From Nitrospira lenta (lineage in GTDB: Bacteria > Nitrospirota > Nitrospiria > Nitrospirales > Nitrospiraceae), in assembly GCF_900403705.1 (NCBI RefSeq), contig NZ_OUNR01000001.1, forward strand, positions 62,001 to 126,000: a DNA stretch of 64,000 bases, in the 5' to 3' direction. Position 1 is the first letter of the stretch, and every line of letters begins with the position of its first letter. The notes beneath the pieces are model-generated. The model was not told where the DNA came from. It saw only the letters and a list, made by a program, of their open reading frames with translations, and did no database searches. Both the position numbers and the translations under genes were made by a program. Below, one piece after another: positions 1 through 64,000 of this stretch.

Positions 1-1
1 G

Positions 2-355
2 ATTGATCGCGTCTGGGGTGAAGATTACGCCCTCTGCCCGCACACGCTCGATGTTCACATCTCCTCAATCCGGCAGCAACTTGTCCCCTATGGCGTATCG
101 TCGGATTTCGTGTCAACCGTCAGGGGACTCGGATTCAAACTGCGATCGGCCTCTGCCCGCAGCAAGACCCCGGTCGATCAGTCATCCCCTCTCGTGGCTC
201 AGGCCTTTACACCCCAACCCGTCAGCGTACGCCAACCACGCGCGCGCGCCATGAAGAGCGCGGCAGCGGGAGGGGCTCCGTGGAGACACACCCCGGCCGA
301 AGCTCTTTCCGCGCGATATCGCATCAAGCCTGCTCAAACGCGCGATGAACAATAG
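2..355 (+). CDS. OmpR/PhoB-family response regulator, C-terminal part (5' end outside window)
   Basis: The frame is open from base 2 and starts inside a winged-helix DNA-binding domain. It shows HTLDVHISSIRQQL (recognition helix region) and STVRGLGFKL, the usual end of the trans_reg_C fold. The receiver domain must lie upstream of the window. The reading frame then continues for about 65 residues of Pro/Arg/Ala-rich sequence, whereas OmpR-type regulators normally stop a few residues after the GYKL/GFKL motif. The tail is therefore unusual and may be a lineage-specific extension. No partner kinase is visible. Confidence 0.75.
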   Translation: MDRVWGEDYALCPHTLDVHISSIRQQLVPYGVSSDFVSTVRGLGFKLRSASARSKTPVDQSSPLVAQAFTPQPVSVRQPRARAMKSAAAGGAPWRHTPAEALSARYRIKPAQTRDEQ

Positions 356-512
356 ACGGATATGGACCGGATCGTGACGATGGAGGAAACAGAGAATCCA
401 AACTCTTCACACACACGGCCGTGCTGGCGGATCAGACCGCCGGCGCGGCTGCCTGCCTGCCAACGCTAACCTGTAACCCTGTTCATGTGGAAGACCGAGT
501 GAAGCGGCTGAT

Positions 513-1706
513 TTACTCCGGCCGCAATTGCCGGATCTTTCCCGTCTCCGTGGTATCGTAGCCCCCAAGTGCTTCAATCTCCGTGCGGAACTGGCGGCTG
601 ACGATCGCCTCAAGAAGATTGCCGATACTGGGATGGGCCGTTAAATACGGCTTGGGCACGACGAGATCGTAGCGGGACTGCTGCAAGGGGATAAAATCCA
701 ATCCAAACATATTGCTGGCCGACCGGACACCGACTCCGACGTCGGCCTGCCCTTCCGCAATGCGCCGCGCGACTTGAAAGTGTGAATCCGCAATCAAGTT
801 GTAGCCTCGCACATCCCGATTCCGCATCCCTTCTTTTTCGAGCCGTTGGTCCAATAAGTGGCGCGCCCCGGCGCCCTCTTCGCGATTGATGAGCGTCACA
901 TCGCTCCTGGAGAGATCTTCGATCTTGCGAATGCCTTTGGGGTTTCCCTGCCGCACGATCAATCCTTCCTCCCAGGCGGCAAACGTCACAATCAGATAGT
1001 CATCGCCCCGCAAGTGCTGGCGCAGATACGGCAGGTTGGACTCGCCGGTTTTCCCATCCACGATATGCAAGCCGGCCACATGCACTTCTCGACGCTTCAA
1101 CGCCTCGAGCGCGGCGCTGCTCCCCATGGTCCAGCCGGTTACCGTGGCCGTTTCTTTATACCGGCGCAAATATTCTCCGGCGAGGAAGATCGCGGGATCA
1201 CAGCCGGCAATGGCAATTTCTTGCTCGATGATACGACGATCTCTGAGAAGCTGGACCCGTGCGCGCTTCGCCGCCTTTCCGCGAGCCTTCGCAGACACGT
1301 CATTGGCTACCAGCAGACCGTCGGCCGGAACCGTATAGGCGAGCAGCTCGCCTAGGGCCGTGACCGGTCGAATCACATACCGGTCCTCGACTCTAGCCAC
1401 CTTGACTCGCAGCGGCATCTGATTATCGTCCCACCGATCCTGCTCCCCAACCAGTTCACCGATGACAATTTCTCCCGTTGCCCGCAGACTGAAGAGGTCT
1501 TCCACCCGGCAGCCGATGACCCCCGCCAAGCGCAATGCTACGGCCGTGGTGGGAAGATACTGGCTGCTTTCAATGGAAGACACCGCCTGACGGGTGATAT
1601 GGGCAGACTTCGCCAAATCCCCTTGGGACAAGCCCTTTGCGACCCGAAGGGCCTTCAGCCGATTGTCGATATTGCTGACTGGCTCAGCTCGATGCCGTTC
1701 ACCCAT
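513..1706 (-). CDS. XRE-family regulator with C-terminal PBP-like substrate-binding domain
   Basis: An N-terminal helix-turn-helix (about residues 10-65; NRLKALRVAKGLSQGDLAKS, then ITRQAVSSIE) is followed by a linker and a periplasmic-binding-protein-like domain (about residues 190-385; motifs TMGSSAALEALKR, LINREEGAGARHLLD and ADVGVGVRSASNMFGLDFIPL). This fused layout is known from regulators thought to sense oxyanions or small anions inside the cell, with molybdate/tungstate the usual guess. The ligand cannot be read from sequence. ATG at 1706 is preferred over an upstream GTG at 1721 because the HTH begins soon after it; neither has a clear ribosome site. It is monocistronic, with an inverted repeat over its promoter region that would suit autoregulation. 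Confidence 0.75.
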   Translation of the reverse strand: MGERHRAEPVSNIDNRLKALRVAKGLSQGDLAKSAHITRQAVSSIESSQYLPTTAVALRLAGVIGCRVEDLFSLRATGEIVIGELVGEQDRWDDNQMPLRVKVARVEDRYVIRPVTALGELLAYTVPADGLLVANDVSAKARGKAAKRARVQLLRDRRIIEQEIAIAGCDPAIFLAGEYLRRYKETATVTGWTMGSSAALEALKRREVHVAGLHIVDGKTGESNLPYLRQHLRGDDYLIVTFAAWEEGLIVRQGNPKGIRKIEDLSRSDVTLINREEGAGARHLLDQRLEKEGMRNRDVRGYNLIADSHFQVARRIAEGQADVGVGVRSASNMFGLDFIPLQQSRYDLVVPKPYLTAHPSIGNLLEAIVSRQFRTEIEALGGYDTTETGKIRQLRPE

Positions 1707-1723
1707 CCCATACAAGTACACGC

Positions 1724-1746
1724 ATACTTTACACTATGTCAAGTAT
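1724..1746 (-). promoter_or_regulatory. Candidate promoter/operator of the XRE-PBP regulator
   Basis: Arms ATACTT and AAGTAT are inverted around an 11-base centre. On the minus strand the centre contains TTGACA (plus 1737-1742), a consensus -35 hexamer upstream of the regulator gene. A dimeric HTH protein bound here would cover the promoter, so autorepression is plausible. No convincing -10 hexamer was picked out. Confidence 0.35.
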
Positions 1747-1974
1747 TCAAACGCCATCTCAGCCTGAACGTTCTCGGATCCCAGGCCAACTCAGCGCGAC
1801 TGCCTGCCCCGCCACGCGTGCCCACGAAGATTCATGCATGCACACCGGATCGGCGGATCCGCGGTGCACCGGTTTCACAAGGCTTGATACAGCCGTAACA
1901 CTGGCGCGCTATCCTAGAAAGACTGATCGTGCATGGGAAACCGGTCAGAGCTCACATTCACCGGATCGCACACC

Positions 1975-2685
1975 ATGACCACGATCGCGCCAAAGACCAT
2001 TCTCATCGTCGAAGACGAACCTGACGTTGCACGGCTGGCGACGATCTACTTGGAGAAAGAGGGGTTTCGAACCGTCTACGCGAAAACCGGAGAGGAAGGA
2101 TTCCAGCTCACCAGGAGCGAGCGTCCAGACATGATTCTTCTGGATCTGATGCCCCCTGAGATGGACGGACTAGAGCTCTGCAAGAAGATCCGGAGCTTGC
2201 GAGAGACCGCCTCCCTCCCCGTCATTCTCCTGACCACGAAGACTGAAGAGCCAGACACGATCATCGGGCTCGCACTCGGCGCCGACGACTACGTCACCAA
2301 ACCCTTCACCCCCAAGAGTCTGGCGGCAAGAGTCAACGCCCTATTCCGCCGCCTCGATCGCACCACCGGCGCGCCGCAAGCGGCGTACAGCTTCGGGCCA
2401 TTAGTCCTGGATCGTTCACGCCACGAAGTCATCAACGACGGGCAAGAAATCACCCTGACGGCGAAAGAGTTTGGCCTTCTGGAACACCTCCTGCAAAACC
2501 CAGGTCGGATACTCACCCGCGACGTTCTGTTGAATGCCGTGTGGGGATACGACTATTTCGGCACCACAAGAACCGTCGACGTACACATCCGGCGCCTGAA
2601 ACAGAAACTGCCTCTGCTGAATGAGGCGATCGTGGGCGTGAAGTCGCTCGGATACAAACTCATTGAACCACTCCCCAGGCACTAA
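1975..2685 (+). CDS. OmpR-family response regulator (receiver plus winged helix), solitary
   Basis: The receiver domain (about residues 6-120) has the acidic pair in ILIVEDEPDVARL, the phospho-acceptor Asp in DMILLDLMPPEMDG, the conserved Thr in VILLTTK and the Lys in DDYVTKPF. A winged helix follows (about 135-230; LTAKEFGLLEHLLQNPGRILTR, TRTVDVHIRRLKQKL, VKSLGYKL). The usual MLPEMDG loop reads MPPEMDG here. ATG at 1975 starts directly before the receiver fold; an in-frame start 42 bases upstream adds residues unlike the family. No histidine kinase is adjacent, so its partner must be encoded elsewhere. The gene is convergent with the locus downstream. Confidence 0.85.
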   Translation: MTTIAPKTILIVEDEPDVARLATIYLEKEGFRTVYAKTGEEGFQLTRSERPDMILLDLMPPEMDGLELCKKIRSLRETASLPVILLTTKTEEPDTIIGLALGADDYVTKPFTPKSLAARVNALFRRLDRTTGAPQAAYSFGPLVLDRSRHEVINDGQEITLTAKEFGLLEHLLQNPGRILTRDVLLNAVWGYDYFGTTRTVDVHIRRLKQKLPLLNEAIVGVKSLGYKLIEPLPRH

Positions 2686-2750
2686 TCTCTTTCGACGCTA
2701 TATCCGTATCTAGAAATCGAGCGAACCTCTGCCCCTTCCGATTCGTCGTC

Positions 2751-4580
2751 TCAAGAAGCTTCTCCCGTTCGAGTCTGATTTCGAAGAATCGCATCGAGCC
2801 TAATGCGGGATTGGCTCTGCACACGCTTCACATCATCTTTGGCAAGAAGCGGATCGGCAAATGCCTGGTCGGACGGGGCAACGGGGGCCAGCGGAAACAT
2901 GGTCAAGGCGGAGCGCTTGGCCGCGGCGTTGTTCTTCCAAGGGTTATAGAGCGGGTCACCGACCAGCACCATGCGCCAACTCACCCAGCGACTGGTCAGA
3001 TAGTAGGACTCGACCAATGAATACTGACCGGTCAGCAGCAGCGCGGCGAATTCGAGCGGCTCTGGGAACGCATCCAGATAAGGTTCCCCGACAGAGCCGA
3101 GCGTCGCGGTAATTCCGCGATCCAACGCATTCTTACACCAGCCTGTCTCCTCAGAGCCATGCAGACTGACCGCTTCAGCGGAAGCCATGTGATAACCGAT
3201 CGCCCCGGGCTGGAAGGTAAACGCATCCTCATACTGCCTCAGCCGATACCAACCCGCATACAGCGCCACATCCGGCGCATCGCCGGGTCGCTGAAACCGC
3301 GCCTCAGTGTTGTCGAGTTGCGAGCGGTAGGTAGTGCGCTGCGTGACAAACTGATGCAAGTCCCGCAGGCTTTGATCATACCGCCCATAGGTATCGGACG
3401 GCCCCTTGACCGGCAACCCTCGCGCATCCAGATAGACGGTTCCGGCCACCCCCTGCCGCTCCGCCTCCATCGCGCGATCCACCAGCCGGCTCGCCAGATC
3501 GGCGGTCGCGGCATCGAGCCGGCTTACCATGAGAACAGGAATCTCCCGACGGCTTCCCCCGGACTTCTTGGCCGCATGATGCAGCGGATTTTCCCGACGC
3601 CACCCCGTGGCGTACAGCGACCGATCCCACCACAACAAGCTCAATTCGCTGTCGACGCTCGCGTCGGCATACTCGTCAGACAACTGATTCAATTCCATAG
3701 CCGCCAGACCGAACACACCATAGACTCCGTAGATCTGCTCAACCTGGCGATACAACTCCGCCCGCCGGTCGCGAATGGGAAGAGCCACCGATCCCAATAG
3801 CAGCTGCAATCCCTCCGCTTGTTGCGCGCGCATCTGCGTGGCGGCATCGCTCTCGGACTCCTGCCCCTTCCGTGGAAATTCATGCCGCAGTTGCGAGAGC
3901 CCGGCCACCCCCTGATGATCCCGAACAACCGCCTCCAACCGTGCGGACCACGGCGCATCGGCCGGCGGCTTGAGCTGCCCGACCCGCTTGGCGGAATCTC
4001 GAACGGCTTCGTCGATGCGCAGCAAGAAGGCGATGTTGCGTTCATAGGCGATAGGATTCTCCGCCTGCGCTACGGCGGGAGCGGTGGCGGAGTTCCTGGC
4101 AATGGCTCCGGCTCGACGCTCAAGCGCCTCCAGTCGCACCCGCGCGGCGCCAAGCCGGTCGGCCGCATCACGACGCCAGCGTTCTTCGTCGTCCGTGAGT
4201 CTTGGGGCGGCGACCCGGAGAGGGACGCCATAGACCGTCACAATCACACGAATCGATTTGTGCAAGCCCTGCGCGATAATCGCCTGCCGCAGGGGCGCCA
4301 CTAGCCGGCGCTCATAGTCCTCCCGACTCATAGTGTCGGCGAGCGGGAGATCCAATTTGGCGATACTCTGCGGAGAGATTCCCCGGCGCAAGGCATAATG
4401 CTCGGCCACCATGAGGCTGTCCGGGCTATTGGCGTTGGCGACGAGCATCACCTGATGCGCTGAGAGTTCCGCGCGGGCCAGCGGATCATCAAACACGAAG
4501 ACTAGGCTGACAAGAATGGCCAACAGGCCGATGACACGAATCGAAGCGGATATAGAAATCGCCGCTGCCGCCGTCTTCAT
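2751..4580 (-). CDS. TIGR03790-family protein (exosortase-locus associated)
   Basis: About 609 residues with an N-terminal signal/anchor (ISASIRVIGLLAILVSLVFV) and the typical opening of the TIGR03790 family (VMLVANANSPDSLMVAEHYA, later RVIVTVYGVPLRV). The family is of unknown function and occurs in genomes with PEP-CTERM/exosortase systems. ATG at 4580 is chosen because AAGGAAGG lies just upstream; a start at 4613 would place extra residues before the signal. It is the last gene of the exosortase/EPS strand, about 160 bases after the ATPase gene, so it may be co-transcribed. Late motifs LYAGWYRLRQYEDAF and GAIGYHMASAEAVSL mark the conserved C-terminal half. Confidence 0.7.
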   Translation of the reverse strand: MKTAAAAISISASIRVIGLLAILVSLVFVFDDPLARAELSAHQVMLVANANSPDSLMVAEHYALRRGISPQSIAKLDLPLADTMSREDYERRLVAPLRQAIIAQGLHKSIRVIVTVYGVPLRVAAPRLTDDEERWRRDAADRLGAARVRLEALERRAGAIARNSATAPAVAQAENPIAYERNIAFLLRIDEAVRDSAKRVGQLKPPADAPWSARLEAVVRDHQGVAGLSQLRHEFPRKGQESESDAATQMRAQQAEGLQLLLGSVALPIRDRRAELYRQVEQIYGVYGVFGLAAMELNQLSDEYADASVDSELSLLWWDRSLYATGWRRENPLHHAAKKSGGSRREIPVLMVSRLDAATADLASRLVDRAMEAERQGVAGTVYLDARGLPVKGPSDTYGRYDQSLRDLHQFVTQRTTYRSQLDNTEARFQRPGDAPDVALYAGWYRLRQYEDAFTFQPGAIGYHMASAEAVSLHGSEETGWCKNALDRGITATLGSVGEPYLDAFPEPLEFAALLLTGQYSLVESYYLTSRWVSWRMVLVGDPLYNPWKNNAAAKRSALTMFPLAPVAPSDQAFADPLLAKDDVKRVQSQSRIRLDAILRNQTRTGEAS

Positions 4581-4742
4581 GCGCAGTCCTTCCTTCATCG
4601 CCACGCACCACACCGGCAGAGTAGGACAGGATGATTCCGGCCAAGTGAGACGTGGATCGGGTCCCGGGTAGCTCAGAAGAAAGGGAGTATCCGGAGCGCG
4701 GCCGTGCCGAACGAACCATCAAGAGAACGCCCCAAACACAAT

Positions 4743-6143
4743 CTACAAGCAGGCCCGTAGGCGCTGACTATAATACTTCGCCACGCCTTTGATCCATCCC
4801 GGCGAGCTGAAGGAACCCATGCCCCATCCCGGACTGAGGCGGCGAAGACGGCTCTCGACATCCCGAAATTCTGGATCTTTCTTATGAATGGTCGTGTACA
4901 GTTCGAGCGCGGCCTGAGGCCGCTGGAGGATCTCCAAGGTGCGGGCGAGGAAATAGCGAAGATTGAGCCGCTCGCTCTCGGTTCCCTGGCCGCTTTTCAA
5001 GAGGGCCACAAGTTCCTTAGCCGCATCCTCGTGCCGGCCAACCTCACTGAGGCACACCGCAACTTGAGACATCGCCCGAACCTGCTGCGGCACATCCGTC
5101 GCCGCTCGTTCAAACGCATCAATCGCCTGCTTGTACGATCCAGCTTGTTTGAACGCAAGCCCCTGCTCGTAATACGACTGCTGCGACGGGGCAGGCGGCT
5201 CAGTCGACGGCTGGGATGGCGCCTCTGTCTGTCCGGGCGTCGGAGCCACCGAAGCCACTGCCGCAACCTCCAACTCCTCGGCGACCGCATCCTCCGGACT
5301 CAGCAGATCGCTCAACGGATGCGGCGCGACCGGCAGAATCCCGCCCGCCCGCCGGTCGTTGGTCGCGCGCCAAACGATGTGGGCGGTCACGAGCGCCGCT
5401 CGTTCCGCATAGCCATAGGCAAGAGACACATCGCACACTTGATTGATCAAACGGGCATTGCCGCCGGTCAGGCGATGCACCATGACCGAGGCCTGGGTCG
5501 TCATGACCGATCGGGCGCCGCCCGCCATCGCCATGCGGTGCCGAATATAGGACGGCGTTTCATCCTCACCGAGCGCCTGCAAATGATAGTCGACGGAAAT
5601 ACGCTGAGCGAATTGGACGAGATCGTCGCGTTGGAGCAAACCCCGGAGACCCGGCTGGCCCGACAGCACGATCTGCAACGGCTGATTCCGCCCGTTGTTC
5701 ACGTTCGACAGGAGGCGCAATTCTTCCAGCATGGCCGGACCGAGATTCTGCGCTTCATCCACCACGAGAACGACCCGCCGCTGGCGCTGATGCTCACGGC
5801 CGATGAAGGCCGCAAACGTCTTGAACAACTCGACGCTGTCCATGCCCTTCCCGTCGAGATTGAACGCCATCAGCACCCACGGCATCAGACTTCCCAGACC
5901 GGCGTGCGTGTGCGAGAGCACCCCCAGCGTCACTTCGTGCTGAGACTGCTCCAGAATCGTGTTCAGCAGAGTTGTCTTGCCGGTTCCCGGATCGCCAGTG
6001 ATGACCGTGAAGATGGCCCGGTTGAATAGGCCATACTCCAGCAAATTCAGCGCCGTCTTGTGCTGCTTTCCCAGATAGAGAAAGCGAGGATCCGGCACCA
6101 GCGTAAAGGGATTGGTTCGAAATCCGTAAAACGATTCGTACAT
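4743..6143 (-). CDS. XrtA-associated secretion-type AAA ATPase with C-terminal TPR
   Basis: The N-terminus MYESFYGFRTNPFTLVPDPR is the signature opening of the ExeA/GspA-like ATPases found in PEP-CTERM loci (TIGR03015 type). Walker A is GDPGTGKTT (about residue 50) and Walker B is VVLVVDEAQNL (about residue 125). The last 140 residues carry a short TPR stretch (QSYYEQGLAFKQAGSYKQAIDAF) after a proline-rich linker. It probably powers or gates assembly of the export apparatus at the inner membrane; this role is inferred from the family. A GAGG ribosome site precedes ATG 6143. The tyrosine autokinase gene lies 21 bases upstream, so the two look like one operon. Confidence 0.85.
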   Translation of the reverse strand: MYESFYGFRTNPFTLVPDPRFLYLGKQHKTALNLLEYGLFNRAIFTVITGDPGTGKTTLLNTILEQSQHEVTLGVLSHTHAGLGSLMPWVLMAFNLDGKGMDSVELFKTFAAFIGREHQRQRRVVLVVDEAQNLGPAMLEELRLLSNVNNGRNQPLQIVLSGQPGLRGLLQRDDLVQFAQRISVDYHLQALGEDETPSYIRHRMAMAGGARSVMTTQASVMVHRLTGGNARLINQVCDVSLAYGYAERAALVTAHIVWRATNDRRAGGILPVAPHPLSDLLSPEDAVAEELEVAAVASVAPTPGQTEAPSQPSTEPPAPSQQSYYEQGLAFKQAGSYKQAIDAFERAATDVPQQVRAMSQVAVCLSEVGRHEDAAKELVALLKSGQGTESERLNLRYFLARTLEILQRPQAALELYTTIHKKDPEFRDVESRLRRLSPGWGMGSFSSPGWIKGVAKYYSQRLRACL

Positions 6144-6164
6144 ACAAGCCTCGCAGGCAGTCGG

Positions 6165-6992
6165 TTAATTTGCGGCCAGCGCGCGCATGGCATCGACGTT
6201 CCGTTGGTCTTTCCCCGATTGATTCAAGACCGTCCCGAGCACCGGCACCGCCCCGCGCACCAGGGCCAGCGACTCTTTAATATCGTGCCGGGTGGTCATC
6301 CCCTCTCCGGCCACCAGCAAGAGCGCATCCAGCGAAGGCGCGAAGGCCAGCACATCCGAACTGACCAGCAATGGCGGCAGGTCCACCACGATGACCCGGG
6401 CCGGATAGCGATGCTTCACATCCGTGATCAGCGCCGACATCCGCGTGGACGTCAGCACCTCGGCGGACCGTTTGATCGGACGACCGCCGGGGAGCACGAC
6501 CAACCGCCCCAACCCCGGATGGATCAGAATCTCTTCCAACGGACAATCTTCCAACACATAGTCCGCCAGCCCCTGGCAATTCCCGAATCCCAGCAAAGTA
6601 TGGATGACGGGGCGTTTCAAGTCGGCATCGATCAACAGCACGGTCTGCGTCGTTTCCATCGCCAGGGTAATGGCGAGGTTCAACGCCGTCAGCGACTTCC
6701 CTTCCTGCACTCGCGGGCTCGTCACCCCGAGGACATTCCAGTGATTCTCCCGTAAGCGATGCAGCACCTGCGTGCGCAACAACTGATACCCTTCGGCAAA
6801 TTCCCCCCGATCGTACGCCGCTACAACGCGGTGACGCCGCAACACCTCTTCCCGGCACTCCACCACGCGCGTCTTGGAGTACACGATCGGCGGCGGAATC
6901 TGCCGGGAAGACGGATAGGGTTCGGAGCGCCCTCCGGCTCCCTGCCGGGATTCCTGCTTATACTGTTCGATGGCGTGCGAGAGTTCTTCCAT
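6165..6992 (-). CDS. Exosortase-locus tyrosine autokinase (CpsD/CapB-like)
   Basis: About 275 residues of BY-kinase fold: a Walker A-like loop VTSPRVQEGKSLTALN, Walker A' VLLIDADLKRP and Walker B VIVVDLPPLL. BY-kinases work with Wzz-type membrane partners to control polysaccharide chain length and export, and the Wzz-like gene is directly upstream. The C-terminus (KDQRNVDAMRALAAN) has no tyrosine cluster, so classical C-terminal autophosphorylation is unlikely. AAGGAGAAG before ATG 6992 fixes the start; the longer reading frame to 7127 overlaps the upstream gene and lacks support. Confidence 0.85.
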   Translation of the reverse strand: MEELSHAIEQYKQESRQGAGGRSEPYPSSRQIPPPIVYSKTRVVECREEVLRRHRVVAAYDRGEFAEGYQLLRTQVLHRLRENHWNVLGVTSPRVQEGKSLTALNLAITLAMETTQTVLLIDADLKRPVIHTLLGFGNCQGLADYVLEDCPLEEILIHPGLGRLVVLPGGRPIKRSAEVLTSTRMSALITDVKHRYPARVIVVDLPPLLVSSDVLAFAPSLDALLLVAGEGMTTRHDIKESLALVRGAVPVLGTVLNQSGKDQRNVDAMRALAAN

Positions 6993-7012
6993 GCGTCTTC
7001 TCCTTATCCCAA

Positions 7013-8791
7013 TCAGGACAGACCGAGTTTTCTGAGCGCGGCAAACCAGGCGATATCGAGAGGCAGCCAGAGATAGTGCGCCACGACCGCGGCGATCACC
7101 ACCGCTCCGGCTCCCGCCCACTGCCAATAGCGGCGGCGGCGTATCACACCCAAGACCTCCTCTTCCATCGGCAAATAACGAATGACCGCCAGCGGGGCCG
7201 TTCCTGCCGCAAGACCCAACTGATGGGGCGTGCGAATGGTTTCGTCCAACTGTTCGGCCGCCGCCCCGGCTCCTACCCCGCCGGCCACCGCGAGCAACCC
7301 CGTAAGAATCAAAATAACCGGCCGGTTCGGACGCTCCGTGCGCTCAGGAAGGTCGGCGGGATCGATCAGGGAGAATCGTTCTCCCTTGCGCTGGATTTCG
7401 AGCCCTTCCGAAACCTGGGCCTCCATCAGGCGGGAGCGAATTTCCTGATACTTGTGCGCCGTGCCCTCTCGATCGCGCATCAAGTCCTGGTATTCCGGTT
7501 CCACTTCCGGCAGGCGCTCGACCCGTCTGGCCATCTCCCCGGCGCGCTTCTTCAGCGAGACCTTGGACTTTTGAAGCGCCTGGAGCGAGGCCGACGTGGA
7601 CGCGAGTTGAGACTGGATGTTGATATACGCCGGATTCTCCGGTTTGAACTGCGCCGTCCTGGGCGGGCGTTGCGCCATCTGCGCCAAGTCTCGCTCCAGA
7701 CCCGCCACCACCTGTTGCGTACGGGTGACGTCCGGATGATCCGCGCCATAGCGCTCCATCAGCGTCGCCAATCGGGACCGCTCTCCCTCCAATCGCTTCG
7801 GGACATCCTCTCCCGGCGCATCGCCCCCCGTTTCCCGCTCCAGAGCCGCAAGCTCTTGCTTCATCTTGATGATGTCCGGATGGTCCTCGGACAAGTACCC
7901 GCTCGCGCTGGCATATTGCGCGCGCAACGCCTTGAGCCGCTCCCCCGAATCGAAGATCCGCTCGCCGCTAGCGGCAATCATGGGCGTGTTGGGTTTCAGC
8001 GTCGCCAACTCGCCTTCCAGAAACCGCTTGCGCTCTTCGAGACTCCGAATGTCCCGATCGACATCGATCAGTTCCCGGTCCGCTTGATTCAGCAATTGCA
8101 TATTGAGCTGAGTGAGTTCGGGCAAGGCTCCATCGGCCTTCTGCTTCACCACCGCAATCTTCCCTTCGAGCACTTCGATGTGACGGGCAAGATTTTCGGC
8201 TTCCTGCTTCAAGAACGCCGTCGTCTGCTGCGCGTGGCGCTCCCGCGACTTCAGGTTTTCCCCCAAGAATAAATCCGTCAGCTCGTTCGTCACCTTCTGG
8301 GCCAGGGCCGGGGTTTCTCCGTCATAGGCCAGCGTGAACGCGATCGTCGCCTGGGTCGGAGTCTGGGTGCGCTTATCGACCACTTTGACGTTGATCACTT
8401 CGATCTGAATATCCTTAATGAACTGCTGCAAAACCTCCTCGGTCGGACTTCCCTTCCTGAGCCGTTGGTACAGCCCGTACTGCTCTACAATTCTCCACAA
8501 ACTGGCCCGGCTCATGACTTGCTGCTTGATCGTTTCAATCCGCTGATCGGCGTAACTGGTGATCGTCGAACGAACCAGATCGGCGGGAATCTCCTGCTCC
8601 TCAATGAGGATCGTCGCCTTCGACCGGTACACCGGAGGCCACAGAAACGCCGTGGCCAGGCCGATGACCGCGATAATCGACACGGCGGACACAATGACCG
8701 CCCGGCGGCGGCGCACCATCTGCCAGAAATGTTTCACACTGTGACCTGCGTCGATCGACCGATCTGCTCCGAGGAACTGCGCCATCGCCAT
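7013..8791 (-). CDS. Polysaccharide chain-length determinant, Wzz/GumC type of the PEP-CTERM locus
   Basis: 592 residues. An N-terminal Wzz domain starts after VKHFWQMVRRRRAVIVSAVS with a first membrane helix (IIAVIGLATAFLW) and PVYRSKATILIEEQEIP. A long coiled-coil middle (about residues 150-440) follows, then a second membrane helix near residue 500 (PVILILTGLLAVAGGVGAG) and a third hydrophobic segment near residue 560. This is the layout of inner-membrane co-polymerases that set chain length and recruit the BY-kinase encoded next. AAGGAGAGG precedes ATG 8791. It sits 12 bases after the outer-membrane protein gene. Confidence 0.85.
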   Translation of the reverse strand: MAMAQFLGADRSIDAGHSVKHFWQMVRRRRAVIVSAVSIIAVIGLATAFLWPPVYRSKATILIEEQEIPADLVRSTITSYADQRIETIKQQVMSRASLWRIVEQYGLYQRLRKGSPTEEVLQQFIKDIQIEVINVKVVDKRTQTPTQATIAFTLAYDGETPALAQKVTNELTDLFLGENLKSRERHAQQTTAFLKQEAENLARHIEVLEGKIAVVKQKADGALPELTQLNMQLLNQADRELIDVDRDIRSLEERKRFLEGELATLKPNTPMIAASGERIFDSGERLKALRAQYASASGYLSEDHPDIIKMKQELAALERETGGDAPGEDVPKRLEGERSRLATLMERYGADHPDVTRTQQVVAGLERDLAQMAQRPPRTAQFKPENPAYINIQSQLASTSASLQALQKSKVSLKKRAGEMARRVERLPEVEPEYQDLMRDREGTAHKYQEIRSRLMEAQVSEGLEIQRKGERFSLIDPADLPERTERPNRPVILILTGLLAVAGGVGAGAAAEQLDETIRTPHQLGLAAGTAPLAVIRYLPMEEEVLGVIRRRRYWQWAGAGAVVIAAVVAHYLWLPLDIAWFAALRKLGLS

Positions 8792-8803
8792 AACAACCTC
8801 TCC

Positions 8804-10000
8804 TTAACGCCCGACCGACAACTTGGGCGGATAGTACGTCAACATCACCGTCGTCGCGCTTCCAAACGCCCGTTCGCCGAAGCTCTCCACCTCGCGCTGC
8901 CCATACGTATAGGCGGCATCCACCGACCACCACTGATTGAATTTCCAGGTCAACCGAGGCGTCACATTGATATAGCGGTTTTCAGGAAACGTGAACGGGA
9001 CCGCTTTCGACGCAATGGAAGACGCCAGCACCACCTGCGCATTCACCGACGCGGTCAACCGGTCCGTCAGGCTATGCGACACATTCAGCCCGACCCGCTC
9101 GGTTTTCAGCAGCAGGCCGAATCCGCTCGGATTGATTTCACGGCTTACGACGACTTCCGCAAATCCGGCATCCCATTGCTTCCGGACATTGGCGTTGGCC
9201 ACCCACAACGTTTGCGTATCCGTAAGCCGCTCCGGTCCGGCTGAGATGCTGGAGGACACCAACTGCGGCCCTCCGGTCACCGTTGCCGTCAGCGTTTCAG
9301 TAAACGCATGCGACCATGAGACTTGCGCGCCGACGATATGCGATCGCAGCGCGCTGGCCGTGGACACGCTGAAGTTCGTGTACACCCCCGTCACTTGCAC
9401 GCGATCGTTTTCGGTCGGTTGGTACGCCAGTCCCGCGGATCCGGTCTGCACCTGATAATCCACCAACCCCAACCGCGCACCGTCCTCGTACGTGGCTTTG
9501 GAATACTGGTAGGAGGCTTGGAGAGACAGCCGTTCCGTGAACGCATGCGACCACGACGGCGCCAAGTTCCACACATTGCGCTGGGTGAAGCTGAGCACGA
9601 CACCGGTCCGCAAGAGTTCCCCCATCAACGTATTGTCTCTCGTAAACCCGCCGTCGAACCCGAACGTTTCCCGGGCCAGCCCATACTTCACGGAGAGCGG
9701 AAAATAGAGATTGAGCAGGTCCTGATTCCGGCCGCCGTAGTAGCGCACCACATCGGCCGCCGCCTTCCCGCTGACCTCCAGATTTTCCGTCGACCCGGCG
9801 AACCGGATACCCGGCGAGACCCAGTGCCCGTAGACCGGCTTTTGCGAACCGGCCACCAGCAGAAGATTGCTGTTGTACTCACCTTTCACGCCCAGCGACG
9901 GTTCGGCCGACCACTCTGCCGCGTCCCCGTTCAGGACAAGCCCGCCCGCGCAGCAACTGCCTCCCACCAACGCCGCCGTCACAAGCCATCGCCACATCAT
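8804..10000 (-). CDS. Outer-membrane beta-barrel protein of the PEP-CTERM locus (TIGR03016-like)
   Basis: A signal peptide (MMWRWLVTAALVGGSCCAG) is followed by repeated amphipathic strands and an aromatic-rich C-terminal end (AYTYGQREVES then TTVMLTYYPPKLSVGR). The SLGVKGEYNSNLLL opening matches the uncharacterised barrel family seen in exosortase loci. The likely role is the outer-membrane exit for the exopolysaccharide, or an accessory to it; this is inferred from position between the export lipoprotein and Wzz genes. ATG 10000 starts the signal peptide. An upstream TTG at 10036 overlaps the previous gene; neither has a clear ribosome site. Confidence 0.75.
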   Translation of the reverse strand: MMWRWLVTAALVGGSCCAGGLVLNGDAAEWSAEPSLGVKGEYNSNLLLVAGSQKPVYGHWVSPGIRFAGSTENLEVSGKAAADVVRYYGGRNQDLLNLYFPLSVKYGLARETFGFDGGFTRDNTLMGELLRTGVVLSFTQRNVWNLAPSWSHAFTERLSLQASYQYSKATYEDGARLGLVDYQVQTGSAGLAYQPTENDRVQVTGVYTNFSVSTASALRSHIVGAQVSWSHAFTETLTATVTGGPQLVSSSISAGPERLTDTQTLWVANANVRKQWDAGFAEVVVSREINPSGFGLLLKTERVGLNVSHSLTDRLTASVNAQVVLASSIASKAVPFTFPENRYINVTPRLTWKFNQWWSVDAAYTYGQREVESFGERAFGSATTVMLTYYPPKLSVGR

Positions 10001-10032
10001 AGATCTACATCGTTGCGATGGAGGGTGATCCC

Positions 10033-10656
10033 TCAAGGAACCATGACCACATCACCGCGCTGCAACAGCGCATTACGCTCCAAGTTCTTTCCCTGCTTCA
10101 GGTCCCCATAGGGAACGGGAATCGACCGTTGCTCCCCGTTGATCCGCCGGATGATGCGAATATCGTTTTCAGACGCAAACGGCGTCAGACCGCCGGCGAG
10201 GCTCAATGCCTGTAAGACATCCGTCGTGTGACCGATCATGAACTCGCCGGGCTTATTGACGCGGCCCAACACATAGATCCGATAGCTCAACACTTTGGTC
10301 GCCGCGACCGAGACATTCGGGTTGGGAATAAACTTCGCCAGCCGCTTGGCGATGTCCGCGCGCACCTCTTCAACCGTCCGCCCCGCCGCCTGCACTTCAC
10401 CCACGAGGGGAAACGATACAAACCCGTCAGGCCTGACGACGACTTCTTTGGTCAGGTGTTCATCTCTCCAGACGGCAATCGCCAGCACGTCTTCCGCCCC
10501 CAGGAGATACTCGGCACCGGCCCCGGATACGGGTGTCGTCCCTGACATATTCGGAGACTCGACCGTGCCGCACCCGGCGCTCCAAAACAGCAGCCCTCCG
10601 AGCAACATCCGGAACAGCGCCCGCGCAATGAGTGACAACTGTGTCCTCTTATCCAT
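10033..10656 (-). CDS. Polysaccharide export lipoprotein, Wza-like (SLBB)
   Basis: About 207 residues. A lipoprotein signal ends in LLFWSAGC. A poly_export domain (YLLGAEDVLAIAVWRDEHL, VVRPDGFVSFPLVGEVQAAG) and an SLBB-type segment (YRIYVLGRVNKPGEFMIGHT) follow. It is short compared with Wza, as in the PEP-CTERM export family. It would form the periplasmic/outer-membrane part of the export channel. ATG 10656 overlaps the end of the TPR gene by 8 bases, which suggests translational coupling. Confidence 0.85.
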   Translation of the reverse strand: MDKRTQLSLIARALFRMLLGGLLFWSAGCGTVESPNMSGTTPVSGAGAEYLLGAEDVLAIAVWRDEHLTKEVVVRPDGFVSFPLVGEVQAAGRTVEEVRADIAKRLAKFIPNPNVSVAATKVLSYRIYVLGRVNKPGEFMIGHTTDVLQALSLAGGLTPFASENDIRIIRRINGEQRSIPVPYGDLKQGKNLERNALLQRGDVVMVP

Positions 10657-13036
10657 CGATCTTTGCCAGCATAGATTTGGCCTCTTCAAACCAGGGATAG
10701 GACTGTTTAGATTCAAGCGCCTGACTCAACAGCTGCCGCGCCTCGGCCTTCTCACCCGACTGCACATAGGCCACCCCCAGGTGATAGCTGAGCACCGGAT
10801 GGCTCGGCGCCTTGGCGAGCGCTTGTTTGAGCAGCCGGAGCGCATCCGGCTGATGCCCCAGCTTGAGATGCACCCACCCGAGCGTATCGAGGAGATAGGC
10901 ATTCGAGGTCTGGGTTTCGAAATCCCGGCTCAACAGAAGCGCCCGCTGCAAACTGTCCGCATCCCCCTTCCGATCGACCAGAAGCGAGGCCAGATTGTTG
11001 GCGGCCAGCAGCGACTTCGGGTGGGATTTGAGCACCAGGTCGTACTGCGCCATCGCCTCGTCGATGAGGCCTCGCCCCTCCAGACTGGTCGCCAGCATCA
11101 CCCGCAGCTGTTCATTATCCGGACTCGCCTCCAACGCCTTTTTGAGCGCCGCATCCCCGGCAGCCATATCCTGCTTGGCGTAGCGGAACTGCGCGAGATG
11201 CACCCAGGGGGTCGTCCACGACGGATTGATCTGCGTGGCCGCTTCGAACCGCGCCATGGCAGGCTCGGCCTCCCCCTTCATCAACAACATTTCACCGAGA
11301 AACCCCGCTGCAAACGGATGTTTCGGCTGTTCGGCGACCATCGTTTCGAGCCGGGCTTGCGTGTGTTGCAGGGCTCCGCGCTGGACCCCGAGACGGACCA
11401 GCGCGAGAAGCGGTTCAGCCGCGAGCGGCTGTTCTGTCAACGCCCGGTTGAACGCAGCCTCCGCTTGATCCCATTGCTGTTGCGCCGCGGCCATCTGGCC
11501 TTCCGCCAAATCGACCTTGGCGCGATCGGCTCCAGCGGAACGGAGACGGGTCAGCGTGTCCTGCGAACGGTCCCAATCCTTCTCCTGCATTTGAATCTGG
11601 AAGAGGAGGCCCAAGAACGTGAGGTTGCCCGGATCGCGGGCCAACAATGGGTCGAGCCGCTTCCGCGCCTCCTTCAACTGGCCGCCGGTGACGTCCAGTC
11701 CCACCAGCATCATCTGGGCCTCGGACAGGGCCGGCGACAGGGCGACGGCCTTCTCCAAGCTTTCACGCGCCAGCGCGAGGTCGCCGCTCAATAATTGCGC
11801 GCGCCCCAGCAGGACGTGCACTTCCGCCGCTTCAGCCGCATCCTTCAAGACCGATCGAAAATCCTGAGCCGCCGCCTTCCCGTTCCCGCGCTGCAACGCG
11901 ATCTTCCCGCGCAGCAACAAGGCATCCGATGAAAGAGGATTGTCTTTGAGAATCTGCTCCAGCGCCTGCTCAGCTTTGTCCTGCCGTCCCGCTGCCAGTT
12001 CCAGGCCAGCCAGTTTCACTTGCGCATCCAAGCCTTCCGGTTTTCCCGAAAATTCTTTACGGATAGCCTCATAGACCGATTGCGCTTTTTCCGGCTGTTG
12101 CGTCCGCTCATAGAGCGTGCCCAGCGCAAACCGGATCTTCGCGGAACGGGGCAGATCTTCCTGGGCCTTCCGCAATTCGGTTTCCGCTTCGGCGGATCCA
12201 CGCCGTTGCGCCAAATACTCCGCGAGGGCCAGGCGCCGGACATCGCTGTCCGGATCGAGCTGCGCCGCCTCGCGCATGACGGCCTCGGCCTGCGCATACT
12301 GTTGCTGTTGGTCGAAAATGGCGACGCGACGAAGCCGGTGATCGAGCACCTTCGGTTCGAGCGCAATGACACGCTGCAACGCTAGATCCGCCTCGGCCGG
12401 ATTGCCGGCCCGCACGTAGACCAACACCAGCGCGCCTAGCAATTCGACGTTGTCGGGGTGCGCGTCCAATACCTGCCGAAGCACCGCCACCGCGTCCGCC
12501 GTCCGCTTGCGTGACGCGTACAACGAGGCCAGCAACTGCGCAGCATCGATATCGGCCGGCGCGGCCGCCCGCAGCTGTTCCGCCTGCGTCGTCGCCTCTT
12601 CCACTTGTCCACCCACGGCCACCGCAGCGATTTTGAGCGAGCGCGCTCCCACATGGTCGGGCTGCAGAGCCAGCACGCGATCCGCCGCCTGATCCACCCG
12701 CTCCAACGCCCGCGCTTCGAGAAAATACTTCCCCAGTTTGATCCAGGCGCGATCATGCGCGGGATTCAACTCCACCACCTGCTGATATCCCGTCACCGCA
12801 TTGCGCCAGTTCTTTTCCTTTTCCTCCACCTGCGCATAGAGAAAGTAGGCCTCCGCATCTTTCGGATCGATCTTGAGGACATTCCGCAAGGCCACCCGGG
12901 CCTTGGGATAGTTCCCTTCTTGAAAATATTCTTGCGCGCGCAGCCGGTATTTCGCCTTGCGTTCTTCCGGACCGCCGCAGGCCACCAGGCTGACCGCCGT
13001 AATCGCCGTCACGACGCCCATCAGATATCGATTCAT
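10649..13036 (-). CDS. prsT: PEP-CTERM system TPR-repeat lipoprotein PrsT
   Basis: About 795 residues, with a lipobox in VSLVACGG followed by tandem tetratricopeptide repeats over the whole length (for example KARVALRNVLKIDPKDAEAY and AVAVLRQVLDAHPDNVEL). Length and composition match the PrsT family of exosortase A loci, thought to be a periplasmic scaffold for exopolysaccharide assembly. AGGAGGGA is only one base before a GTC-preceded ATG at 13042 but seven bases before ATG 13036, so the latter is chosen. It lies 30 bases downstream of the initiating transferase gene. Confidence 0.85.
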   Translation of the reverse strand: MNRYLMGVVTAITAVSLVACGGPEERKAKYRLRAQEYFQEGNYPKARVALRNVLKIDPKDAEAYFLYAQVEEKEKNWRNAVTGYQQVVELNPAHDRAWIKLGKYFLEARALERVDQAADRVLALQPDHVGARSLKIAAVAVGGQVEEATTQAEQLRAAAPADIDAAQLLASLYASRKRTADAVAVLRQVLDAHPDNVELLGALVLVYVRAGNPAEADLALQRVIALEPKVLDHRLRRVAIFDQQQQYAQAEAVMREAAQLDPDSDVRRLALAEYLAQRRGSAEAETELRKAQEDLPRSAKIRFALGTLYERTQQPEKAQSVYEAIRKEFSGKPEGLDAQVKLAGLELAAGRQDKAEQALEQILKDNPLSSDALLLRGKIALQRGNGKAAAQDFRSVLKDAAEAAEVHVLLGRAQLLSGDLALARESLEKAVALSPALSEAQMMLVGLDVTGGQLKEARKRLDPLLARDPGNLTFLGLLFQIQMQEKDWDRSQDTLTRLRSAGADRAKVDLAEGQMAAAQQQWDQAEAAFNRALTEQPLAAEPLLALVRLGVQRGALQHTQARLETMVAEQPKHPFAAGFLGEMLLMKGEAEPAMARFEAATQINPSWTTPWVHLAQFRYAKQDMAAGDAALKKALEASPDNEQLRVMLATSLEGRGLIDEAMAQYDLVLKSHPKSLLAANNLASLLVDRKGDADSLQRALLLSRDFETQTSNAYLLDTLGWVHLKLGHQPDALRLLKQALAKAPSHPVLSYHLGVAYVQSGEKAEARQLLSQALESKQSYPWFEEAKSMLAKIDG

Positions 13037-13066
13037 GACCATTCCCTCCTCACCTCTCCGTTCCCG

Positions 13067-14692
13067 TCATGCCCACCACACCCGAACCGCCAGACCGCCC
13101 AGCATCGCGGCCGTCAGCCACCCAAGCCGAGTCACCATGGCCTGGTGCATCTGGAGCAGGAGCTCAAACGCGAAAAACAACACGATCAGCGTCGCGGTCA
13201 CCACGCTCAACTGGACGGCGCCGACCGTCAGGTCCGAGAGAAACGGCATCACCACCGCCAGAAAGACGATCAGATAATCCAACGGCGTCGTCTGGAATCG
13301 CGCATCGCCCATCCATCGAATCGTGAGGACCACGAGCACCGCCAGGGCGGCGCCCCCCAGCGTCAACGGCGACAGCCACTCGGCCGGCGACTGGCGTGAC
13401 GACATCTGCGCGTAGTACACCGCGCAGGTGCTTCCGATATAGAGACCGACCCGCACGGCGAATGCCGTGCCGCGCGCAATCACCAGACTCCCCAACACAA
13501 CAGCGGCGAGTCCGGCAGCGATCAGCCCAACTTCCGCGGGAATCTTTCCCGGCGTCGCCAGACAGGCGAGAAGATACAGGGGCACGAACAGCGTGAGCCC
13601 TTGCAGCGGCCATGCACGCATGGCGTCGGGAGCAACTCCGGCTGCCGGAGCCTCCCCGGACGGAACGGCTGCGGGGGTCGGACTCGCCGACCGCCAAGAA
13701 GACCAGACAAATACGGACAGCACCGCCGTCGCAAAGACCGCATAGACTCCCAGGAGCATCGCGTCGCTTTGCCAGCGCAGCACAACGGCGCACAAGACCG
13801 ACAACCCCTGGGCCAGATAGATGACCGTCACAGCCTGCCGGTGAGACAGACCCATGGCCAAGAGTTTGTGATGCAGATGGTTGCGGTCTCCGACAAATGG
13901 CGACCGGCCTTGCCAGAGACGCTGCCCCATCACGCCGACGGTATCGAGCAGAGGAATGCCCCAGAGAAACAGCACCAGCAGCGGGCTGTAGGGCGCGCGG
14001 GCCGGATCGATCAATAAAATCGCGGCCACGGCGAGATAGTGCCCGAGAAACTGACTCCCGGCATCACCCATAAACACGCGAGCCGGATAGGTGTTGAACC
14101 GAAGAAATCCCAGAAGACTGCCCAGCACCGACACCATCAGCACCATCAGCATTTGGTCGTTCGCCTGGTAGGCCAGATACGTGATCCCGGTGAAACTGAT
14201 CAACGACAATCCGCCGGCCAGCCCGTCGAGGCCGTCGGCAAGATTCACGGCGTTCGTCATCCCCACGATGATGACCATGGTGATTGTCGCCGCGGCCCAG
14301 AGCGGGAGCGCCTGATCGTCGACGAAGGGGATCGCGGTCACTCGCACACCGGCATAGGCCACGACAATCGCCGCCGCCAGAATCTGTCCGGCAAATTTCA
14401 TCCGATGGTCGAGACCGACCCGGTCGTCCCATATACCGAACAGCAAAATCACCACGCCGCCCAGAAGGCTGGCAAGGATCATCCGGTCCTGTGGCGCCCA
14501 CAGCAAGACCGCCGCGATCGTGCCGGCCCCCAGAGCAATCCCGCCCACCTTGGCGATCGGCTCCGCATGCATCCGGCGGTCGCGCGGCACATCGATGAAC
14601 TGAAAGCGCCAGGCCGAGGCCGTCAGGGCCGGGATCAGCGCCATGCAGATCAACAGCGAACCGATGAAACTGAAGAATAATACGGTCGACAT
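13067..14692 (-). CDS. WecA/MraY-family undecaprenyl-phosphate sugar-1-phosphate transferase
   Basis: A polytopic membrane protein of about 541 residues. The N-terminal 350 hold the family motifs: RMHAEPIAKVGGIALG, NAVNLADGLDGLAGG with catalytic Asp residues, VFMGDAGSQFLGHYLA, and the His-rich cytoplasmic loop RNHLHHKLLAMGLSH. The C-terminal 170 residues add further hydrophobic helices not needed for catalysis. It would attach the first sugar-1-phosphate to the lipid carrier and so start repeat-unit synthesis. The start is ATG 14692; a GTG two codons upstream is possible. Confidence 0.85.
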   Translation of the reverse strand: MSTVLFFSFIGSLLICMALIPALTASAWRFQFIDVPRDRRMHAEPIAKVGGIALGAGTIAAVLLWAPQDRMILASLLGGVVILLFGIWDDRVGLDHRMKFAGQILAAAIVVAYAGVRVTAIPFVDDQALPLWAAATITMVIIVGMTNAVNLADGLDGLAGGLSLISFTGITYLAYQANDQMLMVLMVSVLGSLLGFLRFNTYPARVFMGDAGSQFLGHYLAVAAILLIDPARAPYSPLLVLFLWGIPLLDTVGVMGQRLWQGRSPFVGDRNHLHHKLLAMGLSHRQAVTVIYLAQGLSVLCAVVLRWQSDAMLLGVYAVFATAVLSVFVWSSWRSASPTPAAVPSGEAPAAGVAPDAMRAWPLQGLTLFVPLYLLACLATPGKIPAEVGLIAAGLAAVVLGSLVIARGTAFAVRVGLYIGSTCAVYYAQMSSRQSPAEWLSPLTLGGAALAVLVVLTIRWMGDARFQTTPLDYLIVFLAVVMPFLSDLTVGAVQLSVVTATLIVLFFAFELLLQMHQAMVTRLGWLTAAMLGGLAVRVWWA

Positions 14693-14716
14693 CACCACAG
14701 ACTCATATGCCTTTTC

Positions 14717-16357
14717 TTAATCGGGCACATAGGCCGGCAGCAGCGGCTGGACGGCCGCCGCCATCTGTAGCACCCGCTGATCCGCCGCGCCTTCCGATTC
14801 GCCGGGCTGCACCGGAGCCACTAACCGGACCAGGGCTCCATCTGTCCGTTTCATCGTCAGAGCATCCACAAATAGGAAAAACTTTACTAAATACTCACTC
14901 GCCACCAATCGGTGCCGTTGCTTGAACCAATAGAGCACCACTTGTTTTTGCCCACCCTTCTGGATCAGAACTCGGTTCGCTCGAAATGGGATCCCAGCCT
15001 TCACGTCACCGGGCACAGCCACCTCATTGAGCGACGTAATTTCCCAGCCATCACCGGGAATACAGGCCTTCGGGGAATGCACGGCCCACCCTTTTTCCTG
15101 CGAGCGGTAATAGGCGGCATACACATTGATCGGGCCGCCGGCTCCTTGATAGTTGGCGAGCAAATAGTCGTCGAACCGCAGCACATCCACATACATGCGC
15201 TCCATCACGACCGATTCACCCTGCCGTCCGGCCAATTGCATGGGAAAATCGACAAACTTCTGGCGCGAGGGCGCCGTGTGGCCCTGTCCGTCAGCACGAA
15301 ACGATATCGACATGGCCATCGTCACGGCCAGAAGTCCGATGCAGGCGACAGCCGGGCCGCTCATGAGACCTACGGCGTGACCGGAAGACACCGCCGCCGC
15401 CGGGCGTGCGCCAGGCCGATCACTATCCGGCGCCGATCCGTCGCCGATCTTCCCCAGCAACCACATTTCCGCACTGAGTATCGCCAGACTCAAGACGAAG
15501 AGAAGCCAGCCTTCAAACAGGTGCATGAACCCTTCGGCCGCGCCCTGACCGAATCGATCGACGAGGACCCCGATCAATCCGATCCGGAGACCGTTTAAAA
15601 GTACGGCGAGAGGAATCGCCGAGGCGACCAAGACGACCCGCTTCCATAAACGCTTTTGGAACAGATAGGCGCTCAGCAAAGTGAGCGCGATCAATGGAAT
15701 GAGATACCGCAGGCCGCTACAGGCTTCGACCACTTGCAGCTGGATCGGGCCGAGGTCGATGACATTGCCCTCGCGGAAGGCCGTAACCCCGATCGCTTGC
15801 AACACGCCGATACCTAAAGAAGAGGACATGAGTTGGAGCGAAGACGAGACATTGGTTTGCAGCATCTGCGGCAAGGGGATCATGGTAAGGAGATACCCGA
15901 GGGGAAACGCCATCTCCCGCGTCGCGCGAGGACCGGTGACCGCTAACACTAATCCGACGATCACTAACCACAAGGAGAGTTGCTGCAACGAATACATCGT
16001 GGAGAAACCACCGAAGACATAGAGCGCAAGACCGAGCGCGGCAGGAAGGAGGCCCCACCAGGACGACGCAATACCGGCTGCCGCAATCCGTTCGCGCCGC
16101 CACCAAATGAGGGTGGCCGTGATGACGGGGACGAAGAATCCGTGGCTGTAGTTGTCGTCCTCCATCCACTGCGTCACCAAATACTTCAGACTCTCGGCAT
16201 AGGCGACGCCGAACAGCACCAGGATGAGTGCCGCCGCGCCCCAGAGCAGGAGCGGCCGCTGGCGCGGTATTTCCCGGCCGGAGACATCGGACAGCGCCAC
16301 CCCGCTAGTCTGCATGGCCGTCGCTCCGGACAATTCCATTTCGTGCCGCTGCCCCAT
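14717..16357 (-). CDS. xrtA: Exosortase A (XrtA/EpsH) fused to EpsI domain
   Basis: The N-terminal half (about residues 35-320) is an eight-helix transpeptidase with the expected triad: Cys213 in VVEACSGLRYL, Arg258 in LLNGLRIGLIG and His279 in AAEGFMHLFEGW. The C-terminal 190 residues are an EpsI-type domain (KFVDFPMQLAGRQGE, YRSQEKGWAVHSPKACIPG, ANRVLIQKGGQKQVVLYWF). Exosortase cleaves and anchors PEP-CTERM proteins at the cell surface; a candidate substrate lies at 26433-27080. Starts at 16357, 16339 and 16315 are all possible. The last has the best-spaced ribosome site (GGAG, 8 bases). The gene follows the WecB/TagA gene by 6 bases. Confidence 0.9.
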   Translation of the reverse strand: MGQRHEMELSGATAMQTSGVALSDVSGREIPRQRPLLLWGAAALILVLFGVAYAESLKYLVTQWMEDDNYSHGFFVPVITATLIWWRRERIAAAGIASSWWGLLPAALGLALYVFGGFSTMYSLQQLSLWLVIVGLVLAVTGPRATREMAFPLGYLLTMIPLPQMLQTNVSSSLQLMSSSLGIGVLQAIGVTAFREGNVIDLGPIQLQVVEACSGLRYLIPLIALTLLSAYLFQKRLWKRVVLVASAIPLAVLLNGLRIGLIGVLVDRFGQGAAEGFMHLFEGWLLFVLSLAILSAEMWLLGKIGDGSAPDSDRPGARPAAAVSSGHAVGLMSGPAVACIGLLAVTMAMSISFRADGQGHTAPSRQKFVDFPMQLAGRQGESVVMERMYVDVLRFDDYLLANYQGAGGPINVYAAYYRSQEKGWAVHSPKACIPGDGWEITSLNEVAVPGDVKAGIPFRANRVLIQKGGQKQVVLYWFKQRHRLVASEYLVKFFLFVDALTMKRTDGALVRLVAPVQPGESEGAADQRVLQMAAAVQPLLPAYVPD

Positions 16358-16363
16358 CGCTCC

Positions 16364-17164
16364 TCAAGAAAAGTCTCGCCAGCCGGCCAGTTCCAACAGG
16401 ACAAGCCCCACGAATTGCGTCCCTCCGATCATGACTCGCTTCCACAATCGGCGCGGCTCGCAGGCAAACCGCCAGAGCCACTCAAATCCCATGTCACCGA
16501 CCCACTCGGGCGCGCGCTGCACAGTGCCAGCCAGAAACTTGAACGCGGCGCCGACGCCGAGCACCAACGGCACGTTCAGCCGATGGCGATGGGTATAGAT
16601 CCACTGCTCTTGCTTGGGGAGCCCGAGTCCCACCCACAACACATCCGGCTTCGCGTCGTTGATCCGCTGGATCGCAGCCTCATCTTCTTCCTCCGTCATC
16701 GGGCGAAACGGCGGCGAATAGGCTCCTGCCACCGTGAGCCCTGGATACTGCTGCGTCAGATTGGCCGTCAGACGCTCAAGCGTCCGATCGGTATCGCCGT
16801 AAAAATAATGTCGGAATCCGAGGCCCTGGGTGCCGAAGAAGAAAGCCTTCATCAGGTCGGTGCCTGCAACGCGGGAGCGCACGGCTCCACCCTTCCACTG
16901 CGCCACCTTCACTAGCGAGATGCCGTCAGGAACAGTCAGATCCGCCTGCCGAACCATGCGCCGAAAGTCGGCCCGATTGTGCGCCTCGACGACCGCGTGC
17001 ATGTCGGCCACCACGACCCAATGGGGGCGGAAGCGCTCATGCATGACCCAATGCGTCATCACCGACACGACGTCGGGAAGTTGAATCATATGCACGGGAA
17101 GTCCGAGAATCGGCACTTGGCAGAATCGACTCGCTTGCTCTTGCTCAACCGCCGCTGAAGCCAT
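16364..17164 (-). CDS. WecB/TagA/CpsF family glycosyltransferase (GT26)
   Basis: 266 residues with family motifs WVVVADMHAVVEAHNRADFR, LTVPDGISLVK, LWVGLGLPKQEQWI, LVLGVGAAFKFLAGTVQRAP and the basic membrane-binding tail FACEPRRLWKRVMIGG. GT26 enzymes add the second sugar to lipid-linked sugar-PP intermediates, which fits next to a WecA-like starter. AAGGAGGT six bases before ATG 17164 defines the start. It is the first gene after a 180-base gap, preceded by a perfect TTAAC-N5-GTTAA palindrome, so a promoter here probably drives the xrtA part of the locus. Confidence 0.9.
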   Translation of the reverse strand: MASAAVEQEQASRFCQVPILGLPVHMIQLPDVVSVMTHWVMHERFRPHWVVVADMHAVVEAHNRADFRRMVRQADLTVPDGISLVKVAQWKGGAVRSRVAGTDLMKAFFFGTQGLGFRHYFYGDTDRTLERLTANLTQQYPGLTVAGAYSPPFRPMTEEEDEAAIQRINDAKPDVLWVGLGLPKQEQWIYTHRHRLNVPLVLGVGAAFKFLAGTVQRAPEWVGDMGFEWLWRFACEPRRLWKRVMIGGTQFVGLVLLELAGWRDFS

Positions 17165-17261
17165 CCCTGACCTCCTTGTGTGACTCACAACGCCCGATCC
17201 ATGGGTGAGCAAGTCTAGCGAGTCTGTCCCTTCGACAGGCCACGCCAACCTCAAGTTTGTG

Positions 17262-17276
17262 TTAACGGATCGTTAA
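17262..17276 (-). promoter_or_regulatory. TTAAC-N5-GTTAA palindrome upstream of the GT26/xrtA genes
   Basis: A perfect inverted repeat, TTAAC and GTTAA around five bases, lies 98 bases upstream of ATG 17164 in the only long gap inside the exopolysaccharide strand. Related sites lie at 24882-24896, 25153-25167, 27269-27283 and 61027-61041. It is probably a dimeric regulator site or part of a promoter. The form TTAA-N7-TTAA resembles operators of OmpR-type regulators such as CtrA, but that is only a resemblance. Confidence 0.4.
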
Positions 17277-17344
17277 ACTGTGACAAGGCGGCGCACACGA
17301 ATCTGAGCGAGTGAAGACCGGTCGGAAGACAGAAAGACTGTCGG

Positions 17345-18508
17345 CTAGCGGGGTTGAGAAGCGCTGATTGAGGGTCGCCGATGCGTCGACGCGTCGGTCA
17401 AAACATCTTGAAACAGGTGGAGCATCTGTTCGATGTGCCCATCTCTTGAAAAGACAGCCTGACAGCGGCGCCGGGCGGCCTTTCCGAGTCGGAGACATTC
17501 GTCCGGGCGTTCCATGAGCCAGAGCAATTGCCGGGCGAGATCGTCGGGATCGTTACACTGAACTTCGAGACCGCTGTCTCCATGCACCACCGTCTCCCGC
17601 AAACAGCCCTGATTCGTGAAGATGATAGGAAGTCCGGCGGCCATGGCTTCCAATACCACGAACGGCTGCCCCTCTCGCTGAATGCCGGGAAAGACGAAGA
17701 GATCGGCGGACCGCAACAGGCTCCGCTTCTCATCACCGGACACTTGTCCGGTGAAGGTGACATACCGCCCCAACCCGTGCTGCGCGATATATCGTTCAGC
17801 TTCTGCGCGATGGTCTTCGTGTGACCAGGGACCGGCCAATATGAATTCCACATCCTGGCGGGAACGCAGAACGGCGGGAATCGCGGCCAGCAGTACCAGC
17901 GTGCCTTTCATGCGATTCAGGGTGTTGAGGTGCAGAATACGCCATGGCTGAGAAGACACCGGCGGCGCCCGGTCGATCCACTCATCGACGCACTCCACAC
18001 CGTTGGGAACGACGGCAATCCGGTCCGCAGGCAGCAGCCCGTCGAATTCTGATCGCAGCTGGTCTCCCAGGACAATCGCCTTCGTCACTCGCGCCAGCAC
18101 CACTCGCGCGTAGCCTCGCATCGGAAGCGACCGGCTTCGATACCACGCCTGCAATGCGCCGCTGTGCAAATGGACGACCACGCGAGCCCCGAACAACCAC
18201 GCCGGCCAGAGAAAGAAACTGTCCCGCAAAAACCCCACTGTCGTTTGAGAGAGGACGAGATAGACGACCTGCGGCCGGGTGCGCATCAGGAGACGAAGGA
18301 GCCGCGCCCATTGCCCAAGAAACAACCAGACATCCTGGAGATCCGGTTGATTCACATGGCCGATCCCCCGGCGGTCGGCAAGCTCCAGGTGGGTCACATC
18401 GTACGCCTCCATGAGCTTCGACTGTAGGAGCGTCTGCACGGCGACCGACACGCCATGAAACGGCGGCGGGGTCGGACCGATGATCAGCAGCTTCGGCTTG
18501 TCAGACAT
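17345..18508 (-). CDS. Glycosyltransferase family 4 (first of three)
   Basis: A GT-B enzyme of 387 residues. N-terminal donor/acceptor motif: LLIIGPTPPPFHGVSVAVQT. C-terminal Rossmann half: ILHLNTLNRMKGTLVLLAAI, then VFPGIQREGQPFVVLEAMAAGLPIIFTNQG with the conserved EX7E-type glutamates. It would add a sugar to the lipid-linked repeat unit on the cytoplasmic side. Specificity cannot be told. AAGGGCGAC precedes the ATG. It lies 16 bases downstream of the next GT4 gene in the same strand. Confidence 0.85.
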   Translation of the reverse strand: MSDKPKLLIIGPTPPPFHGVSVAVQTLLQSKLMEAYDVTHLELADRRGIGHVNQPDLQDVWLFLGQWARLLRLLMRTRPQVVYLVLSQTTVGFLRDSFFLWPAWLFGARVVVHLHSGALQAWYRSRSLPMRGYARVVLARVTKAIVLGDQLRSEFDGLLPADRIAVVPNGVECVDEWIDRAPPVSSQPWRILHLNTLNRMKGTLVLLAAIPAVLRSRQDVEFILAGPWSHEDHRAEAERYIAQHGLGRYVTFTGQVSGDEKRSLLRSADLFVFPGIQREGQPFVVLEAMAAGLPIIFTNQGCLRETVVHGDSGLEVQCNDPDDLARQLLWLMERPDECLRLGKAARRRCQAVFSRDGHIEQMLHLFQDVLTDASTHRRPSISASQPR

Positions 18509-18524
18509 GTCGCCCTTAGTCCCC

Positions 18525-19697
18525 TCACGGATTTCCCTCCTGGCCTTCTACCATCGGAAGCCAATCGGATCGACCCATGAGGCTTCGCATGAACTCCACG
18601 ATACGAGCGGCGGACGGCACCGCATCGAAGGCCCGCACATGTTCGTATCCGGCGCGGCCCATGCCGACGAGATCGCGGCGAGGAAGATCGAGCAGTTTGA
18701 CGATGGTCTCCGCCGACGCGGCTGCGGCATGCGGATCAATCGACACCCCCGTCACTCCCTCCTTGATCAGATCGCGCGTGGCGGCGGCATGCACGGACGA
18801 TACGACCGGCAGGCTTGCGGCCATGGCTTCGCTGAGTACCAGTCCGAACGCATCGTACAAGGTATGAAACACGAACAGATCCGCACAGGCGAGATACTGC
18901 GGGAGGTCTTCGGACTGCACGTACCCTTCAAAAAACACATGGGGAATGCGCTGTTCATCAACCATCCGTTCCAACGAAGCCCGTTCCGGCCCATCGCCGA
19001 GCATCACCAGACTGACGTCCGGACGAACCTGTGCAGTCCGGCGATAGATCTCCAGCATTTCCCGGCAGCCCTTCCGGGCAATGAGCTGGCCGATGGACAG
19101 CAGAACCACGCCGGGATAGCGGCTCCGGAAGGCCTGATAGCCGGAACTCCGCCTGACGGCGTCCGTTTGTTCATGAATCCTCGACACATCAAATGGCATG
19201 ACCGCCCGCAAGACCCGGCGCGGCGGCGCCCCGTAATGCACAAACGCCTCGCGCGCTACCGAAGATTCCGCAATCGATCCGTGAGCCGACCCGATCACGA
19301 AATGCCTGATCCACCGCCGGAGGCGAGACGACTCGGCGCCATCCTGCAACGTCAGATGCGTCCAGGCCACATACTTCTTTCCAAACAGCCGGCAGTAGAC
19401 GAACGCCGCCACATTCGCCGCGGCAAATCCTCCGCTCAGCACCACGTCTGGATTCAGCCGCCGCAGTGCCCGAATCACTCCATAATTGAGATGAATCGAG
19501 ACATCGGCCCGGCGCGGTCGAAGGTGAAATCCAGGCAGCACCTGCACCTCGAACGGGATCGCCCCCAGCTCCCATTGACGATTTTCTTCCCGCTCAGCCA
19601 TCAAGAGAACCGTCAGCCGGTCCACCTGCCCGGCCATCGCCGCAAACAGCGGGATACGATAGGGGGTCAGAATATTCGTGACGATTGCGAGCTTCAT
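18525..19697 (-). CDS. Glycosyltransferase family 4 (second)
   Basis: 390 residues, GT-B fold. The N-terminus is MKLAIVTNILTPYRIPLFAA. The C-terminal nucleotide-sugar site reads FVFHTLYDAFGLVLSEAMAA, then LPVVSSVHAAATRDLI. Its start overlaps the stop of the flippase gene by four bases (ATGA), so translation is coupled. Function: a sugar transferase in exopolysaccharide repeat-unit assembly; linkage and donor unknown. Confidence 0.85.
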   Translation of the reverse strand: MKLAIVTNILTPYRIPLFAAMAGQVDRLTVLLMAEREENRQWELGAIPFEVQVLPGFHLRPRRADVSIHLNYGVIRALRRLNPDVVLSGGFAAANVAAFVYCRLFGKKYVAWTHLTLQDGAESSRLRRWIRHFVIGSAHGSIAESSVAREAFVHYGAPPRRVLRAVMPFDVSRIHEQTDAVRRSSGYQAFRSRYPGVVLLSIGQLIARKGCREMLEIYRRTAQVRPDVSLVMLGDGPERASLERMVDEQRIPHVFFEGYVQSEDLPQYLACADLFVFHTLYDAFGLVLSEAMAASLPVVSSVHAAATRDLIKEGVTGVSIDPHAAAASAETIVKLLDLPRRDLVGMGRAGYEHVRAFDAVPSAARIVEFMRSLMGRSDWLPMVEGQEGNP

Positions 19698-21211
19698 TTC
19701 GCCCCCCTATTCACGGCCTGGAACGCCCATCGCGCGCCGGTTCCGGCTACCGCCAGCCGTCTCCGGATTGCGTCAACGTCGATAATCCCGGCCGTGACCA
19801 ACACCGCCAGATGCACCAGAACATAGCTGCCGAACAGCCATGGATCGTCGCTCAGCGGAAACATTCTGATGCCGATCACGTACATACAGGAGGGTGCGAA
19901 CAACGCCGCCCATTGCCGACCACTGAGCACCCGAATCTCCGGGAACAGGAATCGAAACATGAAGAGGTTAGAGAGAGAGAAGAGCCCATAGCCTGCCGCC
20001 AGCGACCAGGCAGCTGCTTGAGGCTGGCCGGGGGCCAGCAGCCAGAACACGCCGCCCTGGACGAGCAAGACTGCGACCTGGACGGCGGCGCTATACCACG
20101 ACCGCCCGGATCCTTCGATTGTTTTATAGAGCGCCTCCGTCGCGTAGTACACGGCGAACCCGGCACACATCACCGGAAGCACCAACCCGGAAGCAAGGTC
20201 GCTCCTGCCCAACCAGCGCTGCATCACCGGCTCGGCGAATAATGCGACTCCGATCGCGCCGGGCAACAACGCCCCGAGGGTCCAGCCGATCAGCGGACGC
20301 AGCAGGTCGGCGAGATCCTGATGCCGTCCCGCCAGCAAAGCTGCCGCGCCGAAAAGACCGAGGAGCGGCATCGTCACAACCGACATCAGTTGCGTACATA
20401 TCTTGTACGCAATATCGAAGCTCGCCACTGATGCCAAGTCGGAGGATCGCGCGATCAGGACTTTGTACATCGGCTCGCGCAGCGCGATACAGATTGCGGC
20501 GACCTGTATGCCCAGACCGAATCCCGCCATGGAACGCACAGACTCGTTGAACAATCCGTACCAGCGGAGGGTGATATGCGGAAACCGTCGTCGGACCGTC
20601 CAGAAGAACGCTCCAAAAATAAACACATTCCCACAGAGGCCAGCCCATCCAAGCCCGTACACCGTCGGATCGACAGCGAGCGCAATCAGCGTCGTGGCGA
20701 AATGCACGCCCAACCACGCCAAAAAAATCAGTTGGGATCGGAAGAGCTCCTGATACCCTTCGACGACCGCCTGATACGGCAACGCAAGGAGGCGCCAGAC
20801 CAATCCGGCGATCGTCACCCACAAGACGAAGACGGCGGCCTCCTGGAGAGACGCCGGGACGTTGAGCAGGGCCGGAAACGCCGTCGCCCCCCATGCCGCC
20901 GTTCCCATCACCAGCAACAACGCGATGGCAACATAGCCCCAGAGCGTGACGGAGAAGCACCGCCGAACCTCGTCCGGCTGCTCACGATGCGTCGCGACGT
21001 GATAGACCAGGCTATCTTTGAGACCGAAATCTGTCATGTTCATCAAACTGATGACCAGCGTGCTGAACGTCCAGATGCCGAACTGTTCCGGACCCAAGGC
21101 ATGCAGTACCGCCGGCGTGAGCACCAGATAGACCGGGATCGCCAGGGCGACCCGCAACAGGCCCGCCATCGATCCATGAAATAACTGCTGCTGGAGGGCC
21201 GATACATTCAT
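19694..21211 (-). CDS. Wzx-like oligosaccharide flippase (MOP superfamily)
   Basis: 505 residues with about twelve to fourteen hydrophobic helices and the family opening LRVALAIPVYLVLTPAVLHALGPEQFG, followed by FGLKDSLVYHVATHREQPDE. MOP/PST flippases move lipid-linked repeat units across the inner membrane. It sits between two GT4 genes with four-base overlaps on both sides (19694-19697 and 21208-21211), a tight operon arrangement. Together with the ligase-like gene at 23474 and the Wzz at 7013 it points to a Wzx/Wzy-dependent pathway. Confidence 0.8.
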   Translation of the reverse strand: MNVSALQQQLFHGSMAGLLRVALAIPVYLVLTPAVLHALGPEQFGIWTFSTLVISLMNMTDFGLKDSLVYHVATHREQPDEVRRCFSVTLWGYVAIALLLVMGTAAWGATAFPALLNVPASLQEAAVFVLWVTIAGLVWRLLALPYQAVVEGYQELFRSQLIFLAWLGVHFATTLIALAVDPTVYGLGWAGLCGNVFIFGAFFWTVRRRFPHITLRWYGLFNESVRSMAGFGLGIQVAAICIALREPMYKVLIARSSDLASVASFDIAYKICTQLMSVVTMPLLGLFGAAALLAGRHQDLADLLRPLIGWTLGALLPGAIGVALFAEPVMQRWLGRSDLASGLVLPVMCAGFAVYYATEALYKTIEGSGRSWYSAAVQVAVLLVQGGVFWLLAPGQPQAAAWSLAAGYGLFSLSNLFMFRFLFPEIRVLSGRQWAALFAPSCMYVIGIRMFPLSDDPWLFGSYVLVHLAVLVTAGIIDVDAIRRRLAVAGTGARWAFQAVNRGAK

Positions 21212-22314
21212 TGAAGTCTAGGTTCGAGGTCGCAGGCAACCGGCTGCATGAGGTTCAGATAGCCGGTCATGAACCGGCCCGTCGCAAACTCCCGTTGCGC
21301 ATGCAGCCGCGCGCGCGCACCCATACCGCGTGCATCGGCTGGCCGGTCGATCAGCCATTGCAGCCGTGCGGCAAGATCCACGGCGTTGCCCGGCTCATAT
21401 AATAATCCGCACTCTCCGTCGACGATCAATTCGGGATGGGAGCCGGCCTCGGCGATCACGACCGGAAGCCCCGCGAGCATCGCCTCGACGACCGCGATGC
21501 CGAATCCTTCGTCGACGCAGGGATTGACATAGAGATCCATCACTCCAAGCAAATCCCCAGGATCCCGATACCCGGCGAATCGCACCAGCGCCTCCAGATG
21601 CCGCGTTCGCACGAGCGCCTCCAGCCGTGCGCGCTCAGGCCCGTCGCCGACCAGCACCAATTTGACGTGAGGGTTGGATCGTCTCAGGAGGTCGATCGCC
21701 AGAATCAACGACGACTGATCGCGCTCCGGAATCAGCCCGCCGATATGTCCGATGACCAGATCGGTCTCGCTGAGGCCGAGTTCTGTTCGAATCGCGTGCG
21801 CAGGCGTGGTTGCCAGGCGTTCTACCACAGGGTCATGGAGATGGCAGAGCCGGCCGGCAATGCCGGGATAGGCCGCTTGAATCGTGCGCAGTGTATAGAG
21901 TGAATTACAAATGACCCGGTCGACCCGGGGCATGATAGCCTGGGCCGCAAGCCGCCCGATGCCCTGGCGATAGTGCGCGCTGCTGTGTTCATGATGAATG
22001 AGCGGAAGGCCGTGCCGTTTGGCCGCGAGATAGCCCGTAATCAATCCGCGGGTATGATGCGAACACACCACATCCGGCCGCTCCTCTTCGATGGCCCGGT
22101 CGAGCGCCCGGACAATGCGCACCGGCGAAACCGAGCCGACTTGACGGACAGGCGAACCCAATCGACTGACGACCTCGTCCAACGCCGCCGGCTGAAACAC
22201 GATGAAGACCAACCGGCCCCGCTCCGGGTCAACCGCTTCCGCAAGACGGAGCAGCTTGACCGGCACACCGCCGAAGGGCGTCATGACTTCCACTATGTGC
22301 AGCATCGTCAGCAT
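21208..22314 (-). CDS. Glycosyltransferase family 4 (third)
   Basis: 368 residues, GT-B fold. The N-terminal glycine loop is HIVEVMTPFGGVPVKLLRLA. The C-terminal half has IGHIGGLIPERDQSSLILAI, VLVGDGPERARLEALV and PCVDEGFGIAVVEAMLAGLP. GGGGAG lies five bases before ATG 22314. The upstream hydrolase gene ends 23 bases before the start. Role: cytoplasmic assembly of the exopolysaccharide repeat; substrate unknown. Confidence 0.85.
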   Translation of the reverse strand: MLTMLHIVEVMTPFGGVPVKLLRLAEAVDPERGRLVFIVFQPAALDEVVSRLGSPVRQVGSVSPVRIVRALDRAIEEERPDVVCSHHTRGLITGYLAAKRHGLPLIHHEHSSAHYRQGIGRLAAQAIMPRVDRVICNSLYTLRTIQAAYPGIAGRLCHLHDPVVERLATTPAHAIRTELGLSETDLVIGHIGGLIPERDQSSLILAIDLLRRSNPHVKLVLVGDGPERARLEALVRTRHLEALVRFAGYRDPGDLLGVMDLYVNPCVDEGFGIAVVEAMLAGLPVVIAEAGSHPELIVDGECGLLYEPGNAVDLAARLQWLIDRPADARGMGARARLHAQREFATGRFMTGYLNLMQPVACDLEPRLQ

Positions 22315-22337
22315 CTCGACTCCCCTTCGCCACGGGC

Positions 22338-23477
22338 TCAGCGGATTGGGACATCCCTCGGCGCGCCCAGATCATCGGCCGGCCTGCGCCGATCGAATAA
22401 CTTCAAGGCCTCGACCTGCTCGTCGGACAGTTGATTGTAGAGATACAACGCCACACCGGATTGAGGCCAACGGGACGCAATCCCATGGAAGGTGTCTAGG
22501 AGCCATCGTCCGGACCGCGGCAACGCGCCGTCTTGAACGAGATCGTAGTTGCCGGCAATAATCGTCAACCGGTCCGGATTCTTGAGGCGCGACCGGACCG
22601 CCTCCGTGCCGGGACCGTTGATGGATTTGTCGTAGTCCATGCGGAACAGGACGTCGATATACCCGCGATTCACCCACTCCACACTGTTCTGTCCGTTGAG
22701 ATAATCCGTCAGATCCGGATAGGCATCGGCGCTGATGAGCACGCGCGGCTTGACGGCCCGCACCGCCTCGCCGATCTTCCGAACCAGGCCGGTGACGGCC
22801 GATTCTTGATATTCGATCAGCGATGGAACCATTCGAGGCGCCACTCGAAACAATAGCGCGTCCTTTTCGAGATCCCGCTGATACCGGGCGTGATATTCGT
22901 CCCCACATGTCGCCGTACGACACATGCCCATGGCACGGATATAGTCGAGGTTGACGCCGTCGACATCGTAGTTGTTCACGACCTCGACGATCAGATCTGT
23001 GATCCACGCGCGGAACCGGGGATTATGAATATCGAAGATGCCGAGCTTGCCACCCTCCAGCACCCCCTGCAGCGCAAACTCCGGGAACAGGTCGGACCGG
23101 CGGAGGACGACGGTGAACCACGGATGCACTTCGATCCCCAGTGCATGCGCTTTCTCGATCACATAGCGAAGCGGATCGAAGCCCGTCGCCGCCTGCGCCG
23201 TCAGCGCGCGATCCCATGGAGCCAATCGGGAGGGCCACGTCGTGCCTGCGCCATACCACACGACCGGAATATACACATTGAATCCGGCCTCTTTGATGCG
23301 ACTCAAGGTGCGATCGGCGGCTTCGCGGGTCGTCCAGAATTGAAACGTTTCATCCAGGATCGCGCGCTTTCCGGCCATTGGGGCCACGACGCTCCCTTGT
23401 GAAGGTTGCGCGCCTGCACTCAACGGACCCGCTGCGATCACACACCCGATGGCGCATGCGAGGAGTAACCTGGTCAC
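22338..23477 (-). CDS. GHL10-type glycoside hydrolase-like protein, secreted
   Basis: About 379 residues. After a signal peptide (LLLACAIGCVIAAGPLSAGAQ) comes a TIM-barrel domain of the GHL10/DUF187 type: AADRTLSRIKEAGFNVYIPV, LGIEVHPWFTVVLRR, DVDGVNLDYIRAMG and ISADAYPDLTDYL. Members act on, or bind, polysaccharides outside the cytoplasm. Inside an exopolysaccharide operon it may trim or release the polymer. The start is GTG 23477, which overlaps the stop of the upstream ligase-like gene (GTGA) and has GAGAGG upstream. The longer frame to 23735 lies in the ligase gene and is rejected. Confidence 0.75.
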   Translation of the reverse strand: MTRLLLACAIGCVIAAGPLSAGAQPSQGSVVAPMAGKRAILDETFQFWTTREAADRTLSRIKEAGFNVYIPVVWYGAGTTWPSRLAPWDRALTAQAATGFDPLRYVIEKAHALGIEVHPWFTVVLRRSDLFPEFALQGVLEGGKLGIFDIHNPRFRAWITDLIVEVVNNYDVDGVNLDYIRAMGMCRTATCGDEYHARYQRDLEKDALLFRVAPRMVPSLIEYQESAVTGLVRKIGEAVRAVKPRVLISADAYPDLTDYLNGQNSVEWVNRGYIDVLFRMDYDKSINGPGTEAVRSRLKNPDRLTIIAGNYDLVQDGALPRSGRWLLDTFHGIASRWPQSGVALYLYNQLSDEQVEALKLFDRRRPADDLGAPRDVPIR

Positions 23478-24793
23478 CGCCACGCCTCTCTCGACTGCAC
23501 CAGCGGAAAGCGTCTGGGCTCCGGAGTCGCTGGCGAAGAGACCCGCTCCGTCTCCACTTCCAGTGGGGTCTCTCTGTTGAGAGAGTCTGCTTGTACTGGC
23601 GAAGAGACTGGCGATGCCAGGGAAGGAAGCGTGAGCGCTAGCACCGTGACATACCAAAACCACACTCCGTGCAGCACCGCCGCGCCAAAGATCACGGTTT
23701 CGCCGAGGTTGGCGATGGCCAGAAACAGGAGGCAATAGAACTCAGCGGCATATTGTTTCGCGCCGTCGTACCGGAGAAAACACAGCAGCGCAGAGACAAT
23801 CACCGCCACATACAACGCCGCGCCAATTCCTCCTGAGTCCAAGAGGGCCTGTACGTATCCATTGTGAAGAGTGACCGCGCCCTGGGACGGTGAGTTGGAC
23901 GATGCGCTCCCCGTCCCCCTCCATCCGCTTTCACTGAGCACCACCCCGCCGGCCGTGAACCCGTAGCCCAGCCATGGATGCTCCCAGTACCGTTCAAGCG
24001 CCTGAGTCCACATCGCAGTACGGCCCGAGAGATTTTCAAGCGAACCCTGCCTGAATATCTTGGCCCGCTGCTCCGACGTCACCTGCGTGCCGACGACGAT
24101 CCCCAGGCAGAGGACCGCCACAATCAGCGCGGCAACCATCGGCACGAATGTCCGGCTCCAGCGCACATACCGAATTCCCATCGCACCCATACTGACGACG
24201 GCCGCGACCCAGAAGGTTCGCGAGCCGGTCAGAAAGAGACAGGGAAGACTTGCTGCGATGCCGACCGCTCGTATGCTCCAATGCCACGGGACAAACAGGC
24301 AGAGTCCGAGCAGGAGTCCGGAGGCGGCGCCCATCATCGCCGGCTTGCTAAACACGCCCCGAAAGCGAGGCCCTTCGAACGTCTGTTCAAACGTAAAAGC
24401 CGGATACCACACCCGCAACAACAGGCTGACAAGACACACCACGGTCAGGGCAATGAGCATGGTCCGGGCCACTAAGAGGGGTTGCCGAACATCCAGTTTT
24501 GCCGCATCCAGAAAGGCCAATGCGAACAGAAGAATCGCGGCCAACGCCAGCACTTGCAAGGAGACAAACCACGGACTCGCGACTTGGGGAATGGCAAATA
24601 CCAAGGCGGCGAAATACAGCCCCAGCACCAGATGCCACCGGTTGAAGATACGGCCGCCGGATAAAGCAAGCCATCCTCCGCCGACAACTAACGCCGTCCC
24701 TTCGGACAAGGCGCGGAGCACGAATCGGTCTCCAAGCGGCGTGGCATCCTTTGCCAACAGAGCCACAATCAGTAGCGCAAACGCGATGAGCAT
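23474..24793 (-). CDS. O-antigen ligase/Wzy-like membrane protein
   Basis: About 439 residues with ten or more hydrophobic helices and a long periplasmic loop near the C-terminal half carrying the Wzy_C pattern: RTAMWTQALERYWEHPWLGYG, then TLHNGYVQALLDSGGIGAALYV. The family polymerises or ligates lipid-linked glycans in the periplasm. ATG 24793 has GAAGGG upstream; the longer frame begins with TTG at 24826. It is the first gene of the minus-strand exopolysaccharide operon, behind a divergent intergenic region. Confidence 0.8.
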   Translation of the reverse strand: MLIAFALLIVALLAKDATPLGDRFVLRALSEGTALVVGGGWLALSGGRIFNRWHLVLGLYFAALVFAIPQVASPWFVSLQVLALAAILLFALAFLDAAKLDVRQPLLVARTMLIALTVVCLVSLLLRVWYPAFTFEQTFEGPRFRGVFSKPAMMGAASGLLLGLCLFVPWHWSIRAVGIAASLPCLFLTGSRTFWVAAVVSMGAMGIRYVRWSRTFVPMVAALIVAVLCLGIVVGTQVTSEQRAKIFRQGSLENLSGRTAMWTQALERYWEHPWLGYGFTAGGVVLSESGWRGTGSASSNSPSQGAVTLHNGYVQALLDSGGIGAALYVAVIVSALLCFLRYDGAKQYAAEFYCLLFLAIANLGETVIFGAAVLHGVWFWYVTVLALTLPSLASPVSSPVQADSLNRETPLEVETERVSSPATPEPRRFPLVQSREAWR

Positions 24794-24881
24794 GGAACCT
24801 ATCCCTTCACCGGCCCCACCAGACAAGCCACCGGCAAGACCAGTCGAGGGGGCGTCCCCTCAGAACCCTACTCCTTCGCTG

Positions 24882-24896
24882 TTACAAATTCGTTAA
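24882..24896 (-). promoter_or_regulatory. TTAAC-N5-TGTAA variant of the palindromic site, upstream of the Wzy-led operon
   Basis: On the minus strand it reads TTAACGAATTTGTAA, two mismatches from TTRAC-N5-GTTAA. It lies 89 bases before ATG 24793, a distance like that of the site at 17262-17276 before the GT26 gene. Confidence 0.3.
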
Positions 24897-25152
24897 GCCC
24901 TGCTTACCGACAGTCGAAATCTCCCTCACCCTGATGAACGATCACCTCTAGGGTCGGTACGGAACAGGATACGCCAAGACCAGCATGGAACCCGTATCGT
25001 TCGAAAAGCCTGGGCGGGATGCGGAATTAAAAACACCCGGCTTGAGAAGCAAATGGCTGAGGAAGACACCTTGCGGCATCCAGATAGGATGACGATACGC
25101 ATTCAGAACGGCCTCACTCGGCAAGTCCCAGGACAATTCCTCTGCGTCATTT

Positions 25153-25167
25153 TTAACCAACTGTTTA
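25153..25167 (+). promoter_or_regulatory. TTAAC-N5-GTTTA variant of the palindromic site, upstream of the divergent secreted protein
   Basis: It reads TTAACCAACTGTTTA, differing from the best palindrome at one arm base and one inner base. It lies 58 bases before ATG 25225. With the site at 24882 it would allow one regulator to act on both divergent units. Confidence 0.3.
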
Positions 25168-25224
25168 CAGACCCTCGCAGCTCGTTGTGATAGACAGAAG
25201 CCTCATAGAGCGACGGCTTTACCC

Positions 25225-26277
25225 ATGGATACTGGTGAACACATGCATACTGGCCCCTCCGTGACAGTGCGGCTCAGCATTCTCCTCTGCACCCTGCTCT
25301 CGTGCTCCGTGACTTCCGTCGAGCAGGCCGATGCCGTCGGCCCGGTGGCCTATCGGGACTGCTCGCTATCGTGGAATCCAAATGCCGAATCCGATCTGGC
25401 CGGCTACCGTCTGTATCTGGGACGCAGCGCAAACCGCCTCGACCGGATGATGGACATTGGCCTACGCACCAGCATCCGATGCTCGGATGTCGGCGCGGCG
25501 GCCAACGGGCAATGGTTCGGCACGGTGACCGCCTACGATCACAACGGAAACGAAAGCGCGCCGGCGCAAGCGGTCCCGTTTGAGATCGCCGGATGGCCGG
25601 ACCCGGCGCTTTCGACGGAGATTCTTGAACCGTCGTCGACGCGGTTTGTGAATACACCACTGGGAGCGCTCCTCGTCTGGGACGATCTCAATGCGCCGCT
25701 GGTGTCTCACCGAGTTGAAATAGCCAGCTCGCTGACTCCAACGTGGACCACTGCCATCGTGCAACCTCCTGGAGTCCCGACGTTTTCCTATTTTCAGATG
25801 ACCGACGCAGAATGGGTCTGTTACCGGGTCCGGGGGGAACGAGGAGCGCTCGTCTCTGATTGGGCGAAGGCCGGCGGGCCGGACGACAAGCAATTCTGCG
25901 CACAACCGACGCCGCTCACAACCATTGAGCAGCCGATCCTTGCGCCGACGATCCTAGACGAACCGGAATCGGCTCGACTGACCGCATTCCATCACGGCTT
26001 CACCCTCTCGTGGGGACATCCCGATGCTCTTACTGGTCCCTCTTATAGGATTGAAGTCAGCGGGTCGCTCGATCTTCGCTGGACACCTCTGGCGTTGTTA
26101 CCGCCCGGCGCCAATGAATTCCGTTACTATCGCGCACTCGATGCCGAATGGGTGTGCCTCAGAGTCAGGGCGGAAGTAGGGCGTGCCGTCTCTCTGTGGG
26201 CTGTGGCGGGGGGCCCGAATGATCGACAAATCTGCTTCAAGCCGTATTCTCCCATCCCCGCCATTCCCAGCCGATAA
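25225..26277 (+). CDS. Secreted protein with fibronectin-III-like domain and a duplicated C-terminal module
   Basis: 350 residues. After a signal peptide (VRLSILLCTLLSCSVTSVEQA) a fibronectin-III-like segment (about 45-115; CSLSWNPNAESDLAGYRLYLG) is followed by two related modules of about 110 residues. Their ends match closely: AEWVCYRVRGERGALVSDWA plus AGGPDDKQFC, and AEWVCLRVRAEVGRAVSLWA plus AGGPNDRQIC. No enzyme motif is visible; a binding role at the surface or in the periplasm is likely. It is divergent from the exopolysaccharide operon and next to a PEP-CTERM protein, so it may belong to the same surface system. ATG 25243 is an alternative start. Confidence 0.65.
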   Translation: MDTGEHMHTGPSVTVRLSILLCTLLSCSVTSVEQADAVGPVAYRDCSLSWNPNAESDLAGYRLYLGRSANRLDRMMDIGLRTSIRCSDVGAAANGQWFGTVTAYDHNGNESAPAQAVPFEIAGWPDPALSTEILEPSSTRFVNTPLGALLVWDDLNAPLVSHRVEIASSLTPTWTTAIVQPPGVPTFSYFQMTDAEWVCYRVRGERGALVSDWAKAGGPDDKQFCAQPTPLTTIEQPILAPTILDEPESARLTAFHHGFTLSWGHPDALTGPSYRIEVSGSLDLRWTPLALLPPGANEFRYYRALDAEWVCLRVRAEVGRAVSLWAVAGGPNDRQICFKPYSPIPAIPSR

Positions 26278-26305
26278 GCCATCTGCGTGGCCACTCCGAA
26301 CGGGC

Positions 26306-26332
26306 CGGGAGGAGCGCTTTCCGCTCCTCCCG
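26306..26332 (+). terminator. Strong hairpin after the secreted-protein gene
   Basis: A perfect 11-base stem (CGGGAGGAGCG and its complement) with a five-base loop begins 29 bases after the stop at 26277. No T-run follows, so it is either a non-canonical terminator or an mRNA 3'-end stabiliser. Confidence 0.5.
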
Positions 26333-26432
26333 ATAGTGGACAGCGGTACGTCTATTCGACCAAACCACGACTAGCAGACTCACGCATCACATCTTCCGAG
26401 AACGCCGCTGCCGGACTTTTTTCATCGCCAGG

Positions 26433-27080
26433 CTAGGCCGCCAGCTCACGGCGTTTCTTCCAGGCGAATCCGCCGACGCCCATCGCCCCGCTGGCAAACA
26501 ACAGGAACGCAGCAGGAACCGGCACTGGCGCCGGGGTTAATCCGACCGCCTTGCCTTGCAGGAAGAACGTGGCATTCCGGTCGTGCTCACCCTTGCGGGA
26601 CCACTCGTGCTCGCCCTTGAATCCACCACGCTCAAACGCATGCGTCCAAGACAGGCTGAATTCCGAGGTCTCCTGATTGAATAAACCCTTGGCAAGACCG
26701 CCGATGTTCCAGGCATGCACCTCGCTCCCGCGCGACCAGCCAAAGAACAATGATGAGAGATCAACGCTCAGTGACGCCCCAGTGATCGTGGCGGAGGGCG
26801 CCGGAGCGCCGGTCATACCGCTGGTAAAGAGCGAATACGTAGTGCATTGCTTGTTGATCGGATCCACGATCTCCGTCATCGACTGAAACGAGCCTAGCTT
26901 AATGATCCCGTCACGGTCGAACAGCCGATCGAGCGTACGGCCATGCTCGCCGCCCCAATTCACAGCGCCCGAGGTAAATTCCAATTGACCGATCGAGATT
27001 GCATGGGCACGCCCCTCCAGTCCCACGAGCGACATCATCACCGTTGCGGCCACCGCTGCCAGTACAAGTAAACCCTTCAT
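26433..27080 (-). CDS. PEP-CTERM/VPLPA-type sorting-signal protein, candidate exosortase substrate
   Basis: 215 residues. A signal peptide MKGLLVLAAVAATVMMSLVG is followed by a beta-rich body (GQLEFTSGAVNWGGEHGR, SLSVDLSSLFFGWSRG). The sorting signal at the end reads VPVPAAFLLFASGAMGVGGF, then AWKKRRELAA: a short Pro motif, a hydrophobic helix and a basic tail. The motif is the VPLPA-like variant rather than VPEP. It would be exported and processed by the exosortase at 14717-16357. AAAGGAGTTCGCG before ATG 27080 fixes the start; a longer frame to 27158 has no such support. Confidence 0.85.
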   Translation of the reverse strand: MKGLLVLAAVAATVMMSLVGLEGRAHAISIGQLEFTSGAVNWGGEHGRTLDRLFDRDGIIKLGSFQSMTEIVDPINKQCTTYSLFTSGMTGAPAPSATITGASLSVDLSSLFFGWSRGSEVHAWNIGGLAKGLFNQETSEFSLSWTHAFERGGFKGEHEWSRKGEHDRNATFFLQGKAVGLTPAPVPVPAAFLLFASGAMGVGGFAWKKRRELAA

Positions 27081-27465
27081 CGCGAACTCCTTTTGTTGTG
27101 AGACAAACTCCGTGAGTTCGCCCCGGTGTAAATGTGAAGACAACCCGATACGCGTCAATTAGTTCGTCATACGTCCCCTTTGGGAACGAGCCTCGAACAG
27201 AAGCATCCCCGCAAACCCATTGTAGAAGCCAATAGTGAGACTTGCGTAAACTTTGGATCTTGACTCGATTAACTTTTCGTCAAGATTTTGGCCCACGCGC
27301 CCTCCGCCCCATCACAGGCCGACGACACATGGAGGGGATACGCCTTCCCCGTCGCGGCTTCAGATGCAGAGGGGCAGGGTGGCTGTCGCGACTTTGGTAC
27401 GGCGAGCCGCATTCGGCGCTTGAGGCGCCCAATGCAGTGGTGTAAGGTATTGACACGTATTGAAT
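27081..27465. other. Intergenic region between the PEP-CTERM gene and tRNA-Arg
   Basis: About 385 bases without a gene I can support. It holds the TTGAC-N5-GTTAA site at 27269-27283. Overlapping it is an inverted repeat ATCTTGAC (27257-27264) and GTCAAGAT (27279-27286). A 67-codon plus frame here has no recognisable features. Confidence 0.5.
27269..27283 (-). promoter_or_regulatory. TTGAC-N5-GTTAA site upstream of the PEP-CTERM gene
   Basis: It reads TTGACGAAAAGTTAA on the minus strand, 189 bases before ATG 27080. It shares the arms of the sites at 17262-17276 and 61027-61041 and lies within a further 8-base inverted repeat (27257-27286). Confidence 0.35.
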
Positions 27466-27542
27466 GCCCCCGTAGCTCAGTTGGATAGAGCAGCGGTTTC
27501 CTAAACCGAAGGTCGTACGTTCAATTCGTATCGGGGGCACCA
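27466..27542 (+). tRNA. tRNA-Arg (anticodon CCU)
   Basis: A 77-base cloverleaf: acceptor GCCCCCG pairs with CGGGGGC, the D-arm is GCTC/GAGC, the anticodon loop is TTCCTAA giving CCT (CCU) after U33, and the T-arm is GTACG-TTCAATT-CGTAT. The 3' ACCA is encoded. The first pair of the anticodon stem is G-A, a mild oddity; the other four pair. It reads AGG codons. tRNA genes are common integration points, and decayed foreign-looking genes follow it. Confidence 0.95.
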
Positions 27543-27796
27543 TAGAGTCCGCACACCCTCGCGAGCGCGACGGTTCCATTGTGGCCCTCCTGCCGATCGC
27601 GCGAGCCGATCCTCATACTGCGGTCCTCCATTCCGTCAAAGACGTCGTGGCTTGCTCGACAGTATGGTTGGGGAGCAGATCGTGATAGCCGCAGATGCGG
27701 GAAACACTGTCGCCGAATGCGGAACGAGGTTGAGCACGCAAGGCATATTTGAGCAGGATCTTCACCGCCGATGCGTTTTTGACGACGCGCGACTCG

Positions 27797-28495
27797 TCAG
27801 GGCAAGTCGATCAACAGTATCTCCGCACCGGTGTCTGCCTCGATTGAAAGCATTTTCTCCAACGTGATTGCGGCGCCATCGCCTTCGCGCATTTCGGTTC
27901 CGTTGAGACCGATGATCCCCGCAACGATCTGGACCCAATAGCCGCGGCCCGGGTCAAGCTCGCGCTCAAGAACAACGCCCTCGTCAAGCCGCACCATCTC
28001 CATCGACGCATTTTGCCGCAGCGTTAACGACCCGTCTTGCCCGTCGCTGCTCACGATGGTAATCCAGCGGTTGCGCGTCTCGTCAGAGGCGAAGGATTTC
28101 TGCGCATAGGACGGCGCGCCGCCCGTCTCGGCGGGAATGATCCATATCTGGAGCACGTGGGTCGGCTCGATGGGGCTTGGATTGCGTTCGCTATGGCGAA
28201 TGCCCGTGCCGGCGCTCATGCACTGCACCTCGCCCGCACGGATCACCGCGGTGTTGCCAAGGTCGTCACGATGCTCGACCGCGCCTTTCAGGACGATGGT
28301 CACGATCTCCATATCGTGATGGGCATGTTCGGCCAGGCCCGCGCCGGGGACGATGCGGTCCTCGTTGAGCACCCTGAGGTCGCGAAATCCCATATGCTTG
28401 GGATCATGATAGTCGGCGAACGAAAAGCTGTGCTGGGCATCGATTGGCCCGCTCTGGTGCCGACCGCGCGCGCCGCGATCCCTGAAACGGATCAT
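27797..28495 (-). CDS. Pirin-family protein (bicupin)
   Basis: 232 residues. The pirin N-terminal cupin shows FSFADYHDPKHMGFRDLRVL, AEHAHHDMEIVTIVLKGAVE and MSAGTGIRHSERNPS, with the His and Glu residues that bind iron. The C-terminal cupin is more divergent (GRGYWVQIVAGIIGLNGTEM). Bacterial pirins of this YhhW-like type can act as quercetin 2,3-dioxygenases; the role here is not known. It is flanked by gene fragments typical of proteobacterial clusters with pirin and isochorismatase genes, so it may have arrived with them. Confidence 0.85.
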   Translation of the reverse strand: MIRFRDRGARGRHQSGPIDAQHSFSFADYHDPKHMGFRDLRVLNEDRIVPGAGLAEHAHHDMEIVTIVLKGAVEHRDDLGNTAVIRAGEVQCMSAGTGIRHSERNPSPIEPTHVLQIWIIPAETGGAPSYAQKSFASDETRNRWITIVSSDGQDGSLTLRQNASMEMVRLDEGVVLERELDPGRGYWVQIVAGIIGLNGTEMREGDGAAITLEKMLSIEADTGAEILLIDLP

Positions 28496-28502
28496 AGTCC
28501 CA

Positions 28503-28595
28503 TCACTCCTGGAGTTGCCGCATCAGCGTCGCGAAATCTGCGACATCCCAATGCTCGGCGAGACGCCCGTCTTCAATCCGGTAAAGCTGAAAAGC
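28503..28595 (-). pseudogene. SnoaL-like (NTF2-fold) protein, C-terminal fragment
   Basis: About 30 codons upstream of pirin read FQLYRIEDGRLAEHWDVADF, then ATLMRQLQE and a stop. This is the typical end of SnoaL-like polyketide-cyclase-family proteins. The preceding frame is broken: a different frame carries LDALRLYIAGF just before. No intact gene is present. Confidence 0.5.
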
Positions 28596-28672
28596 CGGCG
28601 ATGTAAAGCCTGAGCGCATCTAGTTCGGCATCGGACTTCTCGCGGGCGGCGCATAGCATGGCGTCGGCGTCT

Positions 28673-29124
28673 TCACCCACCGGGGCTCGGCGCGGGGACT
28701 TGCTCGGCAATTTTGATCACGCGCTTTGCCGCCGCGAGTTTTCTAGCCTCGGGCTGATACCACTTTATGATTTCCCGGGCCGGATCGGCAAGGGCCGACT
28801 TCCAGTCATAGGACAGTTCGGTGACCAGTGCGAGCGATGTGTTCGGGACCGCACCGGCCGCCGTCAGACGTTCGATCGCGGTCCGGTTCGCCAATTGCGG
28901 CATACCGCCGACCGTTCGATGACGAACATGGAGTCATACCCATCACGCATCGCGTCGACGACCGGGAACGCCAGATAGATCTCGGTATAGAGTGCGCCGC
29001 CGATCAGCCGTTTTTTGCCGGCCTTCTCAACGGCAGCGCGAAAGGCCGTGTCGTCCCAGGCGTTCATCAAGCTTCGGTCAATGACCTCGACGCCCGTATC
29101 CGTTCTCTCGACCTTCCCATTCCC
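28673..29124 (-). pseudogene. Isochorismatase-family hydrolase (YcaC-like), truncated and frameshifted
   Basis: The 5' frame reads VIDRSLMNAWDDTAFRAAVE, GGALYTEIYLAFPVVDAM and RDGYDSMFVIE. It then breaks near 28905 and continues in another frame as PQLANRTAIERLTAAGAVPN, LALVTELSYDWK and WYQPEARKLAAA. The first 90 or so residues of the family, with the catalytic Asp, are missing because a stop lies upstream near 29140. It is therefore a dead remnant. Confidence 0.75.
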
Positions 29125-29217
29125 CCTCAGTCACGTCAGCCTAGTGCGGACATCGCCGCGAGAATCCCTCGTTTTCTTGCCAGGGTCTGGACCCTGGGCT
29201 AAGCTTCTGTCAATCGT

Positions 29218-30522
29218 ATGGCACGCGCACGCTCCGCAGAGTCTCCCCGCACACGTTCGAAGGCCGCCGCGATCGACGAGATCGCGCAGGGTCTTGCTAC
29301 CTTTCAGAATATTCTGACTTCGATTGAAGACTTCAGCCGCGAAGGCTTTCCCTATCGCGACGGCGCACGGGCCAAAACCGAACTGCAGATCCGTGAGACG
29401 GTTCGCCGGCTATTCGGCGAGCGCTCTCCGGAATATCAGGCGCACCGCGCGCATAAGCTCAAGATCTCCACTTCGGCTGAAACAACACAGAGTGTGCACC
29501 TGGTCAAATCATTCATCGCGGCGTTGGAGCACAAGAAACTGGAGTTGCAAGGTCTTGCTCCTGCGACTCCGACTCCCGCGGCTGGACAACGTCCGACACC
29601 CTCCAGCCCACCACAGATGACCATAGTGCCTCCCTCGCCGCCATCGGACCAGATAGCGATGGCCCATGAATCCACTCAAGGGAGTACGCCACCGGTGATA
29701 ATGCCAGTCGCCAGCACAGCCAATTTGAGCCAACCACCCGTACCGACTCCACAGACGCCAGCGCTAGAAGTACTGCCACCAATGCCGGCCCCCCGGCAGG
29801 AACCCGTCATCGCCATCGCTTCACCACTGACTGCCCAGCATCACGTGATCGCACCTCCTCAACCGCAGGCAGATGTCTTCGCCTCATCCGTAGCAGCCTC
29901 GCCCCCGGCGACTTCGATCCCTACGCACGAGAGTAGCCAGACGTCGCCCGGTCAACCCAGCGCTCCGGACGTAGCTATCGCAGCGCCGCCGGCATCACCG
30001 GTCCCACCGCCGAATCCGACGCCGGCCGTACCCTCCGTCGTGACGAGCAAAAACCCATCCGCGGCGGATCCGGTCGATGCGCTCCGAAGGGTCTGCCTGC
30101 GCTTCCACGCCGTAGCCCGACAACTGCGCTTGCGAAAGGATTATCGCGCGACGCTGGAAGTCGAAGATGACTACGATCTGCAAGATTTGCTATGCGCGCT
30201 ATTAAAGGTGGAATTCGATGAAGTGGGCACTGATGAATGGACGCCTCCCTACACGGGCGGCTCTACGCGCACGACCTTACTCTTGAATCAGGACCGTCTG
30301 GTCGTCGTCGCCAAGAAAACCCGCTCAGGTCTCACCACCAAAGAGCTGGCTGAGCAGGTTGCCGCCGACACGGCCCACTACGCCTCGCGTAAACCCTGTG
30401 CCCACTTGTTCTGCTTTATTTACGATCCGGAGGGGCGTATCGGCAGTCCGACGCGGCTCGAAACGGACCTAACCAGCGTGAGCGACTCCTTCACTGTGGA
30501 TGTCCTCATCGCACCGAAGTGA
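29218..30522 (+). CDS. Proline-rich protein with DpnII/MboI-like nuclease domain lacking catalytic residues
   Basis: 434 residues. The N-terminal helical domain (about 15-115) shows AIDEIAQGLATFQNILTSIE and ETVRRLFGERSPEYQAHRAH. A Pro/Ala/Ser-rich linker (about 115-285) follows. The C-terminal domain (about 290-434; RATLEVEDDYDLQDLLCALL, GGSTRTTLLL, VVVAKKTRSGL, LFCFIYDPEGRIGSP) resembles a PD-(D/E)XK domain seen in many bacteria. In that family, from memory, the core reads RMDFLL and IEVKKTR. Here the Asp is Thr353 and the Glu is Ala365, while Lys367 remains, so cleavage is unlikely. It may bind DNA or act as a regulator. It heads a short run with the next two genes. Confidence 0.6.
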   Translation: MARARSAESPRTRSKAAAIDEIAQGLATFQNILTSIEDFSREGFPYRDGARAKTELQIRETVRRLFGERSPEYQAHRAHKLKISTSAETTQSVHLVKSFIAALEHKKLELQGLAPATPTPAAGQRPTPSSPPQMTIVPPSPPSDQIAMAHESTQGSTPPVIMPVASTANLSQPPVPTPQTPALEVLPPMPAPRQEPVIAIASPLTAQHHVIAPPQPQADVFASSVAASPPATSIPTHESSQTSPGQPSAPDVAIAAPPASPVPPPNPTPAVPSVVTSKNPSAADPVDALRRVCLRFHAVARQLRLRKDYRATLEVEDDYDLQDLLCALLKVEFDEVGTDEWTPPYTGGSTRTTLLLNQDRLVVVAKKTRSGLTTKELAEQVAADTAHYASRKPCAHLFCFIYDPEGRIGSPTRLETDLTSVSDSFTVDVLIAPK

Positions 30523-30535
30523 GACCTGAACAACT

Positions 30536-30940
30536 ATGCCACGAAAACCCAAATCCACCGCCGCTTCATCCACCCGCGCGACGTCCGTATTGACACCGCC
30601 GCAGGGAGTTCGCTACGGTGAGCCGCAGCCAGGTCCACCGGCTATCCCCTTTACGATTCACGCGCCGAGTGCGGGAGCGCCCTTGATGTCCGACCGGGCT
30701 TACATCATGATCAATGTGAATCCCGGCCTGACCTCCAGTGTCGTCAAAGCACTTGGGCAGATCAAAGCAATCAGGACGATTGACCCCTGTTGGGGCAAGC
30801 CGGACATCATTGTCGTCGCCGATGTGGCTGATCAGGATGCGCTGACGCAACTGGTTCTAAGCAAGATTCATGGCATTGAAGGCGTGACGCAAACCGATAC
30901 CCATCTCGTCTACCGCACACCGGAAAGCAACGCAAAATGA
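30536..30940 (+). CDS. Lrp/AsnC-type ligand-binding (RAM) domain protein without HTH
   Basis: 134 residues. About 50 N-terminal residues are Pro/Ser/Thr-rich and disordered-looking. A single AsnC_trans_reg domain follows (RAYIMINVNPGLTSSVVKAL, CWGKPDIIVVADVADQDALT, IHGIEGVTQTDTHLVY). There is no DNA-binding helix-turn-helix, so this is a stand-alone RAM domain, often an effector-binding oligomer. It starts 13 bases after the nuclease-like gene and overlaps the next gene by four bases (ATGA), so the three are probably one operon. Confidence 0.75.
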   Translation: MPRKPKSTAASSTRATSVLTPPQGVRYGEPQPGPPAIPFTIHAPSAGAPLMSDRAYIMINVNPGLTSSVVKALGQIKAIRTIDPCWGKPDIIVVADVADQDALTQLVLSKIHGIEGVTQTDTHLVYRTPESNAK

Positions 30941-31377
30941 ATCTCCGCACCGGCCTTCTCCTCGCAGCCACGACCCTGCTGATCGGTTGCAGCGGAACGC
31001 CCCGCCCTCTTCCTGCCGATCTGATCGAAACGCGCTTAGCCGCTCCGCTCGACAGCGTCAAAGCCGCGCTCACACAGGTCCTCACCGATGGCGGCTACGA
31101 AGTCGACTGGAAGAATACCTCCACGCTGGAGACCGGCTATCGGGAAGAAATGCATGGCCCCTGGAACTGGCTCTATCGCTGGCGCTTCGGCACGATCAAG
31201 AGCCAGGTGAATGCAACCGTAATAGCGGCTGATGAGCAAAATACCGCGCTCAAACTGGAAGTGAGATCAGAAGGAAAGGATGGGATCTTTACCAGCTGGG
31301 AGCAGGTTCCCAGCGCGTTGCCGCAAGCCGCCGACAATCAATTGCGGCTCATCAAGAACGCCCTGCAACTGCTATAA
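30937..31377 (+). CDS. Predicted lipoprotein, unknown function
   Basis: 146 residues. Lipobox LLIGCSG near residue 18. The mature part (LAAPLDSVKAALTQVLTDGG, WLYRWRFGTIKSQVNATVIA, ALKLEVRSEGKDGIF) looks like a small alpha/beta domain. No recognised family motif. Four-base overlap with the AsnC-type gene. Its 3' end overlaps the convergent regulator gene by six bases. Confidence 0.7.
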   Translation: MNLRTGLLLAATTLLIGCSGTPRPLPADLIETRLAAPLDSVKAALTQVLTDGGYEVDWKNTSTLETGYREEMHGPWNWLYRWRFGTIKSQVNATVIAADEQNTALKLEVRSEGKDGIFTSWEQVPSALPQAADNQLRLIKNALQLL

Positions 31378-32787
31378 CTTCTCTGCCGGCTCTTTGTCCC
31401 CGGCTTCAGGATCGTCTCCCAAATCAAGTCCGAACCGCTCGGCCATCCGATACAGGGTCCGACGGTCAATGCCCAAGATCTTCGCCGCTTTTACCTTGTT
31501 CCCCTTCATTTCCTTCAGCACGCGGATCAGATGCCGTTTCTCCACTTCTTCGAGCGTCAGACAAACCTCATCCTCTTCAGACAGCAAAGCGGCTTTCGCA
31601 TCCAGCGGTGCGGCAGTCCGGATACTTTCCGGCAAATCGTCCGGTGTGACTAATGGACCATGGCTCAACGACACCGCACGCTCTACCGCATTCTCCAACT
31701 CTCGTACGTTGCCCGGCCACCGATACTCCTTGAGCCGCGCCATTGTTTCCGGAAGAAATCCGCGCACCCCAGACGGCGTCCCGCCGACATACTTCTGGAG
31801 AAAATGATGGACCAGCATCGGAATGTCTTCCTTGCGATCCACCAGCGAGGGCAGCGTAATCCGCACCACGTTCAAGCGGTAGAAGAGATCGTCCCGAAAC
31901 TTATCTTCCTTGACCAACTGTTCCAGGTCGCGATTCGTCGCGGCAATGATGCGCACATCGACTTTGACGGATGCGGTCCCTCCCACGCGCCGAACTTCCT
32001 GATCCTGCATCACCCGCAGCAGCTTTACCTGAAGCGCCGGGCCCAGTTCGCCGATCTCGTCGAGAAACAGTGTCCCCCCCGTTGCCGCCTCGAACAATCC
32101 GGCCTTCAACCCCACTGCGCCGGTGAAGGCTCCCTTCTCATGGCCAAACATCTCGGACTCCAGCAGCGTATCGGGCAAGGCGCCGCAATTCACCGGAATA
32201 AACGGCTTGTCGCGACGCGGACTATTGGCATGAATCGCCCGGGCGATCAGCTCTTTCCCTGTCCCGCTCTCCCCCTGCAACAGCACCGTACTCCGGCTCT
32301 CCGACACTCGCGCGACTAGCTTGTACACATCCAGCATCGCCGGGCTGCTCCCGACCAACGGAGACCATTCTTCCTTTTCTTTCAGTTCAACCCTGAAGCG
32401 CTTGTTTTCTCTCACTAATTTACAATGATCAAGCGCGCGCTGCACAACCAGCTTGACCTCTTCCTTCCGGAACGGCTTAGCCAGATAATCGAACGCCCCC
32501 TGTTTAATTCCCTCGATCGCCCCCTCCAATGACCCAAACGCCGTGAGGAGAACGATGGAGGTATCCGGACTAAACCGCTTGAACTCCCGCAACACGGTCA
32601 GCCCATCCACGGTTCCCATGCGAATATCTGTGAGCACCAGGTCGAATACCGTCTGTTGCCCGCGGACCAGCGCATCCGTCCCGTTGGAAAAAGACTCCAC
32701 CTCATGCCCGTCTTTCTTCAAGGCATCGGCCAGCAGTTCGCGGGCCACGGCGTCGTCATCAATCACGAGAATCTTTGCTGCCGGCAT
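31372..32787 (-). CDS. Sigma-54-dependent response regulator, NtrC/AtoC type
   Basis: 471 residues. Receiver domain (1-125) with the phospho-acceptor in [16 protein letters not shown]+ domain (about 145-375) with Walker A GESGTGKE, the sigma-54-contact loop EKGAFTGAV, Walker [12 protein letters not shown] and the R-finger region [12 protein letters not shown]. Fis-type HTH at the C-terminus ([20 protein letters not shown]). It would activate sigma-54 promoters after phosphorylation by the kinase encoded 8 bases upstream. No convincing -24/-12 promoter was found nearby, so its targets may lie elsewhere. It is not the PEP-CTERM regulator PrsR by context. Confidence 0.9.
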
Positions 32788-32795
32788 TCCGCCCC

Positions 32796-33950
32796 CTAGA
32801 TCAGTAATGTGGCTGCTGCGCTTTGTCCGGGCAACGATATCACAACCGTCGTCCCTTTCCCTACTACGCTCTCCAGCGTCAGCGTCCCGCCATGCGCCTG
32901 TACGGTTTCCCGACTAATGAACAACCCCAGTCCGGTTCCCTTCCCGATCGCCTTCGTCGTAAAAAACGGCGTGAACGCTTTCTGAAGATCCTCCTCCGGC
33001 ATCCCCGATCCCGTATCCCTGACGACGATCGTGACCATCGTGATGAACATCGCATTTCCCACGCGCAAGCCGACCTCGATTTCTTCCGGGGTGGCCGGGC
33101 GGCTGCCGGCAGTGATCGTCACAGTCCCACTTTCCGACGTCGCCGCGAGCGCATTGGCAAATAGATTAACCAGCACTTGGTGCAGCTTTTCGGCATCGGC
33201 CCAGACCAGCGGCAACGCGCCCCCGAGCTCAACCCGGAGCGCCACCCCCTTCGCTTGGAACGCGGGCTCCATTAACGCCGCCACGGGACTCACGACATGC
33301 TCGACCGGCAGCCAGGTGGGATCGGGCTTCCGCTGCCGGGTCGAGGACAAGAGATCTTGAATAATGCCGACCACGCGCGTCAGCTGCCCATCGATCACGT
33401 CGATCCGCTTTTTCATATCCGGCGTGACCGTCGGCTCTTCAGCCAGCGCCTGGACATGCCAAGCGATCGAATGCAACGGCGTGCCCACCTCATGCGCGAC
33501 CGACGCCACCAATTGCCCGACGGCCGCGAGCCGTTCAGACCGGTTGAGCTGATCCTTCACATCGACCAACTGCGCATTGGCGCGCAACAGATTTTCCGTT
33601 TGACGAGCCAGCGCAGCGCGAGCCGCTTCTTCCCGGGCCTTCCGTTCCTCCCAGCTCATGCCGATATAGGCCACGATCAGCAACACGCCGACGACAACGG
33701 TGCGATTGATCACAGCGGATTGGAACCGTCCCGGCTTCGTCGGTTGGAGGAGCCCGGCATAGGTCGCCACCACGCAGGCCAACACCGTTACCAGCATCAG
33801 CGTACGATTGCGCAAGATCGCCACAAGGAGAATCGGCAGCACATAGCCGTAGGCGCCGACCACGTTCGCCGGGGCGAGCTTTTCGATAATGACGATGGTG
33901 AGAAAACAGGCGCCGGCGATACTCAGCACCAGCCAATTGCGGGTCTTCAT
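32796..33950 (-). CDS. Sensor histidine kinase paired with the sigma-54 regulator
   Basis: 384 residues. Three to four N-terminal membrane helices (LVLSIAGACFLTIVIIEKLA, YGYVLPILLVAILRN, TVVVGVLLIVAYIGM) with hardly any periplasmic domain, then a coiled coil (about 105-145). H-box SVAHEVGTPLHSIAWH (the usual Arg-Asn is Gly-Thr), N-box LHQVLVNLFANALAA, G-boxes VRDTGSGMPEEDL and GKGTGLGLFISRE. The short membrane sensor suggests it senses a membrane or intracellular cue. Cotranscribed with the regulator. Confidence 0.9.
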   Translation of the reverse strand: MKTRNWLVLSIAGACFLTIVIIEKLAPANVVGAYGYVLPILLVAILRNRTLMLVTVLACVVATYAGLLQPTKPGRFQSAVINRTVVVGVLLIVAYIGMSWEERKAREEAARAALARQTENLLRANAQLVDVKDQLNRSERLAAVGQLVASVAHEVGTPLHSIAWHVQALAEEPTVTPDMKKRIDVIDGQLTRVVGIIQDLLSSTRQRKPDPTWLPVEHVVSPVAALMEPAFQAKGVALRVELGGALPLVWADAEKLHQVLVNLFANALAATSESGTVTITAGSRPATPEEIEVGLRVGNAMFITMVTIVVRDTGSGMPEEDLQKAFTPFFTTKAIGKGTGLGLFISRETVQAHGGTLTLESVVGKGTTVVISLPGQSAAATLLI

Positions 33951-34008
33951 CGTGCAGCACTCACTCCGGTGGACGGGGCAGAGGAACGATGGCGCAGGCG
34001 CGTCGTTC

Positions 34009-36261
34009 TTACACGGGTGGACGGGCTGAACGCAACTGCGCGGCGAGCGAGGCGAAGCGGGAATCCTGCATCATCTGTTCGATGGTAGCGGTCAACTTCC
34101 TCGACCAGTTGGGATGCTGATCGACGGTCCCAGGCACATTGATCTGCGCCCGTTGCCCGAGCACATCTTCCACATTGGCAAGAACGACCCATGCCGGCGT
34201 GCGGGCGAGATAGAGATGCAGCGCCACCATCAGCTCTGTGGTCATCACCGGACTCTGTGCCGGATCGGCCGACATGCCGTTCGGCAGCAACCCCTCGGAG
34301 CTGAGCGCTGCCAACAGACGCGCCTTGTCGACGTGCCGTTCAGCGAGCGCGTGCTGACGGGCTTCCTCGGTCGGACAGAGCCCAAGACTGACGCGCGTTT
34401 CGATATCGGTGCCTTCCCAGTAACCGCTCAATGTCGGCAAATCGTGGGTCGTTACGACCCCGAGCGCTTGAGAGGGGTAGGCTGAGGGAGACTTCATGCT
34501 GCCATCCCCGTTCCGTTCGAAATAGAGGACGCGATACGAGAGCACGCCGACCGCAGCCAACCGGTCACGCACCCAATCAGGCACGGTCCCCAGATCTTCG
34601 CCGATCACCAGCGTTCTGGCTCGCGTGCTCTCCAACGCGAGAATCGCCAGGAGATCGTCTGCCGGATAATAGACATACGTCCCCTTGGACGCCGGCATCC
34701 CACGCGGGATCCAAAAGAGCCGGAATAACGCCATCACATGATCGATGCGAATTGCCCCGCCATACCGGAGATTATTTCGAAGCAGCTCAATGAAGAACTG
34801 ATAGCCGCTGGCGCGCAGCTTCACCGGATCGGACGGCGACAGCCCCCAATTCTGCCCTTCCGGCGCAAAGGCATCGGGGGGCGCCCCGCAATCGGCTTGA
34901 TGCGCCAACACCCTCTGGAATCGCCATCCGTCGGCGCCGTAGCGATCACCGCCCAGCGCGAGGTCCTGATATAAGCCTAAGGGCATTCCGGCCTGACCGG
35001 CTTGCGTCCCGACGGCGATCAGCTGTTCAGCCGCCAGCCATTGCACATACTGAAAGAACCGCACTCGCTTCATATGCCGGCGCTTAAACTCAGCCACGGC
35101 GTCACTCGCGGGCTCACGATAGGCCTCCGGCCAATCCGCCCACACGACAGCGCTGGACTGCACCAATTGCCGCTCTTCTTCAAGCGCCTGGAACAGCGCA
35201 TACTCAGCAAGCGGTTCTCCCTCTTGCTGAACGTAGGAATGGAAAAACCAGCCCCGGGCAGTCGTCGGCTTCAGATCCGGTTCTACCCCCTCAAAGTTGT
35301 CATGCACAAAAGTTCTATAACAAAGATCCAGCACGGTTCGTTTGAGAGCCGCCACCGCTTCGTAATCCACGTAGTCACTCGTTCGAGCCTGCGTGAGTTG
35401 CGCGCGAAACGCGGGATCGGCCAGGCGACTCTGAACATCCGGCGTCGTCTTGGCTTCAGCCACCTGATCGATGTCGATATAGAGCTCGTTGAGATACAGC
35501 CGGCTACTCGGTGAATACGGACTGATGTGATAGGGCCTGGTGTTCTTCAGTGCGTGCAAGGGATTCAACCCGATGACACCGGCGCCCAACTGTGTGCCGG
35601 CCCACTCGACGAACTTGGATAAGTCGCCAAAATCTCCGACGCCCCAGTTCCGTTCGCTGCGCAGCGAGTACAGTTGCAGGGCGAACCCCCAGGTCCGAGC
35701 ACCAGTATGGAACGATTCAGGGGCATAGCAGCGCGCCGGCGCCATGATCAAACGAAACTGGAACTCAATCGGCGTCGATCCGCCCCGCACCCAGATCTTC
35801 ACATCGTAATAGCCGATCGGCAAATCCAACGGCAGGGGGAGCATCAATCGCACAGAGCGACGCCCCTGGATCACCCGCTCCTCATGAATCGGAAGACTCG
35901 GCCCCTCGTTTCGCTCACCGTGCTTTTCACCGCGCTCGTCGATCGCCATCCAATGGACGTACAGCTGCCCATCTTCCGAAGCCTCGCAGCGCACGTGCAA
36001 CGGCCACTCACGGGGAGCTTGCCCAGCCCTGACGACACAGACCGGATCGCATCCCCGCTCCCACGGCCGCTGATCCCATGCGGTGAGTTCTTCAATCAGC
36101 GCGGAACGATCGGATACACGAAACCCCATGGCCGAGAGAATGGCCCGGCGAGTGTCATCAGTCGTAACATGGCGAACCCCAGCGATGTCGTGATAGTCTG
36201 CGGCAACACCGGCACGGTCGGAGAGAAGATTCAGGAGCTCCGCTTCTGGCAGGTCATACAT
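34009..36261 (-). CDS. malQ: 4-alpha-glucanotransferase (amylomaltase, GH77)
   Basis: About 750 residues, close to long MalQ forms that carry an extra N-terminal beta-domain (about 60-160). Catalytic motifs of GH77: AIRIDHVMALFRLFWIPRG (nucleophile Asp), LVIGEDLGTVPDWV (acid/base Glu) and GVVTTHDLPTLSGYWEG (third Asp). Substrate-loop motifs NWGVGDFGDLSKFVEWAG and FGLNPLHAL-like IGLNPLHALKNTRPY are also seen. It transfers maltosyl units between glucans in glycogen/maltodextrin metabolism in the cytosol. ATG 36261 is preferred over one 36 bases upstream. Divergent from the DUF72 gene. Confidence 0.93.
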   Translation of the reverse strand: MYDLPEAELLNLLSDRAGVAADYHDIAGVRHVTTDDTRRAILSAMGFRVSDRSALIEELTAWDQRPWERGCDPVCVVRAGQAPREWPLHVRCEASEDGQLYVHWMAIDERGEKHGERNEGPSLPIHEERVIQGRRSVRLMLPLPLDLPIGYYDVKIWVRGGSTPIEFQFRLIMAPARCYAPESFHTGARTWGFALQLYSLRSERNWGVGDFGDLSKFVEWAGTQLGAGVIGLNPLHALKNTRPYHISPYSPSSRLYLNELYIDIDQVAEAKTTPDVQSRLADPAFRAQLTQARTSDYVDYEAVAALKRTVLDLCYRTFVHDNFEGVEPDLKPTTARGWFFHSYVQQEGEPLAEYALFQALEEERQLVQSSAVVWADWPEAYREPASDAVAEFKRRHMKRVRFFQYVQWLAAEQLIAVGTQAGQAGMPLGLYQDLALGGDRYGADGWRFQRVLAHQADCGAPPDAFAPEGQNWGLSPSDPVKLRASGYQFFIELLRNNLRYGGAIRIDHVMALFRLFWIPRGMPASKGTYVYYPADDLLAILALESTRARTLVIGEDLGTVPDWVRDRLAAVGVLSYRVLYFERNGDGSMKSPSAYPSQALGVVTTHDLPTLSGYWEGTDIETRVSLGLCPTEEARQHALAERHVDKARLLAALSSEGLLPNGMSADPAQSPVMTTELMVALHLYLARTPAWVVLANVEDVLGQRAQINVPGTVDQHPNWSRKLTATIEQMMQDSRFASLAAQLRSARPPV

Positions 36262-36344
36262 GGGCGAGAGTGTGCGGGACGACCTGCCGTAAGTCAAGCT
36301 ATCCTATTGTTTCCCTAGTCTATTTCAGATTGCTCGAAACGCCA

Positions 36345-37265
36345 TTGAATATCGCCTCTCCCCGCTTTGGCACGAGTTCATGGGCCTACGAAGGCTGGCA
36401 AGGACTCGTCTACCATCGAACCTATCCAAAGAGTCGATTCAGCCAGGACACACTTGCGGAATATGCCGCGTATCCCGGGCACGAGGCGCCCCTCTTTTCA
36501 ACCGTCGGCATCGACCATTCATTTTATCGCCCGGCCAGCGCCAAGCAATTCGCCCACTACGCCGAACAAGTGCCGGACACGTTCCGATTTTGTCAGAAGG
36601 TGTGGGAAGAGATCACCATCCCCGCCTATGCCAACCTTCCGCGATACGGCGCGAAGGCCGGCAAACCCAATCCTCGATTTCTCGATGTCGGGACCTTTCG
36701 CGATCTTGTCCTGCAACCCGCCTTGGATGGCTTGGGCCAGACACTCGGGCCCTTCATCTTCGAATTTCAGCGCTGGGGGCTCGACCCAGACGCCTTTCTC
36801 CGGCAACTCGATCAATTTCTCGGACAGCTGCCATCCGGCCCCGCCTATGCGATCGAAGTGCGAACGCCCGCCATCCTTGGCCCGCGCTATCACGACATCC
36901 TTCGCGCTCATGCGGTCGCTCACGTATACAATCATTGGACCGCCATGCCTCCGCTGTCCGAACAACATCTGCGCCTGACGCGCACATTCACCGCCCCCTT
37001 CACCGTCCTTCGGCTCCTGACTCCGCTGGGGCTGGCCTTTGCCAACGCGGTCGAACGCTACGCCCCCTACAATCGCATCGTACAGCCGCAGCCGCGTATG
37101 CGGCAGGAAACCGTCGAGCTGGTCAAGCAAGCGGCGGCCGAGGGGCGATCCGCGTATGTCCTCGTGAACAATCGATCTGAGGGGTGCAGCCCGTTGACCG
37201 TCCAGGCCTTGCTTGAAGCGCTCGCCATTCCGACCGACTCGCCTCTGACCGACTCGCCATTGTGA
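36345..37265 (+). CDS. DUF72 family protein
   Basis: About 306 residues with the DUF72 opening PRFGTSSWAYEGWQGLVYHR, a TIM-barrel-like body (DTFRFCQKVWEEIT, LGPFIFEFQRWGLDPDAF, YAIEVRTPAILGPRYHDIL) and the end segment SAYVLVNNRSEGCSPLTVQ. Function of the family is unknown. No ATG fits the start; TTG 36345 begins just before the domain, while GTG 36270 would leave almost no room for promoters between it and malQ. The start is therefore uncertain. Confidence 0.8.
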   Translation: MNIASPRFGTSSWAYEGWQGLVYHRTYPKSRFSQDTLAEYAAYPGHEAPLFSTVGIDHSFYRPASAKQFAHYAEQVPDTFRFCQKVWEEITIPAYANLPRYGAKAGKPNPRFLDVGTFRDLVLQPALDGLGQTLGPFIFEFQRWGLDPDAFLRQLDQFLGQLPSGPAYAIEVRTPAILGPRYHDILRAHAVAHVYNHWTAMPPLSEQHLRLTRTFTAPFTVLRLLTPLGLAFANAVERYAPYNRIVQPQPRMRQETVELVKQAAAEGRSAYVLVNNRSEGCSPLTVQALLEALAIPTDSPLTDSPL

Positions 37266-37348
37266 GGCCGTCACTCGCGTGGTAGCATGAGGCTCATCCG
37301 CATGGGTAGCGCGAGTCGTTCGCATCTGTCCCTCGCAGAGGAGGCGTT

Positions 37349-38077
37349 ATGTCCATCCGTCTCTCCACCACCGGTGTCCTGCTCTTCTCCGCACTGATCG
37401 GCGGCTCTCTTCCTTTGCACGCGGCAGAGACGATGAACGGCCGGCTTGAAATCATCGGCGAATATCGGTACGCCGCACGCGAATCAGAGCCTATCGCCGA
37501 GGCCAAAGCCTTCGCCTGCCGGGAAGCCTGGCGCCAGGCCGTGACCAGCTCATCGCTCTATCGTGAATACACCGCCGCCGTCATCGACTCACCGCTCTTA
37601 CGCGAGCTGTCCTCGACTCTCGCCAATCGCCATGTGTACGATCCCCGGATCGTTGAGCAGACAGAACGGGGGCGGACCCTCTCCTGCCGCGTGCAGGGGT
37701 ATCTCCAGACAGACGAGAGTGCGCGCGTCATTCGCACACAGCTGACGAGCGGACCGTCGCCGACGGAGGGGATCGACCAAAACCGCGCATTGCGCATTCT
37801 CACCGTGCAGGAAGAGGCCAATGGCGTCATTGCGATCCAGTACCAGGCCCTCAAGCGGTTAGACTGGCTCGGCACCCACTATCAAGGCGGGTTGCGGGAA
37901 TCCGCGGACATCATGGTGGATTTCTATGATGAACAAGGCTTGCTCATCAAGACCGAGCGCTACCAGGCCAGGCGCACGGCGACCGGCGATGATGTCATGA
38001 GTCCCGGCGCCATCGCCGTCCTCAAAGTCACCAAACCGGCCGGCAGTAAAACCTATCGCGCCTGGCTGGTGAAATAG
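37349..38077 (+). CDS. Secreted hypothetical protein
   Basis: 242 residues with a signal peptide (STTGVLLFSALIGGSLPLHA, then AE). The mature part shows EAKAFACREAWRQAVTSSSL, a pattern seen in periplasmic proteins of the LPP20/FlgT-like type that use AKxxAxxxA repeats, but the match is weak. No catalytic motif. GAGGAGG lies upstream of ATG 37349. It stands alone between the DUF72 and HDOD genes. Confidence 0.65.
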   Translation: MSIRLSTTGVLLFSALIGGSLPLHAAETMNGRLEIIGEYRYAARESEPIAEAKAFACREAWRQAVTSSSLYREYTAAVIDSPLLRELSSTLANRHVYDPRIVEQTERGRTLSCRVQGYLQTDESARVIRTQLTSGPSPTEGIDQNRALRILTVQEEANGVIAIQYQALKRLDWLGTHYQGGLRESADIMVDFYDEQGLLIKTERYQARRTATGDDVMSPGAIAVLKVTKPAGSKTYRAWLVK

Positions 38078-38231
38078 CCCCCTTCACCCGCCGCATTCCG
38101 CCTCGTACCGGCTCGCCCTCGCAGATTCTTTCTGCCTCCCCCTTTAGTTCGACTGGGTCACAACCGATAGAGATAGCCGAGAGCCTCTTCAAACCGGTCG
38201 TACGTACAAGACGTAGGGAGGGTGTACGGTG

Positions 38232-39089
38232 ATGTCCTCGACGCAAGAACTCGTCCAATCCTGTTCCAACATCTTCACGCTCCCCGAAATCTATTTTCGC
38301 GTGCGCGATGTTGTCGACGACTCGACCTCAACCATGGATGACTTGGCGAACGCCCTCAAGCTCGACCCGGCGATTTCCGCCCGGCTGTTGCGCATCGTCA
38401 ACAGTCCACTCTACGGATTCCCCAAGCAGATCGACACCATCACTCGCGCGGTGAACATGCTCGGGATGCAATCCGTCAGCGATCTGGTTGCCGCCACCTC
38501 CATCGGACGGACCTTCAGCGGAATGACTTCAGACTTGATGGATCTCCCAGCCTACTGGCGCAAAAGTGTGCTCTGCGCCTTGCTGGCCGGCAAGGTGGCA
38601 AAGGCCTGCGGGATCGAAGATAGCGAACGATTCTTTATCGAGGGGCTCTTGCGGGATATCGGGCACTTGGTGTTGTATCAAACGATTCCGGAACGGGCTC
38701 AGTCAGCCCTTGTCGAGGCGGGCAATTTCGGCACCGCCCTGGCGGAAGTGGAACAGTCTAGTATCGGCTTCGACTTTACCGAAGTCGGCGCCGAATTGAT
38801 TCGCTTCTGGGGTATGCCTGGCCAGATCGAACTGGCCATTCGTCATCAATTGAATCCGCACGCAGCCGGCGAATACAATCTCCATGCATCGATCGTCCAC
38901 CTCGCCGGGGCCGTCGCCGATCACGCCGAACTAGATCCGATCCGCGCTAAACAGCCTCCGGCCTTTGATCCCTTCGCCCTCTCCTGCACACATTTCAATC
39001 CCGAAGAGCGCCCGACGCTGCTGAAAGAAGCCCAAGGACAACTGCAAGAAACCCTCTCGTTCATCTATCCACTGTCGATGGCCGCGTAG
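38232..39089 (+). CDS. HDOD-domain signalling protein
   Basis: About 285 residues of HDOD fold: LPEIYFRVRDVVDDSTSTMD, LANALKLDPAISARLLRIVN, SPLYGFPKQIDTITRAVNML and GLLRDIGHLVLYQ. HDOD proteins are degenerate HD phosphohydrolase relatives and usually lack hydrolase activity; they often act in c-di-GMP or stress signalling. GGGAGGG precedes the start. GTG 38229 directly before ATG 38232 is an equal alternative. Confidence 0.88.
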   Translation: MSSTQELVQSCSNIFTLPEIYFRVRDVVDDSTSTMDDLANALKLDPAISARLLRIVNSPLYGFPKQIDTITRAVNMLGMQSVSDLVAATSIGRTFSGMTSDLMDLPAYWRKSVLCALLAGKVAKACGIEDSERFFIEGLLRDIGHLVLYQTIPERAQSALVEAGNFGTALAEVEQSSIGFDFTEVGAELIRFWGMPGQIELAIRHQLNPHAAGEYNLHASIVHLAGAVADHAELDPIRAKQPPAFDPFALSCTHFNPEERPTLLKEAQGQLQETLSFIYPLSMAA

Positions 39090-39125
39090 AACCCGGAACG
39101 ACTGTCCGCTCACTCTCGAAGCCAC

Positions 39126-39401
39126 CTATTCAACACGCCACCGCTGCGTGTGGGTGAGCGTGAGCCAGTTCATAAATCGGGAAAGGTCCCTACCCTGGCG
39201 CGGCCACGCGACAAGGTGCCAGTGATTCGGCATGACACAGTAGGCCAGCAACCGCATCGACAAGCGTTCACACGCCTGGACCAGCACTCGTTCAAACGCC
39301 GCATAGTCCCCGTCGTCTTCAAATAAGGTCCGGCGTGCGTTGGCGCGATTCAAGACGTGATACACGACATTGCCGGATGCCGCGCGTAACGGTCGCCCCA
39401 T
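39126..39401 (-). pseudogene. REP-associated tyrosine transposase (RAYT), 3'-truncated, copy A
   Basis: Y1-transposase N-terminal two thirds: GRPLRAASGNVVYHVLNRAN, DGDYAAFERVLVQACERLSM, and the HUH-type metal motif in MPNHWHLVAWP. It ends after THTQRWRVE, where copy B continues with a further 48 residues including the catalytic Tyr region (EYLLSVCRYVERNP). So copy A keeps HxH but lacks the nucleophile region. GGGGGTGTCC precedes ATG 39401. These single-copy housekeeping-like transposases act on REP hairpins. Confidence 0.8.
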
Positions 39402-39460
39402 GGACACCCCCTAGTTCATGCCGCTACCACGAACAATGGTTCCTGACACCTTTTTCTTCC
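39145..39460 (-). repeat. RAYT/REP element, copy A
   Basis: A 316-base segment nearly identical to 45211-45526. It covers the first part of a RAYT gene plus its upstream flank with the box GGTGTCAGGAACC (minus strand; plus 39438-39450) and a run of A bases. The upstream gene in each module breaks at this boundary. Confidence 0.85.
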
Positions 39461-39637
39461 TCTAAGAACTAATGGACCTCCTGCTTGAGGCCTTGTAGCT
39501 AGGGCATATCCAACGCCCAACGTTGGGATGCCCTTGGTATCCGTATAGATACGAGGAACAAACGCTTCCTCTCTTCGCAGAAACTGATAGACCGCCTCGT
39601 TAAAATCACCCGAGATAGGAGATGGATTAGTAGGCAT
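39416..39637 (-). pseudogene. T4-type lysozyme, N-terminal fragment cut by the RAYT element
   Basis: 73 codons with a good ribosome site (TAAGGAG, 9 bases before ATG 39637), 11 bases after the secreted-protein gene. Residues 14-46 are lysozyme-like: AVYQFLRREEAFVPRI, then YTDTKGIPTLGVGYAL. Glu24-x8-Asp33-x5-Thr39 has exactly the spacing of the T4 lysozyme triad E11-D20-T26. After residue 46 similarity stops and the frame runs into the RAYT flank (RKRCQEPLFVVAA, stop). The remaining two thirds of the enzyme are missing. A full-length ancestor would be a peptidoglycan muramidase, as in phages and some secreted effectors. Confidence 0.75.
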
Positions 39638-39648
39638 GAAAGAACTCC

Positions 39649-40455
39649 TTACTTTTCATCATGCGATTTAGATACAGTTGGGTGAATGATGCAGATTGCA
39701 CCCATGCGGGTTCTCTTCTTGTTGTATTCCCAAATGTCAAGCGAGTAGGTATCAGCCCCACCAGCAGGGTACAGGTCGAAAATATAATTTCTTCCTTTAT
39801 AGTTGATGATATCGCTGTAGTCCGGAACCGTTGAGAATTGTCTCAGCCCATCGACTTCAAGACCATCTGACACCCTGCAATCGTGGAAGTTAATAACAAG
39901 ATATGCGCCTCTGTTGTCGTAATCATCTTTACCCGGCTCCTGAAGTGCTTCTTGCCCTCCGGAGCTCACATGAAGAAACTTCTCATGATAGAAAATGAAT
40001 TCGTCACCATCTGACGGGTTGTTGTTGATATCAACCTTATAGAGTTTGAAGTTTGTGGTGCCCACATATACATCCCCGTACTTCTCCATTTCTTCGGCAG
40101 GCAAGCTCTTAACGTCATCAGCAATCTTTGGGTGGAGAAGGACCCTCTTTCTAAATTCCAGCTTCGGACATTTCTGCTTGTACGTATCAAAAGCTGCGTC
40201 GCTGTAGTCATTCGCGACAACAATTGGTTTGACATAGTTGATTTTGTTCTGCGTTCGGAAGTCTGCTAGAAACTGTCGACAGAATTTACTCTGATCGGCT
40301 AGTTGAAACTTCAGCCGACTCAGAATGTTCACAATTTCCTGTTGCATATCATTCAAGGCAGAGGCCTGAGCACCCATCCCCGCTTTCCCCGCCCACGCGA
40401 TACAGCTCATTACCAGCAGAAAAATCAGGGTGAGTCCGAGTTGCGTCTGTCTCAT
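39649..40455 (-). CDS. Secreted hypothetical protein of module 1
   Basis: About 268 residues with a signal peptide (LGLTLIFLLVMSCIAWAGKAG). The mature part has Cys residues at conserved-looking places (SKFCRQFLADF, KQKCPKLEF, HDCRVSDG, MGAICII) and an Asp-rich turn (YKVDINNNPSDGDEFIF) that could bind calcium. It shows faint similarity in layout to the module 2 protein at 45577-46299: a Cys-x3-FL start, a K/RL-x-(6)-D-x-(5)-E strand pair and an aromatic end with Cys. No known family. GGAGGTCTTG precedes ATG 40455. It lies between the DUF3467-like gene and the lysozyme fragment, so an immunity-like role is possible. Confidence 0.7.
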   Translation of the reverse strand: MRQTQLGLTLIFLLVMSCIAWAGKAGMGAQASALNDMQQEIVNILSRLKFQLADQSKFCRQFLADFRTQNKINYVKPIVVANDYSDAAFDTYKQKCPKLEFRKRVLLHPKIADDVKSLPAEEMEKYGDVYVGTTNFKLYKVDINNNPSDGDEFIFYHEKFLHVSSGGQEALQEPGKDDYDNRGAYLVINFHDCRVSDGLEVDGLRQFSTVPDYSDIINYKGRNYIFDLYPAGGADTYSLDIWEYNKKRTRMGAICIIHPTVSKSHDEK

Positions 40456-40513
40456 CAAGACCTCCGTCTTCTCATTATTGGGCGAACCATTCCATTCGCT
40501 ACCCCTCTCTCAT

Positions 40514-40801
40514 CTACGCTCTTGGCTTCCCCTGCCGCGCATCGCGCATCCCGACCAGCACTTGCTGAATTTGCTGATGCAGCCGCGCCAGCACATCCAC
40601 GCCCATCGCCACGCGAGTGACGAGATGACCTTCCAATCCCTTTGGAGCAGCCTGTCCATCTTTCGCCGTCTTCGCAATGGCACCGAGTAGCGCAGGCTCG
40701 ATGAAGCCGAAGTCCACATAGGCAATCCCCTGCGCCACGCCGACGTTGGTATAGTTCGTCGCGAGCGAATGGGCGCTTGATTCACTCGGCTTCACCCGCA
40801 C
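40514..40801 (-). CDS. DUF3467-like small protein, module 1 copy (5' end frameshifted)
   Basis: 95 codons from GTG 40801. The core (HSLATNYTNVGVAQGIAYVD, FGFIEPALLGAIAKTAKDGQ, LEGHLVTRVAMGVDVLARLH) is nearly the same as in the copies at 46330-46653 and 59242-59565. The layout, a beta strand with VDFGF, a second strand ending in VTRVAM and a C-terminal helix LARLHQQIQQVL, resembles DUF3467. The true ATG of the other copies corresponds to ATG 40835 (MSTVKTDDL), which is out of frame by one base here, so this copy has probably lost its normal start. Confidence 0.6.
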   Translation of the reverse strand: MRVKPSESSAHSLATNYTNVGVAQGIAYVDFGFIEPALLGAIAKTAKDGQAAPKGLEGHLVTRVAMGVDVLARLHQQIQQVLVGMRDARQGKPRA

Positions 40802-40835
40802 GTCGAGCGAGATCGTCTGTTTTTACCGTACTCAT

Positions 40836-41429
40836 AGCACTCGCACCCCTTCTGCGCCCCCGACACTCTCCTCCACCTAACCAGACCGCCACGAGTTTAA
40901 TATAACATTGTACCTATTCCTAACCTGATGCTTTGAACCCTAGCCCGCTCGCTCGCCTCCGTCAAACATCGAACTCGGCCCATGCCATAGAGCCAGGGCT
41001 ATCGAGATGGGATCTGATGAATCGGACAATTAAACGTCTCTTGCCTCTCGTCATAGACCTACTCTCATGAGAAAAAGGGAATCTATTCGTTCCTTCACAC
41101 TGCACAAACTACGATTCCGTAGAAACGCCGTCGCGGACAACACATCCCCACAGAGACGTGCGATATCCTCTTCAACAGCCTCAACGTCCCCTTCGGAGAG
41201 AAGCCGAGGTTCGGCAGGTATCGGTAGGAGACCATATGGAAACTGTCGTGGAGAAATGATACGTTCCGCTGGCTAGGAGAAATCCCAGCAGCATTAAAAA
41301 CAACCACACGGCCGTGGTGGCCGATCTGCCACGGCGAAACATTCAAGGCACGACAGCGTGGAAATCCACGAGTTCGAATGAGTCAACGTCAGACCGAGGC
41401 AACACGCTCAAGCAGCAGACGCTCGCTTG
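40836..41429. other. Intergenic region between module 1 and the pqi operon
   Basis: Nearly 600 bases. It holds the module promoter motif near 40907-40923 and a hairpin with 7-base arms (GCCGTGG at 41311-41317 and CCACGGC at 41329-41335). Short frames at 41067-41276 (plus) and 41095-41346 (minus) have no family features and overlap each other; I do not call them genes. Confidence 0.5.
40907..40923 (-). promoter_or_regulatory. Shared module promoter motif, copy 1
   Basis: On the minus strand it reads TTAGGA-N5-TACAAT, 72 bases before ATG 40835. The same layout is TTAGGA-N5-TATAGA at 46732-46748 and TTAGGA-N5-TATAAA at 59645-59661. The second box is -10-like. Confidence 0.45.
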
Positions 41430-42053
41430 ATGCCGCCAAAAGAGACACCCATGGCTCCCCTTTCACTCATCGCTTGTCATGAATGTGACCTCTTGCAACG
41501 AAGGATCGTCCTGCCTCAAGGGGGAGTCGGCCGCTGCCGGCGCTGTCATTCCGTGCTGTATAGAACTCGGCAGGGCGGGGTGGATCAACCGTTGGCCTGC
41601 GCCATTGCGGCATCGATACTGTTCTTGATCGCGAACGTCTATCCCATCGTCGGCCTTGAGGTGCAAGGGGAGCGACAGGCGGCCAATCTCTACGACACCG
41701 TGCATATGTTATGGGTGGAGGGGCGCGGAGAAGTGGCGATCCTCGTCTGCCTGACCGCACTGATAATGCCAGCCATCGAGATCGCTCTTCTTATCTACCT
41801 GCTGCTTCCATTGAAACTCCATTGTGTGACGGAAGGAACGCTCCCCGTCCTCCGCTTCTTGCAGGCCGTCCACCCGTGGAGCATGGTGGAGGTATTTCTC
41901 CTTGGCATTCTTGTGGCCTTCGTCAAGCTCGAACACCTCGCCGAGGTGCGGGTGGGAATCGCCCTGTGGGCATATGTAGGCCTGATCCCGTTGCTGATCG
42001 TGGCATCGCTCTCGTTCGATCCGGAGGCTCTATGGTCGGACATGCACGAGTAA
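41430..42053 (+). CDS. pqiA: PqiA-like membrane protein, first half-gene
   Basis: About 207 residues, half the length of E. coli PqiA. A zinc-ribbon-like start (ACHECDLLQRR, GRCRRCHSVLYR: two CxxC pairs) precedes four membrane helices (ACAIAASILFLIANVYPIVG, VAILVCLTALIMPAIEIALL, VEVFLLGILVAFVKLEHLAE, LIPLLIVASLSFDP). The NVYPIVGLEVQG segment is typical of the family. PqiA with PqiB/PqiC forms an intermembrane lipid-transport path. ATG 41451 is an alternative start. The next gene overlaps by 22 bases. Confidence 0.85.
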   Translation: MPPKETPMAPLSLIACHECDLLQRRIVLPQGGVGRCRRCHSVLYRTRQGGVDQPLACAIAASILFLIANVYPIVGLEVQGERQAANLYDTVHMLWVEGRGEVAILVCLTALIMPAIEIALLIYLLLPLKLHCVTEGTLPVLRFLQAVHPWSMVEVFLLGILVAFVKLEHLAEVRVGIALWAYVGLIPLLIVASLSFDPEALWSDMHE

Positions 42054-42691
42054 CCAGCGCGACCCTCGCACAAACGGCAGCCCGGCGGGGACTCCTCTCC
42101 TGCCCTCTATGCTCCCTGCTGACCCAAGCGGAACCGATGAATGGCGGCAGCCGGTGCGCCCGTTGCGGCACTCCACTCCATTTTCGGAAGCCGAACAGCA
42201 TCTCACGGACCTGGGCACTGTTGCTCACCAGCTATATCCTGTTCATCCCGGCAAACCTGCTCCCGATCATGCACACCAACTCACTGTTCGGCACACAATC
42301 GGATACGATCGCGAGCGGGATCGTCTATTTCTGGGCGTCGGGAGATTGGCACCTCGCCATCATTGTCTTTATCGCCAGCCTGTTGATCCCTACTGCCAAA
42401 CTCGCAATATTGACCTTTCTGGTCGTCTCCGTGCAGCGCCGTTCGACCTGGGATCCGCTCCAACGAACGAACATGTACCGAGTCATTGAGCTCGTCGGCC
42501 GGTGGTCAATGCTAGATGTCTTTGTCGTGGCGATATCGGTTGCGCTGGTGCATCTTCACTCACTCGCCACCATCCACGCCGGCGCCGGGGCCGTCGCCTT
42601 TGGAGCCGTAGTGATCACGACGATGCTGGCGACCATGACCTTTGATCCTCGATTGATCTGGGATCCCTACTGGACACGCGACCATGAGTAA
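42032..42691 (+). CDS. pqiA: PqiA-like membrane protein, second half-gene
   Basis: About 219 residues. Zinc-ribbon pairs in LLSCPLCSLLTQ and SRCARCGTPLHF, then four helices (ALLLTSYILFIPANLLPIMH, DWHLAIIVFIASLLIPTAKL, MLDVFVVAISVALVHLHSLA, VAFGAVVITTMLATMTFDPR). It corresponds to the second repeat of PqiA. GGAGG lies before ATG 42032, inside the previous gene, so the two halves are coupled; the longer frame from 41711 is spurious. Its stop overlaps the pqiB start by 8 bases. Confidence 0.85.
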   Translation: MVGHARVTSATLAQTAARRGLLSCPLCSLLTQAEPMNGGSRCARCGTPLHFRKPNSISRTWALLLTSYILFIPANLLPIMHTNSLFGTQSDTIASGIVYFWASGDWHLAIIVFIASLLIPTAKLAILTFLVVSVQRRSTWDPLQRTNMYRVIELVGRWSMLDVFVVAISVALVHLHSLATIHAGAGAVAFGAVVITTMLATMTFDPRLIWDPYWTRDHE

Positions 42692-44327
42692 CTCCTTCGA
42701 CCATAGCCCCTCCCCAGACCTTCCGTCGGCTGTCGCCGAAGCCCCGCGCCGCCGATCGATCCCGTTCATCTGGGTGCTGCCGCTCGTCGCCGCGCTGATC
42801 GGCGGCGGACTTATCGTCAAGGGCATTCTGGACCGCGGTCCTACCATCACGATTACCTTCAAAACAGCGGAGGGTCTTGAGGCCGGGAAAACCAAAATCA
42901 AATATAAGAGCGTCGAAATTGGCACAGTCAAACAAATCGCCCTCAGCAAGGATCAGCGCGGCGTATTGGTAACCGCCGAACTCGGCAAAGACACCGAACC
43001 CTACCTGGTTGACGACAATCGTTTCTGGGTCGTGCGTCCATTGGTGTCAGGCGGACAGGTCTCGGGGCTCGGCACGTTGCTCTCGGGATCCTTCATCGGG
43101 ATGGATATCGGTAAATCCACCGTCGAACAGCGCGACTACATCGGCCTTGAGGCTCCGCCGATCGTCGCTGCGGATGTGCCTGGCCGTCATTTCGTCCTCA
43201 TCAGCAATACCCTGGGATCGCTGGGAATCGGCTCTCCCGTACAATACCGCCAGATCGACGTCGGCAGCGTGGCGGGATTCAGCCTCAATCCGGACGGCAC
43301 GGCCGTGACGATCAAGATTTTCATCAATGCGCCATACGATCAGTATGTGACGGCCGCAACCAGATTTTGGAACTCGAGCGGCATCGATTTTTCTCTGGAT
43401 GCGACCGGCCTCAAAGTGGACACGCAGTCGCTCGCGTCTATTTTAATCGGCGGAATCGCCTTCGAGACCCCGCCCGATAGTGCGCCGGGATCGCCGGCCG
43501 AGGAAAACCATACCTTCGCCTTGGCTGACAACCGCTCCCAGGCAAGGAAACTTCCGGACGAGCTCGCGGTTCCCCTCATCATGTATTTCAAGGACTCGCT
43601 CCGTGGCCTGGCCATCGGCGCACCGGTCGAATTCCGCGGGGTCCCCGTCGGTGAAGTTCAATCCATGCGTGCAGAATATGACGAAGCGCAGGCCGAATAT
43701 CGCTTCCCGGTCAGGATCGCAGTGTATCCTGGACGCTTGGCGGCCATGGCCTCCCAGGATGAGGCCCACAACATCTCGGATGCCAACAAGCGGCGGGAAC
43801 GGTGGGACAGGCTGGTCGCGCATGGACTGCGCGGCCAACTCCAACCCAGCAGCCTCCTGACAGGACAACTCTATGTGGCCATGGAGATCTTCCCCGACGC
43901 GCCGGCACAGCAAATCGATTGGACGAAAACGCCCCCTGTCATACCAACCGTCGTGGGTTCGATGACGGAAATCCAGGATACGCTCCCGCGATTAATCAGA
44001 AAACTGGACCAGGTGCCCTTGGATCAAATCAGCAAGGACCTTCGACAGACCTTGCAAGCCTGGACCCACACAATGAACAACGCCAATCAACTGGTCATGC
44101 GGCTCGACACCGATCTTGTGCCGACCGCACGACTCGCGCTGACGGACTTGCAGAGCGCGCTGAAAACAGTGGAACATGGGATCGGAACCGATGCGCCGAT
44201 TCAGCAGGATCTGCGTGACATGCTTCGCGAACTCAACCGAAGCGCACAGTCGGTTCGGTCGCTCGCGGACTATCTGGAACGCCATCCGGAATCCCTGCTT
44301 CGCGGAAGGAAGGGAGACGACAAGTGA
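42684..44327 (+). CDS. pqiB: PqiB-like MCE-domain protein
   Basis: 547 residues. One N-terminal membrane helix (FIWVLPLVAALIGGGLIVKG), then three MCE/MlaD domains (ITITFKTAEGLEAGKTKIKY; HFVLISNTLGSLGIGSPVQY; LIMYFKDSLRGLAIGAPVEF) and a C-terminal helical region. In E. coli PqiB stacks as hexameric rings with a needle that spans the periplasm and carries lipids. The normal count of three MCE domains is present. It overlaps the pqiC start by four bases. Confidence 0.92.
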   Translation: MSNSFDHSPSPDLPSAVAEAPRRRSIPFIWVLPLVAALIGGGLIVKGILDRGPTITITFKTAEGLEAGKTKIKYKSVEIGTVKQIALSKDQRGVLVTAELGKDTEPYLVDDNRFWVVRPLVSGGQVSGLGTLLSGSFIGMDIGKSTVEQRDYIGLEAPPIVAADVPGRHFVLISNTLGSLGIGSPVQYRQIDVGSVAGFSLNPDGTAVTIKIFINAPYDQYVTAATRFWNSSGIDFSLDATGLKVDTQSLASILIGGIAFETPPDSAPGSPAEENHTFALADNRSQARKLPDELAVPLIMYFKDSLRGLAIGAPVEFRGVPVGEVQSMRAEYDEAQAEYRFPVRIAVYPGRLAAMASQDEAHNISDANKRRERWDRLVAHGLRGQLQPSSLLTGQLYVAMEIFPDAPAQQIDWTKTPPVIPTVVGSMTEIQDTLPRLIRKLDQVPLDQISKDLRQTLQAWTHTMNNANQLVMRLDTDLVPTARLALTDLQSALKTVEHGIGTDAPIQQDLRDMLRELNRSAQSVRSLADYLERHPESLLRGRKGDDK

Positions 44328-44932
44328 GCGGTCAATTTCGCCAACTCTCACTATGCGTATCAATCCTCTGGCTTGCCGGATGCGGAAACTCGCCCCCGGT
44401 CCATTTCTACACCTTAAGCGCAGAAGCCGCATTCGATTCCAACGCCCCGGCCAAGGACAACCGCCTCATTGCGATCGGGCCCATAACCATGCCCGAGGTC
44501 ATCGAGCGTCCGCAATTCGTGTTGCGCACCGGGCCCAATCAGGTGACGCTGGTCGAGGACCATCAATGGGCGGAACCGTTGCAGAGTGATATCCTGAGAG
44601 TCCTGGCAGAAAATCTCTCCCGGCTGCTGAGAACACCGCAGGTCGTTGTGTATCCACAGAAAGCGAGCGACCACGCGGACTATCGCGTGGCGATAGACGT
44701 CCAACAATTCGAATCCATACACGGCCAAAAAGTCTCGCTCAGCCTGCGCTGGACTATTCGGCAAGTCTCCCGAAACGAGACCCCATCCAAGACCGGACTC
44801 TCGCGCATCGAAGAACCGGTTCACAACTCGAGCTATGAAGCCTTGGCTGCTGCCCATAGCCGGGCCCTTGCCCGCGTCAGCATTGAGATAGCTGAGGCAC
44901 TCCAACTCATGCCGCCGAAGCATTCTGAGTGA
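44324..44932 (+). CDS. pqiC: PqiC-like outer-membrane lipoprotein (ABC-type auxiliary)
   Basis: 202 residues starting at GTG 44324. Lipobox LWLAGCGN, then the ABC_trans_aux fold: VHFYTLSAEA, IAIGPITMPEVIERPQFVLR, VEDHQWAEPLQSDILRVLAENL and DYRVAIDVQQFES. It would anchor the PqiB needle at the outer membrane. It is the last gene of the four-gene operon. Confidence 0.9.
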   Translation: MSGQFRQLSLCVSILWLAGCGNSPPVHFYTLSAEAAFDSNAPAKDNRLIAIGPITMPEVIERPQFVLRTGPNQVTLVEDHQWAEPLQSDILRVLAENLSRLLRTPQVVVYPQKASDHADYRVAIDVQQFESIHGQKVSLSLRWTIRQVSRNETPSKTGLSRIEEPVHNSSYEALAAAHSRALARVSIEIAEALQLMPPKHSE

Positions 44933-45053
44933 CCGCCACCAACTGTTCGTTGGGTTCATCCTCCTTCACCCAGTTGGCCCAATCCGCAGGACGCTCCAAC
45001 GGCCCCTCATGAAGGGGTACTACCCCGTTTGCCCCCGCGCTGCTCTATCGCCA

Positions 45054-45467
45054 CTATTCCGCCCGCTCGACCAGACCCGCCCATACCGGGTTGCGCTCCA
45101 CATAGCGACAGACCGACAGGAGATATTCGCTGGTTTCGACGGGACACGACTTAAACCGTCCTTGATAAACATGCCCCTCACCCACCGTGTGTCGGTGCTG
45201 ATGCCAGCGTTGCGTATGGGTAAGAGTCAACCAGTTCATGAAGCGGGAGAGATCTCCGTCCTGGCGAGGCCACGCGACAAGGAGCCAGTGATTCGGCATG
45301 ACACAGTCGGCAAGCAGCCTCATCGACAAGCGTTCACCAGCCTGGACCAGCACTCGTTCAAACGCCGCATAGTCCCCGTCGTCTTCGAACAAGGTCCGGC
45401 GTGCGTTGGCGCGATTCAAGACATGACAAACGACATTGCCGGATGCCGCGCGTAACGGGCGCCCCAT
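45054..45467 (-). CDS. RAYT transposase, copy B, near full length with damaged HUH motif
   Basis: About 137 residues: GRPLRAASGNVVCHVLNRAN, then MPNHWLLVAWP, NWLTLTHTQRWHQHRHT, GEGHVYQGRFKSCPVETSEY and LLSVCRYVERNPVWAGLVER. It keeps the Tyr-bearing helix. The second His of the HUH pair (HWH in copy A) is Leu, which should abolish metal binding. The usual 40-60 residue C-terminal tail of RAYT proteins is also missing. So it is probably inactive. Confidence 0.75.
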   Translation of the reverse strand: MGRPLRAASGNVVCHVLNRANARRTLFEDDGDYAAFERVLVQAGERLSMRLLADCVMPNHWLLVAWPRQDGDLSRFMNWLTLTHTQRWHQHRHTVGEGHVYQGRFKSCPVETSEYLLSVCRYVERNPVWAGLVERAE

Positions 45468-45526
45468 GGACACCCCCTAGTTCATGCCGCTACCACGAAC
45501 AATGGTTCCTGACACCTTTTTCTTCC
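45211..45526 (-). repeat. RAYT/REP element, copy B
   Basis: Nearly identical to 39145-39460, including the GGTGTCAGGAACC box (plus 45504-45516) and the boundary where the upstream module gene is cut. Confidence 0.85.
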
Positions 45527-45580
45527 CCGCTGTTGGTTGTATGCCTCGGAACCGGTGATCAAATGCCAACTTGAGATCAT
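45482..45580 (-). pseudogene. Stub of a third module-2 gene, cut by the RAYT element
   Basis: ATG 45580 overlaps the stop of the secreted-protein gene (ATGA) and has GGAGGCAATC before it, so a gene surely began here. It encodes MISSWHLITGSEAYNQQ and then the RAYT flank (RGRKRCQEPLFVVAA, stop), the same tail as the lysozyme fragment at 39416. Seventeen original residues are too few to name the lost gene. Confidence 0.6.
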
Positions 45581-46299
45581 GATTGCCTCCGAGTCTTAGC
45601 AGCCTTGTAGCGGTAGTCACAACGACCGGGTTGAGTGCCAACAAGCGAAAACGGCCGATATATCGAAAGCAATCCGTTCTTAAAGCCTGGATTGCCAGCC
45701 CAGACGGTGATGTAGGGGCGGCTGTTGAACAAGAACATGTCAGCTCTCAAGGCAATGGCAAAGTTCCCACTCTTTTCCTTGTCGAGTTTCGTCTTATCTG
45801 AAGTCAGCACATAGAATGAGCGCCCTGAGGTCCCCGAAAAGTGAGATTCGTTCGAGGGATCGCAACCTGCATACTCATACTTCAGCACTGTCTCTGAAAC
45901 CCCATCCTGCTCGATATCAAGCTCGATCGTCGCAAGTCGAATGTCCCCGTTAGCGATGCGTTCTTTGATTCGCGTGAGAATCTCCTCGCGCCGATTCGGA
46001 TCTTCGAATCCAGTCTCGTAGGGTTTCCAGCGTTCAATCTGCTCAATGAGATCGAGATGTTTCAACGCATCCAACGGTTGCCAGGTCGGCTTGCTGAATT
46101 CGGGAAACTTTGGATTCACCTTCCGCTCGCAGACCATCGGGGGGTCGCCAGGAAACGAATTCAGATTTTTCAAGAAGGCCTCGCAGACCTCAATGCCTTT
46201 CCCCAAAACAAGAACATATTCTCCAGCTGTCGCCACATCGGCAATTAACAACCACACCACTCCAAGCGCCAGGATCGATCGTCTACGTCTGTGTGTCAT
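45577..46299 (-). CDS. Secreted hypothetical protein of module 2
   Basis: 240 residues with a signal peptide (SILALGVVWLLIADVATAGE). The mature part has VCEAFLKNLNS, PMVCERKVNPKFPEF, IRLATIELDIEQDGVSETVL, KYEYAGCDPS and an aromatic, Cys-bearing end (GRCDYRYKAAK). It resembles the module 1 protein only in layout. It starts 30 bases after the DUF3467-like gene and runs by ATGA overlap into the cut-off third gene. AAAGGATGCCAGC precedes ATG 46299. No known family. Confidence 0.7.
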   Translation of the reverse strand: MTHRRRRSILALGVVWLLIADVATAGEYVLVLGKGIEVCEAFLKNLNSFPGDPPMVCERKVNPKFPEFSKPTWQPLDALKHLDLIEQIERWKPYETGFEDPNRREEILTRIKERIANGDIRLATIELDIEQDGVSETVLKYEYAGCDPSNESHFSGTSGRSFYVLTSDKTKLDKEKSGNFAIALRADMFLFNSRPYITVWAGNPGFKNGLLSIYRPFSLVGTQPGRCDYRYKAAKTRRQS

Positions 46300-46329
46300 G
46301 CTGGCATCCTTTCCAGTTTCTCGCCGCCC

Positions 46330-46653
46330 TCACGCTTTCGGCTTCGACTGCTTCGCATTGCGCATGCTGACCAGCACTTGCTGAATCTGCTGATGCAATC
46401 GCGCCAGCACATCCACCCCCATCGCCACGCGGGTGACGAGATGACCTTCCAAACCTTTTGGCGCCACTTGGCCATCTTTTGCCGTCTTCGCGATCGCCCC
46501 GAGCAGCGTGGGCTCGATGAACCCGAAATCCACATAGGCAATGCCCTGCGCCACGCCGACATTCGTGTAGTTCGTTGCGAGCGGATGGGCGCTTGATTCA
46601 CTCGGCTTCAACCGCACATTTAATTTGAGGGCCTTGTCTTTTGGTTCACTCAT
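46330..46653 (-). CDS. DUF3467-like small protein, module 2 copy
   Basis: 107 residues: MSEPKDKALKLNVRLKPSES, then HPLATNYTNVGVAQGIAYVD, FGFIEPTLLGAIAKTAKDGQ and LVTRVAMGVDVLARLHQQIQ. AAAGGAG lies 9-10 bases before ATG 46653. About nine of ten residues match the copy at 59242-59565. No signal peptide or membrane helix, so it is cytoplasmic. The function of the family is unknown. Strong conservation beside divergent secreted partners suggests an adaptor or chaperone-like role, but this is a guess. Confidence 0.7.
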   Translation of the reverse strand: MSEPKDKALKLNVRLKPSESSAHPLATNYTNVGVAQGIAYVDFGFIEPTLLGAIAKTAKDGQVAPKGLEGHLVTRVAMGVDVLARLHQQIQQVLVSMRNAKQSKPKA

Positions 46654-47270
46654 GTTCAAAAACTCCTTTATTGCAGTATCCCGTGACGACACCACACACG
46701 CAGCCGCCATTGCACCGCAGGAATGCCACCATCTATATTCACTCCTAACAAAATCATGCGCGGCAGCATCGTATATTCGGATTCATTGCAAATGTGACGG
46801 CGATCATGCCACACCCCAAACAAAAACTCCCGACCTCTTGTATACGACCGCTTTGGTGAATGGTTGTCGCTTCGCCATCGGACGCCTCCTGGGGATGCAT
46901 TGCCCCCTCTTTGAGGTGTCCATGAAAACGGGGCTAGCTCAGGAGTTTTTATGTCGATGGTGGAGTAACAGACGAGTGCTGATGTCGCTACGCCTGGCGA
47001 TGGATGGCCGAGAGACTTGACCTCTATGTGGCGGGATGCCGTGACTCCAGGATCGGCAAGATCCTGTTCACGGGATGGCGATGCGGCGTAATCCGCTCGT
47101 GCACAAACGCCCCGGTGAACTGGATCCGTTCGCAGGGGCTCGGCCTTCCCCTCCAGCCCCTCGCAGACACGCTCACATCTCGAGTTGCATCTCAGCCAGC
47201 TCTCAATGGATCTCCGCGCCTTCGAGGCTAGAGGGGCTGCGCCCTCGTTCCCTCTCGCTCCGCGTGGCTC
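46654..47270. other. Intergenic region between module 2 and tpsA
   Basis: About 617 bases. It holds the module promoter motif (46732-46748). A stretch near 46918-46943 reads GGTGTCCATGAAAACGGGGC, reminiscent of an IS3-type terminal repeat, but no transposase or second end is seen. The tpsA stop is at the right edge. Frames here (for example plus 46625-47020) lack family features. Confidence 0.45.
46732..46748 (-). promoter_or_regulatory. Shared module promoter motif, copy 2
   Basis: TTAGGA-N5-TATAGA on the minus strand, 79 bases before ATG 46653. Same order and spacing as at 40907-40923 and 59645-59661. Confidence 0.45.
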
Positions 47271-50200
47271 CTATTCCTGCGTCTGCGCCTCGATCACGAT
47301 CAGGATCCGGTGCTCCTGGAAGGTGGTGGCAACCGTCGTGGGGAGCGACACGGCGTCCGTGGCCTCAATGTGGAAAGTGGCCGTCTGGGTATCGTACGTC
47401 AACCACGCCGGCAATGGCGCGCCCTCTGGGCCGCTCAGCGCATCTGGAGTCCCACCGATGTTCTGAATCAGGCCGTCGGGCAGCGTGAAGGACACCGTGC
47501 TTCCCTGTGTCAGCAGGCTCCGTGGGATCGAGACGTAGACCATTTCGGGGTCCTCACTCGACGTGCGCGGCTCCCACTTCAACACCACCGTGTGAGGACC
47601 GTCGGTCGACGAAGAGGACAACGAGGTCAGTTGTGCGTCGGCTGCGCCTCGCACCGTCCCTTCCAGTCTATAGTTCGGCAAGGCCTGAGACCCCTCAACC
47701 GGCACAGTCGACGAGGAACCGAACAGCGGCTGGGTGCCACGGCTCAATTGGGCCATCGCATCGACGGATTGGTCTTGGGCATGAACGCCGGTAATATCGG
47801 CGGTCGTGGAGGCCTGGCCGAGGACCGTGTAATTGCTGAGATCGGCGCCGCCATAGAGCGTCCCGCTGAGCGCGACCGTCTTCCCGACGCCCACCTGGGC
47901 ATCGGCAAAGGTGCCGACGGTGGCGTGGGCGGTCAGCTCGTCGCCTGGCACGATGTTGGTGAAGGTGGCACCGCCATGATCGACGGTGGCCGTGGTGGTG
48001 CCGTCGTAGGGTTTGTTGGCGGCAGTGAGGCCCGACACCGTGACGCTACGCCGCGCAATGGTGCCATTCGTGCCGGCCACCGTCGTGCCGCTGGCTAGTG
48101 AGTAGTTGCCGACATCCGCGCCACTGACGTGGACGCCGCTGATGGTGTACCCGAGATTCGTGCCGGCATTCTTCGTGGCGAAGATCACGTTGCCGGTGCC
48201 TGAAACCGCATCGCCTGTCCAGACCCCCGATACGGTGACACCCGTTCCGGTGAGGAGCGCCGTACCGTCGTAGGTCTTCGTCACCCCACTGGGGAAGACC
48301 GTCAAGGTGCTCGGGGTGACGGCGTGTTGGCCGGTGAGGGTCACGGTGTGGTTGAAATTCGCGCTGGTGGTGGAGAGGTTGGTGGCGCCAATGGTGTGAA
48401 TGCCCACCGGCACCAGTCCAGCACCGCTCAGGGTCGCGCCGGGCACTCCGACGGTAAAGTGGGCTGCTCCGCCGGCGCCATCGGTAATGGTGATCGCATT
48501 CCCCGTCGCACTCACATTGCCGGTCAGGTCCACGATCGTGGCACTGGTGCCGGACAAATAGCGCGCGCGCGCGATGCCGTAGATCGGGGCCGTGCCGTAG
48601 GTCGTGGCGATATTCGCCACCTGGACCAGGAGCTGATTCGCCGGCACGATCGTGTAGGTCCCGGCGCCATAGGCAATGGCATAGTTACTGGAGGTCAAGC
48701 CGCTGGGGAGGAGAACGTTGGCGTAGGTGCCCGCGCTCGTGGTGCCGACGTTGCTGCGGGTAATGGCTAGGGTGCCGCTCAGGACGCTACTCGTCTCGCC
48801 ATTCACCAGGCCGGAGTAGGTCACGCCCGCATATCCACCCGCGTCGCTTTCCGTGACAAACCGGGCATCATGGTTGGCCTGTATCGTCAAGGCTTTCGGC
48901 GTGATCGCGGCCGTGGTGGTCACGGTCGTGCTGCTCAGCTGATAGTTGCCGGCGAGGCCGCCGCTCGTCCCATCGGTGAGGCTATAGCCGGTGGCGGTCA
49001 CGGTCTTGCCGATGCCGGCGTTTGCGTCAGTAAAGGTGGCAGTCGTGCCGCCGGTGAGGCCCAGGGTTTCGCTCCCCACGCCGGTAGCCACGCTGCCCGT
49101 GCCAGTGACCGTGGCAGCCGTGGTGCCGTCATACACCTTGTCAGCCGCCGTGAGGCCGCTGACCGTCACCGTTTTCGGCGTGATGGCGGCCGTGGTGGTG
49201 GTCTGGTCGGTGATGGTGTAATTAGCGGCATCGGTGCCGCCGTAGGTGCTGCTCAGGGTGACGGTCTTGCCCGTGCCCACGTGCTTCGTCGCAAAGGTGC
49301 CGGTGGCGCCGGCGAGAGTCAAGTTGTCGCCGCTGACAAGCCCGCCAAAATTCACCGCGCTGCCGTTGATCGTCGCAGCCGTGGTGCCGTCATACACCTT
49401 GTCGGCCGCCGTGAGGCCACTGACCGTCACGGATTTGGGCGTGATGGCGGCCGTGGTGGTGGCGGTGGTGCTGCTCAGCTGATAGTTGCTCGCGAGGCCG
49501 CCACCTGCGCCATCTGCGAGACTATAGCCGGTGGCCGTGACGGTCTTGCCGGTGCCGGCGTGACGGTCGCTGAAGGTGGCGCTCGTGCCGCCAGTGAGGC
49601 CTAGGGTTTCACTCCCCACGCCGGTAGCCACGCTGCCCGTGCCAGTGACCGTGGCCGTCGTGGTGCCGTCATACACCTTATCCGCCGCCGTGAGGCCGCT
49701 GACCGTCACCGTTTTCGGCGTGATGGCGGCCGTGGTGGTGGTCTGGTCGGTGATGGTGTAATTGGCGGCATCGGTGCCGCCATAGGTGCTGCTCAAGGTG
49801 ACGGTCTTGCCCGTGCCCACGTGCTTCGTGGCAAAGGTGCCGGTGGCGCCGGCGAGAGTCACGTTGTCGCCGCTGACAAGCCCGCCAAAATTCACCGCGC
49901 TGCCGCTGACCGTCGCAGTCGTGGTGCCGTCATACACCTTGTCGACCGCCGTGAGGCCACTGACCGTCACGGATTTGGGCGTGATGGCGGCCGTGGTAGT
50001 GGTCTGGTCGGTGATGGTGTAATTGGCGGCATCGGTGCCGCCGTAGGTGCTGCTCAAGGTGACGGTCTTGCCCGTGCCCACCTGTTTCGTGGCAAAGGTG
50101 CCGGTGGTGCCGGCGAGAGTCACGTTGTCGCCGCTGACAAGCCCGCCAAAATTCACCGCGCTGCCGCTGACCGTCGCAGTCGTGGTGCCGTCATACACCT

Positions 50201-53200
50201 TATCCGCCGCCGTGAGGCCGCTGACCGTCACCGCTTTGGGCGTGATCGTGGCCGTGGACGACGCCGTGGCGGCCAGCGCATAGTTGCTCCCGTCGAGTCC
50301 TCCGACTGTAAGGCCCGTAATGGTGACGGCCTTATTGACGCCGGCCTGTTTATCAGCAAATGCACCGCTGCCGGACACCGTCACCGTATCGCCGGACACA
50401 ATCCCGCTGGTGTTATGCGAGAGTGACGCCGTCGTCGCACCGTCATAGACTTTATCCGTGGCCGTCCCCGTGTAGGTCAAGGCTTTCTGATTGACCGTCA
50501 GCGTCCCCACTACCGAACTCCCACTCGCGTAGCCGAGCTGCTCCGTCCCCCCGCTCGCCGTCACGGCATGGCTTCCAGCCGTGAGATGCCCGCTAGTGGA
50601 GGTACTCCCGCCGACCGAGGCGGTGGGGGCCACACTGAAGATCTGGGTCGCCGTATCGCCGTTGACCCCGGTCGCGGACAGGGTGAAGGTAGGAACGGAG
50701 CCGCCATAGGTCATCGTCTGATTGGTAGCCGTCACCGTGACCGACGGCTGCTCGCGATACACTCCATACCGTCCGCTGCCCAGCGCCGCCGTAAAATTGC
50801 TGGCTGCCTCGTCGCTGTGATAGCGGAATCGCCCGCTGCCACTGCCCACGACCGTGGTCAGCCCGGTGCTGCCGCTCACGCTGCCCGAATAGAGCGTGGC
50901 CCGGCCGCCGCTGCCCACGCTGATCGTAGGGCTGCCACTTATGAGGAGGTTGCCGCCGGTGGCCGTGCCGGCCGCGGTGTCGCGGCCCGCATTGAGGACC
51001 AGGGCACTGGCGCTGGTGGCAGAGGTCGTGGTGGCAGCCGCGACGGTGAGGTCGCCACTGGCCGTGCTGAGGTCGAGGTCGCCGCTGGCCGTGATCCCCG
51101 TCGTGGCGCCCACGCTGCCCAACGTCAAGGCGCCGCTGTTGCGGTAGCGCAGATTACTCACGCCGCTGGCGGCCAGCGTTCCCACATTGGAGCTACTACT
51201 ATCCAACGTGACCGTGCCGCCGGTGATGGCCAATTGCGGCGCCGTCAGGGCGCCGCTCGGGCCGTCGGTCAGCGTGCCGCCCGCGGCCAGCGTGATGGCC
51301 CCACCGCTGCTGGCGACCGCACGGTCGATGGCGAGGTTCCCGCCAGTGGCCGTGAGGGCCACCGCGCCGGCTACTGCAATCGGCCGATCCACCGTCAGGT
51401 CGGTGGCCGCGGTGGCGCTGACGGTCCCGCTGCCGGTGATGCCGCTCGCATGCGGCGCCAACGCGGACAGGGCAACGCTCCCCGCGCGGTTGAACCTGAG
51501 CGCGGCATTGGTGGTGACCGCGCCGGTCCCCAGCACACCCGTGCCGCCGCCGTTGCCCACGGCCAGCGTTCCGGCCGACACGGTGGTGGGGCCGCTATAG
51601 AGGTTGGTGCCGGTCAAGGTCAGCGTCCCGCTGCCGTCCTTGACGAACGAGGCATCGGTGCCGCTGACCACGCCGCTGTAGGTGGACGTGCCGCCTTGCG
51701 ATACCGTCATCGTGCGGCCATCGGCCAGCCCGACGCTCCCGTTGCCGGTGAGGCCCGTGCCGGCGGTGATGGCCACATTGCCGGTCCCGGCGTTGGTAGT
51801 GGCCAGGCCGGCGTTCAGCGTGATAGTGCCGCCATACAGCGCGATCGGGCCGTTGATGTTTTGTGCCGCTGTCACCGTGATGTCGGCCGTGTTGCCGGCC
51901 TTGCCCAGCGTCAGGCCGGTCAGGCCCGAGGCCACGCTCAAGTTGGTACGCGGCCAGCTCAACGCGCTGCTGAAGCTGGTGCTGAAGGGTTGCACCGTCA
52001 AGGTTCCGGTGGTGTTGACGGCCATGGTCCCGTCCAGGGTCAACACATCACCGGTGAGCGTGACGTTGCTGCTGCTGGCGGTGATGCTCGATCCCGCCTT
52101 GCCGCCCAGGCGTGCGCCGGTGCCGTGGACGTAGATGCCTTTGGTGCCGCCATCCACCTGCACGGCACCGGTCGTGGCCAGCAGATCTTGGTTCTGCAGG
52201 TAGACGCCGTAGCCCGAGCCGGCACCCGTGCCGGCAATGGCGATGGAGCCCCCGCCGGTGGCCAACACTTCTTTGGGGTTGTTGTAGTTGAAGACCAGGC
52301 CGTGGTTGGCAGCCGAGGTGCCGGTCAGCGAGATGGCCGTGCCCGACGCCTTGCTGGACACGAGGCTGAGGTGCGAGAGGCCGTCGTTGTCGTTCACCGG
52401 GTCGCCGAAGTTCAGCCCATAGAAGTTGGTGCTGGTGCCCGCCATAAGGATGGCGCCGGTGCCCGCATTCGCGGTGAAAAAGCCCGGCTGGTGGATGCCG
52501 GTGTTGTCGCTCACCGAGCCGGAGCTGGCCGTGCTGGCACCGCGGATCACGATGTCACCGCCGCCAGACCACATCTGCATGGTGCTGGCCCTGGTGGCGC
52601 CTAGCTTGACGCCGATGCCGGTGCTGCTGGACGCATAGCCATCAGGCACCCCGTCGCCAGCGACGCCGCCATTGGCGCCGTTGTCGGCTCCGCCCGCCAA
52701 TACGATGGTGCCGCCGCCCGACAGGTTACTGCTCGTCGAGCCGTTGGCCGTGTTCAGAGAGTTGTTGTCGCCCAGCTGGATGGCCCCGCCGCCGGTCGCG
52801 TCGCTGTCGCTCCACAGCGTGAGCGCGCCCTGGTTGGTCTGCAGCATGCGCCCGGTGTTGGTGACGATGTTGCCCGTCGCCTTCACCAGCATGCCGGCGC
52901 CGGCCTGCGTGCTCGTCAGGTTGCCATTCAGCGTGATATTGCCGCCGTACAGCGCGATCGGTCCGGCCACGCTGAGCGGGTTGCTCAGCGTCAGATCGAA
53001 GGTGTTGCCGGCCTTGCCCAGCGTGAAACCAGACAGCGTGGTGCCGAAGTTCCAGTCGTTGTCGAAGCTCAGGCTGCCGGTGTCGGCGCGCAGTTGGGTA
53101 AAGCTAGCGCCGACCGGGCGGATGGTCAGACTCCCCGTACCTCGCACGCTGATTGAGCCGGCTCCGCTATTGACCGCGCGCTGCAGCAGTGAGTTGGTCT

Positions 53201-55511
53201 CGATGAGGATGTTCCCGCTGTAGGGGGTGGTCCCGTCGTAGCCGATGCGGATGTTATCGGCACTATCGCTCGCCGTCAGCCGGAGGCCGTTGAGGTATTG
53301 GCCGGACTCCAGCGTATTACTGCCCCGCAGCGTGATATCACCGCTTTGCGACACCACCGCGATCGAGCTCGTCGTGCCGGAGGTTTGAAGTTGCAGACCG
53401 GACGCGTCATTGGTTGCCGCCGAGGTGAACTGCGCCTGGCCGTCGAGCGTGATACTGCCCGTGGTGCTGCGAACCGTGACCTGTTCGTTGGCGTTCTTCG
53501 CGTTCACTAACACCCCATGGCGCCACCCGCTCCCGCTGCTTGAGTTGGAGCCGCTGCCGCTAATCGAGATGTTCCCACTGGTGGTGGACAGCAGCACGTT
53601 GCCGGTGGTGGAGCCGGACGGCGCATTCCCGATGACCGTGCCGATCCCGTTGATATAGCGCCCATCGAGGGACCCGTCGATCGAGATGTCTCCCGAGGTG
53701 GTGGAGAGGGTGCTGCCGCCGTAGACGGCCGCGCCGACGTTCAGGTTGCCCGTGGTCGTGGCGGTATAGGCGCTCTTGCCGTTGATGGAGATGCTGCCGG
53801 CGCCGGTACTGATACTGCTGCCGGCGATCGACGCCCCTGTCACATCATACGACCAGGTGGAGGCCTGGGCCCTTCCGACCGTCAACCCGTTCCACCCGCC
53901 GACAAGCACATTTCCGCCGCCCATCCAGAGATGGCCGCCGTTGGTGGCGATGTTGCCGCCGTTGACGTAGATGCGGCCGTCGTTGCCCTCACTGTTGTAC
54001 CGCGTCCACAACACCAGGTTCAGTGCGCCTGAGGTGGAGGTAATGGTGGGGTTGGTCAGGGTAATGTGGCTGCCGCCCGATGGGTTGCCCGCTCGCAAGG
54101 TGAGCGTCGCGTCGCCACCGGCCGTCTTGTTCAGCGTCACGCCGGAATTCCAAGTTATGCTGCCGGTCACGTCGTTCAAAACGGAGGTGCCGGTGTTCAG
54201 TGTGGTGGCGTAGCTGTTGGCGACCGATTGGGTAATGGTCGAGTCCGTCGGGTCCAGGTACCAGAGGCCGCCGTCGCCGAATGACGCGCCGGCGTCCACG
54301 TAGGCGCCGCCCACGTCGAGCCGGTACCCCGAGGTTTCGATCTTCCCGCCGTGGCCGCCCAACGCGCCGCCGCGCGCCCGAATCTCGCCGAACACGCGGG
54401 TGCTCGACTGGGGCTGATGAATATCCGACCACAGCACCGCGGTGCCGCCGTCGCCGCGCTGGGTGGCGCTGACGTCGATGCCGGCGCCTTCGGCCATAGT
54501 GACGGTGGTCGCGTGCTGCATCGTCCCGCTGCCTTGCCACCCCCCGCCGACGAGGATTTCTCCTCCGCCGGTGGCGCCGGTCGCGGCCGTGATCGACCGG
54601 GCTCCCAGCGTGATGGCGTCGCCTTCAAGCCGAATACGCCCCCCCGTACTGACGAGGCTGGAGGCCTCAAGGCGGCCGTCGTTCCGCACGACGCTGCCCT
54701 GGAGCTGATGGGCGGCCACGGCGGAGAGCACGATATAACCGCCGGGCGCCAAGACGGCCTGGCTGTTTTCCACGAGCGTCTGGATCGACGCGGGCTCCAC
54801 CCGAATCCCTTGGAGCTGTCGGCTGGGATCAAACCGCAGTTCATAGGCTTCACCCGCGGCCAACGCGACGGTGCCGAGTTCGGCAATGATGACGCCGTGG
54901 TTGCGGACTTCTGGCGCGAGCAGAGCGATGTAGCCCTGCAGCGACGCGCGGAGCTGGCCTTCGTTCACAATGCTGCCGAGGGCGCCGTTGCGCGTGAACC
55001 GGTCGCGGCCGGCCATGAAGTCATCGAGGGTGATGTGATGGGTGGTAGCCAAGAGGCCGCCGACATCCACGGTGGCACTGGGCGCGAAATAGATCCCATT
55101 GGGGTTGGAGAGAAAGACCTGTCCGTTGGCGGTCAGCTTGCCGAAGATCTGTGAGGCCTCGGGGCCAAGGATACGATTGAGCAGGACGCTGCCCGAGGAG
55201 GGCTGATGAATATCGACGTGGGCGGCGCTGCCGATATTGAAGCTCTGCCAGTCGATGGCGGCTCGGGTGGTCCCTTGCTGAATCGTCATCAGCGAGTCAT
55301 GGCGGCCGATCGTCGCTTGTCCCCCGACGACCTGTTCTCCGGTGGGAAGTTGGGCGGGGGCGGGCGGGCTCGCGGGGCCGGCGGCATGGCCGATCAGATG
55401 GGGGCTCAGCAGCAGCGCTACCAGGCTGACGGCGGACAGAGCCCGACGCCACCGGGGACCGTGAGGCGCGGGGAGTGGCTGCATCGACGAAGACCAGACA
55501 GACGCGGTCAT
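47271..55511 (-). CDS. TpsA: giant filamentous-haemagglutinin-type exoprotein with YDG/MBG repeats
   Basis: 2746 residues. Signal region ALSAVSLVALLLSPHLIGHA, then the TPS secretion domain (about 50-300; GQATIGRHDSLMTIQQGTTR, NRILGPEASQIFGKLTANGQ, VFLSNPNGIYFAPSATVDVG). A long beta-helix part follows, with an autotransporter-type strand repeat (GSGTLTLTGTNLYSGPTTVS, plus 51560-51640). The C-terminal third has eight YDG motifs (KVYDGTTTATV and kin) and MBG-type domains. It would be exported across the outer membrane by the TpsB encoded upstream and act as an adhesin. AAAGGAG precedes ATG 55511; the frame upstream is an untranslated purine-rich leader. Confidence 0.9.
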   Translation of the reverse strand: MTASVWSSSMQPLPAPHGPRWRRALSAVSLVALLLSPHLIGHAAGPASPPAPAQLPTGEQVVGGQATIGRHDSLMTIQQGTTRAAIDWQSFNIGSAAHVDIHQPSSGSVLLNRILGPEASQIFGKLTANGQVFLSNPNGIYFAPSATVDVGGLLATTHHITLDDFMAGRDRFTRNGALGSIVNEGQLRASLQGYIALLAPEVRNHGVIIAELGTVALAAGEAYELRFDPSRQLQGIRVEPASIQTLVENSQAVLAPGGYIVLSAVAAHQLQGSVVRNDGRLEASSLVSTGGRIRLEGDAITLGARSITAATGATGGGEILVGGGWQGSGTMQHATTVTMAEGAGIDVSATQRGDGGTAVLWSDIHQPQSSTRVFGEIRARGGALGGHGGKIETSGYRLDVGGAYVDAGASFGDGGLWYLDPTDSTITQSVANSYATTLNTGTSVLNDVTGSITWNSGVTLNKTAGGDATLTLRAGNPSGGSHITLTNPTITSTSGALNLVLWTRYNSEGNDGRIYVNGGNIATNGGHLWMGGGNVLVGGWNGLTVGRAQASTWSYDVTGASIAGSSISTGAGSISINGKSAYTATTTGNLNVGAAVYGGSTLSTTSGDISIDGSLDGRYINGIGTVIGNAPSGSTTGNVLLSTTSGNISISGSGSNSSSGSGWRHGVLVNAKNANEQVTVRSTTGSITLDGQAQFTSAATNDASGLQLQTSGTTSSIAVVSQSGDITLRGSNTLESGQYLNGLRLTASDSADNIRIGYDGTTPYSGNILIETNSLLQRAVNSGAGSISVRGTGSLTIRPVGASFTQLRADTGSLSFDNDWNFGTTLSGFTLGKAGNTFDLTLSNPLSVAGPIALYGGNITLNGNLTSTQAGAGMLVKATGNIVTNTGRMLQTNQGALTLWSDSDATGGGAIQLGDNNSLNTANGSTSSNLSGGGTIVLAGGADNGANGGVAGDGVPDGYASSSTGIGVKLGATRASTMQMWSGGGDIVIRGASTASSGSVSDNTGIHQPGFFTANAGTGAILMAGTSTNFYGLNFGDPVNDNDGLSHLSLVSSKASGTAISLTGTSAANHGLVFNYNNPKEVLATGGGSIAIAGTGAGSGYGVYLQNQDLLATTGAVQVDGGTKGIYVHGTGARLGGKAGSSITASSSNVTLTGDVLTLDGTMAVNTTGTLTVQPFSTSFSSALSWPRTNLSVASGLTGLTLGKAGNTADITVTAAQNINGPIALYGGTITLNAGLATTNAGTGNVAITAGTGLTGNGSVGLADGRTMTVSQGGTSTYSGVVSGTDASFVKDGSGTLTLTGTNLYSGPTTVSAGTLAVGNGGGTGVLGTGAVTTNAALRFNRAGSVALSALAPHASGITGSGTVSATAATDLTVDRPIAVAGAVALTATGGNLAIDRAVASSGGAITLAAGGTLTDGPSGALTAPQLAITGGTVTLDSSSSNVGTLAASGVSNLRYRNSGALTLGSVGATTGITASGDLDLSTASGDLTVAAATTTSATSASALVLNAGRDTAAGTATGGNLLISGSPTISVGSGGRATLYSGSVSGSTGLTTVVGSGSGRFRYHSDEAASNFTAALGSGRYGVYREQPSVTVTATNQTMTYGGSVPTFTLSATGVNGDTATQIFSVAPTASVGGSTSTSGHLTAGSHAVTASGGTEQLGYASGSSVVGTLTVNQKALTYTGTATDKVYDGATTASLSHNTSGIVSGDTVTVSGSGAFADKQAGVNKAVTITGLTVGGLDGSNYALAATASSTATITPKAVTVSGLTAADKVYDGTTTATVSGSAVNFGGLVSGDNVTLAGTTGTFATKQVGTGKTVTLSSTYGGTDAANYTITDQTTTTAAITPKSVTVSGLTAVDKVYDGTTTATVSGSAVNFGGLVSGDNVTLAGATGTFATKHVGTGKTVTLSSTYGGTDAANYTITDQTTTTAAITPKTVTVSGLTAADKVYDGTTTATVTGTGSVATGVGSETLGLTGGTSATFSDRHAGTGKTVTATGYSLADGAGGGLASNYQLSSTTATTTAAITPKSVTVSGLTAADKVYDGTTAATINGSAVNFGGLVSGDNLTLAGATGTFATKHVGTGKTVTLSSTYGGTDAANYTITDQTTTTAAITPKTVTVSGLTAADKVYDGTTAATVTGTGSVATGVGSETLGLTGGTTATFTDANAGIGKTVTATGYSLTDGTSGGLAGNYQLSSTTVTTTAAITPKALTIQANHDARFVTESDAGGYAGVTYSGLVNGETSSVLSGTLAITRSNVGTTSAGTYANVLLPSGLTSSNYAIAYGAGTYTIVPANQLLVQVANIATTYGTAPIYGIARARYLSGTSATIVDLTGNVSATGNAITITDGAGGAAHFTVGVPGATLSGAGLVPVGIHTIGATNLSTTSANFNHTVTLTGQHAVTPSTLTVFPSGVTKTYDGTALLTGTGVTVSGVWTGDAVSGTGNVIFATKNAGTNLGYTISGVHVSGADVGNYSLASGTTVAGTNGTIARRSVTVSGLTAANKPYDGTTTATVDHGGATFTNIVPGDELTAHATVGTFADAQVGVGKTVALSGTLYGGADLSNYTVLGQASTTADITGVHAQDQSVDAMAQLSRGTQPLFGSSSTVPVEGSQALPNYRLEGTVRGAADAQLTSLSSSSTDGPHTVVLKWEPRTSSEDPEMVYVSIPRSLLTQGSTVSFTLPDGLIQNIGGTPDALSGPEGAPLPAWLTYDTQTATFHIEATDAVSLPTTVATTFQEHRILIVIEAQTQE
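48900..50480 (-). repeat. Tandem YDG-domain repeats within tpsA
   Basis: Six successive units with a period of about 258-277 bases, each starting near VTVSGLTAADKVYDGTT. Several units are almost identical at the DNA level (for example those around 49660-49920 and 49920-50190). Such repeats can recombine and change protein length. Confidence 0.85.
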
Positions 55512-55553
55512 GGCACGGACTCCTTTGCCAAATACGTGAACAATGCGTCGGCG

Positions 55554-55594
55554 TTCTCTTTCTCTCTTTCTCTCTTTCTTTCTCTCGCTCGCTC
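55554..55594 (-). repeat. Purine-rich microsatellite in the tpsA leader
   Basis: Plus strand pyrimidine tract built from TCTCTTTC-like units, then CGCTCGCTC; on the transcribed strand it is GA-rich. It lies 43-83 bases upstream of the tpsA ATG, between tpsB and tpsA. Slippage could alter leader length or spacing. It has irregular units, so it may also be a static unstructured leader. Confidence 0.6.
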
Positions 55595-55681
55595 TGGTGG
55601 TGCTCCTGCGGAACGACCGGCTCCTGCACACCACCTGAAGGTGGACGGAGACACGGGAACGACGTGTTCGCGCGCCCCGCG

Positions 55682-57388
55682 CTAAAACAGATAACTCGCC
55701 GAAAACCAGAAGCGGTTGAGGTCCAGCGACCCATCCTGATCCTTGCCTGCGGCGGTCGGATTCGGGTTGTCCCCGAGTCGATGCGCCCAAGTGCCCTGCA
55801 CCACCAAGCCCAGCGGACTGCGCCAACTCAGCGTCACGCCGCCGCCTTTGAGGGTGTAGCTGTGTCCGATGGACGATTGGTTCGAGACATGTCCCGCATC
55901 GAAAAATCCGGTCAGACCGAATCCCCAGGGGAGATACCCTCGCACCTCACCGGTCGTGACCCAGCCGGTGGAGCCACCCGCTTCATAGACGGGATAGGCC
56001 CGGACCGTCTGGGGGCCGCCGATATACAATCGTTCCGCCGAATCCATGGCGGAAAAGGCTTTCTGCCCGAGGAAGGACCCGTAGAGAGAGACCCAGGGAT
56101 GGACCCGTTGTTCATGGGCCGCATACCACGTGAGCTTGGTGAAGGTGCCTTCGACATGGGGATTTTCGCCGAGTTGGCGAGTGCCCTGATCGACGTATCC
56201 TTGGACGAGCGTCAGGCTGCCGAACGTCGCGCCGGGCATGCCCAAGATGTTTTCATACCAATTGCCCGCGAGGCCTGCGGAGCCTTCATTGATGCGGTAG
56301 TCAGACTGGCGGATATGGGCGGCGTCATTGTCAAAATGCCGGTGATCGTAGGTCATCTTCCAGTACAGGTTGTAATCCCTGGTTCGCACGAGAGGATACG
56401 ACGCCTCCACCCCCAGGCTATAGGCGTTTCCCTTGACATCGAGCGCGGCGAATTCCGAGGTCACCAGGCGATACGCGAGCCACGAGCCGTTGACGCCGAT
56501 GCGCCACCCGTCACGGCCGAGAGGCAGGGTATAGGCCACTCGCCCGTACTGGCTCCCTTCCGACCACATGGTGTTCACCGTGATGAGATCCCCACGATGA
56601 AAGGGGCTTTGCAAACGCAGGCTGGCAAGGCCCTGAATGGAACCGGTAGCACGCGGGCTGCTGTTATCGATGCTCAGATCGCCGTGCACGATCGGTTCGT
56701 CGGCGGTCCTGACGCGCACATTCGTCGTGCTGGGCTCCGTGCCGGCTTCGAGGGCACCCGACACCTGGACTCCCGGCAAATCGTCAGCCAAGAGCAGCCC
56801 TCGATCAAGGGCGTGGCTGTTGAGGTGCTGGCCCGGTTGAAGTTGCCGATCGATGAGGCCTACGACGTATTCCGGCTCGACCCGCGTGGGCGGCGGGTCA
56901 TCAAGGGAGACCTGGCCCAAAGTCGCTTCGACGATCGCGATGAGAACCATGCCATCCGTAATGTCTTGCTGCGGGAGATAGGTCTGCACGACCCACCCGG
57001 CGTTCCGATAGCGATCAGCGACGGCGGCAGCGGCCTCTCTCAGTAAGGGCAGATCCATTTGACGATCGATATACGGCGCCACCGCGGCTTGCAGCTCTTC
57101 CGCGGTCAAGCGGGTATTCCCCTCAAATCGATAGGCGGAAACTCTGACCGTGGCGGAGGGTGGAGCGGGCTCTTGAAGGGGCCGCGCGGGCGTGTTGCTT
57201 GGGGTTTGGGACGGGAGCTGTTCCAGGCGCTCCTGGTCACGTTCTTGCTGGCGCCGCTGCTGAAGCCCGCCGGCGTCCGGCACGGTTTGCGCCAGGGTGA
57301 GTGACACGTAGGGGCTCACGTGGCCGACCGTCGTCAGCGCGAGACTCATGAGCAACGCCACCCGGTATGTTCCTGACAAAGCGATCAC
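55682..57388 (-). CDS. TpsB: ShlB/FhaC-type two-partner secretion transporter
   Basis: About 568 residues from GTG 57388 (AGAGAGG upstream). Signal peptide (VALLMSLALTTVGHVSPYVS), a Gln/Arg-rich linker (QQRRQQERDQERLEQL), two POTRA domains (VRVSAYRFEGNTRLTAEELQ; LGQVSLDDPPPTRVEPEYVV) and a 16-strand barrel with the Omp85 lid motif as RLYIGGPQTVRAYP. The barrel ends in FWFSASYLF with a terminal Phe. It exports the TpsA protein encoded 170 bases downstream. The longer frame to 57544 is rejected because it lacks a signal peptide at its start. Confidence 0.9.
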   Translation of the reverse strand: MIALSGTYRVALLMSLALTTVGHVSPYVSLTLAQTVPDAGGLQQRRQQERDQERLEQLPSQTPSNTPARPLQEPAPPSATVRVSAYRFEGNTRLTAEELQAAVAPYIDRQMDLPLLREAAAAVADRYRNAGWVVQTYLPQQDITDGMVLIAIVEATLGQVSLDDPPPTRVEPEYVVGLIDRQLQPGQHLNSHALDRGLLLADDLPGVQVSGALEAGTEPSTTNVRVRTADEPIVHGDLSIDNSSPRATGSIQGLASLRLQSPFHRGDLITVNTMWSEGSQYGRVAYTLPLGRDGWRIGVNGSWLAYRLVTSEFAALDVKGNAYSLGVEASYPLVRTRDYNLYWKMTYDHRHFDNDAAHIRQSDYRINEGSAGLAGNWYENILGMPGATFGSLTLVQGYVDQGTRQLGENPHVEGTFTKLTWYAAHEQRVHPWVSLYGSFLGQKAFSAMDSAERLYIGGPQTVRAYPVYEAGGSTGWVTTGEVRGYLPWGFGLTGFFDAGHVSNQSSIGHSYTLKGGGVTLSWRSPLGLVVQGTWAHRLGDNPNPTAAGKDQDGSLDLNRFWFSASYLF

Positions 57389-57703
57389 GGTTGCCTCTCT
57401 GATACAAACCTGAGCTTGGCAACCAAGACGGGTGGATGCCACCAAACAGTCGTAGTTACTATCGGAAAAATTCGATAAAACTTTAATGATAAATACCGTA
57501 CTGGTGCGCAGCACGTAACAATACGAGTAGCGCCAAGTCGGCATTTCTTGAATGGTACTTACATCAGGAACCTTACATTACTTACCTTAATTTATTTTGA
57601 TTCCGCACGCAGCGGGCTAAGAGTCGAGTGGCATCATCGCCGCTCTCGATCAGTGACGTCAGGCGCTTAGCAGGCGAGGGGCTGGGCAAAGAACGGAGGC
57701 CTT
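57389..57703. other. Intergenic region upstream of tpsB
   Basis: About 315 bases, with a markedly AT-rich stretch (57465-57500; CGATAAAACTTTAATGATAA) that may hold the tpsBA promoter. The far side is the tail of the RAYT remnant. No gene seen. Confidence 0.45.
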
Positions 57704-58206
57704 CTACCTTTCCACCAGTTTCTGCGGGAAGCCGATTGGTCGGAGGCTCGCATCCAGCCCCAGCAACCTCGCCGTCACCGCCATCCATGCGTCCGATCCA
57801 AACGGGGCGTTAGGATTCATGCGCCGTCGGATTCGATGGACCGCTGTTTCCTCCACGGCTTGGTCACCATGTGAGCCAAGGCTCTGGTCGCGGAACGGGA
57901 CCGGCTTCCCCCCGAAGACCTTGCCCAGATTCGCTCCACGTACGCGCACTCGACCTTCGCCAATCTTCGGCGCGGGCCACAAGATGTGCACGGACGGGAT
58001 TCAGTTCGATGGAGCGCAAGATGGATATGATTCGGCATGAGACCGCACGCCAGGAGTCGTATCGGCATCCGGTCACAGGCCGGCCCCAGCAAACCGATGA
58101 AGGCCTGATAGTCTCCGTCCGTATGAAAGGCTTAGGCCTAGCCATTGCCACGATTGATGATGTGGTAACAATACTCTCCGACGGAGACCCGCGCCGTGCG
58201 TGGCAT
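57704..58206 (-). pseudogene. Second-type RAYT transposase remnant with stops, deletion and frameshifts
   Basis: The start MPRTARVSVGEYCYHIINRG runs into two in-frame stops (TAG and TAA at 58135-58140), continues as AFHTDGDYQAFIGLLGPACD and LLACGLMPNHIHLAL, loses the central part, and resumes in other frames as LNPVRAHLVARAEDWRRSSA and PFGSDAWMAVTARLLGLDAS. The last is the usual RAYT C-terminus (YGSEAW-like). It is a different RAYT lineage from copies A and B. Confidence 0.75.
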
Positions 58207-58266
58207 AACCCACGCTAGTTCGTTAGGCTGCCTGGAAGTGCAGAAGGTCCCCGTTTTTTTCTTCAT

Positions 58267-58410
58267 CGGCATTCGATCACAGGCCTGCCCCAGCACTCGT
58301 TCAAACGCCGCATAGTCCCTGTCGTCTTCGAACAAGGTCCGGCGTGCGTTGGCGCGATTCAAGACGTGATAGACCACATCGGCCGCAGTCTGTCGTGACG
58401 GTCGCCCTAT
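58267..58410 (-). pseudogene. RAYT fragment, copy C (type of A and B)
   Basis: The first 48 codons of the A/B type: VVYHVLNRANARRTLFEDDR, then AAFERVLGQACDRMP. The start codon has changed to ATA. It ends abruptly at a run of A bases followed by ACGGGGACCTTCTGC, a REP-like sequence that precedes the second-type RAYT. So one RAYT element lies inside another. Confidence 0.7.
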
Positions 58411-58461
58411 GGCCCCCCTTAGTTCATGCCGCCACTGCCAACAATGGTTCCTGACACCTTT
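58411..58461 (-). repeat. REP-like flank of RAYT copy C
   Basis: It matches the flanks at 39402-39460 and 45468-45526, including GGTGTCAGGAACC (plus 58444-58456), with several differences. It directly follows the module 3 secreted-protein gene. Confidence 0.7.
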
Positions 58462-58498
58462 TCCTCCTCTCAATGACCCGTTCAATCCACGGATATGA

Positions 58499-59224
58499 CT
58501 ATTTGGTGTCATCCTTTGTCATCGATGGAGTAATTGGATGCGGGGCTTTCGGGCCCTTATGTTCTGGGCGAGGCGGTCCATAGTCAACGGGGGTACGGAC
58601 AATGCTTTTGTATTCCGGTTGTCTGTACCCGTCATACAGCCGTTTGATCACCTCTGCTGAAACAACGGATTGGCCTGCTTTCTTCGCCTCATGATCGGGT
58701 GAGGAAAAAATTAAATTCGGCCTTGTAAGTTCCATGGGCAACTCGTGTAGCGTAATGCGATTCCACTTTTTGCTTTGATATTTAAAAATGACGTAAGGCG
58801 GGTTCGGACTTCCCCATTTCATAAATGACACACGTCCCATCGGATGAACCACCAAATAAACCGAATTTTCACGCACCCCAAGTAGCATTGGCAAAAAGTT
58901 TGCGCCGCCGACATCTTCAGTAAATTTATCCTCCCATGTAATGGTTTCGCTTGTACTGGGTTGATTAAAGGTTACGCGCTGCTCCTTGATGGGTGGTTCC
59001 TGCCCTATCTCATGTCGCCCACCACGTTCAACTAACCTTTCTACGATAATCTTCTTGCCGTCAGGCAACAGCGCTTCCTCTTTCCATGTAAATGTATCTG
59101 TTGCGTACGCGTTCATGTTCACCCCCCAAGCCAGAAATAAGCAGATCGTCTTGAATAGCCGAACCCAAGAAACTAGGGGCATCACAGAAACTAGAGTTAG
59201 GTCTTGCAGTCGAATATTTGCCAT
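58499..59224 (-). CDS. Secreted hypothetical protein of module 3
   Basis: About 241 residues with an N-terminal signal/anchor (FKTICLFLAWGVNMNAYATD). The mature part shows TFTWKEEALLPDGKKIIVER, GRHEIGQEPPIKEQRVTFNQ, FLPMLLGVRENSVYLVVHPM and KKAGQSVVSAEVIKRLYDGY. It is unrelated by eye to the module 1 and 2 proteins. No known family. AAGGG precedes ATG 59224, 17 bases after the DUF3467-like gene. No third gene with a ribosome site follows; the RAYT flank comes at once. Confidence 0.7.
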   Translation of the reverse strand: MANIRLQDLTLVSVMPLVSWVRLFKTICLFLAWGVNMNAYATDTFTWKEEALLPDGKKIIVERLVERGGRHEIGQEPPIKEQRVTFNQPSTSETITWEDKFTEDVGGANFLPMLLGVRENSVYLVVHPMGRVSFMKWGSPNPPYVIFKYQSKKWNRITLHELPMELTRPNLIFSSPDHEAKKAGQSVVSAEVIKRLYDGYRQPEYKSIVRTPVDYGPPRPEHKGPKAPHPITPSMTKDDTK

Positions 59225-59241
59225 TTGAGACATCCCTTCGT

Positions 59242-59565
59242 TTACGTTTTCAGCTCCCCCTGCCGCGCATCCCGCATACTGACCAGCACTTGCTGAATCT
59301 GCTGGTGCAATCGCGCCAGCACATCCACGCCCATGGCGCCACGGGTAACGAGATGACCTTCCAATCCCTTGGGCGCGGCCTGGCCATCCTTCGCAGTCTT
59401 CGCAATAGCCCCAAGCAGCGCGGGTTCGATGAACCCGAAGTCCACATAGGCAATCCCCTGCGCGACGCCGACGTTGGTGTAGTTCGTTGCGAGCGGATGG
59501 GCGCTCGATTCACTCGACTTCAACCGCACATTTAATTGGAGGGTCTTGCCTTTTGGTTCACTCAT
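59242..59565 (-). CDS. DUF3467-like small protein, module 3 copy
   Basis: 107 residues, full length: MSEPKGKTLQLNVRLKSSES, HPLATNYTNVGVAQGIAYVD, FGFIEPALLGAIAKTAKDGQ and GHLVTRGAMGVDVLARLHQQ. One notable change is VTRV to VTRG. No signal peptide. It is upstream of, and probably cotranscribed with, the secreted-protein gene. Confidence 0.7.
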   Translation of the reverse strand: MSEPKGKTLQLNVRLKSSESSAHPLATNYTNVGVAQGIAYVDFGFIEPALLGAIAKTAKDGQAAPKGLEGHLVTRGAMGVDVLARLHQQIQQVLVSMRDARQGELKT

Positions 59566-59644
59566 GTCCTGATGGTCTTCCTTGCATAGAGCTCGCCATA
59601 CGTACCTTGCACCACGTTCACTTTGAAAGGCTCAAATGGCAATC

Positions 59645-59661
59645 TTTATATTTATTCCTAA
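59645..59661 (-). promoter_or_regulatory. Shared module promoter motif, copy 3
   Basis: TTAGGA-N5-TATAAA on the minus strand, 80 bases before ATG 59565. A possible -35 (TTGCCC) lies 18 bases upstream of TATAAA. Confidence 0.5.
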
Positions 59662-59890
59662 TTAATCAGGGCAAACCCTAGCGATTGAGAGGTTCCCTGT
59701 CAATCGGCGACCTCAGCTTGATGACAAGAACCACCCAAACCAGCCTGTTTGGCGGATGACCTGCGCATTACCGCACAAGCAACACTCACCGCCTCACCTT
59801 AAGACACCGCGCTGTTTCTGTTCCGCAAAACCGTGGATCCTTTTTGCCGGAGCCTACCTCCGGCCGTGAAATAGATGCACCAAAAGAAAA

Positions 59891-59918
59891 AGGGAGCCTC
59901 CCGTTTGGAAGGCTCCCT
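59891..59918 (-). terminator. Intrinsic terminator of the SPFH lipoprotein gene
   Basis: A nine-base stem (AGGGAGCCT with AGGCTCCCT) and ten-base loop, followed on the minus strand by TTTTTCTTTT. It lies about 160 bases past the stop at 60076. Confidence 0.85.
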
Positions 59919-60075
59919 ACTTGGATAGATCCAGCTAGATTCTACCGCTTCCGTTTCACGCTTCAGCCCTGCGCCTCAAGCCAGGATCGACACCGGTTCT
60001 TGTTCGGTCCGCTACCAGCACTAGTACTTAAAATACAGCCACCCTCAGCTGCTCAACGGAAGGCGCCGCACATGT

Positions 60076-60912
60076 CTATTGGCCCGATGCCAGCGGCGGC
60101 ATGTTGATGCCGACTCGCTCTAAGCCCATGATAACGGTCAAGGCGCTCGGTGAGTGCTGAACGATTTCCTTTTGCACTTCGATGCGGCGCAGATCGACGA
60201 ACTCCGGCGCGGTCAACCCTAACGATTCGCGATAGGCGCGGTCAGCGATGCCGCGCTGCTTTTCGGCTTTCTCACGGGACTCCTCGGCTTTTTGAAATTC
60301 CACCATGGTAATCTTGCGCTGCTCCTGAATGATGGTCTGCGTCGTTTGCTCTACCACGCCTTTGGGCGGCAGGATGCTCCCGACAACCACGCGATTCAGC
60401 CGGATAGGAATGCCCTGTCGCTCGATCAGCTTGGTCTGCACTTCTTTGGCGATGGCATCCTGCAACTTCTGCCTGGTGGTCGGATCGGTCGTCAACTGAA
60501 AGAGGGGGTACTTCTGCACTTCTTCACGCACAAAGGTGCGAAACGCTTCCTTGGCATTGTTGGCATACCAGTTCGGACCGTACTTGCTGATCAGCTCCGG
60601 CGATTTCCCCTCAATGACGTTGGCGATCAGAAACGCATCAAAGGAGACCGGCGCGTTCTCGGCCGAGATGATATCGAAATGCTCGGAGTACTGGATCGGA
60701 CGGATATCGACATCCACCACTTTGGTCGTCGGCGCCACCACAACTCGTCCCGTCTTGGTGGGCACGGGATCAACACCGCCATGGCCGAAGAAAAACGGCT
60801 GCTCAACCAACACCCCTTCGTGACCCGCCTCGATGGCCACGCACCCGGTTCCCAAGGCCATCAAACCGACTGCCACCACGACTCCACTCAGGCTGCTCCC
60901 GTCTCTCCTCAT
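60076..60912 (-). CDS. SPFH/prohibitin-domain lipoprotein
   Basis: About 278 residues. Signal with lipobox MALGTGCVA, then an SPFH domain (about 30-200; EGVLVEQPFFFGHGGVDPVP, DVDIRPIQYSEHFDIISAEN, RTFVREEVQKYPLFQLTTDP) and a coiled-coil end (EFQKAEESREKAEKQRGIAD). SPFH proteins form ring-like membrane scaffolds; most bacterial ones use a membrane helix, whereas this one appears lipid-anchored. GGAGGAGCGT precedes ATG 60912. A TTGAC-N5-GTTAA site lies 115 bases upstream. Confidence 0.8.
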   Translation of the reverse strand: MRRDGSSLSGVVVAVGLMALGTGCVAIEAGHEGVLVEQPFFFGHGGVDPVPTKTGRVVVAPTTKVVDVDIRPIQYSEHFDIISAENAPVSFDAFLIANVIEGKSPELISKYGPNWYANNAKEAFRTFVREEVQKYPLFQLTTDPTTRQKLQDAIAKEVQTKLIERQGIPIRLNRVVVGSILPPKGVVEQTTQTIIQEQRKITMVEFQKAEESREKAEKQRGIADRAYRESLGLTAPEFVDLRRIEVQKEIVQHSPSALTVIMGLERVGINMPPLASGQ

Positions 60913-61026
60913 ACGCTCCTCCTCGGTTAGCCCCGCCGCATGCACACCGGGGCAAGACGATGATAGTTGAATAGCCGGCGCCAATCAGCCGCGAATCAAT
61001 CTCGTGGCAACACCTTACGAAGCGCT

Positions 61027-61041
61027 TTAACGGATTGTCAA
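61027..61041 (-). promoter_or_regulatory. TTGAC-N5-GTTAA site upstream of the SPFH lipoprotein
   Basis: It reads TTGACAATCCGTTAA on the minus strand, sharing ATCCGTTAA with the site at 17262-17276. TTGACA could also be a plain -35 hexamer. Confidence 0.35.
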
Positions 61042-61110
61042 ACCTGTGCAGGAAGCCCTGTAGCTCTGAGAGACGCTCTGACGACGGGAGGAGAAATACC
61101 GCGAAGGACG

Positions 61111-61503
61111 TTAGAAAATGCCGGCTTGCTTCTGCAACCAGCGCACATACGCGATGATCTGATCGACATCCTCAGGAGTGACCGCCTCAATTTTCGGCAT
61201 ATTGCCGAATTCCCAGTGGTGCGCTTTCACTCCGTTGGCAGCCGCTCGCTGAAAGGCGGCATCGCCATGATGATTCGGTTCATAAATTTTATGCACGAGC
61301 GGCGGCCCCTGACTTGTGCCGGCGCCACCTGCACCATGACAGCCTGAACAGTTGGCTTTAAACTTGGCTTCACCCGTCTGCAAGCCGGCCGGAACCGCGC
61401 CGCTCGCGACCGCCTTGGGCGCCGACTCTCCCTGGCTACAGGCCGGAGCAACACTGAGAACACATAATACAACCGCCAGGCCACAGGTCCGTGAGATCGT
61501 CAT
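61111..61503 (-). CDS. Single-haem c-type cytochrome
   Basis: About 130 residues. Signal with a possible lipobox (VLSVAPACSQG), then a class I cytochrome c: haem site CSGCH in KFKANCSGCHGAGGAG, and the distal Met probably in EFGNMPKIEAVTPEDVDQII, ending with IAYVRWLQKQAGIF. It carries electrons in the periplasm. ATG 61503 follows the stop of a small upstream gene by 7 bases, and the AAGGAGTAA at that gene's end is its ribosome site. Confidence 0.85.
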   Translation of the reverse strand: MTISRTCGLAVVLCVLSVAPACSQGESAPKAVASGAVPAGLQTGEAKFKANCSGCHGAGGAGTSQGPPLVHKIYEPNHHGDAAFQRAAANGVKAHHWEFGNMPKIEAVTPEDVDQIIAYVRWLQKQAGIF

Positions 61504-61510
61504 CGTCAAC

Positions 61511-61678
61511 TTACTCCTTCGGCGTGGATTGATCGGGTGGCTGAGACGGCTGCCCGAATTGCTCTTGCAACATCGCCTGCGTCTTCGCCAGCGTGATGCG
61601 GCGGTACAGCCGCGCACCAACCGGTACGAGCACGATCAACCCGATAGTCAGATACATGAAAAATTCTTCAGGAGACAT
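61511..61678 (-). CDS. Small single-span membrane protein, coupled to cytochrome c
   Basis: 55 residues: SPEEFFMYLTIGLIVLVPVG is the membrane span, then a basic stretch ARLYRRITLAKTQ and a polar Pro/Gln-rich tail QPSQPPDQSTPKE. The orientation would be N-out, C-in. Its stop codon is part of the cytochrome ribosome site, so the two genes are translationally coupled. It may be a small partner of an electron-transfer complex, by analogy with CcoQ-like or CcmD-like peptides, but no family is recognised. Confidence 0.6.
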   Translation of the reverse strand: MSPEEFFMYLTIGLIVLVPVGARLYRRITLAKTQAMLQEQFGQPSQPPDQSTPKE

Positions 61679-61701
61679 CACGGCTCACTTTCTATTGAAA
61701 C

Positions 61702-62406
61702 TTACCGTACCGCATATGCGACCGGATCCTCAACTCCCGCTTGGGCAAATCCCTGGCGGCGAATGAGGCAGCTATCGCAATGTCCACAGGCGAGCGATCC
61801 AACGGGATCATAACAGCTATGGGTCAGATGAAGCGGCGCGTGGAGCGTCATACCCAATTGAATAATCTCTGCCTTGGACATCGTCAACAGCGGCGCACGG
61901 ACTTCCAGGCGCGTCCCCTCGACGCCGCTCTTTGTGCCGACCGCGACAGCTTGCTCGAATGCGCGGATAAATTCAGGGCGACAATCGGGATAGCCTGAGT
62001 AATCCAGCACGTTCGCGCCGAAATAAACGACCGACGCCCCCACCACTTCCGCATGGGCCGCAGCCAACGATAGGAAGATCAGGTTTCTGGCAGGAACATA
62101 GGTGATCGGAATGCCCTGCGTCCGCTCCTGCTCCTTGCGATCCTTGGGAACCGCCAGATTTCCGGTCAGAGCCGATCCCCCCAACGCACGAAGATCGACC
62201 TCTACGACCTGATGGTGTTGGACGCCGAACGAAGCAGCCACCTGCTTGGCTTGCTCAATCTCAATAGCATGTCGCTGCCGATAGGCAATGGTCAGCAAAA
62301 AGAGGTCGCACCCCTCCTGCTTCGCCACAGCGGCCGTAACCGTAGAATCCAGTCCTCCGCTCAGGAGAATAACGGCACGCCGCTGGGGTACTGCATCAAG
62401 AGGCAT
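61702..62406 (-). CDS. queC: 7-cyano-7-deazaguanine synthase QueC
   Basis: 234 residues, normal length. PP-loop ATPase motif AVILLSGGLDSTVTAAVA, VPARNLIFLSLAAAHAE and PDCRPEFIRAFEQAVAVGT, and the zinc site at the end (THSCYDP, then ACGHCDSCLIRRQGF). It converts 7-carboxy-7-deazaguanine to preQ0 with ammonia and ATP in queuosine tRNA modification. No other queuosine gene is in the window. Confidence 0.95.
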   Translation of the reverse strand: MPLDAVPQRRAVILLSGGLDSTVTAAVAKQEGCDLFLLTIAYRQRHAIEIEQAKQVAASFGVQHHQVVEVDLRALGGSALTGNLAVPKDRKEQERTQGIPITYVPARNLIFLSLAAAHAEVVGASVVYFGANVLDYSGYPDCRPEFIRAFEQAVAVGTKSGVEGTRLEVRAPLLTMSKAEIIQLGMTLHAPLHLTHSCYDPVGSLACGHCDSCLIRRQGFAQAGVEDPVAYAVR

Positions 62407-62516
62407 GGATGGAGGGGAAGTCAGAAATTTTCCCCCTGACAGGGGATTTTACGCGATGCCGAACCGAAAGAGGCACACAGCTCCACGCATGATGGGGCGC
62501 GGGAAGAAGAGCGCGA

Positions 62517-63077
62517 TCAATCGCGATCTTCTTCCTTTTCAATTTTTTCCAGCAGCTCGGCTTTGGATTGACACTCGACGCAGAGCTTGGCAAACGGCAC
62601 GGCTTGAAGCCGCTTCTCGCTGATCTCAATACCACACTCGGCACACATACCATAGGTACCGTCACGCAAGCGATTGAGCGACTCATCGATGGCCTGCCGA
62701 CGGCGATTGCGCATCTCCATGAGCGAGATGCCGAGTTCGCGATCAAGATCCATCAACGCCTGGTCACCGACATCACGGGCAGACTCCAGCCGGCGTTGCT
62801 GATCCTCCGTCAACGACTGACCCAGATTGCCTTCGATTTCACGAATGATCTCTTGGCGTTTGCCCATCAACATCTGGTGCAATGTCTCTTGGCGGCGTTC
62901 ACGGGCATCCCGGTCTTTCGCCGATTCCTTGGGACGTAGCGCCTCGATAATAATCTGCGCAGGAGCCGCCTTTGCCGTTACAACGACTGCGGGGGCCGCC
63001 TTCTTGGACTCAACGACAGAGGCTGGTTTTGTCTTTTTCACTTCTGCTTTCTTTTTTGCAGGCACTTTGGTTGCCAT
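62517..63077 (-). CDS. DksA/TraR-family zinc-finger protein with Lys/Ala-rich N-terminal extension
   Basis: About 186 residues. The first 60 are Lys/Ala/Pro-rich (ATKVPAKKKAEVKKTKPASV). Then a helical hairpin (LHQMLMGKRQEIIREIEGNL, ALMDLDRELGISLMEMRNRR) and a C4 zinc finger (GMCAECGIEISEKRLQAVPF, AKLCVECQ). The hairpin tip lacks an obvious DksA-like DxxDxA, though DVGDQALMD is near. It probably binds the RNA polymerase secondary channel. AAGGAG precedes ATG 63077. Confidence 0.85.
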   Translation of the reverse strand: MATKVPAKKKAEVKKTKPASVVESKKAAPAVVVTAKAAPAQIIIEALRPKESAKDRDARERRQETLHQMLMGKRQEIIREIEGNLGQSLTEDQQRRLESARDVGDQALMDLDRELGISLMEMRNRRRQAIDESLNRLRDGTYGMCAECGIEISEKRLQAVPFAKLCVECQSKAELLEKIEKEEDRD

Positions 63078-63181
63078 AGAATAATGCTCCTTGGGTAGAG
63101 AATCCCCCCAAAAAAAGTCCGGCATCTATATCACGGCATGTAGGCTTTGACAAGGGCTAGCGGTCGCTACCTAGGAGAACC

Positions 63182-63670
63182 CTAGGAATAGAGAATCGTC
63201 GAATGCACGGGATAGCCAGCGAGCTTTTCTCTTCCTTTGAGCCCTTTTAGCTCAACGAGAAAATCGAGGCCCACGACGTCCCCTCCGAGTTGGCGGACTA
63301 GGCTGATGGTCGCCTCAGCCGTCCCTCCCGTGGCCAGGAGATCGTCTACGATCAGGACTCGCTCACCCGATCCGATGGCATCCCGATGAATGGCCAAGGT
63401 GTTCGATCCATACTCAAGGCTGTACTTCACCTCGAAGCAATCAGCCGGCAATTTCCCCGGTTTACGGACCGGCACAAACCCGGCCCCCAGCCGACCGGCC
63501 AACACGCCTCCAAAGATAAATCCTCGCGACTCGATGCCGACGACTTTATCGATCCGTGCATCTTGGTATCGCGCCGTGAGGTCGTCGGTCAGCGCGCGAA
63601 AGGCCGCAGCATCCTTCAGCAATGTTGTAATGTCGTAAAAGAGGATACCGGGCTTGGGAAAATCCGGCAC
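63182..63670 (-). CDS. apt: Adenine phosphoribosyltransferase
   Basis: 162 residues from GTG 63670: [57 protein letters not shown] and the PRPP-binding loop [19 protein letters not shown]. It makes AMP from adenine and PRPP. The frame stays open upstream and encodes INYQALIRE, which matches the normal start of the family, with ATC at 63697 where ATG should be. The real start may therefore be non-standard (ATC or ATT) just after the sigma gene stop. Confidence 0.92.
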
Positions 63671-63711
63671 TTCGCGGATGAGGGCTTGATAGTTGATGGC
63701 GGTCCCCGGAA

Positions 63712-64000
63712 TTAGAGCAGGTCGGCCTGCGTCATGGTCTTTCGCTCGATGGTGCCTCGAAGCCGGACTAAGGCCGTTGTTTCGATTTGGCGGACCCGCT
63801 CACGGGTTAACCCCATCACCCGGCCTATCTCTTCCAGCGTCTTGGACTCATCACCGTCGAGCCCGAACCGCGACACAATAACAGTTTGCTCTTTTTCAGG
63901 CAACTCCTTGACCCAACTCATCAGTTCTGTCCGGCGCCTGATTCCATCCGCCGTGTCATCGGGAGACATACACATGGGATCTTCGATGACATCTCGCAGG
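63712..64000 (-). CDS. Sigma-70-family RNA polymerase sigma factor, C-terminal part
   Basis: The 5' end is outside the window. It shows region 4: [40 protein letters not shown] and [17 protein letters not shown]. The region 4.2 helix-turn-helix that reads -35 elements is intact. It is of RpoD/RpoS type rather than ECF. It ends 15 bases before the presumed start of apt, suggesting cotranscription. Confidence 0.88.

Follow-up and report, generated by a model that had tools for sequence, protein, structure and literature searches.

A GA-rich tract of 41 bases in the spacer between tpsB and tpsA of Nitrospira lenta, a free-living nitrite-oxidizing bacterium, is probably best read as an ordinary lineage-specific microsatellite in an unconserved leader. 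It occupies 55554–55594 on the minus strand of the window (the whole stretch of DNA that was analysed, 64 kb long), with purines at 39 of its 41 positions, and contains an unbroken purine run of 33 bases (55554–55586, minus strand) and an array of 3.1 perfect copies of the octamer AGAAAGAG, 25 bases long (55555–55579, minus strand). Tandem Repeats Finder assigns period 8 to 55555–55583, with 3.6 copies, 95% matches, and a score of 51. Followed along the minus strand from 55594 to 55554, the tract can be written as ten tetranucleotides starting with GA plus one base—by eye GAGC GAGC GAGA GAAA GAAA GAGA GAAA GAGA GAAA GAGA plus A—a series that is imperfect, its longest perfect stretch of period 4 being 11 bases (2.75 copies). 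The purine content and the period-8 array bear out the initial annotation, which had described a GA-rich 41-base tract with 8-base repeats between the two genes; the tract is genuine, if short and imperfect. Roche 454 sequencing is given as the source of the 'Nitrospira lenta' BS10 draft genome (PMC6251164); errors typical of 454 are unlikely to be behind the tract, because no homopolymer in it exceeds three bases.

The surrounding genes form a two-partner secretion locus. The tpsB reading frame (55682–57544, minus strand) encodes an outer-membrane transporter with POTRA_2 and ShlB domains, and tpsA (47271–55511, minus strand; start picked by its AAGGAG-ATG, with Pfam and orthologues as further support) a secreted exoprotein of 2746 aa with the TPS secretion domain (PF05860), eight YDG and two MBG_2 stretches. 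PF08479, PF03865, and PF05860 all scored above their cut-offs, and the tpsB/tpsA naming given earlier is correct, with POTRA_2 and ShlB in the partner and TPS and YDG domains in the large protein; its family suggests that TpsA is an adhesin. Position 57544 is the first possible start of the tpsB ORF and the true start may be downstream, which two terminator-like sites on the minus strand (57515 and 57443), inside the first part of this ORF, would fit. Within the 170-base spacer (55512–55681, minus strand), the ribosome binding site AAGGAG (55520–55525, minus strand) stands 8 bases before the tpsA ATG, and the tract is separated by 28 bases from AAGGAG and by 43 from the ATG (first base 55511); the 43 bases that had been reported as the distance to the ribosome site are therefore the distance to the start codon. 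No sigma-70-like promoter or terminator was recognised at 55400–55900 by a scan that may not fit the promoters of this organism, and thus co-transcription with tpsB is the simplest assumption; we infer the shared transcript from the arrangement of the genes. The same kind of scan before tpsB (57200–58200, minus strand) recognised no promoter either, so it may not know those of this organism. Upstream of the tract, an inverted repeat, CCACCT-TC-AGGTGG (55631–55644, minus strand), is present; we claim no role for it, since the predicted fold gives its bases other partners and the whole stretch is no more stable than its shuffles. The spacer was also considered as a conserved regulatory RNA and dismissed (fold z 0.94; 167 of 200 shuffles fold at least equally well).

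Two further features of the locus were recorded. Inside tpsA, a 261-base unit is repeated 2.3 times at 93% in the YDG-coding part (49646–50257); recombination between these units would alter TpsA length and seems more likely than the leader tract to generate variation. The tpsBA pair is flanked by two small ORFs (…SESSAHPLATNYTNVGVAQGIAYVDFGFIEP…) of nearly identical sequence that point the same way (46330–46710 and 59242–59565, minus strand), an arrangement that would suit an insertion or duplication of the pair between copies.

The tract itself reads as leader and not as coding sequence, because AAGGAG is well spaced to the ATG at 55511 and, in the closest orthologue, a comparable AGGAG...GTGCCATG is preceded at short distance by an in-frame stop. 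The tpsA frame is open for at least 389 bases upstream, and a translational frame switch would use this property: with an upstream TpsA start, gains or losses of 4 or 8 bases in the tract would bring the protein in or out of frame, and the frame is indeed open from a TTG at 55826 through the tract. We consider such a switch extremely improbable, as the predicted upstream peptide is highly charged (RASERKKERKRERERRR), the AAGGAG-ATG is downstream of the tract, and the orthologous stop lies in the same frame.

The tract is not a chance product, since its 33-base run and 25-base array exceed the maxima found in shuffled sequence: across 100 dinucleotide shuffles of the 64 kb window, the longest run of purines or pyrimidines averaged 15.6 bases and peaked at 24, and the longest perfect period-8 array in 40 shuffles was at most 20. 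The second-longest purine or pyrimidine run of the window has 18 bases. Comparison was extended to a sample of the genome (3,756,190 bases in 22 contigs) made up of the window and 20 stretches, one of them overlapping the window, with 464 kb read and 456 kb distinct. Within these 456 kb the tract is the longest purine run, the sole perfect array with at least three copies and more than 15 bases at periods 1–12, and the only period-8 array having at least three perfect copies; its Tandem Repeats Finder score is not unique, as one period-10 array equals it. A pattern of 28 purines was found at three loci genome-wide, the tract included, and the two others differ in sequence and fall within small lysine/glutamate-rich reading frames. 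Of 59 genomes from the genus and order, counting the window's, 46 carry at least one such purine run. A long purine run per se is not rare; the tandem octamer is. The spacer region is present once in the genome at E 0.001, and a mobile or repeated element was rejected.

The two other purine loci (L082:13258–13470, or G000:C1:1093257–1093469, and L083:10552–10758 on the minus strand, G000:C19, about 40551–40757) encode a pair of small paralogous proteins, apparently secreted, whose lysine/glutamate-rich repeats (GGHVV..EEKKKEEKK) are spaced 48 bases, and their purine string recurs across several genomes of the genus.

The 33-base run also contains an exact mirror repeat of 23 bases, to which a DNA-level element could be ascribed, the mirror-symmetric tract forming a triplex (H-DNA) or binding a regulator and thereby affecting transcription of the operon. 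Mirror symmetry arises automatically from tandem GAGA/GAAA units, however, neither promoter nor terminator was recognised nearby, and the seven orthologous spacers described below show no conservation, all of which leaves such an element very improbable.

Repeats of the same kind are scattered far beyond this genus. A 24-mer of the tract recurs in 45 stretches in a collection of 84,980 species, from many unrelated phyla, in arrays of 25–93 bases (the lower bound being set by the pattern), and 30 of the 45 are outside ORFs by crude ORF calling. A preference of the purine strand for facing genes was considered and rejected: among the 30 intergenic stretches, five presented the purine and 10 the pyrimidine strand to a gene start at most 300 bases away (crude ORF calling, all 45 counted). 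Since the 24-mer is scattered over phyla and has no strand preference, the octamer would appear to be a generic, expandable unit with no sign of a common role. A 22-mer was found in two of the 235 genomes of the order, the window's and one other (G211), where it sits 382 bases ahead of the following ORF and is flanked by two genes whose proteins are apparently secreted (G211:C27, L130:1501–1522).

Close orthologues of TpsA—with 67–81% identity in the portion of the first 304 residues that matched, at E 1e-60 or better—were identified in seven of the 235 genomes of the order besides the window's (G145, G138, G031, G076, G022, G098, and G048), the N-terminal part of the closest being 81% identical. 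None of the seven orthologous spacers has the tract. The longest purine run inside the spacer is 11 bases in G145, 7 in G138, 6 in G031, 12 in G048, and 7 in G098, and runs in the 400 bases upstream of the match do not exceed 10 in G076 and G022. Spacer lengths vary from 45 (G031) to 321 bases (G098), with starts picked by eye, and no spacer aligns to that of the window beyond shuffles: the alignment score was reached by 17 (G022), 44 (G048), 73 (G098), 84 (G076), and 91 (G031) of 200 mononucleotide shuffles, and by 138 (G145) and 386 (G138) of 500. The last 300 bases of tpsB are 74% identical in G145, yet its spacer aligns no better than shuffles. These results speak against a conserved cis-regulatory leader, and against the suggestion that the leader is fixed insofar as it concerns differences between species: with no such tract in any of the seven orthologous spacers, the system does not carry it as a fixed feature.

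The same picture was obtained across the genus. In a set of 24 upstream stretches from 22 of the 79 genomes searched, the window's tpsA included, the 400 bases before the 23 other TpsA-like matches have a longest purine run of 13; at the more distant loci, where counting begins at the protein match itself, the upstream stretch may leave out some of the true leader. The rest of the genus was searched for a related spacer, and this too was rejected: at E 0.1 there are matches in 15 of the 79 genomes, counting the window's own, the G098 stretch matching at E 5e-6 falls in the end of tpsB, and the other matches are weak, short pieces (E 0.003 to 0.09). The string AGAGCGAGCG, which is shared with the G022 spacer, was discarded as an expansion seed because 17 of 200 shuffles do equally well. 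The tract looks young and outside the common design of the locus, to judge by these sequences. Genome collections with a single genome for each species turned up no second N. lenta strain, nor did the plasmid collection contain a match. Single-sequence patterns found no relative in the named genome collection, a search of low reach that missed known orthologues too. The BO1 Nitrospira genome is not a second strain, its identity to N. lenta being given as 76.44% (PMC10868196). One orthologous locus, G031:C157 (L003, L033), was unusual in that its tpsB orthologue matches with one TAA counted inside, which may be a natural stop, and in that its tpsA open frame has 927 aa compared with more than 2800 in some relatives and may be cut by the contig end.

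The leader had also been proposed to be unstructured. The tract is predicted to be little paired, with a mean unpaired probability of 0.57, compared with 0.38 (sd 0.09) in stretches drawn at random from the window, 2 of 150 being as high. The same 33 bases placed in 100 random contexts average 0.73, and 78 of the 100 contexts leave them at least equally open; predicted openness therefore follows from composition alone, and the tract's own surroundings, if anything, would close it somewhat. On this control, openness was rejected as a sign of selection. A selected ribosome standby or enhancer—a single-stranded, Shine-Dalgarno-like purine tract in a structured spacer, kept at fixed length—is consequently judged an unlikely alternative, with arguments on both sides. 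The leader before the tract has a predicted unpaired probability of 0.27 against 0.57 in the tract, the computed pairing of two GAAAGAGAGA stretches with a generic 16S tail (−8.9 kcal/mol) is much like that of the true site AAGGAG (−8.7 kcal/mol), and a single-stranded standby surface is described as able to change translation rates strongly (PMC3936740). Like standby sites in bacterial 5' UTRs, the tract is a stretch of little predicted pairing that precedes the ribosome site within a structured leader; that study measured translation on 136 synthetic leaders (PMC3936740), whereas here the evidence is a fold prediction in which openness comes from composition. With 78 of 100 other contexts at least as open, the spacer is not shaped to expose the tract. 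The 16S pairing would be expected of any GAAAGAG or GA-rich stretch, the tail used for the duplex energies being a generic sequence that may differ from this genome's. The ribosome site itself is already open (0.61), and the orthologues manage without the tract. A weak standby role is possible on the predicted fold, although that absence from the orthologues counts against it as well.

The gene kind and the place of the repeat are the same as those of the two-partner secretion adhesins HMW1A and HMW2A of Haemophilus influenzae, and slippage control of the adhesin, as for HMW1A, is possible by analogy. HMW1A is reported to have tandem heptamers in its promoter region and, for one transcript, in the 5' UTR, with more repeats giving less transcript, and heptamer arrays upstream of both hmw1A and hmw2A lower expression at higher copy number (PMC8262952). 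A repeat survey of the same species, in which the minimum for octamers was three uninterrupted units, describes octamer arrays of 12–15 copies of GCATCATC 200–213 bases upstream of hmw genes, and an array of ATTATTTG upstream of a pyridoxine gene with 1, 4, and 6 copies among strains (PMC2651432); differences between strains are thus documented for arrays of only 4–6 copies. The present array shares with these octanucleotide arrays its unit length of 8 and its upstream place, but the unit and the organism are different, and variation between strains is documented for the H. influenzae arrays (PMC2651432). With hmw1A/hmw2A it shares a tandem repeat of 7–8 bases before a two-partner secretion exoprotein gene, at a distance of 43 bases here and roughly 70–106 there. 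The hmw arrays have 13–38 perfect copies, overlap mapped promoters, and have documented length variation and expression effects (PMC8262952, PMC2651432), unlike the tract, which has 3.1 perfect copies, no recognised promoter, and a spacer position behind tpsB. The hmw unit is written ATCTTTC (PMC8262952), which suggests that there the coding strand carries the pyrimidines; here it carries the purines.

We therefore regard it as unlikely that the tract is a contingency locus, in which fast gain and loss of octamers would alter tpsA transcription or translation as the heptamers do for HMW1A/HMW2A. In its favour, the array lies in the leader of a surface-protein gene, 28 bases before the ribosome site, and barely reaches the three-unit octamer limit (25 bases, 3.1 copies). 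It falls far below the copy numbers of the hmw heptamers, the remainder of the tract is interrupted, no promoter was recognised around it (55400–55900, by a scan to which the promoters of this organism may differ), and the seven orthologues are without it; titles and abstract openings of the papers found for Nitrospira with two-partner secretion or with phase variation include none on the subject. It is more doubtful still that a young contingency locus is present, in which a new octamer array already changes adhesin output and aggregation in activated sludge, acting via ribosome access and not via a promoter.

Our favoured explanation is that of a recent, species-specific microsatellite in the mRNA leader, which is probably neutral or weakly tuning. 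A short GA-rich seed in the fast-changing tpsB–tpsA spacer of N. lenta would have been expanded by replication slippage to about ten tetranucleotides starting with GA, and partial diversification would have spared a single perfect octamer array (3.1 copies). If the two genes are co-transcribed, the tract would be present in their mRNA as a little-paired purine stretch 28 bases before the ribosome site, presumably acting as a passive spacer or, at the utmost, offering the ribosome a weak standby surface. An occasional 8-base change might retune output slightly and would keep the tpsA frame, because translation starts downstream of the tract. Counting against a passive microsatellite are the place of the array, since the longest perfect array of 456 kb sits before a surface-protein gene, a place that chance by itself would not favour, as well as the open tpsA frame upstream and the weak matches in the genus.

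Should the length of the tract vary, repeat-driven variation of adhesins would extend from host-associated bacteria to an environmental nitrifier of activated sludge; if it is constant, the tract would be an example of a short microsatellite arising in an unconserved spacer.
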